Shown here: piece after piece, positions 1-64,000 of the stretch
How the letters are laid out: each line of letters opens with the position of its first letter
Position numbering within the stretch: position 1 is the stretch's first letter
Source of the DNA: Pagrus major
Taxonomy: Eukaryota > Chordata > Actinopteri > Spariformes > Sparidae
DNA: 64,000 bases
Direction: 5' to 3'
Assembly (NCBI RefSeq): GCF_040436345.1
Contig: NC_133230.1
Span: 11,852,197-11,916,196, forward strand
Notes under the pieces: model-generated
Told to the model about the DNA's origin: nothing
Seen by the model: the letters and a program-made list of their open reading frames with translations, nothing else
Databases searched by the model: none
Made by a program: the position numbers and the translations under genes

Positions 1-1464
1 CGGTGGTTTTCCCGTTGAAACACACCGCTCACTGTTGTCCAGCTTCACTATATTTGTCACTCCGGCTCATTTGCACAAATTAAAAACCCTGTTGGAGGAA
101 TATGGCAAAGTAGCTCTGATACTTTGTAGTTTAATACGTTTTACAGTGGTCCTCAGATAGTTTTTGCATTAATTGTTCTCTCGCTGTCGAGTTCATCAGA
201 AGATTTATCAGCCTCGTCAGTGAGTTAAAGGTATTTGTGTGTTTTCAGTGTCCGGCCCGTGGTACCTGCACTTTTTCTATTCAAATTGAAAGAAAGGAAT
301 TAGATTTCACTGAAACAACATGGACTCCTTCTCCCTCACTGTAACCTCTCTCTGTCTGAGCACACGCACTCTGGATACAGATGTTATGTTTCTGCACTTT
401 GAACAAGAGCCTCTGGTTTCTTTCCCATACTTGATCTTCCTGGTGTCTTACAGATTGTGGCCTCAGGTGAAGGTTTCATGAGAGGGCAGCGGGGAAGATC
501 CACATTTTTTTGACATCTTAAAGACTCACATTAACCACAACACTTCATAAGGGCAAAGTTTTATAGAGATTGGAAAAGTCCTGATACCACTCCTTCTTCT
601 TTGATGCACTTTGGGGGAAGAGGAGGGGAGTGTGTGTTTGTGTGTGTGTTCATGAAGGACAAACAAACAGAAGGAGAGGAGGAGAGAGAATGAAAGGAAG
701 AAAAATGAGAAAAATAAGGAGGGCGTGTTGGAGAGCAAGACGGAAAGTAGGAAAGAGATAAGAGGGGAAGTGAACAGAGATAACATGAAGGATGCAGAAA
801 GACAAGTCAGTGGAAAAAAAGGCAGAAAAATCAGAAATCTCACATGTTCATGTTTACCATAATCACCGTCTTAGTTTGGTGTGTTTGCATGCTAACGTTT
901 GCTAATTAGCACTAAAGAGAAAGTACAGGTGTCACTAGTTTTGCAGGTATTTAGATTATAAACTACAGCAATGGAAAATCTGACCTGATGACGGCGTGAG
1001 ATGAGAAAAGTTAAGAGAGAGAAGCCTGTATACGTTTGGCCTCTGTGTAGAAGATATACTCAAAAAGAGACACCATCAGGACTGCTGATATACAAAGCCT
1101 CGCTATGATAAGGCAGAGGTTTTTTTACTCAACTCTCGCTAATATAGCCACTTCTAGATGAGAATGTGTCTGATAAATTGTTGCAAATGGTGCTGGTGAA
1201 GAGGTGGAGCTGAAAAATAAGTCATGGATACCACAGTGGCAGGCTCGAGGTGCTTTAGCTTTCTTTTTCCATTACTCTTCTTGTGCACTATTTTGCTTGG
1301 CTGGACAACCATCAGAATGATTTTTCTCAACGACAGGTTCCACCACTGATTCAAGATGCCCAGTTGGCCAAAAGCAACGAGACAAGTGCTAAAAGTGCGG
1401 GACACACCAGGAAAACTAGAACCACAGACGCTCACAGGCTGCCCATCGGCCAATGTCAGGGTCC
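1..1464. other. Intergenic DNA without supported genes
   Basis: No gene. A purine-rich GA tract occupies about 660-800 and yields a meaningless minus-strand frame. A repeat fragment (tttgcatgctaacgtttgct) lies near 885-910, of the family at 50570-51180. Confidence 0.45.
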
Positions 1465-1656
1465 TTAAAGGTGCAGTTTGTATGAATAAGGGGGTTTTTA
1501 GGGGCAGATATGAAAATTCATATTCATAATTATGTTTTCAGCAGTCCACCATGTTTCTACAGTAGCTCAGAATGGACAAAATAAACACTGGCTCTAGAGG
1601 GGATCTTTCAAGGCCACGCCGCTAGATGTCACTAAATCTCACAAACTGGACCTTTA
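1465..1656. mobile_element. Percomorph MITE, 192 bp
   Basis: ttaaaggtgcagtttgtatg at one end and tcacaaactggacctttac at the other are inverted repeats. The interior ccatgtttctacagtagctc, aaacactggctctagagggg and ccgctagatgtcactaaatc is the well-known percomorph element of which 14653-14780 is a 5' piece; this copy is internally deleted. Confidence 0.85.
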
Positions 1657-2219
1657 CGTTTTCACAGTCTGGGCAAACATAAAGAATAAATATGTGTAAA
1701 AGTCAGTGTAGCACTTCTTTAACGGGGCCGATGCCAATGGTGAAAATTTGAAAATGAATTTAGGAGAGAGAGAAAGTGAGAGGAAGGCCTTCAAATGGGG
1801 AGAAAACCATGTTGTAGAGGTATGTGTGTGTGTGTGCATGTGTGTGTGCTCCTGCAGCAGAGCCCCATCAGTCAGGCCTTTTGGCAACAGAACAAACCGG
1901 GCAGAGTTACTTTTTTAGCGGGTGTTCCCCTCTCCTGCTCTCCGCAGCCTTTTACTGTCACACAGGGATCTAAATGATGAGGACACGCAGAACATGCAGA
2001 TGTTTGCAATATCTCTCTAATATGAACTCTCTCATGCGGACGCACCTGGCTCTGATTTGCCGGAGATAGAGCATGTAGCGTGTGCACTTGACATCAGTTT
2101 TTATGTGTGCAGAAAGATACTTAAAGGAAAGAGAGGGGAGGAGGAGGAAGAGGAGGGAGGGGGTGTAAGTAAAAACAGAGCAACTGTCGCTCACATGCCC
2201 GACACAGAATGATAATCAG

Positions 2220-2560
2220 GGCCCGGGCTGCTTTTGTACATGAGCAGCTTTGGTTTTGGGTGACAGCGCTGGTAGTGTTGTTTTACAGTCAGTCTGCAGT
2301 TGGAAATAAAAACCAGACGAGGTGGGCTCGCCGGCCCAAATCAGTCCCCCCGGTAATTAAAAGTGCCTGCTGAGAGCTCTTTACTACACGCAGCCAGATC
2401 AGTGATCATCACTGGCCGATCACATCAAAAGGAAATGACACAGGACACAGGGCGGGCCATTAGTGAGTCGATTTCCCCAAAAAGATCACAGGCAGTCATT
2501 GGGCGGTTGATTACCTACAGATTGTCTGTTCTTTCTCCACCTCTCCACCCGCGGGGAGAC
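2220..2560. promoter_or_regulatory. Possible conserved non-coding element
   Basis: GC-balanced repeat-free stretch (ggtaattaaaagtgcctgct, gatcagtgatcatcactggc, ggcggttgattacctacag) with palindromic ctggccgatcacat-like words and no coding potential. Called only on texture. Confidence 0.3.
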
Positions 2561-2749
2561 AAACTGAAACACGCTTTTGTTTTAAAATCCTCATCTGTGG
2601 TAAAACTCCACAGAGGTGAACTATTTAATGCCACAATGATTTGATTTGATGCATCATCAAATCTCACATTCTGCTCATATTTTATATTTTTTTCATAACT
2701 TTTACCAAATAGCGCCACTGTGGCCACACGTGGTAATTACAGGTTAAAG

Positions 2750-2940
2750 GCACAGTGACTTATTTCCAAAGATTCTCTCGAAGAAAAAGTTTGATATTCT
2801 GGAAAGTATGATCATTCGCTTTCTGGTGGAAAGTTTGATAAGAAGTTTGACCACCCTGTGTCTGTTTAGTAAAAATGAAACTACCGCTAGTTAGCTTAGC
2901 ATAGCATTAAGACAGGAAGCAAAGAGGAAAAGCAACTCAG
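2750..2940. repeat. Teleost 'gctagttagcttagcatagc' repeat
   Basis: tttgatattctggaaagtat, gtttgataagaagtttgacc and accgctagttagcttagcat in the order of the family at 52020-52210. Confidence 0.6.
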
Positions 2941-3341
2941 TCACCAGAATAAATGTAATGTACGTTTCTGCAAACCCCAGATATGTTGAAACTCTACATT
3001 TCTTTGTGTTGACTTTTTAAATTTATGTTGTGGCAATGTGCTTATGGTCTGGTTTCATTTCAACCCAGATGGTTAGGGTTAGGGAAAGATCTTGTTTTGT
3101 CTTAAAATATATGTTTTTGCTGCACAAACACTGTTGGAGATTTTCTCTTAAAGTCTCTTGAACAACTGACACCACATGATAAAAATACTCAATTACAAGT
3201 AAAAATCCAGAAGTATGAGCATCGAAATTTGCTTTATACATCAAAAGTAAAAGTTCTCCTCTTGCAAAAAGATAAAACTTGGAATATGTTATTGATGCAT
3301 TAGAATAAGTCACATTTTATTGTTGTCATTGTAGAAATAAT

Positions 3342-3650
3342 TGAAACTACTTAAAGACACAGTTTACCCAAAAATGAAAATTCAGTCATTATCTCCTCAC
3401 CCTCATGCTGATGGAAAGTCTCATAAACAACTGAAGCGTTGGCTCGATACAGCCCGTTCAGCGTAATCCAATGTAGCTGCTCTAAGCTTAGCAGCTACAG
3501 TGAAGCTTTTGGTTTTAAAGAGGGTTTAAATAATGTTTTCTCAAACCAATTTGGGATCTCTGGGCTTCTGGAGACTTGGATAAGAATGCTGCTACGCTGT
3601 TTTGCTGTGAAGCTCCAGAAATGTTTCGCGGACCACAAACCAATCTTGAC
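3342..3650. repeat. Teleost repeat 'agtttacccaaaaatgaaaa'
   Basis: cacagtttacccaaaaatga, tcaccctcatgctgatggaa, gcagctacagtgaagctttt, tttgggatctctgggcttct, ggagacttggataagaatgc and gttttgctgtgaagctccag reproduce the block order of an abundant percomorph element. The open frame across 3439-3705 comes from this repeat. Confidence 0.8.
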
Positions 3651-3690
3651 CTGCAAACTAACAACACCATCGAATAAATGTAGAATATTT

Positions 3691-5314
3691 GCCTTTGAGA
3701 TGTAGTAAAATATCTCAAAATTGTACTTAAGTACACTACCTTTAAATGTGAGTAAACGTACTTAGTTACTGAACTGAGAAACCTTTGTCCATTGATGAAG
3801 GCCATGAGATGTGGCTGACGGTTCTTAAAGAAACAGATAAGTGGATGTTGCTTTGCTTTTTGTTTTGTTTTGTTTTGTTTTGTTGTTTATATATTTGTTC
3901 ATTTATCTGTTTTGTCAAACTCTGATTTCCAAGGTCAAGAATGAACCTTTCAGGTAACAGGAGAATGTTTCCCTCCAAAATATAGTGTAGTAGAGGAATC
4001 CTAAAGTGTAAATGTCCTCGGTTGCTTCCTAACGTTTTTAACTTACTCAATAAACTTACAAACCATGAAACCTATAATGTTTTTGATTGGTTTCACTCTC
4101 TCAGTCTCGTTCATGGATCCTCTGAGGTGCTGAAGGCTGGACATTTTTCGAACACCTTGTTAAATGAGTTGCAGGTGCAATCAGCGAGACAACACCACTT
4201 TCAAAACCTCGGCACAATCGCCCTCCTTACTGTAATTTATTCCCCTTAAAGAAATGTGGGGGCGAGCGGCGTTTGGGCAGAAAGAGAGAGAGAGAGGAGG
4301 GAGTCGAGTCTTTGGGTCAATAAAAATCAAAAAAGCAGTTATTGACTTTGAAGCCCTTTGCCGTTTGGGGGAAACCCAAAACCGGGCCGATTGTGGCGAG
4401 TCGCTCTGGTTGAGGCCGGAGAGGAAATGCAGTGTGACACTAACAGGCTGAAGGAGGAAGTGTTGATGGACTGAATTAAACAAGGGGGTGGATGGAGGGG
4501 GCCGAGGGGGTGCTGGGTGGGTTTGTGGGGGCATGACACTAATGTTTTCCATTGACGAGACGGAAAAGCCCCGCTGCTATGCCACACACACACACACAGA
4601 GTCATAAATTCATGCATTTATTCACAGGGAAGCCGGAGCAGGGGCACTTTCCCATGCATACTTTAAGGAAAACATACACAAACATTTGGTTTAAACTGAA
4701 GCTTGAAGTCTGATTGAAAGCTGAAAGATCCGTCAAATCAACATTTACCACAAAGTTTCCCAGAGCAGTTTGATTAAAGTCTAAAAATGACCATCATTCA
4801 CCCGGATTGAGAGAAAATAATAAAGATTTAAACATATTTCAGGCTACTGTGACTCATAGGTACACAAGCTGTCTGTTTCCAATTATGGCTTTTAAGCAGT
4901 TTGAGGAAATGTGTGGTAACTTCAAGAGGAAATATTTTACATGTCATGGATGTAATAGAGGAGCATTGTACTTTGTATAAAACTGCAGGATCTGGGTTTT
5001 ATCTGCACGCAGAAAAAAGGCAGCAGGGAAAACAAAGAAGTAGTAAACGTGGAGGGCGTGTTGACGGGAAAACAGAACAGACACACAAACATGTTGAAAA
5101 CGAGGATTTTCAAATTAAAGGACCTTGTTTTGGTGCATTTTTTTACTGATTTGTTGTATTTAACAAAAAAATAAGTGATGGAGAAGATGAAATATGCAGT
5201 ACAATGATCATGTTAAGCACATATTACTTAGTATGTTAAGCATGTTAAGGACTTCCCAGCATGCATTGTTAAATGAGAGTAAAAACTCTCCCGAGACCTT
5301 TCTTTTTCAAAGGT
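3691..5314. other. Intergenic DNA; GC-richer patch at 4240-4560
   Basis: No gene. The 4240-4560 patch (gggggcgagcggcgtttggg, accgggccgattgtggcgag) stands out in base composition and contains ttattgactttgaagccct; possible regulatory element, unproven. A short (CA)n lies at 4583-4598. Confidence 0.35.
3856..3884 (+). repeat. (TTTTG)n microsatellite
   Basis: Five tandem ttttg units. Confidence 0.9.
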
Positions 5315-5470
5315 CATTTTATACTCGTACTGTACTAAGGTACAATTTTGAGGTACTTTACTTGAGTATTTCCGTTTGTTGCTGCTTTATACTTCCACTT
5401 AACTACATTTTTGAGACACATAATCTGCTTTTTACTCCACTACATTTGCTTATAAACACATACATGTTTA
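5315..5470. repeat. 'tacttgagtatttccgtttg' interspersed repeat
   Basis: gaggtactttacttgagtat, gctgctttatacttccactt and ttttactccactacatttgc in the same order as 29642-29815. Confidence 0.75.
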
Positions 5471-5475
5471 CACAA

Positions 5476-6777
5476 AAAAGAAATAAATGAATGTATAACA
5501 TATGCCACATTTAAAAGGAGTAAATAATTAAGAATTTGCCATAGTCAGTGTGATTGAAATTGTGTAGAGCTGGTGGACTTGTGGTTATGAAGAAGATGCA
5601 CAGGAGACCCTGATGTCTTAAGCTGAGCTAAGAGACACAGAATAGGAAAAAGGTCACTAACTGAGAAGCAATCTGGGGAATTTGGTGTTAAAGTTTGACA
5701 TCTGCTGTAGTGAAAAACTTCTTAAATTGTTGTAAATTGTTAATAACTATTTGCTCTAAGTAATCCTGGCCATTCAAATTAATACAGAAAAGCACCCCCA
5801 ACTGTGACTGACCTCCAGCGTCCCTGGATGCATGTTGTGCAAAGATATATTCATGTAATAAAGGTACAGGTACTGAAGGAACAAAGTAAATGCGATCGCT
5901 GTCACTACACTTTAATATCCGTGTCTTAAAATGAAAGAAAGACAAAAACCCAAATCCAGGCCAAACATTGTTTTAATTAAAACAATTTGCAGTCCTTGAG
6001 CGGAGGTTAATCTTTGTAAATGTTGAGGCTTAAATGGTTTAACCGGTCTCTGCACCTCAATTAGTCAAAGTGTCCTGTCTTATAGGATTATTCAGATTCT
6101 TAGATCTACCACATTGAATTAATTTGACTTTTTCACAGAAGCCTGTGATATTCAAGACAAAACTGATTTGATCTTGTTTTACAAGTGAACAGATCACATG
6201 TTACCTCTACGTGGAGTTTTTATCGGCCATTTTTAACACGTGTTACCTACATTTGAACACTGAACATATGATATGTGATCCTGCCGATCACTGAAGGTAT
6301 AGCTGCCGCTCAGCTGATCAGAGCCGACTCTCTTAAAACAGTATTCAGACTGGAAGGCAGACGAAGAATCTCAAAGGTTTTAAACTGCACATGACAATAA
6401 ACGCTCTGACGTGAATGAATGAGGGTTAACTGTCGAGCCACTCTACATTAGTTATTGTCATCAGCTTGATTCTCTTGTGATATTTCTGAACAGGCGGTAG
6501 TTAACTGATTTTTTTCTTCTTTGTCTCTCTCAGTCTTTATCAGTGTGAGCGCTGCGATTAAAGCATGTTTTGATCTGTAAGCCACCTTTCATATGTGGAT
6601 TTGGGAGCCACATGGCATGGGAGAGGTCAGCATTTATGGGCATTAACAACAAGTCAGACAGACCTCCCACCACGCGTGCATTCATCTAATAAAGCAGGTT
6701 TACTTGAGGTCCGTCACTCTTCAGGCCTTGATAAGGTTGTCAATCAGCTTCACTTCATTTCTGGAAGTCTGGTTGGG

Positions 6778-6808
<31 letters not shown>

Positions 6809-7929
6809 GCGTTTCTGAGGCCACATCAGACAATCAGAAACTAAAGCATTAACAGAGACCTACAAGGTCAAATTGTTAAATCTTTTTCTCCAGCCTCTCT
6901 TTTATGTTGTGGATTTGTTCACTGTTATTCTTTGCTTTAATTAACAGGATTAAAGTGAACTTTGATCAATATCATTAGACACAATGTCTTGTTGTCAAAC
7001 CCCCGTTAATCCCTCCAAACTGTCAGATTGGATCACATCTGCTGTTAAAACTTGACCGAAGTGGATTTCAGAAGTGGCCCAGAGTCACACGCTGAGGCTC
7101 TGCGGCCAAAAATGCAACGTGTCGAGGTGTTCTGAGATATTCTCGTTGCGGTGCCACCGTGAAGAATGAACATTTGTCCTTTTACAAACAAGAGTTGTTG
7201 TTTCTTGCGTTTGATAATGAATTCAGATGTTGTTGTTATTTATTTATTTTCACTGGATTTTAAATGTTCCCATCTGGGGGGGCTCTCGCTTATTAACGTA
7301 ACATTTGAGTCACAAAGCTAATCATCAGATTTTTACAAAAAACTGATGATCTATCCAGAACAAACCCAGAGCAACATTTAAGATCACTTAACACTGCTCT
7401 GAAAGTACGTAAGCAACACTTATCTTACCATTTAGAGGACAAAATATTCTGTTTGCGGCACAATAAAAGCCATTTTTAAGATATTTCTCAAATTGTGTCT
7501 CCATTTCCAAATCCAAACAAAACATGTACCCAGAAATTACATCTTTGTCCACGTTGAATTGGTCATCTACATTACTGTCACATGGTATTATGTTAGATTT
7601 TAAACAAAATAACTTGTTTACATGCCTCCATGTGTTGTTCTAGAGGGTATGGACAAACGTCAAATTCAATATTGAAGATTGAAGGTTCAAGTTAATTCAT
7701 CATCATCATACAACTGGGATTGTAATGAAAGTTGTAGTCCCTTTTTTTAAAAAAAAAACATTTAAAAAATGTATGAATAAATAATTAAACCTGAAAATAA
7801 GAGCTATTTGGATGATTGAATGATATTTAGTGAGTCTTTTTGCGGATCATGAAAATACCATTAAAGGTAAGTTTTGTTAAGCAGGGTTGTTCATAAAAAT
7901 ATTGACAGGACACAAATGTAATGTTAATA
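5476..7929. other. Intergenic DNA without supported genes
   Basis: AT-rich and largely unique. No gene, no RNA and no clear element recognised apart from the (AGC)n tract at 6780. Confidence 0.45.
6780..6811 (+). repeat. (AGC)n microsatellite
   Basis: Ten copies of agc with one aac interruption. Confidence 0.9.
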
Positions 7930-8160
7930 CAGAGGCACAAACAAAAAATGGACTTGGTGTGGGGTCGGTATAGCACTGACACAATACTGGGCTAACTTGA
8001 CCCAGTACCAGAGGGGTGCAATGACCCAGTGTTGGTGTTATTTTTACATTATTGTTGGGTTACTGGATCAAAACCCTTCTGTTAGGTGTTTCCTACCCAG
8101 TAAAATGAATATTGCAATACTGGTCAATTTTTAATCCAGTGTGTAGAAGTACCTGTACCT
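7930..8160. repeat. Teleost 'acccagtgttgg' repeat fragment
   Basis: gggctaacttgacccagtac, gcaatgacccagtgttggtg and attgttgggttactggatca are the recurrent words of a common fish repeat; degenerate here. Confidence 0.6.
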
Positions 8161-8256
8161 GTATTTTGATTTTTTGATTTTGTTCTGATGTTCATCTTTA
8201 CTTAAAAAAAGCCAGGAGACCAATCACAATTTAGCTGTAATGTACGGCAAGTGAAC

Positions 8257-8392
8257 TTAAAGGTGCTATTCGTAAGAAAAGTTGATTTTTGAGTGTCATT
8301 CCCAACCTCGTCAAACAATGATGCTGTGGGATTGAAGGACGGGTCGGGAATAAGACGCAAAAATCAACTTTTCTTACAAATAGCACCTTTAA
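8257..8392. mobile_element. Palindromic MITE, 136 bp
   Basis: Arms ttaaaggtgctattcgtaag...gttgatttttg and its inverse caaaaatcaactt...cttacaaatagcacctttaa run for about 40 bases each with few mismatches, nearly the whole element. TTAA at both tips. Confidence 0.85.
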
Positions 8393-8759
8393 CTTGTTAT
8401 TTCCAAGTGTAAGTTACAAAATTAGGCACCAAATATTAGAAGAAATGACGCCCTTTTCCATATTAAAATCCTACACTCAAATCAAATATTTATGGCACTT
8501 TTAAACAGAAAATGTGCATCTTTAATCCTTGTTCACACTTTTACAGTAATTATTGTCTAGAGGATAACAACAGCTGGTAATGACTTAGATTTTTTAATAT
8601 AAAAAGGGACATGGAGCACGATGGAAGGGAAGCCCGGTGTTGTTTTTGTGATAATAAAGTGTATTTGTGCGGCTCGGTGACTCTGAACAAAATGATCATC
8701 GTCACCCCCCGACTGGATCAGAGCGATCTGCTGGCAGTGACCTCGGCTCCCCTCTTTCA

Positions 8760-8970
8760 CCTTTAGGTGTTGATTGCTTTTAGAGCCCTAAGTCTAGATT
8801 GAGGGCTTTTCCCATGGAGATTAGACGCTCTGGTTTAAAGCTGTTTCAACAGGTCGCTTGTGAGGGGTCAAAGGTCAATTACATAGTAGTGCCTAATGGT
8901 AGCAAATAACGTCAATCACCTTAAATGGACCAGCGGCGAGACTTGTGCCTGACTTTGGGCTGGAATGTGG
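8760..8970. promoter_or_regulatory. Possible conserved non-coding element
   Basis: Repeat-free, GC-balanced stretch with tgattgcttttagagcccta, ggggtcaaaggtcaattaca (a TCAAAGGTCA nuclear-receptor-like half-site pair) and gcaaataacgtcaatcacct. No coding potential. Inference from texture only. Confidence 0.3.
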
Positions 8971-9009
8971 AGAATCCAGAGGTTAAGCCGGTGGCATGGA
9001 GCGGCTGAC

Positions 9010-9073
9010 TGGACACAGACACACACACACACACTAACACACACTAACACACGCACACACACTTACACACACT
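9010..9073 (+). repeat. Interrupted (CA)n tract
   Basis: acacac runs broken by taacac and gcac, 64 bases. Confidence 0.9.
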
Positions 9074-9767
9074 GTTCCTCGACTGCTGGCCGAGCTCACT
9101 CACCATCACCTACCATACCGGGCTATCAATCTTGTAGTGACCTCATTCAATCTGAAAAACAACACACAGCCTGTAACTGTGGAGATCATGTGATCAAGAA
9201 AAGAAGTGATCGACTCTACGGAAGCAAGGAAAGGCCAAAATTAAATGAATTTTTTTTAAAAAATACTCATAGTAACACCAGAGTGTAGAAATACACTGTT
9301 ACGAGTCCTTTATTGAAACTTTTACTGTGGTAATAATCTTTGGAAAAATCTATATTGGGATAGTGAATTAAAATTGTCAATGCAGTTATATTTACAGTAC
9401 TTTAATGTTGCGGCTGGTAAAAATTAGGCTATTTTTTTTCGTATACACTCAAAAAATAATTATGCCTAAAACGATGACTACGTATTTTAATTAAATGTAG
9501 ATTATCCATCTATTTTTATTACGTAAAATAAAGTTTATTATGTTTCTTAAATGTTGAGTCAGTGTGAATAGATTGAATAATTAAATCAGATTAAATTAGA
9601 TTAATGCAAACACATACATAAATATTTCTGTTCATCCAATTAGTATCTAAGATAAAGGGGAACGTCCACACAAAGAGTTTATTACTCAAGTATTATATAC
9701 AAACATAATGTTATTCTGTCTCCTTTGTTAAATCACATTTAGTTATTCAGTTTATACACATTTACAG

Positions 9768-10075
9768 AGGTAGACACAAAAAATAGCTGGAAAATATACA
9801 TATAAAAATACTTAAAGTCAGTGTTTGAGGCATAATTCTTTTTTATGTACTTCCAAGTACTTTGTCAATTTCACTAAGGGATCAAACAAGTTTATCCATG
9901 TATTTGTTTATTATACTTGTGTTTTTAATCTGATGGAAAGTAAAAGTACAAAATATGCCTCCAAAATGCAGCAGAGTACTAAGATAGAAGCAGAAAAAAT
10001 GGTAGTACATGTAGCTCTACCTCAGAATTGCACAGTACTTGAATAAATGTACATGATTACATTCCACCTCTGGCA
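9768..10075. repeat. Diverged copy of the 'tactcaagta' repeat
   Basis: Opens acagaggtagacacaaaa and closes tacttgaataaatgtacatg then attccacctctgg, in reverse orientation to 29642-29815. Interior is diverged. Confidence 0.6.
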
Positions 10076-13000
10076 ACTTAATATGAGAGCAGATGTGATT
10101 TATTAATTAGTCGATAGAAAATAAATCAATCAGCAGCTTTTTTGATAATCGATTCAAGCAAACTGTCAAATATCCTTGCTCCCCTTCTTTGCCTCCACAC
10201 GTCCTCGCTGAGGTGAAATCTTCATCCCCCTGCAAGAAGAGCTTGTGAATGAGAACTCTGTTGGCACAAACGTCTGCGTTCACATTTACGTGCATGATTT
10301 GCTGTCCCAGATTGACTCTCTAATTAATGGCCTCGCCCGGGGCGCACAAACAAATGACGATGCTGTGTAACCGTGACAACAGAGATGACTCATACCCACA
10401 GCGAGCGCTCACCTGGCCTGATGTGCTGTCTGGGCCAAATGTAGCTTTTCCTGTGCATTCATTAATGTTACAGTGGCAGTAAGTCACACTGACACAGAGC
10501 GATGTGTTCATGAGGTTTTTGTTTTCACGTAGAACTGATGAGGAATTCTAACTGGGTTTTAATTAAGTGTTAAATAATAATATTATTTTAATCCTAGAAG
10601 ATTACCCATTGATCAACACTGAACTGTAATTAAGCCTGATTATACCTAATATCAATCAAGTATAATTTTTACCATGGCCAACATCTCAGTTTAGCATGTT
10701 AGCGTGCTAACAGCTGCTAATGATGCCTTCAATTGCAATGGAACTCTGGAAAAATCGACTCCGACGTGGAAAAGTATGATGGAACGGTCATCAAAGTCAG
10801 AAATTAAGGCAAGATCCACCAAAACACAACATCACTGCAGCATGGCAGCGCACACAGTGAACAATATCCTTTTCATCCCTTTTTACTTTATGTAGTGTTT
10901 GTTTTGTGAATGTTGTAGAAGTCTCTGCGACCATCTGGTGCGAGTCTACTCCTCCCGTCTGTTTTTATGTGTGCTAATCTGTTAAATCAGCTGCTGTAGA
11001 TGCTTGTGAAGTCCACATACTTTAAAACAGTGCTTGCTGCGGGTGTCCAAGCATAATCAGCAGCTGTTGTAACACAAAGTACAGCTGAGGCTGATGGGAA
11101 TGCTTTAGTTTTGGAAAAAATACAGTTATGACTGGCTGGTTCACTAAGCTATTGGTGAAGTTGTTGAATTTTCTTGGGACTTTGATTATTTTTTTGCACA
11201 TTTTTTTTGGGTAATCCAACTTTTAACAAATAACTGCTCTTCTTTTGTTTCCTCTTCATCACAGTTTGCTTCTAGAGAACATCTGAAAACAACAAACATT
11301 GACCAAAATGCTTCACCAGGAGATTACATAAAATAGGAATTTCCAAATAAAAACACAATAATTTTAGTAAAAGACAAGAACAGATCAAAACTTAACACAA
11401 ACAGCATTATACAAAATAGCAGAAAGAGAAAGAAAGAGTAGAACAATCTACAACTAATGATGTTCAGATCTCACCAGTCACCTGACCACCTGCCAGCACA
11501 CCTGCACCTCATTTACCTTAATCAGCCTCTCTCTATATACATACCTGCCCTCGAACACAAGTCCTCTGTCAGGCTTCTTGTTGTGTTAATGTAGTTGTAG
11601 TGGTCAGACCTCGGTTCGGGTTTGTCAGTCTGTTGCTGATGTTTTCTCGACCTGTTCGGCCTACATGTTCTGCTTTGGGTCCACACAACATTATCTTAAA
11701 TCTCTGACCTGGAACCACAGGAGGTTAAAAACTCAAATGAAAGTCTCACTTCTTCACCGTGATCCAACCTGAAGTCTAAACTGAAGTCTGCACAGCTCGG
11801 CCAGCTGCTCTCGGTAAACTTGACTTGACAGTTTTCTGGTTCAGGTTGGACGCTGGAGGGATTTTGACTGATGTCATGATTTCACCCGGCAACAACTGAC
11901 ATCAGCTCTTTGTTTTTGTGCAATGTATCGAACCGCTCACTGGCATTGCTTACCGGGACACATGAATGGAACTGGGCCATCATTAATGTTATGAGTAACA
12001 CCTGTGCTTTTCCTGCACGGACAGGTCAAAATGTCTGCCGGGGAAAAGATGCTTTGTCAGAGTTCATGTTCAGAGCAGTTTGTTTAGCTGTTAACTTTAT
12101 TTGTTTATATTTGTTCATCTCTTTTATTTGTTTGCAGTAAACCCTTCCTCTTTTTTTTTTCTTGAATCTGTCTTTTTTATGTATATTTCTGTTTTGGTAA
12201 TTATTTTTGTTGGATCTTTTTTGTGACAAACAAAATAATCTTTTCAGATTCTATTTATTCAGTTAGATGTGCAGTTTCATTGTAACTTTTTATTTCAAAC
12301 AATCAAGACCAAAAGCATTAACATTTAGTTTTAAAGTCAGGAAAGGCTGAATCTTTACATTTTTAAACAATACTGGAATCTGCTCAAAGGTTTCTAAAAG
12401 ACAGGAAAAAATAGAGTAGGTGACATTAGTGTCCTAAATCCAAGACTGGATTATCAAATGAGCAGCAGGTAACTAAAAAAACTCAAGGGACCTCATTTAT
12501 AAAAATGCTCTCAGATCTATACTTGTTGAATCTTGTCTTAAGATCATTTCTGATTGTGTGTGCTTCATTAAAGAATAAAATTCTTCAATCACATTTGTAA
12601 TTTACGCACCTGTAACCTATAAATCTTAAATCAACTTAAATTGACACACCTGCCTTGCAAAATGCAAAATCCCCTCATATAATTCCAGCACAAATGGCCG
12701 TGAATGGCCTTGGACCAAAAGAGAAAATTCAAATTTTGGGAGATGAGATCGAAGCCAGGCAACACATTAGGTGGACTCAATAGTGGGTTGACAAACACAA
12801 AGTTTAAAATTGAGTTGCTGCTGCAATTGTTCATAGAGCTAAAAGTTGACCACAGGCTTGGATACATACAGTATGCATCCCAAACTGCAATACTGGAAGT
12901 CTTATAAAGTTTTATAAATGAGGCCCCAGAATTATTGTGTGTCGCAACCGATAATTAGTTTTGTGCAGAATCAACAAAAGTGGGCCCTGCATTATGACCT

Positions 13001-14262
13001 GATGGCATCAAAATCGATAGATCTTAATTTTGATCAATGGTTGTATTTAATCAAATGACCATAAATACATTTAAACATAAAACTCCTGCAGGATGATTCA
13101 ACAAGGGGACCTACAGCAGATATCTTGTCATCAAATGCTTCAGAAATAGCCACAGGATCACTTTGATTGACCGGGATAATAAATGAATGAATCATTCCTG
13201 TGCAACACTGCTGCAAACATGTACAGTAAACCATCCTACAGTGTGGCCCGGGTCACAGTGTCCCACACACATTGTTTGTATCTGCAGGGTTTTGTTTCCA
13301 TGCCTCCCCTGAAAGCTCTGCCGCAGGGAACAGCACACTGCAATCAGGCCTGGTTTATGGCAGCCAATCTGCCATTCACCAGAGACTAAGATTGATGACG
13401 CCTGTCCTGACTGACTGGTACTGAGAGCGAGATACCGCTGTCCGACATGCACCGCACACTCATAAACCTCCTTCCATCTGGTCGCAGACAAACAAGGAAA
13501 TGTGTCCATAAATTCTTACTTTACTTGAGAAATTTTAAAGTTGGACAAGCAAAGAAGAAGAAAAACACGCAGTACTCTGAACCACCTCAGACTGGTGGTG
13601 TTTATCCCAGACAGCTGGAAACTCCTGCACATCCTCGTATGCTTCAGTCATGTTGCCCTTTTGACCCGCTGACCAGACTACTTACATTAACTGGACACAA
13701 TGTATTCTCCCATGAAGGCAGCGTTAACCACCCTAGGCTCCCATTGACACTCAAACGGAAGTATTTTTACGGCCTCCAAGCACCACTGAACAAGTTTAAA
13801 GCAGCTTAATTGCAGCGTTGACCTGATTGGCAGCTACATGAATGTGTCTTGGTGGGGAAGAGGCCACAGACTGTTAACTGCAGCGAGGTGCTAAGAAGAA
13901 AAAAAGGTTAATGAGCTGAACGCTGCACAGCCAGGCCAGCTTTCAAGTTGGGATTCATTTCTTTATACAGACTTGTAAATGTGACTTATGAGAAATGTAC
14001 GGCGGCCCTGAGGTGCACAAAACACAACAGCAATTCAGAAAACACACAAAAATGTTATCTGATTTTCTGAGACAGTAAAAGTCGCTGGTTCAAAGTTCAC
14101 TGAATTTAGGTCATTAATGTCCAGTGAAATTTTATAACTTCCTTTACAGCAGCAGCTGAGCTGAGCACAAATCCATCAAAAACTTTCAAATCAGTCGAAG
14201 TATTTTATTTAGAATGAAGTATTGTTCTTAAATAAAGTTCTCAACTAATAATCAAATGAATC
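10076..14262. other. Intergenic DNA without supported genes
   Basis: AT-rich, with a repeat fragment at 10680-10740 (agcatgttagcgtgctaaca). The longest open frame, 13447-13809 plus, encodes 120 residues containing LLPSGRRQTRKC, a sequence style seen at the ends of fish retroelements, but too short to assign. Confidence 0.45.
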
Positions 14263-14333
14263 TTAAAGGTCCTATTTGGACAAGTTGGCTGCTAATTGCT
14301 CAAAAATCTATTTTTCTTACAAATAGGACCTTG
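14263..14333. mobile_element. Short TTAAAGGTCCTATTT palindromic MITE
   Basis: ttaaaggtcctatttggaca and ttcttacaaataggaccttg face each other across a short spacer. Same family as 8257-8392, more deleted. Confidence 0.65.
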
Positions 14334-14652
14334 AACTCAACTTGTGTTTTTTAAATTTTAAAAGAAAACACAGTTTGTCTGAGGTGTGACTAATATTTGA
14401 AATAAAAAAATATGTACCTCTGACTTGATAATTTCCAACAACAGAAAAAATAATCAGGGTTTTCTTTGACATAAAAATACTAGTTTGTCATCAATTTTAC
14501 TCTATACACATACAATAATATGTTATGGTTGTGAACTTCTGTAAACTACTGTAACTAGTTGTTTGTGGTTGTTAATAACATTTATCTCCTTTGGATTTTG
14601 GATGTCATATGCTTATAATTTTATACAACTAACAATGCATGTTCCAACAGTT

Positions 14653-14780
14653 TTAAAGGTCCAGTGTGTAGGATTTAGGAGAATCTGTTGGCAGAAATAA
14701 AATATAATATTCATAATTATGTTTTTACTCATGTATAATCAGATGAAACGGTTTCGTTTTTGTTGTCATAGAACATCAAG
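14653..14780. mobile_element. Percomorph 'ttaaaggtccagtgtgtagg' MITE, 5' part
   Basis: ttaaaggtccagtgtgtagg, agaatctgttggcagaaata, ataatattcataattatgtt and cagatgaaacggtttcg follow the 5' third of a very common percomorph element; the rest is missing. Confidence 0.7.
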
Positions 14781-15389
14781 GTTTGGTCAGCAGTACTTTA
14801 TGGAGAAAGTTTTAATTTGACTTTGGTTTTATCCTTCACAAACAACAAAGACCTTTTCTGTTGCTTGTTATTTATTTTCTTTGTATTTATTTAGTTATTT
14901 TTTATTCAGTGAATGTGTTTTCTAAAACGTTGCTGCATTTTCTGGTTTGTTTTTGTTGTTTTCCCCCCAAAAAAATTGCGTTTTCAAATGTATTAATGTG
15001 TTTTGTAAAATAATGTGTTTTCATAAATGTCACGTTTTCTAAAATGTTGGCTTTTCTAATTCATTAATGTGTTGTCAGAAATGTTTTGTCTGTTACGTGT
15101 TTCATTTGGTGTTGTGTTTTGAACCTCAGGGCCACCGTACGCTGCTAATTAAGACTGATTATCACGTTCATTCTTCTCCAAAGACGTCAATTTAACAAGT
15201 GTTTTCTTCCAGAGTTTAAATATACCATCTGTGACTAACACTGCAAACTTCACACAACCAAACCATGAGATTCAAGCTCTTGTCTGGTACAGTAGTAACA
15301 GGAAATGAGGTAATGAGGGCCTCTCTGGGAGTGCACAGCATGGAGAGCGATGCACTGACCCGTGGCAACCCAGACAGGTCCACTGAACT

Positions 15390-15860
15390 TTAAAGGTGAA
15401 TTGGATCAGGGCCCCTGCCCGGCCGCTCAGCCAAAAAGCTCCTGATGAGGGCTTAGCGGCGGCAGTGAAAGCAACCTAATGAGTGAGGAGTAATCAACAC
15501 TATTACTGGGCCTCGCAAGTGCACCCAATCTTCAGCCTGTAAGGTCGTTTACAACCAAACTACAGGCTGATTCACTGTGAGAGTGACTAATCAGGAGAGG
15601 GGAATATTAGTGAATTAGTATAAATCTTAGCCATCGCACGGCCAAAGGAAAAAAGGCTTTGATTAATAAGCTGAGGGGGATTTTTCGCCCGGGTCTTTTA
15701 CCATCTGGGGCTCTACCTAAACTGATGACCTCACTGCATTTCACTGGCTGCAGTCCATCCTGCAACATGTCCCTGGTAATCAAAGAGCAGTGCCAATACA
15801 AAGGCCAAGTCAAGAGCAAAACCTACAAGGTCACAGTGAAGCGAGACACTAATTAGACAT
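15390..15860. promoter_or_regulatory. Possible conserved non-coding element in the gene desert
   Basis: GC-balanced, repeat-free stretch with homeodomain-style TAAT/ATTA words (caacctaatgagtgagg, gattaataagc, gactaatcagg) and no open frame of note. Its texture differs from the AT-rich repeats around it, as conserved developmental enhancers often do. Inference only. Confidence 0.3.
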
Positions 15861-16304
15861 GTTAGAGCATGTGGTTTTGCTTTTTCTTCTTATTGTTGTA
15901 ATAGAACTTAAAGCCTAGTTTGAAGTATTTCTAATAGTCTTGTTAATAAACTGTATTTCAGCAATAGGTTATTCAATAATGTGATGTTTTATTCCTCAAA
16001 TGATACATTATACATACAAACTGTACACACATACTTCAAGAAGAGAGTTTCTGAACAGAATCACAGTTGCTTTATTGAGGTGAAAGTGCATTTCTATTCA
16101 CAAAATTAACAGCAAGTTCACAAAAAGAAAATAACAAATGTGGTCTTCGCTTCATATAACAGTAAAGCCAAAAAACTACCTCTTGATATTCTCAGAAAAA
16201 CTGCAGGAATCAGGGCTTTTCTGACCACTAGAGGGCAGACGCAAGAAAACTCTTTGACATTTGTTACAACGCTGATACTTAGAAGTTGCGTTGGGTTACA
16301 CAAA

Positions 16305-16505
16305 GGGTTCTATGTTCCCAGTGTCCTAGTTCTGCAAGGTCTTATGTTCCCAGGGTCCAATGTTCCCAGTGTCCTATGTCCCCATATTCCTATGTTCCTG
16401 AGGTGCTATGTTTTCCGGTTCCTATGTTTCTAGGGCCCTATGTTACCCAGATTTATATGGTACAGAAATGGGAACATGACAAAGGGTTCTATGTTCCTCA
16501 CATCC
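16305..16505 (+). repeat. Degenerate minisatellite, 'tatgttcccagtgtcc'
   Basis: About eight drifting copies of a 15-21 base unit, with tatgttccc or tatgttcct recurring (gttctatgttcccagtgtcc, gtcttatgttcccagggtcc and later copies), flanked at both ends by acaaagggttctatgttcc. Unequal unit lengths and many substitutions indicate an old array. Confidence 0.8.
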
Positions 16506-17104
16506 TGTGGTCCCACCGACTTAATTAAGAATATGTTATTACTGTAAAACAATAGACATAAGAACTTTAAATGAAACACGTCTAGTCAACAGATTCCCCA
16601 TTTACAGGTAAAAAAAGACCTGACCACACTCCTGTTGTTGCAATATTGTTCACATAAAGTTATACAGGAGGATGACAAACCCAAGCATAGTGCAGCAGCT
16701 GTAATTTCAGGTTCTAGTATGCGCTATATAATGTTTGCAGGCACGTACTGTCATCTCCAGGCATCTTTCAACAAACAGAGTTCAAAAGTTTAAACTCTGC
16801 CCGGATCAGTTGTCGGGACACTTTAAGCAACTTAGGGACTTAAGGAGCTGTAATCCTTTGTGTGTAACTGATTTAATGAACAAAGTAAAAACAGAGGGTT
16901 GATCTTCTAATCCCTCAAATACTGCGAGCTACTTGAAATACTGGTGCACCACATTTCTCCCCCTTGATGTTAATCAGGACTGTAAATCCACAGATTTTAA
17001 GATTCCGATTTATCAATCTTTGAGAGCAGAATGAAACAAAAGCAAACTGTTCGAGGAGGATCTGCAATATATCAAACTGCATACTTTTAGATGGAATCTC
17101 TGTT

Positions 17105-17106
<2 letters not shown>

Positions 17107-17197
<91 letters not shown>
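17107..17197 (+). repeat. (GT)n microsatellite, 91 bp
   Basis: Uninterrupted gt dinucleotide run of about 45 units. It creates a spurious Cys-Val open reading frame. Confidence 0.98.
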
Positions 17198-17200
<3 letters not shown>

Positions 17201-18680
17201 GACTCTCTGGCATGTGAAAGAGATTGAGTTTCATAAGGAGATCTGGTCGTTAATTCGCCTGTTTATCTCGATGCAGAGCTCTGGACTAAATTTGACTGTA
17301 ATATATGATTCCCTCGGACACGTTTTATCTTCGCCGACTTCTCCGTCCACCTCCTCCTTTTTTCTACTCCGCTTCGCCCCCCCTTCCTCTCGCCTCCACA
17401 CACACTTAACCTCCTACTCTTCCTTGCCAAATACCTTCCAGTCAAAAAACACCCTATTCTGCTGGTTATCAGTCTCATGCATCATCACTCCCACTTCTCA
17501 CGCTGAAGCTAATCCATGTTCATCTGTGCATTCACCACTGCTATTAAAAGTTTTACAGGTGCTTTGAGGCAGTTTGTCATATTTACCTCCACAAAACAAG
17601 ACATCACTTTGATTCAAGGCATCAGGAGGAAGCGTTGATGCTCTGCAGCTGCTGCAGATGTAATGGACCGAGAAGCGCCGTGCCAGGTCTGGCTTCAAAC
17701 TGCTCTTTTGGTTTATGTTGATCAGGATCCAGAGTCCCCCTCAGTGCATTGTTTTGACTTCTCCCTCACTCAGTGTGTATGGGTGTTTGTCACAAAGCTT
17801 TACAGCCTGGAAAAGATGCCTTGGCAAACATTTTATGGCACTGCGAGTTTTTTTTTCTCTGTCAGGCACATAAACCTTTAGTTAATTACAAGCCTGTAGT
17901 GCCACCCTGTGGTGCAACTCAATAGTTTGATTACACAGGATGATTTGTTGCAAATATGAGCACATTGAATGCACTATATGGTCAAAAGTATGAGGACACA
18001 TATGTTCATGTGTTTATATGGTTTGAACTGTGCACATTAGTTCCAATTAAGGAGAAAAATTATATTTTGGACCAGAGGTTTTCAAAGTCTAAAACTCGGA
18101 CATATAATTATCTTGCCTTAATTTATTTATCATATCAGATTTAAAAAAGAAAAAAACAACACTGAGTCCAATAATTAGAAAAATGGGTTGTCTGAATCTG
18201 ATTCTGAATCAATTCTGGATGCCTGGGGGATCATAATTAAGTTATGCGATGGCCTAATACTACTATTTGACAGAATTTCAGATTACAGATTTCAGATAAT
18301 ACATTTTTAAAAAGGTATTTATTAACATCTGACTTTAGGAAAGTAGGAAAAACTGTAAAATTCCCCAAAACTACTGTATCTTTGAAGTATCCTTATAACC
18401 AAAACACACACAGTTATGCTGTTAAAATTCCCTTTTGATAACTAATGTTATATTTTTCTAACTGAAGACTTTTATATCTTCACTGACTACTTACTGTATG
18501 TTTTGTGTCTCTTTGCCTGTCTCGTTTGAATATTTAATTTCAGGCACATTTAGTTTACTTGTGATAAAATGTGATAAAATTGCCCTGCCTTCGCTCGCCT
18601 TACAGCAGTGTACGACCTCACCAGTGTTCTTGTGGCTGAATGGGAGCCGATCAGGTCCCGAAAATTGTGGAAAGCCTTAC
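17198..18680. other. AT-rich intergenic DNA
   Basis: Nothing identifiable. Open frames are short and unrelated to any family I know. Confidence 0.5.
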
Positions 18681-18892
18681 TTAAAGGTGCACTATGTAAT
18701 TTAAATATAAACAAAGTAAAACAGTATGAAATTGTGTCGTCCTTTAAGGTCAGTTTGTTTATTCAGTCATGAAAACAAAGAGAGTTTGTTTATTTAGCTT
18801 GTTTAGGCATCAAAAAAAAAAAATCAGTCAGTGAAGATCTTTCTCTTCTGATTAAAAATGTCTTTCCCAAAACTACACAGTGCATCTTTAAC
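18681..18892. mobile_element. TTAAAGGTGCAC MITE, 212 bp
   Basis: Starts ttaaaggtgcactatgtaat and ends actacacagtgcatctttaa: terminal inverted repeats of about 20 bases with few mismatches and TTAA at both tips. Non-coding. Confidence 0.75.
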
Positions 18893-19355
18893 GAGTGGAG
18901 GCTGTTAAAGTAGCAGATGGTTTAAGAATAACCAACAATCAGTTTATGTGTCTTCATATTTTCAGCCATGCAGTGCACATCACAGCTAACGATACATAAC
19001 TCAGTAGTTTGATTGTACTTAAATCCAAACATTAGCACAATATTTACAATACATACTTGTTATTGAAAACTGCTATGAGAACATCTTAGTTAAATATAAC
19101 AAAATCTAAAACGGCGCACAGTACAACTGTTACAGCTTCTACTACATTCAGAGAACGCCAACACATACCGTAACTTCTAGGTTTGATGTTGAGGCTCCCG
19201 TTAGAGCCTATAAACCACCCAACGATGCTTCTCAGGTTTCCTCAGTCTAAACACGTCTTAAAGTTTCCTTTCAGTGCAGTTTTGCAACATTCTCTTCAGT
19301 CTGATTCTCTTTGTTCGTCTCTCTGTGGTGCTGAAGTTAAATCCTCTGTTCACCG
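18893..19355 (-). other. cd6: Presumed cd6 3' untranslated region
   Basis: No coding sequence. It directly follows the cd6 stop codon on the minus strand; I could not single out one poly(A) signal. Confidence 0.4.
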
Positions 19356-29310
<9,955 letters not shown>

Positions 29311-30299
29311 GTTGTAGACGGTAAAGGGAAACAGCTTCTGTTGTCTCTGCTCAAATAGAAACTCTCACTGTGTCGTTTAGGACATCTATCTGCTGCAGAG
29401 CCCGTCTGCAGAAATGAGCTGCTTCCTCTTTTGTTCCCTCGATATGAGATTGACAGAACTTCCCATTTACGCATCATGACAGGAAGTGAAGTCCATGGCT
29501 TTGTCGCTCTGACACATTCATATGAGGACTAAAAACACACACATGATGCTGAACCCTTCCCCTGACTTAGGCCACTAAATTGCCAAAGTAGCTTAATCCA
29601 TAATCAATTAGCAGGAGCACCAATCAATTATTTCATTGCATCCAGTGATGGAATGTAACTAAGTACATTTACTCAAGTACTGTACTTCAGTAAAATTTTG
29701 AGGTTCTTGTACTTTACTTTTCCATTTTCTGCCACTTTATACTTCAGCTCCACTACATTTTGGAGGCAAATACTGTACTTTCTACTCCACTACATTTATT
29801 AGGTAACTTAAGTCACATGTGTTTTTAAGGACGACTGCAACTCCCCTCCAGTTACTGAAGAAGAATGAGTGAAACGTCTTCAAGAAACTGAAACACATCC
29901 AGTTGTCTACCATAAAGCACCTATAAGAAATGCTTTCTTTAAGGGTACTTTAATTCATACATGTGTTTAACTATACTACTTAAAAACAGTGCACTTTAAT
30001 GTTCGTTCATTTTAAACTGCACGTACTTTTTAAAACATACGTCTACCGTCTTTTCTATGTAAGAAATAATTTTAAAAAATGAATGATTTGACAGTAATGT
30101 GGAAGTATTCAAACAAAGTGCATTAGCCTTCCTGAGACCAGCTGGGGGCGACATTAGCCTGTTTCAAGTGTGTGGCGTTGCATCTTCTGTCCAACGCTTT
30201 CTGAGGAGGGTATCGTAAAAACACATTTAGCTGTTTCATTTGCATTTAGGGAACACGTAAAGTGTTTCACGTGAACATGAACGCACTTTATTCCCTTTA
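29311..30299. other. cd6 upstream DNA
   Basis: Contains the presumed cd6 promoter just above 29310 and the repeat at 29642-29815. The block gcagaaatgagctgcttcctcttttg (29409-29434) includes an ETS-like gaggaag on the minus strand, as expected for a lymphoid gene, but this is weak evidence. Confidence 0.35.
29642..29815. repeat. Teleost 'tactcaagtactgtacttca' interspersed repeat
   Basis: Near-complete copy: gtgatggaatgtaactaagt, tactcaagtactgtacttca, tgaggttcttgtactttact, cactttatacttcagctcca and ctactccactacatttatta in order. This is one of the commonest short repeats in percomorph genomes. Confidence 0.8.
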
Positions 30300-30660
30300 A
30301 TGCCTGAGGAGAGCAGGCTGGTGCGACCCCTCCGGCGGTGACAGCTGACAGCTCCCTGCTTTGTTTACACCCTGGTCCGGGAGCACGCGCTCAACTCAAC
30401 TCTCCCTCCTATTGGCTGTCCCGCTCTGTAGCTCCGCCCACCACAGGCAAACCCGGAAAATACAACTGACAGGAACAGAGAAGAAAGAGGACGAGGTGAA
30501 AATAACGTGATAACTGTGTTAATGAACGCCTGTTTTTAAACAAGAGAGGCTTTATAATACTTAAATCACGCGCGTTATTTAAGTAAACCGCGCTCGCTCT
30601 CTCAAACAACGCCAGTTAAAGAACAAACTCAAGTTAAATCGAGTTGAAGGTAAGAAATAA
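30300..30660. promoter_or_regulatory. Divergent GC-rich region between cd6 and ccne2
   Basis: A CpG-rich stretch in otherwise AT-rich DNA. It contains an inverted CCAAT box (tcctattggctgt, about 30408-30420) and a GC box (ctccgcccacc, about 30432-30442). A possible first-exon donor (gaag|gtaag) ends at 30649. The region lies about 1 kb upstream of the cd6 start on the minus strand and 1.2 kb upstream of the ccne2 start on the plus strand, so it most likely serves ccne2; a role for cd6 is not shown. Confidence 0.5.
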
Positions 30661-30797
30661 AATAAGTAATAACACAATAAACACATAATAAACACAATTA
30701 AGCAGAAGTCTCTTCACCTCCTTTGACCCCGGGTTGAACGGTTGCGGGTTGGGGGTGCGTGTATTTACACATGCGCAATGTGCCGCAAACTCATTTG

Positions 30798-30813
30798 TTG
30801 GCGCGAGCGCCAA
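30798..30813. promoter_or_regulatory. ccne2: Paired E2F-like site upstream of ccne2
   Basis: The 16-base near-palindrome ttggcgcgagcgccaa holds two facing copies of the E2F core (TTGGCGC). Cyclin E genes are classical E2F targets, and the site lies 1 kb upstream of the coding start and about 65 bases before a candidate first-exon donor (cct|gtaagg at 30876/30877). A second TTGGCGCG occurs near 31584 in the first intron. E2F control of this gene is therefore inferred. Confidence 0.6.
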
Positions 30814-31820
30814 CTGCAAACCAGTTTGATTTGGGCTCAGAACCGAGGAGGGTGCGAAGCGGACATCGGTGATCCTGTAAGGTTAGCACGTCTCTTCAGC
30901 TTCGTAGCTTTACATTTACAGCTGTGGACCACTTCTAAGTAGCTCGTGTGCAGGTGTGTGATGTTGTGGGTCGATGAAAGCAGCAGTTTTGTTGTTATTT
31001 TGGTGTTTGTAAACTAGTCCGAGTACCGGTAGCTGCGTTTAGCAAGCTAGCATCATGTTAGCTAACACTAGCCTGATAAACATTGACTTTCTGACTGTGA
31101 GTGATGTTTTATAAGCGTCTGTTTGTGGTGAGGAAGCTGTGTTTGACTCATCTGAGCTTGAATTAGTCAACAAAAACTTCAGAGTCCATCTGTTCCTGGT
31201 TCGGTCATGAGTTAAGATATAAGACAATGCATCTAACTCGTGATTTAACTAACAAATCATGTCACACGACATATATAATAAATCATTATATATGGGTTGT
31301 TGATAGTGCGGTCTGATGTTAGTGTTGTGTTAAAACCATTTCATCAGTGGTGCTTGGCACAAAATGTCCTCCCCGGGCCTTTGTGTTGCTGCATTAAGGC
31401 AGCAGTTGTAGCTGCATGTCTCTTTGTCCCGTCCACGGTCGTTTTGTCTCATGAAACTTTAAGACCTTCAGCACAGAAACGTCCACAGATGTAATATAAA
31501 GCATCTCAGACTGAAGTTTTCAGCAGCAGCGTTTTGTTTCCCGGGTTGGTGGTAGTGGTCATTTACGCGCTCATGAATATTGTTGGCGCGTATGATATGG
31601 TCTAATAGTTGGCACGATGCATATTCCGGAAACAATGCGGGTTTATGTCTTTTCATCGGGCTTGGTTTTTGCATGAAAGTATGTTCAGTGCGAGCCAAGA
31701 TAGTTGCAGGTGTTGTTACAGTTTCTGTCTGAGGGCCAACTTCCTGGTGTTGTTGTTAAGAAACTTTAACTTTGCTTTTAAATTGTTCCCTTTTTTTTAC
31801 AGACAGAAGCAGCCAGAACC

Positions 31821-34800
31821 ATGACTAGACGAAGGTGACGACCTCTTGTGTTGCCTTTATGAATTATTATTGTATTATGTTATTGTCTTTATTTGCTGTT
31901 GGGCTGTTATTGAATTCATTTTTGATGTCTTTGTAGTGGTCGCCTGCAGAAAAGATCTGAAAATGCTTCTGGGCAGAAAGGCAAAGTAACTAAGGTAAGA
32001 GTCCTAAAAAGCCATTAATTTAAGACTAAACTGCATAGCCATTAGATAACCAGATATTTTCTAGATGGTCTGACATCCAACTTAAAACAACTTTTCTTTC
32101 CAGCAATGCAGTAGGAAAAAGCTTCAGCCCCTGTCAAAACTGCAGTGTGAGAAGGTATGTATTTTAATTTACTATATATATTTTTGGGGGGGGGGTTAAA
32201 GGCGTGGCCATTCAGTTTAAGGGCACAAAATAGATGAATAAAAGAAAACTGCACTGTTTGTAAAGTAAGAGTTTCAGAGACTTTGCTTCCTTTCTGTCGA
32301 CTGAGTCTGTTGACCTTTTAGAGAATGAAAATAACAAAATAATGAGAGCGCTGCAACAGAATATTGCTCTTCCGCTCATGTGTGAACATGAATCTGAATC
32401 TCTGGCACTAATATTCGTCACTTTTCATTCATTAATAATTTACCCCTGACCCTTAGAGAGTCTGTGCATGCCACTGCCCTGTGCTTGTCAACCTTCTGAT
32501 GGTGACTGCTGTCATTGCAACCCTGTGACCCACACCAAAATCGATGTGTCACGTTTTACAAAAAGCATGTCCCATTCCTTTCTGTGACAAAGTTGAATCT
32601 TTCTACTCAGGACGTTGGAAAATTCGCTAGTATTTCTTTCTTTTCTCCATTTTTCTGCCCATCTCTCACTAACTGAGGTGGGCAAGGCGCAACAGCACAG
32701 TAGACTATACACTGTACAGTGCAAGAGATGAGTTGTGATGGCTAAAAGAGGGCTGGGGACGTGTGAAAATTTCATAAAACCGTGAGAATTACAGGAGATG
32801 TGTGACCTCAGGAGAAACTGGGCAATAAAAAATGTGAGAAACCTGGGAAAATAATCCTGGAGTGTTTGGCATGTATGCCCTACCCTCTCTACCTGCTAAA
32901 GTTTCAACTTGTTTTGTGTTAGCACCTTGAGGCCAAATGACAAAACAATAGCAGAAATATCCGGTCCGTGCAGTTTAACGCAACATGTTGCATTCAATTG
33001 TCTCCTTTCCATGTCAGAACCAGTTGGTGCTTGACGGTGTCACCAACCCTTGTATTGTCATCGAGACTTCTGAGAAAGGATTTGACTCTGAGCCCGCCTA
33101 TGCAGTTCTACCTTCAGCGGATTCTTTGATTCGGCCATCACCTCTTCCTCATCTTGGGTGATTATCATTACTGAACATTATTCAGTTATGGTTCAACTCA
33201 CAATTATATCTTGCTGATATCCTCTGCCAGATAGTGTAATATGTGTGTTTCTCTGTATGGCTGCAACCTCACAATTATTTCTATTAGCAATTAATTTCCC
33301 AATTATTGTCTCAAGCATATATGTCAGAAAGCTGAAAAATATGCACCACAATGTCCCTAAGGTGACATCATCAAATGTGTTATTTTGTCTGACCAACAGT
33401 CCACAACACAAAGATATTCGGTTTAGAGCAGATTAATTTTCTTTCAATAAATTCATTGACTGATTGTTGCAGCTCTGTTTTCTGCATGTTACAGATGGGG
33501 ATCTTCTGATGACGTGTGGTTGAAAATGGTCATCAGGGAGCAGAATTACAGACACAGCAAGAGTTTCATACAGAAACACCCCAGCATACAACCCAAAATG
33601 AGATCAATCCTCCTCGACTGGTTAATTGAGGTGCGTCTTTCACCTGCATCTCAGATTTATATTGCAAAAGCTTACAGTACAACACATATTTAATTTAAAC
33701 ATTCATCCTGGCTTTTTTAAGTTGTTTTTTTAAATTGTAATTCTTTGTTTTCAGACAACAGTTTATATTACAAAGTATGGTTGCAGGATCTTTGTACATT
33801 TAGTGAGAGGTCAAGTGTGCAGTTAAAAGCAATGCAAAGGATGTCTGAGGGAGATTTGAAAGGAAATTAAATAAAAATCAATAAGGCTTGCTGGAGAGAG
33901 AAAAAAGGAACGAAAAAAACATTACAGGGTCATTCAATTATCACCTCCACAAAATCTGGCGGTAAGGGCGTTGCATATTTGATCCGCTTGGCTGAGAATT
34001 TTTCTGAAGACAGAAAGAAGAAGTATGACATAAATATAATTTACTATATCTAACCAAACTTGTATTGTGGTAGGTTCAGGAAACAACCACCATCTTGTGA
34101 GTGTTTTTTTTACTAGCAGATATCAAAATAACGTATATTCATCAGGACACCTTGCCTGAAAATCAACATTTCCTTTAAAAAAAAGTGGAAACTGTGTCAA
34201 GTATGCTTTTAAACGTTTAACATTTGTCTTTCAGATGTGTTTGTTTTTTTCATAATATAAAAACTTTAACCTGTAAAATATGTTGACTTGATTTCATCCA
34301 TCATGATTAAATATTTAGAACAAGCCTTGTTTATTATCATAAGACTAAACATAAAAAAACATGACTGTGTTGTTTGCTCAGCTTTTCCGCTAATTACTCT
34401 TGACAAATTTTAAAATGAAGTTGCGATAAATGTAGATCCCTCATCAAACACTCACCAGCATTTTGTTTGTCATTGGTTTTCCCAGGTCAGTGAGGCCTAC
34501 ACTCTTCACCGGCAGACGTTCTACCTGGCACAGGACTACTTTGACCGGTTCATGTTGACCCAGAACGGGGTCGAAAAGAGCATGCTGCAGCTCATTGGGA
34601 TTACCTGTCTGTTTATAGCGTCAAAGATGGAGGTGAGGAAGAACTGGGAAAGATTGGGCCTCACTTTTTATTTTCCTTTTTTTTTGCTGTCAACCAGAGA
34701 ACCCAAATTGAAACGGAACTTAAAAGACAGAGTTTGTATGAAGTCTGGAACAAGCCAGTTCAAAAGCCTTTTTCCTACAGGGTTGTTTAACAGGCGCATT

Positions 34801-36118
34801 GATCCTGAGGTATTATATTTTTGTCTGTGCCTGTTTTGAGGTTTTTGATTTTATTCTCCTTCCTTGTAGGAAGCCTGTCCTCCAAAGCTCTCACAGATGG
34901 CCTACGTGACTGCTGGGACTTACTACGAAGACGAGATTCTTCAAATGGAGTTAATCATTTTAAAGGTAATACTGTTAAAAGTGTGGCCCTATTCTGACTC
35001 ATTATTTGATATAAATAAACAACGAGGCTTTAATTTTTGCATTATTCTCCTTTGTGTGTGTTTTTCAGGCACTGAAATGGAACCTTTGTCCTGAAACAGC
35101 CGTGTCTTGGCTGAAGCTTTACTTCCAGATGGCATCGATGAACACCAACTCTGACCTGCTGGAGCCGCAGATTCCACAGGACGTTTATGTGCAAATGACA
35201 CGAGTAAGTGTTTGGATTAAACCTTTTTAAGCATTCATACTGACACAAACCTCTGTATCAGAGTTGAGTCAAAAATCTTCGGACATGGTCTCAACAAAAA
35301 TTTTACATTTAACTCAAATATGTCAACAAAATGAAACAAGACTTTAAACCTGAAGTGTCTCCCCTTGAGTCGGGCTCACGCTTAATGCTGTGGTTTCTCT
35401 TTTTGCCTTCTGCTTGACTTCTCCAGCTGTTAGACCTGTGTATCCTCCACATAAACTCTCTGGACTTCCAGTATCGAGTGTTGGCCGCCTCAGTTCTGTC
35501 ACATTTCATGAAACAGGAAGCCGTTGAAAAAGTTACAGGTAAGAGTTGGGACTATCATCTTTATAGAAATGTAAATATGAATTGGAAAAGTGCGTTTAAT
35601 ATTTGATTTCATGGCCTGAACCACATTGAGGTTACTCGGGTTACTTCATGTAAACATGTTTGTTTGTTTTTTTTTCATCTGTGTTCAGGTCTGCCGAAAG
35701 ACGCGATCCAGCTGTGCGTCAACTGGATGGCTCCTTTTGTGGAGTCGGTGGGCTGGGTCGGCAGAGTGACGCTGAAGGATTTTGTCAAAGTGAAGACGGA
35801 AGACAGACACAACATCCAGACGCACACAGACTACATGACCATGCTGGTAAGTGTTTTCTTGTTGAAACTTTACTGTACATTGATCTGACTGATGCTTCTG
35901 GTTAAGAGACTTGCACCCTAAGTGCCTTCAACCTCCTGAGGAAAACCCAAAATACCAGAGAATATCTCTCTTGCTCTGCAGAGCATGTGCAAATGTCCAC
36001 CTATTTTAGGTTTCTGACTTTCAACCTCTTTTTATTTTAGGAGTACGCCAGTAAAAAGGAGGTGAACAGCCAGTTTCCAACTCCTCCCAACAGCACAGAG
36101 AAACCCTGCACACACTGA
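31821..36118 (+). CDS. ccne2: Cyclin E2, 11 coding exons
   Basis: G1/S cyclin that activates CDK2 in the nucleus. Coding exons: 31821-31834, 31937-31994, 32104-32154, 33018-33157, 33495-33630, 34486-34632, 34870-34965, 35069-35203, 35427-35538, 35689-35846, 36041-36118; all junctions are GT-AG and keep frame, giving 374 residues (human CCNE2 404). The start [12 protein letters not shown] matches the human N-terminus in style. PCIVIET precedes the cyclin boxes (about 88-320). Residues 123-127 are MRSIL, the hydrophobic substrate-docking patch in the cyclin E2 form. [17 protein letters not shown] and LQLIGI follow. The ending [16 protein letters not shown] and the tail TPPNSTEKP identify E2 over E1; Thr363 with Ser367 is the expected FBXW7 phosphodegron. 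Upstream exon 1 is non-coding. Oddities: the usual CEVY after the docking helix is SEAY, and EEIYAPKL is EEACPPKL. Convergent with ints8. Confidence 0.95.
33255..33478. repeat. Interspersed 'gctgcaac...' repeat in ccne2 intron
   Basis: Starts ggctgcaacctcacaatt, carries gtgacatcatcaaatgtg and ctgaccaacagtccacaa, and ends gattgttgcagctct, so the ends are inverted copies of each other. The same order of blocks is a very common teleost interspersed repeat; related pieces occur at 37642-37775, 50285-50400 and 51219-51385. Non-autonomous; no coding capacity seen. Confidence 0.7.
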
Positions 36119-36500
36119 ACTACAAGAGAGACTCTGAAGTGGGTGTGGACAGAGAGGACACACAGGGTTAATGTCCCGCAAAGACTTGAGTTCTGATTAC
36201 TGGAGACAGTTCCTGACCAGTGGAGGAAAAAAGCTGATAACTGGAATACTGAGTGTTGATGGGAGCTTACTAGCATTAAGCATTATCCAGGATAATGTGC
36301 TTATATTTTAAAGACTCTTAATCTTTGGCCAAAGCTCTTTTTTTTTTCTTGATTTTTAGCTGTTTTAGCGACTGGGTGCTTAAATTTAGAAAAGAAAAAA
36401 GTTTTTTTTTAAAGTGTCAATGTTTGCTAAAGTTATGTCATTTCTAGGAAATGAGATTCTATTACTGAAAGTGATGTGCAATTGTTTACTTTTGTAGCAT

Positions 36501-36804
36501 ATTAAATATGTACAGTCAGATGAAATCGTTTAAAAAACTGATTCAGGGTCATTCAAAATGTTAAATAGCTTTTTAAAATTGATGTTGTTGAAACAAGCTG
36601 AGTGTACTGCCGCTGCTTCACCGGTCAGCATGTTTCTCAGTTATCTTCACCATACTGTTGTAACCAAGCCATTGTTTGTGTAACTCAGGGTAATGGATAG
36701 TCAGTGATTTATTTTTTTTAAAGAATTCATTTCAAATGATTACAAGTGTACAAAAAATGACCAACTGTATTTATTTAGAAGTTTATTTTCTACCACAAAA
36801 TAAA
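36501..36804 (+). terminator. ccne2: Candidate ccne2 poly(A) signals
   Basis: Two signals lie downstream of the ccne2 stop: ATTAAA at 36501-36506 and AATAAA at 36799-36804. On the opposite strand, AATAAA for ints8 reads from 36787-36782 or 36775-36770. If the distal ccne2 signal is used, the two 3' ends overlap. Confidence 0.5.
36770..36787 (-). terminator. ints8: Candidate ints8 poly(A) signals
   Basis: TTTATT occurs at 36770-36775 and again at 36782-36787 on the plus strand, i.e. AATAAA for the minus-strand ints8 transcript, about 70-85 bases past its stop codon. A 3' UTR of only about 100 bases is implied. Confidence 0.55.
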
Positions 36805-36855
36805 AATGTACATTCCCACCCCCCTCCACGTCTGACAGTGGTTCACAAGTCTCTC

Positions 36856-39800
36856 CTAGAAATACAGTTTGGCCATCGCCTGCAGGAACCTCTTCTTTCT
36901 CTTCTGTGCAGCCAGCTGCAGCACTTCCTCTGGGTTACTGGTGTTCAGCTCAGCCTGTCCGATCGCTTTTATCTGAAGAAAAGCGAAGAGAAACTGATGT
37001 AGCCTCGAAACAAACAGACCAGATGAGATGCAGGATTTGGTTGAAAAGATTTAAAACAAACAGGATTTAAATAAAGTTTCAGACCATCAGACAACCTGAT
37101 GAAGGTCTGAAACGTTAAAATTCATTTTTGAGGTGAGATGACCAAAAAAACCTCACGCACTGAGTTTTTTTTTTTGGTTCCGGTTTTTTTTTTTAAAAAA
37201 AGGAAAAAATTATCCTATGTTGTGCTGAGGACTTTTAGTCTAGTTTAAAATTCTGCTCTTGTGACAACCTTGGTGCAAAAACACTTAACTTACCGCTATT
37301 TGTCTCTTCTCAGTCTCTCCTCGTTTGTGGTGAATATCTGAACACAGTCAAGGAACAGTTTTTAAATAAAAGACACTGACGTTTGTATGTTTCTTAAAAG
37401 AGTTCTAGTATAAGTGGCCTAATAGAGACAAGGTGACAATTGTGAACAGACAGATTTAAACAAAAAGTCCTAAGCATGAAGGTCTGTTTTGGCCCTCATG
37501 AATCAATAACAAAAGGATACGTGTGAGGTACTCCAGGATGGTGACGTCCCAGATGTAGTCGTAGAACGAGTCCATGGCGTCATGACTGTAGGGTCAGAAG
37601 ACGATGGTAGTAAGAAATACAGAAAAAAGGGGCTGTTTACTGCTGCAATGATTAGTCGATTAATCGCATCAGTCATTTCTTAAAGCCAAAATGTCAAACA
37701 TTGGTTGGTTCCAGCTTCTTAAATGTGAGAAGGATTAATTAATAATGAAAATAATTATCAGTTGCATCCCTAGTGCTGTTAGTCAGTCCTGTTCAGTGTG
37801 TCGTTTCGTACCTGTTCTGTTCCTGAAGAGCTTTAAATGCAGTCATGTAGTCCACCTCTCGAAGAAACTGACAGAGAACAGCAACCTAGACAAACCAACA
37901 AAAAACAGATGCTAAAATTGCAATTGTACGGTGTGCAGTAGTGAACAGTATGTGAAAATAAACCTTTAACAGGTGTTTGTTCAGTCAGACCCTTACATCC
38001 ATCTCATATGTTGATATTATTAGAACACTATCACAAAAAACTGCTCACTTATTTAACAATTTAACTGTCAGGACACGGAGTCAGACTTGTGATCAGCAAG
38101 TGAAATTATTTTCAGAAACGGGGGGGTTGACCTCTGACCTGTGTGTGGCAGTTCATCATTGAGCAGCACTTGATCATCCTCTTCAGGACCTGCAAACAAC
38201 AGTCATTAGAGTTATTAGATGATTGATTCACTTTAGTGTCACTTAGGAGTACAAATAAATACATACATACAAAATAAATGGACTGAAACTGCGATTCACG
38301 GTGACTTAAGTGTGTTTAGCTTCCTAATTTTTTTTAATTTTTTTTGATTAGCTCATAGAATATGTCGTTTATTGTAAAAAAAGATTTTAAATTGCTTTGG
38401 ATTTGATCAAAAATTATATAAAATTGTCAGCAAGAGTTTATACTACTACTACTACTTTATACTTCTTGCTGCTGAGGAGTTGTTCATTCATCCATCTTTC
38501 ATCAGTGTACCTGGTCAGTGTAGACATCAGGGGGGACAGCTTTGGTGAAGAAGTCGGAGCTCACAGCTCCAGCCTGGAGGTAAAGGTTCAGTGCAGCAGA
38601 GTATTGATTGGTCACTAAAAACAAAGAGAGAGAGATGAAGAAAGGCTTTAAGCATGTAAAGTTAATACTTTTTTGTAGCCGATTTTGTTTGTTTTTTCCC
38701 CACAGAGAGACTGTTGAAACAACCAAAGAAAACTTCTATCTAACCCTAGCATTTTAGAAACTAGAACCTGAACTGAATTCACTGATGAAATACTTTCTGA
38801 CCGCAATACGCAAAGCTAAAAAATCTACCCTTCTGACATTTTCTTACCAAAGTAGATATCGGCCTGCGTGATGAGCCACGACTGGTTATTAGGATTCAGG
38901 GTGAGAGCGTAGGACACCAGCTCTTTGACCGTCACTGCCACAGCTTCCACATCTACTGCCTGGATGCTGTTCCACAAACACACACATCATCATCATGATT
39001 GTCACGTTTAGTGGCTTTGTTTAAGAAATCTTTATCATTTCATTGTGAAAATAAAGTGTTCTTACTTTGCAAGAGTCGAAGGCCAGATGGTGAGGTGTTC
39101 TGCTGTCACTTCATTCACAATATCATCCTAAAGACAGAGAAAACAGCTGGTTAACCATGGGATTTTTTTCCATTTTATTTTTGTTTTGCTGTCAGATTAT
39201 CCTACTACCACACAGCCTACAATATGTCAGACATGTAGAGACTTACCCTCACTATGCTGTGTAGCCTCACAAACAGTGAGATGAGGGTTGTCAGCACCAA
39301 CGGCTCCTGTGGGAAATAAGAAACTTGTTAGTTTTGCATCAACAGCACCTCATCCAATAAAAATTGAATACATCCACAGTGAGTTAAAGGTTGGCTTCTG
39401 GGATACTTACTCTAAGTTTCTTGATGAAAGTGATGAATTTGCTCCTAAATGGATCAGACAATGAAAACATATCAGAACGAGCATGACTCTTTCACCTGTG
39501 TACTCTTAAATAACTGTAAATAGCATAACACCCTAAGTGTTTGCAGCTTACCGGTGCAGGATGCCCATAGAGGACTCTCTGTGTTTGATGAGGCCCACTC
39601 TGCCGTCGTTGTTCCTCTTGTGTTGGATGGACACGCTGCAGATCTGCACCACCACTTCCCACAGCTCCTTCGCTGTGCGCCGACTCTCTTTAGGACCTGG
39701 GAGCTCTTTGCATGTCGAAGCCAGGAGCTGACCGATCTATCAGGGGGAAACAGACGGGACGAGTTCAACGAGAAAACCACAGCGGACCTTTTCAATTATC

Positions 39801-42800
39801 CCATCATCACAAACTGTTGTGATTTTTACCTTGATGTATGGGTTGTTCATGACCAGAGACGGTGGCACCTGTAGAGTCAGGTAATCGTTCTCCCTCCAGT
39901 TCAACATGAAGGCGACACACTCCTCTCCAACCACCTGACGCAGAGGCAGATCTGGAGACAAAAACAAGGACATCCCGTAATTTAGAGCACATGAAATGGG
40001 TTGTTGAAGACCAGGTAACGACTCCACAGTTTCCATCCACTCACCATGAATCCTCATCTCCAGGTATCCTCTGACCCTGCTGACCAAGTCGGGGGGCGGT
40101 CGCTCCTTGCTGCCCTCGGCCGCCATCGTCTCGTGTGCGCGGACCTCCAGCAGCAGCATCTCGTTCAGCATCACCTGCCTCAGCTTTGGGGAGAACTCGG
40201 TAACGAGCTCCAGGCAGGCTGAGAAAAGCTGCCGTGCGTGGGCAAAGTCCTGAGAGGGAAGGAAAAAAAACTGATTCTCACTGCTTGGAACTGTTGATCT
40301 TACACTATTTAATGTACTTGTTTATTAATTTAGTTTATTCTACATTTTCTATCCTATGAAATAAAGTAGTCCACACAAAAATCAGTCTTCATTTATCATT
40401 TACTTTTTTTCATTTTTATGCATCATTATGATTATCATTTATTTTTAAGTAAGTTTAATTTCCGTGCACACCTTTATTGAAATGCAGTGGAGTCCTTTGG
40501 CCATGAGGATGTAAACCAGGTCCTTTGTGAGGTTGTCTTTAATGCCAAGGATCACGTTAATGTAGTCTGGAGGAACTTCCCACTGTGCACAAACAGAAAG
40601 TGTGTGTAGTCATTTTCAACCCATTAATGACTATATTCAGTATGTTAAGGAAAAGCCTGACTGATAGTTTTTTGTTGTTACAGGTGGAAACATAAAAAAG
40701 AAAAAGTAGTAAAGCAGTAAACTGTCAAGAAACATGGCACACATGACAAAATCTAATTTTTTCATTTCACACATGTTGTACTCTGACCTTACTGTTGACC
40801 CTCCAGAAGGGTCGTTCAGCCATGCCGTGGAGTTCGATGAGGATCTGTCTGATCCTGCGTGGCTCCAGTAGAAGGATAAGCTGCTGCTCCAGCTGCCCGA
40901 TGTTCACACTCGCTGAAGCTGCGGAGAGATGAAAGTCACAAGTTTTAAGAGACTGGAACGTACCAGTGAGCAGCAACAGATCACATGCTGGAGAGAGATT
41001 TCCTGTTTGACAGACAACATTACATTACAAGAATCTTATCTAGTACCTGGAATGTCGTAGAAAGAAGGCAGAGGCTTGGCGCTGAGGTTGATGGTGGCCG
41101 ATCTCTTCCTCATCTGCTCCACCAGGACCTTCCTCTCCTCCTCCTTCAGCAGCTCCATGAAGAGCTTATGAGATGACACCACAAACAGCAGAGGCAGCTC
41201 CTCCAAGCTTTCACACAGAGTCCTGCAAGATAAGAACAGTCTCATTTAAAAGATGATTCAAAGATACAGTTTTATGTCGAATCTGTGCCGTAATGGATGC
41301 AGAAGATCAGTGATGGATGCACAGTGATGTTGTGGCCAGCTATTGGTTCTGATATTTAGACGAAATAAATGTTTAAATGTTAGTTTAGCTAACACATCAG
41401 CGTGTAATAAAATATCAAGATATTTAATAACCTCCTCTACATTTGCTGTGCTGGACAAGTAAAGCGACACGAACTCACTTCATGAAAATGGCCATATTTT
41501 TTCTGGATGTCTCAGATGGACGTTCCTTTTCCAAAGAAAGTGTGCAAACCTGCAGGACAGAGAAAGCAGTAGCTTTAAATTTTACCAGCATGAGAAAAAT
41601 TCAGGTCACACTGAACTCCGCAAACCTCGGCAAATTTACTGCTTGAGAAAATGAATTCCTACAAATCATGTCCATTTGTTTTGAATCTGAAAACAAATCT
41701 AATAAAATCCCCACAAACTTCTTTCCATAACCAGAAGGCTCTAAGCCTATCGAGCTTTAGTTCATAGCAGTGATCAGAGAGAGAAGGAAAAACTGAAGCA
41801 TCAGTTGCAAGTCAGCATTTTGTGTGTGCCGAGGTTTGTGCTTTTATAACTAAGCCTCTGTGATGTCCCAAGCATTTACTACTCCTGCAAAAATAATGAC
41901 ATAAGAAGGTGAGTACCTCTAAAATGAAGTCCACCATCCTTTTACTCGGCTTTAGGAGGAGCTGCTGGAAACGCACGCTGAGGATTTCTCCTTCCAAAGC
42001 ATCTCGGACGGCGTTGCAAACGCACAGCTTGTGGCAAACCTCATCCAGGCCCGACTCCCTGCAGAGTGGTAGAAATGTTTTTGTTTTTTTGATTCTTTGT
42101 GGATATGAAGATTTAAAAAAAGCCCAAATGGAACTGGTATTTTCGGGGCTGATAACGATTTCAGGAAGTAAAAAAATATCTGTTTATCAGTTGATATCCA
42201 TGCAATTTTTGCAGAAATCCCTCAAATGTGGTGATCAAACATTTGTGACAGAGGCAGGATAATTTTGTGTCTCACCCTTGTTGGGCTTTGTACAGAAACT
42301 CCCTGAGAACAGATCGTCTGAAGTTGTTTGGCAAACTGCGTGACACGTTGTCTTTGATGAAGTATTCAATGACAGCCTGTCAGAGAGAGGAAGTGCAATC
42401 TATTAACAACCAATGTAAAGTACTACACATGATTTACAGTGTTCTTTACAGCTGGAGTCATACTAATTACTACATTATTTATTATTTAGTGTCGTGTATT
42501 TCTACAAAACAAATCTTAAGCTTGACTGTCACTGAAGCGTCTGCTCTGACCTGGTAGCTGTGCGCCCGGATCAGACTGTTGATCTGATCGTAGGATGTGG
42601 TCTGAGAGTCTGAGTCACAGTCTTCAGTTAAAGCTTTGCAGGCATTCCAGTAGCCAGCCAGACGTTTCTCATCCAGGTGAACATGAACGGTCGAGTCCAG
42701 CTAAAAAAACATACAGAAGATATGACCAAGATCAACAAACTTTGCTGGAGGCAAACTGTAACTTAATGTCGGCAGTAGAAGGTAGAAATACCTTCTTTAA

Positions 42801-44854
42801 CAGTTCCTTTGTCTGTCTGAAGTGATCCCGGGCTTTCTGATAGGCTGACTGGTCTGTGCAGCCTTGCTGGAAGAAAATACCTCCCACATCATAATGCACC
42901 TGAAACACAAAATACAAATGCATTTTTTACAGCAAAATGTTATTCCCAAGCACACATTATTTGTTGGCTTCTGCATTCAGAAGCCAACAGTGTGTTTTCC
43001 CACTAACCTGACAGTGCAGCTCATCTGCACTGATGCGAAGCCCTGCAGTCGAGGACTCCGTCTCTCCGTTGGCAGCAGCATCAGCAGCCAGCAGATCCAG
43101 AGTCCTCAGGGTGTGAACGTAGAAGTCTTTCTTCAGCTGCAGAGCTCCTTCCAGGACACTGATGGAGTCGGTTGCCTGCTCCTTCAGCTGAGGGCATGAT
43201 GTTATATTAGAAGAAAGTACATTTCATTTAATCTACTAGACATTTTCTTAGATGGCTGACAGACACCAAAGGGAATACAGGAAAAGGTGAAATAACAAAA
43301 TCGAAACTATACTTAATAAATCTAGCATGAAGAAATGTGTCTGACATGTGGATGACATATTTATTAATTATCAGCAACAGTCTAAGAAAGTATATTTCAT
43401 GACAGTGTTTTAAGGTTATCACTAAATACATCAAAAAACTTGTGAACTCACCACAGTGAGGATGTTGTCAGTCATCTCCTTCTCCTGCTGCACAATACTT
43501 AACCTGAAAGAGTCCATAAGACACAAACTCACTATCGTCTTGTTACCATTCAAAGTGAGCACTTTATTTTATGCCATACGTAATTTTCAGATAAGCAACT
43601 TAAACTTGTTGTGATTACAGGAAGGAAGGAGCAGAATTTACATGTTCATCTGGTGAGGTCCTGGTTTGGTCTGTTTCTCTGGAAAGCTGCTCAGCACGAT
43701 GGTTCGGATGGCCCTGTGAAGAATTAGACAGTAAAAATCTTTAGTAGTTTCCTCCTTTCATCTACATTTATTCTTTGGAACTAAAGTGAATTAAGTCCAT
43801 TTTAAAGTTGTAGTAGTTTTCTGACATTGGACGGTAATTAAACAATTTGATGCGTCTGACCCTGATGAGATTTCCTCGTGCATCTTACTCACCAGCGGTT
43901 GTATATGACGACAGCCATGGCTGTGGTAGGAGGCAGAGTGGACAGATCTAGGTCGACATGTTTCACCCCCGGTGGCACTTTGCTCACACACAGGAGCTCG
44001 TTCAGTAACATATTTAATACAGGAATGGTCAAGCTGGCAGGAAAGGAGGATAAATCATTACGTGATGAATCAGCTGTGTGATTTTACAGAATGCACAACA
44101 ACTAGAAACATATAAGACATGTTTTTAACATTTTCAACTTTGCCGAGATGGGCACAAATACATCGAAAAGTATCTAGTTACAAATTACAAATACCTGCTC
44201 CAAAGTATATCAAAATAAAATGCAAAATAGTGGTTAAGTAAATGTATTTAATTAAAATACAAAAAACATTGACTTCCTCCACATTATTATGAGTCTCTTA
44301 CCCTTTCTCCAGAACATCCAGATCCCACTTCAGGTGTGCAGCTACTTTCAGTGCCAGTAGCTTCAGAGTGCGGTTCCTCCGGTTGTCTGCTGGAGGCTGA
44401 ACTTGATTCTGCTCATTCACTGAGGGTTTGGACGCCTGCTCCAGGAACTGGATGATCAGCTGCACTCCTGTCGGGTCTGTGGAAAACATACACAGGAACA
44501 CATTAATAAACACAAAGTCCTGTCATTTGAGCTGTCCTCTAAAAACAAGTACATCCAACTCCAAATGTTTTCAGGCTTCTCTATATCACAAATGAATTAT
44601 AAGACAGAATAAGCTGTATTTCACTTGATACTCTCCAGATATTTAAGAAAAATTAGAAAAATCAGCATGAGCTACAACAAGGTGTGTAATAAATCTAAGG
44701 CTCAAGTAACGTAGAGCTGACCTGGATATGGCTTCAGCAGGTGATTCTCCAGCAGGCTGCCGTCCAGGAGGAACTCAAACCAGGAGGTCTGAAGAGGTGT
44801 GCCGGGCCGACTGCTGGTCACAGCAGCCACCCGGTCAGCCGCCTCCGCACTCAT
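36856..44854 (-). CDS. ints8: Integrator complex subunit 8, 27 coding exons
   Basis: Scaffold subunit of the Integrator that anchors the PP2A phosphatase to paused RNA polymerase II and serves snRNA 3' processing. Exons in coding order: 44722-44854, 44302-44476, 43893-44033, 43642-43713, 43452-43503, 43008-43187, 42792-42899, 42551-42700, 42276-42376, 41917-42058, 41479-41549, 41047-41222, 40788-40918, 40472-40582, 40045-40249, 39830-39951, 39552-39736, 39411-39444, 39247-39306, 39066-39127, 38848-38966, 38511-38614, 38139-38189, 37812-37885, 37521-37585, 37294-37337, 36856-36972. They join in frame to 994 residues (human 995). Near-identical blocks include QFLEQASKPSVNEQNQVQPP, FVVSSHKLFMELL, VRGYLEMR, FMLNWREN, AVPPDVYTDQ and the end FLQAMAKLYF. 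Residues 25-28 are WFEF, the motif needed for PP2A binding. The remainder is helical TPR-like. A non-coding first exon ends at 45620. No disruption seen. Confidence 0.97.
37642..37775. repeat. 'tgctgcaatgattagtcgat' repeat in ints8 intron
   Basis: Ends are inverted relatives of each other (gctgcaatgattagtcgatt and aataattatcagttgcatcc). Same family as 33255-33478. Confidence 0.65.
44771..44782 (-). other. ints8: WFEF PP2A-recruitment motif of INTS8
   Basis: The codons for Trp25-Phe26-Glu27-Phe28 of the predicted INTS8 product. The same four residues in human INTS8 are reported to be required for PP2A association with Integrator, so the fish protein keeps this function by sequence. Confidence 0.8.
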
Positions 44855-44860
44855 CCTCCC

Positions 44861-45619
44861 CTGGTGAACAACAAGAATGATTATAAAGCATGTTTTATCT
44901 TTTAAGACATCTCAGTGACCCACAGTAAGGGTGATAGGGAATTATGCCCTGGAAGAAAGCTGTGTGTGAATCAAGGATGTATACAGATCATATTTACACT
45001 CTAAATGCAGGTGACAATAATGTCAATTTTTGTGGCCTTGAAGAAGCTTTGTCAGGTCTGAGAATGTAATGTTGTAGTGAAACTTATATATAAACTTTAT
45101 ATTTATATTTATTTAAAAGAAGGGACAAAAATCATGTTTGTTGCTCATAGTTCCTTGTTGAAAACATATGCTCAGATTTTGTTTATTATCTGTACATGTA
45201 TTAGCTAATGGTCTTTTAATGACTGTTAGCTATAAAGTTATAAAGCTAAAACGACTTAGCTATAAAGAAGTTATATACAACCTCACATGCTATCTTCATA
45301 AGTAGCTGCATATTTTCACATCATGAAAGAAGCTAGCCAGTTAGCTTCTCATCTGTAACAGTTTTATTTTCTGTAGTGGTCAAGGGAGCTTTAATATCAG
45401 TAACGCGTAGTCCCGACTGGGCGGAGTTTTCAACCTCTCCACCAAGAAGAGTCGACATAAGGTTGAACCGCGGTGCCTCGGGGCTCTGCCAGTGTATAAA
45501 ATCAAGCGCACCCCTTCCACCCATTCTCTGTTGTGTTCAGAGCAAATGTTGTGTTTAGCTAACATTCTAGCTAACGCGCTAACCTCTAAACCCGGATATA
45601 AAGGGACGTATTATCTTAC
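44861..45619 (-). other. ints8: ints8 first intron, with a promoter-like GC-rich patch
   Basis: No coding sequence. Positions 45400-45600 are CpG-richer than the rest of the intron and contain a GC box (gggcggag, 45419-45426) and a plus-strand TATA-like tataaaat (about 45495). No ORF follows that I can support. Confidence 0.4.
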
Positions 45620-45800
45620 CTTAACGGGCCAAAGTGCACAAACAGAGGATATCTCAGCTAAATATACATAAAAATATATTTAAAAAATTAAGTGCTGGAG
45701 GAGCAACACGGACTGATTCTCACATAATTCATTCTGCGCTTCGCCATCGCTCAGCGCACTTCCGGTTCCGGTTCGTCGCCAGGGAAACACACAGTTGCGC
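45615..45800 (-). promoter_or_regulatory. ints8: ints8 promoter and non-coding first exon
   Basis: On the minus strand a donor (gttaag|gtaag) closes a non-coding exon at 45620; the coding exon acceptor (caccag|) is just above 44860. Upstream, cacttccggt at 45757-45766 is a consensus ETS/GABP site with a second cttccgg-like copy beside it, typical of TATA-less housekeeping promoters. The stretch is CpG-rich relative to its surroundings. Confidence 0.6.
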
Positions 45801-46363
45801 CATGTTTGCGCATATTTATGCTCCGTGCGGGAAAAACGAAGGAAGCGCGCGTTCACAAAAAGCTCGCCCCCGAGCTGTCGTGCTCGTGTTGTAGTAGTGA
45901 AATCCAAATTTCATGACTGTCTAGTTATGTTTTTAAACTGGGACAACAGCGCATATGTTTGTGTTTTTATGTGTTTATTAACACAACCAACTACTGTTAC
46001 TTCTATCAATAAAAAATATTATATTTCTGAGAGACTTTTCATTTTGAATATTATGGACTTTTGGAAGAAAGTATACTCATTAATTTATAGGCTAAATATA
46101 AATCTGACAGTAATACTCCAAGCTGTCAGGATGCGTTCCCCCTGTTGTAAATGGTCAAATTTAATGATTTAATTTAAATCACAGGACTTATCTGTTGTCC
46201 TCCCATAAAGATATGGGGGGAAACATGTTATTTCAGACTGTCAACCTGTCTGCCAGAATTTGTATCCCCCCTCAAAATGGACATATGAAGCCTGACCTTT
46301 GAATGATTTATTTTATGTGTACTTCAGATACTACTCTATAACCTCTGTGATTGTGAAAAAGTT

Positions 46364-47440
46364 TGCACCCTGTAACTCTGGATTGGGAGGGGTTACATTC
46401 TCTGTCTTTTCAGCATTAATAGTAGAGGAAACCAGGTGCATGTACAGTGAATTTGGTCAAAGACAGAGAATGTAACCCCTCCCAATCCAGAGTTACAGGG
46501 TGCAGTCACTTTTCGGCAGGGCCTGCCGAAAAGTGACTGCACCCTGTAAGTCCTTATTGCAAGGAGTGATATTGACCAAATTCACTGTACATGCACCTGG
46601 TTTCCTCTACTATTAATGCTGAAAAGACAGAGAATGTAACCCCTCCCAATCCAGAGTTACAGGGTGCAGTCACTTTTCGGCAGGCCCTGCCGAAAAGTGA
46701 CTGCACCCTGTAAGTCCTTATTGCAAGGAGCGATATTGACCAAATTCACTGTACATGCACCTGGTTTCCTCTACTATTAATGCTGAAAAGACAGAGAATG
46801 TAACCCCTCCCAATCCAGAGTTACAGGGTGCAGTCACTTTTCGGCAGGGCCTACCGAAAAGTGACTGCACCCTGTAACTCTGGATTGCAAGGAGTAATAT
46901 TGACCAAATTCACTGTACATGCACTGGGTTTCCTCTACTATTAATGCTGAAAAGACAGAGAATGTAACCCCTCCCAATCCAGAGTTACAGGGTGCAGTCA
47001 CTTTTCGGCAGGGCCTGCCGAAAAGTGACTGCACCCTGTAAGTCCTTATTGCAAGGAGTGATATTGACCAAATTCACTGTACATGCACCTGGTTTCCTCT
47101 ACTATTAATGCTGAAAAGACAGAGAATGTAACCCCTCCCAATCCAGAGTTATAGGGTGCAGTCACTTTTCGGCAGGCCCTGCCGAAAAGTGACTGCACCC
47201 TGTAAGTCCTTATTGCAAGGAGTGATATTGACCAAATTCACTGTACATGCACCTGGTTTCCTCTACTATTAATGCTGAAAAGACAGAGAATGTAACCCCT
47301 CCCAATCCAGAGTTACAGGGTGCAGTCACTTTTCGGCAGGGCACCCTGTAAGTCCTTATTGCAAGGAGTGATATTGACCAAATTCACTGTACATGCACCT
47401 GGTTTCCTCTACTATTAACGCTGAAAACACAGAGAATGTT
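46364..47440. repeat. Tandem array of a 164 bp hairpin-ended element (MITE-like satellite)
   Basis: The block ttgcaaggag recurs at 46557, 46721, 46885, 47049, 47213 and 47359: five spacings, four of exactly 164 and one of 146 (an 18-base deletion at the palindrome). Each junction is a long perfect palindrome, e.g. 46494-46548 with 27-base arms around one central base. The array opens with a unit in reverse orientation: 46364-46408 and 46460-46504 are 45-base perfect inverted repeats with a 51-base spacer. The simplest reading is a roughly 163 bp non-autonomous transposon with 27-43 bp terminal inverted repeats, amplified head to tail. Copies differ at only a few bases, so expansion is recent. 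Confidence 0.9.
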
Positions 47441-47509
47441 ATGCAGAATGCAAAGGCAATCCGTTACAGTTCTATATATACTGCATTATTGTATTCATAA
47501 TTATGCTCT

Positions 47510-47590
47510 TAAAAGTACAAGTGATCCAAAAAGTTACTTAAGTAAATGTAATGAAGTAAATGTAAATCGTTATTACCCACCTCTGATAGC
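47510..47590. repeat. Fragment of 'tacttaagtaaatgtaa' repeat
   Basis: The text aaaagttacttaagtaaatg followed by ttattacccacctctgat matches one end of the teleost repeat seen more fully at 5315-5470, 9768-10075, 29642-29815 and 62000-62460. Confidence 0.55.
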
Positions 47591-47767
47591 ACTTACTAAT
47601 TTCTCAGTATGTGTTATATGATTGCTATCTAATGTGACGTGGAAACAATCCTGCATTCTTTTCTGCATTGATTTCCTAATCCTCCTTATAAAATCACTGA
47701 AACAGGGATATTGAATTATGACTTTATTTATAGATCAAAGCGGTGTAAAATCACATTGCAACAACGA

Positions 47768-47788
47768 TAACAACAACAACAACAACAA
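47768..47788 (+). repeat. (AAC)n microsatellite
   Basis: Seven near-perfect copies of caa/aac directly before aataaaag. Confidence 0.9.
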
Positions 47789-48017
47789 TAAAAGTGGCAA
47801 GGTAAAGCATCTACCCTCATCAATTGTTGACAACTAGCCTACATTATGGAAACATCAGGTTACTTTGTTTATCTGCGCCGTTCTTGTTCCGTAGCCTCTT
47901 CACTTGGGCTACAGGACTGCACAGTAAAAAAACATTTCTCTCGGTGCTGCGTCTGCCAGCTGACCCGTAGTAGACCTACGCCCACTTCCTCTGAACTGAT
48001 GCGCGAACACAGGTGCA

Positions 48018-48424
48018 TTTTATTGATGGCATGTTGAATGCACAGAGGTACCGTGACGAGATCCTGAGGCCCATTGTCGTGCCATTCATCCACGACCATC
48101 ACCTCATGTTGCAGCGTGGTAATGCACCCCCCCCCAATAAAGCAAAACTGCACATTTCAGAGTGGCCTTTTATTGTGGCCAGCCTAAGGCACACCTGTGC
48201 AATATTCATGCTGTCTAATCAGCATTTTGATATGCCACACCTGTGAGGTGGGATGGATTATCTCGGCAAAGGAGAAGTGCTCACTAACACAGATTTAGAC
48301 AGATTTGTGAACAATGTTTGAGAGGAATGGTCTTTTGTGTGTATAGAAAATGTTTTAGATCTTTGAGTTCAGCTCATGAAAAATGGGAGCAAAAAGTGTT
48401 GCGTTTATACTTTTGTTCAGTGTA
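48018..48424 (+). mobile_element. Truncated Tc1/mariner transposon
   Basis: A short plus-strand reading frame around 48028-48126 gives LNAQRYRDEILRPIVVPFI then HDHHLMLQ, the unmistakable central part of Tc1-family transposase (upstream of the second catalytic Asp). It then jumps into the 3' untranslated end: cctgtgaggtgggatggatt, tcatgaaaaatgggagc and gcgtttatacttttgttc, finishing at the inverted-repeat terminus cagtgta. The 5' end, the first catalytic region and the DDE core are missing, and the frame runs into a C-run. It is a dead internal-deletion copy. The terminal text is one I recall from Tc1 elements spread among fishes and lampreys. Confidence 0.85.
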
Positions 48425-51400
48425 TAAGTAATATTGAATTTACAAGAGTGAAGTTCACTAACAATGTTGGACCCGCCTCACTTTGACTTGAGGCTCATGA
48501 GATAAGAGATTAATTCTGCGGAGGATAATTTTACCCATGAACGAGATTAAAAATTAGGTGTAAAATTAAACTGAAATCAGTAATCACCAGGTTATTAGAT
48601 AGTAAAAGCAAATAGGAAACTATGTGAGGAGGGGAAGTAACAAATTTACTGATAAAAATGGAGGTGATGAAAATGCTTATAAATTGATAATGAAAGTGAT
48701 AAAAATGTGTGTGAATTATTCACATAATATGAATTTTTTTTCACTTCAATTCATTTTTATCAATTAACTTTTGCTACTTCCACCCCTTATAATTATGTAG
48801 CTCCCAAAGTCCCTAAAAATGTTGTTTTTCTTGTCCTTTAAGGACTCTGAGGGCTCCAATGTCAACTGAAAGAAGAAACTGGATGTTATTTGAATATGGA
48901 TAAAGAAATTGCTCCTTCAAATTCTATATTGGTAGTAAAAATTGAAAAAACAACTCTTAAATTAAAGACCCTGCACACATACATGGGCATTCACACTTAG
49001 TCTAGCTGATTAGGCTTCCGTAAAAAATTTAATTTAAAATGAGCAAAGTCCTTAAATTGTCTTTTTGTTTCCACTGTTCCCTCTCATTTTCGTTTGTCCA
49101 TGAGATGTGGAGAGACGGCCAACAATCGATTAAGAAGCAGAGGCGAAAGGAAATATCTGAGCACATAATAAGAACGACACAAAATATCAACTCATACATA
49201 CTTTTAATTTACGCAGTAATTCAATAAAACCTAATATTCTCTACATGGCCTTTGTCGAAGGAGTTATTGGTGAGATTTGCATAATAGCACCGGAGAGAAT
49301 TCACCACCAAATACTTTAAGGTAACAACAAGGCGACAGGACGTCTAGCTAAAGGTCTGATTGATGAAGAGATGACAGTCAGTCAGTTCCCACATCTCAAA
49401 CAAAGGTTTCCAGATGAAGAGGATGAAGACAATGCAACAGAAACGAGCAGCTTCAGAACAAGCCTCCACTACAGTTTACAGCTGAGAAAGACAAAGTTCT
49501 CAAGAGAGTCTCAAAATTCACAGAGGTTGTTTTCTACTGTCCAGTGTAGTTCAGTCAATATTTTGGTATAAAACCACTACATTATTATGTGCAATATACA
49601 GAACTGCTCCATAACAAAATGGTGATTAAAATGGGAAAACATTTTTAGGTCTCATTTACTTTTAATTATCAAATTTTCTTCAGATAAAATGTGTTCAAAT
49701 GTTGTGGTGGAGTATCATTTAACTGCTCATAACTTGGATCATTATTCCAACATAAAACCTAATCATACTGTATGTCCAAATATCTAATTATTTTCTCCTA
49801 ATCAAGACATAATTATCCAAATTTTACGAGGAAAATAAATTATACTCACTGAACCCTTTTCCCTTTAGTCAGGCAAGACTAGGGTTGCAGCGATATACAG
49901 GTTTCAATTTGCTTATCTACGATTTTGAATTCTACCATATTAGGGATATTAAAAACATATTTTACATAGTTTGCATCAAGTTTCATGTCTGTCAGGAAAT
50001 ATTTTGTGAATTTATCGTTTATTCAACCAAAAGAATATTTTGTTTTCGTTCCCTTGAAGGTCATTGTAACTGAGAATAACACTAATAATTGTGTAATACC
50101 ATGAAGCCATGATATTTTCTGAGATGATTATTATACTGTGAAAACCTCATGCAGTTTGCAACCCAAGGCAAGACAGACTGGTCAAAATCCAAAGAAATTA
50201 ATGTTTGTTTGAGATAACAGCATTAATATTCATCACAGAATAACAGGCTTGAGCATGATTGTAGAATAACAGTCTACAGTCTAGAGCTGCGACAATTAGT
50301 TGATTAGTTGATCGAAAGAACAATTAATTACAAGCTATTCTGAGCCTCGGAATAGTTTCAGTCATTTTACAAGTAAAAATGTCAAAAATGTGCTTACGTT
50401 TCGATTCATTTATGACACTAAATGACTATGCTTTTGGGTTAGGACTGTTTAGAGACGTCACTTTAGGCTCTGGAAAACTGTAATAAGCATTTTTTGAATT
50501 TTTTAAAAAACACTATTAACTAAAACAATTACTAAACGTCAGCACCTTGATATTAGCACTGTCATTATCAGATAATGTTAAGTTGCAGATGTTGACCATC
50601 TTAGTTTAGCCTGTTAGCAATGCTAACATTTACTAATTAGCACAAAAAGTACAACTGAGGCTGAATGTCATCAGTCGTTCAGATATCTGGTCATAAGCCA
50701 GAGTGGTGCACAAAATAGAAATTTGACCCAATGATGGCACTAGATGTGACGTTAAAGAATCACACCAAAGTCATTATAAATTAACCCTGAATGAGACATG
50801 AACGTGTGTCCAAGATTTAGTGGCGGTCCCTCCTAAAGCTGCAGAGACATTTCACTCTGAACCAAAAACCTCATGGTGGCGCTAGAGTAACAGTCAGGGC
50901 AGCACAAAAGTTACTGTGCTTCATCCTCTGGGAACCATGACTGTCTGTACCATATTTTTGCCAAACTGTCTGGTAGTCTGTTGAGATATTTCACCAAGTG
51001 AGTGAGAACTTTGACCTGCTGGGGGGGCAACAGTACAAGTCAGGGGAACACCAGGATCATTACGATGAAAACCTCTGGGCACCATTCATATCTGTGCAAA
51101 AGACAGCGACAATACATCCAACAGTTGTTAAGATATTTTAGTTTGGACCAAAGTAGTGGAACTACAGAGCCATCTCTGCAAGCACAACCAAAAATATGAC
51201 AACTATTTGTTGTCTGAAAATAGAGCTGTAACGAGTAACTGATTTATATTAATCGCCAACTATTTCAATTATTAATTTTGAGTAATTTAAAGTCAAAACT
51301 CGCCAGCTTTATACATGTGAATATTTTGCGGTTTCTCGATTAATCAGGAAATATCAACAGACTCATCGTTAGTTGCAGCCCTATCCTAAAATAATGAAGC

Positions 51401-51761
51401 TAAGTAAATCTCAGCTGTTCTTGGCTTCTGTACAAAGTGACACACAGACCTCACACATCAACCTCTCCATTCATTAAATGCATCACAGTAAGGGTAACGC
51501 ATGGCTTATAAAACTACAGTACAGTGATCAATATGGCATATTGCAACTCCGGCATGGTCCTTTTATGTTTATCGCCAACCTGTCGGACAAAACAAGGACA
51601 ATGTGCAGCTCAGTTGATCCCAGTTGGTTTGAATTTGCATTGACACCGGGTGTGAGGAGACGTTTCTCTGAGCACTAACTGCAGAAACATACAGTAGTCC
51701 TCTGCGTTACATTTCAGATATGATGTGAAACGCTGGAGTTAAGTCTCGGCAGAAGCTGCTG
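48425..51761. other. Intergenic DNA between ints8 and dpy19l4
   Basis: AT-rich with no gene. Repeat pieces are at 50285-50400 and 51219-51385 (ctgcgacaattagttgatta / ttagttgcagccct type) and at about 50570-51180. The dpy19l4 3' UTR should occupy the upper end; I could not pick a single convincing poly(A) signal. Confidence 0.5.
50570..51180. repeat. Teleost interspersed repeat, 'ttgttaagatattttagttt' type
   Basis: Contains gcctgttagcaatgctaaca, catggtggcgctagag, two copies of an accatgactgtctgtacca / accattcatatctgtgc block, and ttaagatattttagtttgga. This order of blocks is a familiar unclassified fish interspersed repeat. Related fragments at 855-1000 and 10680-10740. Confidence 0.6.
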
Positions 51762-54700
51762 TCAGTACTGAAAAGAGATGACGGAGTTCACTTTGTAGAC
51801 GTGATACGAGCGGTTCCAGAAAACTCGAGTGAAGTAGTTTGTGTATGGCGAGTAGTTCAACTTAATCTCCTGGCAGAATCTTCCGTGCTTGGAGAAAGAG
51901 TAAATCTCTCCTTTGTCATAAACAACCTGAATGGGACAGAAGGAAACGGAAAAATTAAGAGAATAGTATTTTCTTCTGTAAAAATCATGTCATAATCAAT
52001 AAAAGAAGGCAAAAAAGAAGAGTTTGACATATTGTAAAATACACAAACTCATATTTTTCCTGAAGTTAGATGAGAAGATTATTACTCAGCAGCAAATATA
52101 ACCCAACAGCTGGTTCCCTTAGCTTAGCACAAAGACTGGAAATAGGGTGAAAACCGATTTTGACCTACATTAAATCATAATGTTCACCTCATGGCAACAA
52201 CATGCGCGATTTTAAATGTACAATATCACTCATAGTGACAGACAGTATGTACGGTTGCAGACAGATGGGAATCTGCAGCTTGGCAGCTCAAGGTGAAGTA
52301 ATTACTCACATGTCCATTGGCGATGTCTAGCAGGTCTTTGATCCGACAGCCTTTATTGAGAGAAAGCTCGTTACAAATTGACTCCTCGATGATCACATAG
52401 TTTGTCTTCTGAGAGGTCAGAATCTTATAGATGTCCTCCGCAGATCTCATTGCATACACCTGGTAAGTCTACAAGAAGAGAGGGAAAAACGGACATTTAT
52501 TAAAAAAAAAGTTTAATTGTAAACATTAAGGAAATTCTAAATTATATGCACCACGCTAAAATTCCTCTAATTTGTCTTTTTCTTATGTTTGTTGGACATT
52601 TTTATGCCTTTATTAGAATCAGCAGAACATAAGGGGAGAAACGGCGGCCATGCAACAACATTCAGTGAGTTGTTAATGGTCATTTTTACATAAGACCTCT
52701 TTTATAACCCATGTGCTTCACTTCCTAGCAAAAATCTGTTTTATTTTTTGGAAAGAATCAATCATCTCACTCACATCTTCAGTCCTCCTCAGCAGGTTGA
52801 TGTCTGAGTAAAGCGGTAAACTGGTCACTGCTGAACCTGAACACAACTTAACCATTCCTAACAGCTGAGGGCTGCCGGCAAAGACAGCTGCCACTGGAGC
52901 CTGTGACCTGGAAGACAACAAGAAAACATTACATGCAGCCATTATAAGGACTTTATAGGTATCTTTGAACATATAAAAAGATCTGATGACCCACCTGATC
53001 CAACTGATCAGCTCGACTGTATCTGGGTCGTAGAACTCCGGCAGATCCGACAACTCAGCTAAGACACGAGGGCAGTACTGCAACACAGAAGAAAGCGGCG
53101 TAGGAAGATATTATGTACTTTTAAATGTCGGACATGAGGAGCTTCAAAAGATAAAGAGCTGAAAATCTTACCTCTCTCCACAAACTGAAACCAATGATGG
53201 TAGGAACCGCAGTGCTCAGGATCAGAGACTGGAGAGTGACCAAATAACAGTTCAAATTAACAGATTGAGCCAGAACCAGGAGGGTTAGATTCTTCTTTAA
53301 CTGTATGTTAACTGTTGTCAATATGTCTGTGTGAGTCACACTTCTCTATAATTGTAAGCTGTTAACAGTGAATATAAGAGGCGACTCACCAGAACTACAG
53401 GATGGATGGACTTCAGTTTAAGCCACTTAAACACAGTCATCCAGAGGTCCGGAGAACACACACCGAACGCTGTGAACATGCAGACGTATGGGGTCCATAA
53501 ATACTTCATCCTGATGAGAAAAAGAACACAGTCGATGTTGAGCTGTGAGTTATGAAACATGTTAGAAATCCAAATTCTTAAACACACATGTACGCTGATG
53601 TACGTACCCATCGAACAGCAGAGCCAGGCCTCCAAACAGCAACGTGTGAAAAACATGATAGATGACCTCCGGCTGCTCTCCTATTCGTCCATCTTCAAGT
53701 CTGAGGTTGGTTGTCATTGGTTGACCACTGCAGGAAAGTAGAAAACCGTGATAAATGTTTACTACAGCCTCGAACAGACGCACATTAAACCGTAGCTCCG
53801 ACCCACAGCTGGTTGATGTCCAGTATCATTTTTAAAAGACACATCTTGTGAGTGTCTAACCTGAGTCTTCTGTAAATTGTCTGCAGGGTGGACAACAGGC
53901 AGACAGAGAGCACCAGGCAATAGAAAGGAAGGACTGATGCCTGCGTCAGTCGTAGAAATAAGTCCTGACCGGGTGCCTGGAAACTCTCTTGGCACAGGAG
54001 GAAATTGGTGACAAAGTCGCTAAAAAGGAAGGAGATAAAACATTCCTATTAAATTACATTAAATTAGACTGTAAAGGACAGAAAGCCTAATTTTATAGCT
54101 GAAACTCACGTTGTTGTGTTGAGCCCGAATTTTACTTCAAGGAACTTCAATATGAAGTCACTTTCACTCACAGGTATCAGTTTCTGTAAATGAGAAACAG
54201 TGCTGATTAACCAACAACTTAATAAGGACAAATGGATCAGTGGAGGCAGCCAATGAGCCAATGTGATCTCACCTTGACCAAATAACTGAAGGTGATCCCT
54301 GTGGTAAAGACCAGGTGGAAATGTAGGAAGAGCTTCAGAACTCTGGCCACAAGAGGTCCCATCTTCATCTTTTGCTGCAATAGAAATAAAGAAAACAGCA
54401 TAAGATTGTTTTCTCTGCATTTAAACCCCTTTTCATTCATTCATTCATTCATTCAAAGATAAAAAAGCAAAAATCTTGAATTTGAACAGGTGCAACTAGG
54501 AAATATTTCTTTCTTAATACATTTGTTAAATTATTATTCAGTTATCAAAATTCAGTGATCATCATCTGTCTGAGCTCTGACATGAGGGAGCAGCTAACTC
54601 TACCTGGAAGTACCTCGCGAGCACTGAGCCAATCATGAGGCTGAGCAGAGGCGAGCTGAGCAGCGTCGGGTTCTGAAACTGGAACAGGTAGGCGAGGAAC

Positions 54701-57700
54701 AAGGAGCTGAGGTACACCTTGTGAATGTCAGCCATCTTAACATCGAAGATGGAGAGAGACAGACAGACGGACGGAAATGGGAAAAATATCTGAGTTGAGG
54801 ACAATTCTTGGCAGAATCGATGTACAAACAGGTATTTTTGGGAATGCAAGGACAGTATTTTGCTTTAACATTGCTTATATTTATACATAATTGGCCAAAG
54901 CTTTGTGTTTAATTCATTTTTAGGTGTCAAAAGGTTGAATAAGAACATTTTTCAGCCTAACAGAACCTCTAAAGCTCATTTATTAACACGTTATTATTCG
55001 TCTGTTTATCCCCACAAAAAACAAAATGTAAAAATTAGTTTGGTTTTTATGTGTGAAAATATTTCTTTGTCAGGTGACTCCCTGCAGCTTGAGGTGTGCT
55101 ACCAGGCAGATTTTTCCCCTCAACACTGATGGACTACATTACCTTACGTGGCGGCACCAGGTCAAAAGAGTCAAGCAGGAAAAGACAGAGGCCTTGGATG
55201 AAGAGCACATAGTGGCTGTGTTCCCACACCAGGAGGAAGGTGACGGTGGTGGCACTCATGGTAAGATAGCAAAACATCTACAGAGAACCACAGTTAAACA
55301 GCGAGTGTAAATGACTTGAGTATGGTAGAGGATTATTTAAAAAATAAATCGGAGGCTCACCTCAGTGGCAGAACTGATTTTATTACTCAGGAATCCAGTC
55401 AAAGCTGCAACCTGGCAAGAGAAGTAAGGCAGAGCCCAGTTGTCCCGCAGAGGGATAGCATGGTCCACTTTGGTTGTATCTGGTCTGAGGAGGAAATGAC
55501 CCACATGAGAGTTATCGCAATATAACAGAAAGAAACACGACGGTATTATCACACATCACCATTGATTTTTATTTGTCTTAACAGCAGCAACATGTGCCCA
55601 TTTTTCTGTTTTAAAGTATTTGTTTTCAGAAAGCTGAAGTGGAGCAACAGAGAGAAAGGATAAAAGAAAGGATGTATGATGAAGTTGGTAGGATGAAGGC
55701 AACTTTACCGCGCTGATCGACTTCAAAAGGAGGAAGAAACATGATGGGGAATAAGCGTGAAGATCAGGGCGGCCGAATTCCTCTCACCTGTTTATCACAT
55801 ACCAGGCCACCGCCAACATGCCAGCCACCCAGGTGCCGCTCATCACCCAGCTACACACAAACAGAGCAGTGACGTAGACAGCCTGCAGGCCGAAAACAGC
55901 GCCAACGTAGAAGTAGATTGGCTCCACAACATCCTGAAGGAAGAGACAGAAACATCAGGGTTTGATCAAAACTGACAAATCTAAAACTGTGTATTGTTTG
56001 TCTTCATTTTGTTTTTGTCAAACTTGATTTGCTTTAATAATCTACTGTAGGGGTAAAGCAATGCAAAAGCTTGATTTTTGGACAATCCATGATGATTTAC
56101 TTCTACTGAAAAACATCTTTACAGTTTCTTGGCCCGTAAACTCCCACAGGTCCTCATGTCTGATGGTTTTTCAGCAGCAGGAGAGAATCTTAACTACATG
56201 GAGAATTTGTTTTCTGCATTTGTTGTGTTAACTCGGGGCTTTCATTGTGAGATTTGCTATCTGCTATGCTACTTGTCGTGCCATATGTGAAGTTTCTTAT
56301 TTTGACACTGAACAGACAGAGAAGTACAAATTCTCTCTCCACCTACAGCTCAAGGTCTCTCTGAGTACTGAGTTGCATTTTTTTGTTGTACTGCTAAGCA
56401 ACAAATCCTTCCTTTCCGGAGGAGGCTCAGACTGAAAGGCCCCCAGGTCATCTAAGACAGGAATTATGTTACTATTTCCAGTCTGTTTGCCAGAGTTTGT
56501 TTGCTCCAAGACAGGGCGCTGTCCTAGTTTGCTACCTTTGTTCTTTGGAAAATACACATGCACCCTACATCTCATATTATCACTGATCATAATATGACAC
56601 AAAGGTATTGAAGGCTGGTCAAAACTAACATAATAATGAATGCATCTTGATGAAAAAACTGGGCGTATTTAGGGGCCTGTTATCTATGAGTGAGTACAAT
56701 GATGTGGATAAAGGGGACTGTTGAGTCTTGGCGGAGGTACAGTGTGTGCTCAGCTGAATTTCGTTCTAATTGCACTTGATTTAACTCAAAGCAAGCTGAT
56801 CACAAAGCGAAAGAGAAACCTTTACCTGGCTGCTTGTGATTCTGTATACGAAGCTTGTGATGAGCTCTGGATACAGAGACAAACGCTCCACTATGTTGAT
56901 GGTCTGACCTGAAATAGTCTTGTTATCTATCGTCAGCTCATACAACCCTGGAGAGCAAACAAAAAAGCACATGAGAACATTGTCATTGTTTTTATTAGTA
57001 CATATATTTTGCTACTATTAGTTAATCAGCACTTTTATGTCGTCATATTTTTTCCTGTATACTCATTTTCGGTTTGCTGGAGGCACTGGGTCTTCTGCCT
57101 CTTTCTGCACTGTGTATTATTTGTCATCCTTCTTACTTTTTTGTATATATTTTAAAGTGTACATGTATGTACCTCTTTCAAACGATGGCGCCGTCAGCAT
57201 GTGCTTGTAGTAGTAATAGTAGAGTCCGCTGCCTTCTTGGAAAGTGATTTCACGCTCCAACTCCTGAAACACACACCAAAGTGTATTTAAAAAACCGATA
57301 TAATATGGCAGTGCAGTGAAAATACAAAAGGAGGCAGCCAGTCACCCACCTGCCTAGTCGAAAACCAGAACTTCCTGTCATGATACGTTGACAGATAAAC
57401 GGCGTAAAGCATGCCACAGGCGACCGCTGCCAAACATCCGAAGAACACCCTCACCAGGCACTGCAGAAAACCTGCTGAGGAGCGGAAATGTAAAAACAAA
57501 CATCGCATATCAGAACAAGTGGTGTTGTTTTCCTGGATTTAAAAACTGCATTACAATAAGGTGATGTCATTTTCTGAACTTTACAGACTGTTCTACTCAA
57601 AGTGATTATATCCACACTACTGATGATCAGATGATCAATCAAGCTACAGGAGTGAAGTGACAGTGAACAGACTGATGCTGCTTTGTAAAGTTGATAAATA

Positions 57701-58137
57701 AGACATAAACTTACATGTAGACATCTTGGACCTTCTGACAGAGGACTCAGGTGTGTTTGATTCTCCCTGTTTACGTTGAGCATCCTCTTCTTTAACTTCA
57801 CCCTCATCTGTCTGCTGCTTGTCCACACTCCCCTCATCCTCTGCGTTCACCGGCCCATTAGCATCTGTGTTAAAAAACAGACTGAAACTGAAACAATCAC
57901 AGTCTTTGAGACAATCTTTACAAGCATCCCACTCAGTCAGTCGTGGTGGAAAAAGTTAGCTGAAGTTACCAGATGCTTTTATTGGCACAGGAAGCTAACT
58001 GGCTGTTCAGGTAGCAAACTGCTAAGTTAGCTTAACTTACGCGTAGTGTGCAGCTCGGGCTCATTCTGGTGCTGATCCTCTTCTTTACCTCCCTCTGAAG
58101 TAGTCGTCCCAGTTTTCCGGCATCTTAACTCGGTCAT
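51762..58137 (-). CDS. dpy19l4: DPY19-like protein 4, 19 coding exons
   Basis: Multi-pass ER membrane protein of the DPY19 family; members DPY19L1 and L3 transfer mannose from dolichyl-phosphate-mannose to tryptophan, while an activity for L4 is not established. Exons in coding order: 58041-58137, 57715-57864, 57350-57471 (or 57474), 57173-57263, 56826-56947, 55788-55933, 55361-55484, 55143-55277, 54604-54735, 54273-54374, 54110-54183, 53861-54019, 53608-53727, 53390-53510, 53172-53228, 52995-53077, 52775-52907, 52310-52468, 51762-51926. They join in frame to 763 residues (human 723). Landmarks: an acidic cytosolic start of about 80 residues, then [17 protein letters not shown] (first span), [16 protein letters not shown] and [13 protein letters not shown] (luminal loop), [56 protein letters not shown] and the end [19 protein letters not shown]. 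About eleven further hydrophobic spans. No break seen. Confidence 0.96.
52020..52210. repeat. Teleost repeat in last dpy19l4 intron
   Basis: Contains gaagttagatgagaagatta, agctggttcccttagcttag and cacaaagactggaaataggg, the block order of a widespread fish interspersed element; a related copy is at 2750-2940. Confidence 0.7.
54433..54455 (+). repeat. dpy19l4: (ATTC)n microsatellite in dpy19l4 intron
   Basis: Five to six tandem copies of cattcatt in the intron between exons 9 and 10. Confidence 0.9.
57715..57864 (-). other. dpy19l4: dpy19l4 exon 2: acidic cytosolic extension
   Basis: Encodes a glutamate/aspartate/lysine-rich low-complexity stretch ([20 protein letters not shown]) with no hydrophobic segment, ahead of the first membrane span. 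Human DPY19L4 has only a short basic/acidic start here, which accounts for most of the 40-residue length difference. Phase 1-1, so it could be skipped without a frameshift. Confidence 0.8.
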
Positions 58138-58399
58138 GACGATATCAAATTAATCCGAGAGTCGTCTGATGCGTTGAGACAGCAGCATGCTAGCTAACAA
58201 GCAGTTAGCTAACCCAAGAGACCTTAAAATCAATACCCGGCTTTGCGTTAAGCTCGGCAGGTGACAAGCTAACACCTGCAAACTTCCTTTTTCGAGATAA
58301 ACTTTTCTGGCACGACGTGGTGAAGCAGCAGCAGCTGTGCAGTAGTGGTGTTGTGATGTTCAGTGTGTGTGTGGAGGACTGGGCTGAGCACTGCTGCTG

Positions 58400-58440
58400 G
58401 GAAGGGCAGAGCGGAAGTAGCGGATGCCGACAGAGAGCAA
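58400..58440 (-). promoter_or_regulatory. dpy19l4: ETS-type site at the dpy19l4 promoter
   Basis: gcggaagtag at 58411-58420 fits the ETS core (GGAA) and lies 270 bases upstream of the dpy19l4 start in a locally GC-richer stretch. The minus-strand transcript should begin between here and 58140; no TATA box is evident. Confidence 0.4.
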
Positions 58441-59848
58441 CGAAGAAGAAGAGTGAGTGAGGACCAAACTTCACTTGGAATTTGTGTAATTTAAGAAAAC
58501 AGAAAAAAGTCAAATTAAAAATTCCTTTTTGGGTATTTTACCAACATAACATCATTATTTGCTTTAACTTCGAAGGTTTTGTTTGCTCGCATCATCTCAT
58601 CCTGCCCACGTCTTTAATTGTTTTAGAAATATGAGTTTTAAGCGCTCAAACAACAGTGAATTAACAGAAAATTATGATATTGAAAAGTCAAGAAATTAAA
58701 CAAGTTGTTTGTGATGGGAAAACGCTGAAACATTTTATTTTTTCAACTTCTCAGTTGTAAAGATTGGCGACCTTTCTTGGTTTTATATTATCTGGAGCTA
58801 AAACAATAATCGATTAATCGGACAATGGACACATTTGAGCAATTCAAAAGTCATCTTAAAGGTGCAATATGTAAGAATTGGTCATCTGTCAAATTCGTAC
58901 TCAAAACAAACATGGGGCAACATTCCACCAAAGTAACTGCTAACTGCTGTTAGCTGCTCTAAGCTAGTAAGCCCAGTTAGCCGTGCAGTTAGAGGTTCAG
59001 ACTGTGAGCCCTGGGACCACGGAAGTGTTTAACACTGCTAGCATGGGAGATTTGAACCAAGATGGGCTAGCTGGTTAGCATGCTAACTTTAAGTTTTCAA
59101 CAAAATTTCTTACATGTTGCCCCTTTAAAAGTTCAGCATGTAATCATTTAAGATGAAAGCATTTTTTAAAAATGAACTTAAAGTTTCAACACAATGTGAA
59201 AAAATAACAGTTTTAACATCATTACATGTATGTATGATAGCATGCTAACCAGCTAGCCCATCCAAAGCCTCTGTGCTAACTTTGCGATTTTGGGAAGCAT
59301 TATTACAAACGACTTTCAATCCCACTGGAATGAAAATGACAGACGAGATAAAGAAGAAGAACGTTATGTATGTTAGGTATGTTTCAAGTGAACCTCATTG
59401 TGATTTGAATATTTAATCCAACACAATACATTTTAACTTCTGCATGCTGTGCGTACAGTTAATATATAAAAGCAGAACAGTAACTTACATCAATGAGTGT
59501 TCAATAATTCCCTTTAAAAAAATAAAACCAGAGCAGACAGCCAGTGCAAACAATAGGCACAAGTAGTAACATAACAACTGTGCATAGAATCTTTCAGGAA
59601 CCTACAAAAATTTATCCCAAACTTAAAAACAAGAGTAAAAATATTAATACCTTAAATTAACATGTATGTACTGTATATAAAACACCAGTTGAACTTTACA
59701 TGAACACTAACTGTAATTTTTAGGTGTCTCCCAAAGGATTAATGACACTTTATAAAGTCCTTCAAACTTGGAGCCAACTTCGCCGTCCAGAAGGTGAAAG
59801 GTAACAAAAAGCTGTTTCTTCAACCTGTTTCAGCTTTATTTAATCTTC
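58441..59848. other. Intergenic DNA between dpy19l4 and the SSDDEPL gene
   Basis: No gene. Holds a TTAAAGG-ended MITE (58856-59128) and otherwise AT-rich sequence, the upper end of which should be the 3' UTR of the SSDDEPL gene. Confidence 0.5.
58856..59128. mobile_element. MITE with TTAAAGG(T/G)GCAA termini, 273 bp
   Basis: Begins ttaaaggtgcaatatgtaag and ends with its imperfect inverse cttacatgttgcccctttaa. The TTAA at each end suggests a piggyBac-like TTAA target. No coding capacity. Confidence 0.75.
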
Positions 59849-62721
59849 TTATTCTTCTTCTGATGATTCCTCTGAGCCTTTTGACTCCTCACTCAAGTGC
59901 TTTTCAGCAATCGGTGTGTCTGTTTGGGAGAGTAAGAATCATGTTACGCTTTATGCCCTATGAGGTTTTTAAACAGCGTCAGTAATAACTTGATATGTAA
60001 TCAGTACCTGTAGTGGTTTGGTTCGAGCTTTGTGTGGCCCCCGTCTCTTCACCATCACACCTCTCCAGTATTATCCTCAGGATTTTGGTCACTTGTGGGT
60101 GTTTTGCTGCCTTGATTAAGGGTTCATCATCTGAACTGTTGCTTTCTGACCCTAAACATTTTAATGAAACATAAATACATGACAGATTTAGAGAGCTTCT
60201 TCAGAATATTATGTTTTCTTGTGCATTTCTCTACCCAGTAAAGGGTTTGCCAGGGACTTTAGCCACATCATGTAGCCCCTAGAAACAGTCTATCACTGTT
60301 GGTGTTACATACATTTTCTGTCACCTCTACTAGCCCAAGACTGGCTGGCTCATAGTCTTTACCTGACACAAGCTTCTTTCTTGGCTTTTTGGGAGTTGTG
60401 CCCCTTTTCTTCGGCGACGAAGCCTTCCTTTTCTTTTTTGTTTGTTTGTTTGTGCAGTTCTTTTTCACAAGATTAATCAAAGGTTCATCTTCCGAGCTTT
60501 CATCAGAAGGTTCTGCCAAACAACAGTCACAGCAACAAGGAATTAAATCATAAATCATTATATAACATATAACGTTTTGTTCATGTAGTCATTACTGATA
60601 CAGCACCTCGTCTCTTTCTTGACACACTGACTTGCGATCCAGCTGTCTTCTTTGTGTTTTTCTTCATTGGTTTCTTCTTGGCAGTGAGGTTCGACAACGG
60701 CACATCATCATCACTTGAGCTGCTGTCTGAGGGTGAAAGGTTTTTTAAAAATCCAAGAGATTAGCACTTGATTTACTTGTAATAAAACTGCTTTAAATTC
60801 ATTCCAGTCTCATGAAAGTGATGCCTACCTTTCAGGGATTTGTCTTTCACTTTTGGTTTGGTTTTCTTGCTGTTCTTTTGCTCTTTAGGAGCCTTTGTCT
60901 GCTTCCTCTTCGTTACTGCCAGTGGTTCATCATCTGAGCTGTCACTGGAAGACTCTGCGTATGTGACTGGAACAAATATTTATTTTTAGGACAAGTGCGA
61001 TGAAGTTGAAATAAAATGATGAGTTGATTTCCACATTTTAAACTGACAGTTCATCTCCAAATCAAAAATACATTTCTCCTCTTACCTGTAGAGCTGTTGA
61101 TCCATCTATATCATTCTGGTGTGAGAGATACTGGCCATAGAGATGTCTGCCTTCTCTTAATGATAACGGATCTAGATGGCTATCGGCTTGTGGTGTTAAA
61201 GATGCCATAAAATACATTTGGGGTGAACTGTACCTTTACCAATTACCTGTTTTTCTTGCTGCATTCCGTTTGGATTTCGTGACTGGGGTTGCTTTTGGCG
61301 TGACAGCTCCTTTTCTCTGACGTTTGGAGTCAGTTTTCTTGGCAAATTCACTTAAAGGCTCATCATCCGAACTATCGTCCTCATCCAGTGACACTGTATA
61401 GGACAGGAAGACAATAAGTATCTGCTACACATAACAGCATCTTCCTGTTGATGCAGGGAGATACAATTATCTTACCTTTCTTCTTTGTATCAACAGATTT
61501 TCTCGGAGACAGTGAGGAAGGTTTCTTCGCAGCTTTGGCAATCTTTATGAGAGGCTCATTGTCGGAGCTTTCATCTGTATTCAAATCTGTAACCGTTACA
61601 TACAGAAACATTAAGCCATCCATTCCACACAGAAATCAGAAAATACAGATGAAATATAGATTATGACATTGACACTGTAACCACCGGCTTTCTTGTTGTT
61701 TGTGCCATTAGCTCTGGATGGCGTGTCGTCTATTTTCTCTGGTTTCTTAGTCGATGCAGAGATTTTCAGGTTTATCAAAGGTTCATCATCTGAGGAGACA
61801 TCCGAAGCTACAAAAGGAGAAGATATAAGCAAATACAATTTGTACCTTTTGCTCTCAAAGCTTACAATGTGTTGAGTTGAAAATAATTGACTTCAATGGA
61901 CAGTATTTTTAATTTATTAGACGTTAGCAACTCATATAATAACCAATCTATAACGAAAGCTCATCTGCTATTTTGTTTTTTTATCATTATGACTGTTTAA
62001 ATCAGTAGAGGAAGAAGTATTCAAATACATATATTTGGGCAAAAGTAATATTCAGCAGTAAGTCCTGCAGTCAAAGTTATACTGTAGTACAAATACAGGA
62101 GTATTACAAGCAAAAATACTCCGAATTGAGAATTGTACCTTGCAAATAATTGTACTAAATGTAATATATTATTAGATTACTACTTAATCATTAACAATGG
62201 AGAAGCTTTTTTTACTGTTGTATCTGGTTGAGCTAACTTTAATCACTATATGGATCATATTTTACAAGTTGTTTGTAATACAATATGCAAAGTCTTATGT
62301 AACTATACATGTCAGATAAATGAAGTGGAGTTAAAAAGTACAAATATTCCTTTGAGGTAGCGGAAATGGAAATACTCAAGTATAAAAAAACTCGTTAGTT
62401 ACAGTAACGTTACAGTACTCGAGTAACAAGCACAGTACTTATGGTAGTGAAACTACTTTTTAATAACCAGCACACCCACTACTGTTTTTATTTATTAAGC
62501 TAATGTTGCTGCAGTATAATCTCTCCTATCTTCACCGTTTTATAAAGACGCGAGCAGCAGCAGTGATGTTTATGACGAAGTTGTAAGCTAACTTAGCTTT
62601 TAGCTAGCTACAACTCCCAATGTCTCCTCCTCAGCTGAAAATTTAAAATGCCATTATATATCTGACTACCTGGACAGTCTTGGACCACATTAGTGGGCAT
62701 GTCAGCAGTGCTGCAGTCCAT
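59849..62721 (-). CDS. Unrecognised nuclear-type protein with seven SSDDEPL repeats
   Basis: I do not recognise this gene. Exons in coding order: 62670-62721, 61685-61807, 61476-61586, 61247-61393, 60829-60966, 60607-60726, 60363-60512, 60008-60151, 59849-59919; every intron is phase 1 and all join in frame to 351 residues. Exon 1 is MDCSTADMPTNVVQDC. Each of exons 2-8 opens with an acidic serine motif (SSDDEPLI, SSDNEPLI, SSDDEPLS, SSDDEPLA, SSDDDVPLS, SSEDEPLI, SSDDEPLI) and continues into 25-35 mostly Lys/Arg/Ser/Thr residues, e.g. KKKRKASSPKKRG. The acidic motifs are strong CK2 sites; the basic parts look like nuclear or nucleolar signals. The last repeat leads into a possible amphipathic helix (VTKILRIILERC), and the protein ends SEESKGSEESSEEE. 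SSDDEPLIK followed by a helix recalls the segment of DEK before its C-terminal domain, but no SAP box or DEK domain is present. Disordered chromatin or nucleolar protein is the best guess. Confidence 0.75.
61041..61235. repeat. Teleost repeat ('gacagttcatctccaaatca') in an intron
   Basis: Carries atctccaaatcaaaaataca, ccatagagatgtctgccttc, gatggctatcggcttgtggt and gggtgaactgtacctttacc: the block order of a common percomorph interspersed repeat. A second, reverse-oriented piece is at 22005-22140 in cd6. Confidence 0.7.
62000..62460. repeat. Teleost 'tactcaagta' repeat in first intron of the SSDDEPL gene
   Basis: Contains gaggaagaagtattcaaata, gtagtacaaatacaggagta and aatactcaagtataaaaaaa, matching the family at 29642-29815. 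Confidence 0.65.
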
Positions 62722-64000
62722 TTTGTTGCTTAATATTTATTGTAATCTTCATCCAAAACGCGCCAAGTTGCTCTATTTCCTCTTCATGTTAGCTTCTTCT
62801 TCTGGTGATGATATCGGGAGCAGACTAGACGCAGCGGCGGCGCGTTGCTGCCCCCGCAGGTCATTTGTAGAACTGCATACAGTTGTCCCACCTTCAGTCA
62901 AACATATGTTGAGCTCATTGTTTGAGCTTTACTCTGCAGAGTTTGACACTAGAGGGCTGTTTTCACAATCACTGCTGAAAATGTAAAGTTCCTCTGTGCT
63001 CATTTAAAATCCAACTCTCAAGATGTGGGACTACGAACGTCATTTGTGACATCACAAACAGTTTCGAATCCAATCACGGTCCATGGCGTTTTGACCCTTT
63101 AGGGCCACCGTAACAAACACTGATTGAAGGAAAAAAGGAGCTAAAATATTCATTCACAAGCCATGAGTATGGCAGTTGAAAGCTCAGTTTATTACACACA
63201 CACACACACACACACAAGATAAATATTCAAACACTGTAATGTTGGACAAACAGGACATGATCATGTAGATGTACTGATCCAGACAGTGATATGAGGACCG
63301 ACATGTAAAGCTTACTTAGTCAACATTAATCAACAGAGTGAGGACATTGTTGTGCTGTTCCCCAACCCCGAACATCAGGAACTTAACTGTTATACAAGAG
63401 GTTGGTTGTGTTGTTTTATTTTTTTCCAACCGTCTTCAGAATTGTTCAATCATTATTTTCTTGGATCATTTTCTGCTTGGTGATGTTGGTGATGTCTTGA
63501 TCATATCCCTGAGACAGTAAGGGGAGAATTGAATTTATCATACACGTGAACTATTCATTTCTTTTTAAATCAAACAGTGATTTTAAATCAAAAGTGCTAT
63601 CACAGAATTACTCTTACTATATATCTAACCTTTTATCTCTTTACCGTTTATACCAACACATGAATCACATATAATACAAAGCAAATTCATTAGGGCTGTA
63701 TGAAATATTGGTGAATGACTCTCAAAGAAAATATTTATAATCCTTGGAGATTAAATCTTACGCAGTTGAATTCATGATTAGACGACTGAGAGTTTACCAA
63801 TGTTTCATGCACCCTAATCTGAAAATCAAAAGTGAAATTTTCTGACCTTTTCATCGAAGAAGTGCTACATACACCATTCATTAAACTCAAATTTAAGATA
63901 ACACCACCCTGCTCTCGGACCGAGGCCTTGCTAATAATTATTTTGCATCTTGTAACCAACAATTTTCCAGCTTGATTTCTGATATAAATAAAAGCACTTT
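62722..64000. other. Upstream DNA with no supported gene
   Basis: Positions 62790-62880 are CpG-richer (gcagcggcggcgcgttgctg) and are the probable promoter of the minus-strand SSDDEPL gene. Beyond that the sequence is AT-rich with a (CA)n tract at 63194-63216. Open frames here have no recognisable protein. Confidence 0.5.
63194..63216 (+). repeat. (CA)n microsatellite
   Basis: Uninterrupted acacac run of 23 bases. Confidence 0.95.

Follow-up and report, generated by a model that had tools for sequence, protein, structure and literature searches.

The studied oncoprotein DEK is described in a 2015 review as having no known homologs; the same review reports that phosphorylation by CK2 weakens its binding to DNA and that its acidic parts bind histones (PMC4575739). 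Its C-terminal domain, residues 309-375, is described as auxiliary in nucleosome binding (PMC12263440). Treacle (TCOF1) has 11 central repeats encoded by exons 6A-16, in which CK2-phosphorylated acidic units are separated by basic stretches (PMC9133508). Here we describe a gene of Pagrus major that touches on both systems. It lies in a stretch of 64 kb of NC_133230.1, which we call the window (part of contig C16 in a genome of 786 Mb and 25 contigs). The likeness to DEK consists of an SSDDEPLIK core with hydrophobic residues and lysines after it, of a phase-1 intron before that core and of the proximity of KDM1B, the neighbor of DEK in cattle. The motif is borne by seven exons, whereas fish DEK has a single one, and DEK has the domains SAP and DEK_C, whereas the repeat gene has no match to either.

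The best explanation of the locus appears to be a real, protein-coding gene with an intact frame. Taking this together with its ancestry, we give a probability of about 55% to the reading that the gene descends from the C-terminal part of DEK or has an ancestor in common with it, and that it encodes a repeat protein without SAP that would act as a CK2-tunable nuclear scaffold. In the literature, no DEK paralogue was found among the matches listed, as judged by their titles or the start of their abstracts. Our searches also found no mention of SSDDEPL, nor of DEK together with SSDDEPLIK, and PMC3560075 makes no mention of DEK.

A chain of nine exons in one frame

Nine exons on the minus strand, from 59849 to 62721, join into one open frame of 1056 nt, with a predicted product of 351 aa. 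An earlier note, made from the letters of the DNA, had proposed this chain, and our reconstruction returned it exactly, with the same coordinates. In the joined model, all eight introns are GT-AG and all eight are in phase 1, as the note had also claimed, and the lengths of exons 2-8 are divisible by three (7/7). The note went on to treat the shared phase as a symmetric design. We do not retain this as separate evidence: the copying of a phase 1-1 exon gives the same outcome automatically, and since one such exon copied seven times yields phase 1 throughout, the uniformity needs no extra explanation.

Exon 1 (62670..62721) has its start codon at 62721, in an A-rich context, reads MDCSTADMPTNVVQDCP and ends in the phase-1 donor CAG/gtagtc. 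The seven repeats follow, one per exon. The first, on exon 2 (61685..61807), has SSDDEPLINL and a weak donor, CCG/gtggtt. Repeats 2, 3 and 4 read SSDNEPLIKIAK on exon 3 (61476..61586), SSDDEPLSEFAKK on exon 4 (61247..61393) and SSDDEPLAVTKRK on exon 5 (60829..60966). Repeat 5, on exon 6 (60607..60726), has the divergent form SDDDVPLSNL and another weak donor, GAG/gtgctg. Repeat 6, on exon 7 (60363..60512), reads SSEDEPLINLVKK and has the most basic tail. Repeat 7, on exon 8 (60008..60151), has SSDDEPLIK, with the DDEPLIK of DEK, and then a hydrophobic stretch. Exon 9 (59849..59919) encodes an acidic C-terminal tail and the stop codon TAA. A poly(A) signal, AATAAA, lies on the minus strand at 59835..59840 (coordinates set by eye) and begins 9 nt past the stop codon. 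At the other end, the stretch 62750..62900, upstream of exon 1, may be a promoter or 5' end: its GC content is 0.52 and its CpG observed/expected ratio is 0.88, versus 0.47 in the window. Over the wider interval 62600-63000 (400 bases), CpG is not enriched (0.46).

The donor sites match between 5 and 8 of the 9 consensus positions. Four of them match only 5 (intron 6) or 6 (introns 1, 2, and 8), as might be found in a pseudogene or in a chance chain of open frames. We regard this reading as scarcely credible, given that nine exons keep one frame, that every junction is GT-AG, that a poly(A) signal follows and that the divergence of the motif between repeats is mostly synonymous (see below). 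As a separate observation, part of intron 4 (61046-61177) resembles positions 21989-22128 of the window (68%) and is probably an old transposable element.

The repeated motif, its tails, and treacle

Each of exons 2-8 holds one motif of the SSDDEPL type (7/7). A search pattern made to cover the forms observed finds seven places when all six frames of the window are scanned, every one of them inside the gene, and none in 40 order-3 simulated windows. At the level of the whole genome, a degenerate DNA pattern for SSDDEPL, which also admits T, R, and others at residue 1 and F in place of L, gives 14 matches, 4 of them in this gene, and its reversed control gives 2. Among the 10 matches outside the gene, two encode an exact SSDDEPL, one within a frame of 36 aa and the other within a frame of 82 aa. 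None of the 89 pattern matches in bacterial and archaeal genomes is a relative, and exon 2, used as a whole-genome query at E 0.001, found itself only.

Two descriptions in the earlier note survive in part. The form of Ser-Ser, acids, and Pro-Leu is kept with deviations from SSDDEPL in exons 3 (SSDNEPL), 6 (SDDDVPL) and 7 (SSEDEPL), and in the alignment of the repeats only one S, the P and the L are invariant. The lysine-rich tail after each acidic motif is likewise found in exons 2-7, where the net charge after the first 15 residues ranges from +3 to +16, but not in exon 8, where it is 0. The claim that selection acts on the motif fares better. The mean pairwise difference between motif codons is 0.55 at position 3, against 0.19 at position 1 and 0.12 at position 2, and the differences between repeats amount to 71 synonymous versus 24 non-synonymous, over pairs that are not independent of each other. 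The introns show no similarity among themselves (blastn, E 1e-4). Hence, in our reading, the duplications took place long ago, and selection has maintained the motif ever since. Judging from the codons, a constrained motif of CK2 type, with no recognized domain around it, is supported.

The joined product, in which we count 75 basic residues and 59 acidic ones, has a low-complexity composition, with 17% Lys and 14.5% Ser. The CK2 consensus rule finds 23 sites in it, where shuffled versions have a mean of 13.4 (SD 2.9; the highest of 2000 shuffles had 24). There are also five short basic matches resembling nuclear localization signals. The earlier note saw in the motif a probable "docking peptide", which is unproven; a polyampholyte of chromatin type is just as likely.

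These properties raise the question of whether the gene belongs to the TCOF1/NOLC1 (treacle/Nopp140) family proper. The logic of repeats on exons is alike, as are the acidic clusters of CK2 type: in treacle, acidic units of this type and basic stretches also lie on successive exons (PMC9133508), and we find the same arrangement here, except that exon 8 lacks a basic tail. The ends and the size of the protein tell a different story. A Pfam search with the joined product (E limit of 10, with HMMER filters that drop most matches above about 0.1) returned only two unrelated matches, both below threshold, and none to LisH or to Treacle and SRP40_C, which are domain names of this family; nor did it return SAP or DEK_C, in agreement with the earlier note, which had stated that no DEK or SAP domain is present. 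The repeat gene thus differs from TCOF1 and NOLC1 in having neither a LisH N terminus nor a Treacle repeat or a C-terminal treacle/Nopp140 domain among its Pfam matches. It is also much shorter, with 351 aa versus 1488 in treacle (PMC9133508), and each of its short acidic clusters is closed by a fixed Pro-Leu. Membership in the family is therefore very unlikely in our view. We infer that the gene may work like treacle or Nopp140; by the Pfam search, it lacks the ends that define these two.

The motif segment compared with DEK

The fish has a complete DEK gene elsewhere, on C17, at about 31.084-31.090 Mb. A search of the genome for DEK_C gave four matches from 13 candidates, the best of them on C17, and the SAP exon of fish DEK has one match in the genome at E up to 1, also on C17. 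The C-terminal exon matches DEK_C at E 5.1e-10 and the DEK of the PDB at E 1.7e-15 (we take the DEK and KDM1B chains of the PDB to be human). This exon reads EDSSDDDEPLIKMVKKAPTDEQ..., with SSDDDEPLIK. The phase-1 intron that leads into it lies two codons ahead of the serines, or three if an alternative acceptor is used. A phase-1 intron just before the motif is common to this exon and to the repeat exons. Their 3' ends do not match, with phase 1 in the repeat exons and phase 0 in that of DEK. This makes the latter a phase 1-0 exon, and the next one continues the DEK_C domain. The DEK trait of an SSDDEPLIK core ahead of the C-terminal domain, on an exon entered in phase 1, is found in the repeat gene, and the status of this trait as family-defining is our own choice. 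The other three DEK_C matches, on C5, C12, and C18, cover the second half in two cases and most of the first half in the third, and probably belong to other DEK_C proteins. By eye, fish DEK sits within a cluster of repeated leucine-rich, NLR-like frames (C17:31060001-31120000), which is odd for a housekeeping chromatin gene.

Exon 8 had first suggested DEK and was left out of a profile built from the other six repeats. Among 177,635 PDB sequences, the top match of this profile is DEK, at residues 305-317, with a weak E of 0.094; the match overlaps the start of the C-terminal domain at residue 309. In a set of 14 loci, chosen by hand and including the DEK locus (6054 open frames, 243,554 residues), the only matches below E 1 are the seven exons of the gene and the fish DEK exon, and the next one has an E of 1.1. 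The fish DEK exon scores 24.9 bits (E 3.6e-6) and exon 8 scores 20.4 bits. Over cores of 16 columns, the DEK of the PDB has 6-11 residues in common with each repeat, and the repeats have 5-10 in common with one another. The fish DEK exon aligned to the whole of exon 8 gives a local z of 7.7, a motif-driven score that none of 20,000 shuffles equaled. In the whole genome, DNA coding for DDEPLIK has three matches, namely exon 8, DEK, and one that codes for DDEPFIK; this count alone is not strong, because the reversed-pattern control gives two.

Other comparisons did not return DEK. Run against the whole genome at E up to 10, exon 8 retrieved itself only; the joined product found no relative in a search of PDB sequences; and a profile of 43 positions over all seven repeats matched only designed alphaRep proteins in the PDB (E 0.9-7.1). 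The tail of exon 8 shows no significant similarity to that of DEK in shuffles (p 0.34 local, 0.19 global; p 0.10 when the two residues after PL are included), and the other six tails give p values from 0.046 to 0.95, uncorrected. On this comparison, a reading of the exon 8 tail as a degenerate DEK_C is unproven. The earlier note, which treated kinship with DEK as inference, had called both the last repeat and the stretch after it, given there as a helix, DEK-like: the DDEPLIK core, the profile, the intron phase and the gene order speak for the former, and the comparison of the tails lends no support to the latter.

These results should be weighed against a gene of convergent origin, a disordered nuclear protein whose repeats stem from the duplication of an unrelated exon in the manner of TCOF1, without any descent from DEK. 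CK2 would favor S-S-D-D-E, and P-L would have been fixed by chance. The motif is indeed short and of a type prone to convergence, the profile match to DEK in the PDB is weak, the tail of exon 8 is not DEK-like and the query with this exon missed DEK. The low complexity of the joined product, rich in lysine and serine and with no domain match, and the similar architecture of treacle (PMC9133508) fit this origin as well. Still, it would require three coincidences, namely the adjacency of KDM1B, the extended core in common with fish DEK, and the phase and place of the intron. We consider it possible but doubtful.

The KDM1B neighborhood and a possible origin

KDM1B is the next gene upstream, and its stop codon lies 1497 bp from the ATG of the repeat gene. 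Two of its exon pieces match KDM1B structures in the PDB, at E 7.5e-17 and 1.3e-33, and the latter has a single match in the genome, at C16:11921234. A cattle gene list gives the order RNF144B, DEK, KDM1B, TPMT, NHLRC1 (PMC8299338), so that the repeat gene, like cattle DEK, is a neighbor of KDM1B, which is not a feature of the protein. A deletion in human 6p22.3 is described with DEK and KDM1B among its 13 genes (PMC8310580). In the flanks of fish DEK (60 kb, by eye), we saw no KDM1B, and other genes of 6p22.3 are scattered in the Pagrus major genome, with NUP153 on C3, ATXN1_C on C3 and C17, TPMT on C16 at 2 Mb, and DEK on C17. Hence, the adjacency of KDM1B and the repeat gene could be due to chance. 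In human, KDM1B and DEK are presumably adjacent, with DEK past the 3' end of KDM1B; the repeat gene would then be on the same side of KDM1B but in the opposite orientation. We assume that human DPY19L4 is elsewhere, at 8q22, and we take INTS8, CCNE2, DPY19L4, and CFAP69 as names for genes of the window and its flanks, by eye from their translations. For Nile tilapia, DPY19L4, GDF6, and KDM1B are given as genes close to a single marker, with no gene named between DPY19L4 and KDM1B (PMC7811220), so that these two lie near each other in a second fish too.

The presence of the signature motif of DEK, in a gene adjoining the cattle neighbor of DEK, makes an offshoot of DEK possible, and we see descent from DEK as the likelier case, not as a proved one. 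The gene should not be filed as DEK, since it matches neither SAP nor DEK_C, the defining domains of DEK; "DEK-related, SAP-less repeat gene" is a label that fits. An origin by teleost duplication, with the repeat gene and the DEK of C17 as ohnologues, is not shown, the sampled 6p22.3 genes being spread over C3, C16, and C17, and it is only one possible route.

If the gene did descend from DEK, the exon with SSDDEPLIK, entered in phase 1, would have been copied to give a series of seven. The SAP part, which binds DNA, would have been lost or never carried along, and a complete DEK lies on another chromosome, C17. The product would be a presumably disordered and nuclear protein that alternates acidic and basic segments. 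Each acidic motif fits the CK2 consensus and may be used by the kinase, in which case phosphorylation could shift the competition of the motif against the lysine-rich tails and against DNA, RNA, or histones. The tails would bind nucleic acid, and the phosphorylated motifs would release the scaffold or bind basic partners. The whole protein could thus be a multivalent scaffold of chromatin or the nucleolus, tunable by CK2 and similar to treacle, in which exon skipping could alter the number of repeats without a frameshift. We propose a disordered nuclear scaffold because of the architecture of treacle (PMC9133508) and of what is described for DEK with respect to CK2, histones, and nucleosomes (PMC4575739, PMC12263440).

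A stronger version, which we hold tentatively and at slightly less than even odds, is that this is the first known relative of DEK, one that gave up the domains for DNA binding, expanded one DEK exon seven-fold, became switchable by CK2, and sits at KDM1B. If true, it would show what the SSDDEPLIK segment does alone; a natural protein that keeps and multiplies just this segment would isolate its function, for an oncoprotein that the 2015 review describes as lacking known homologs (PMC4575739). It would also illustrate cleanly how exon duplication can make a repeat protein out of a linker motif.

Two further elements of the window may be mentioned. Between the repeat gene and the dpy19l4-like gene, positions 59061-59262 hold a perfect inverted repeat of 25 nt with 152 nt between its arms; this element looks of the MITE type and is 70% similar to parts of the locus of the DEK region on C17 (L012:2969-3220). 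At about 23000-25600, on the minus strand, frames resemble SRCR (scavenger-receptor cysteine-rich) domains by eye.
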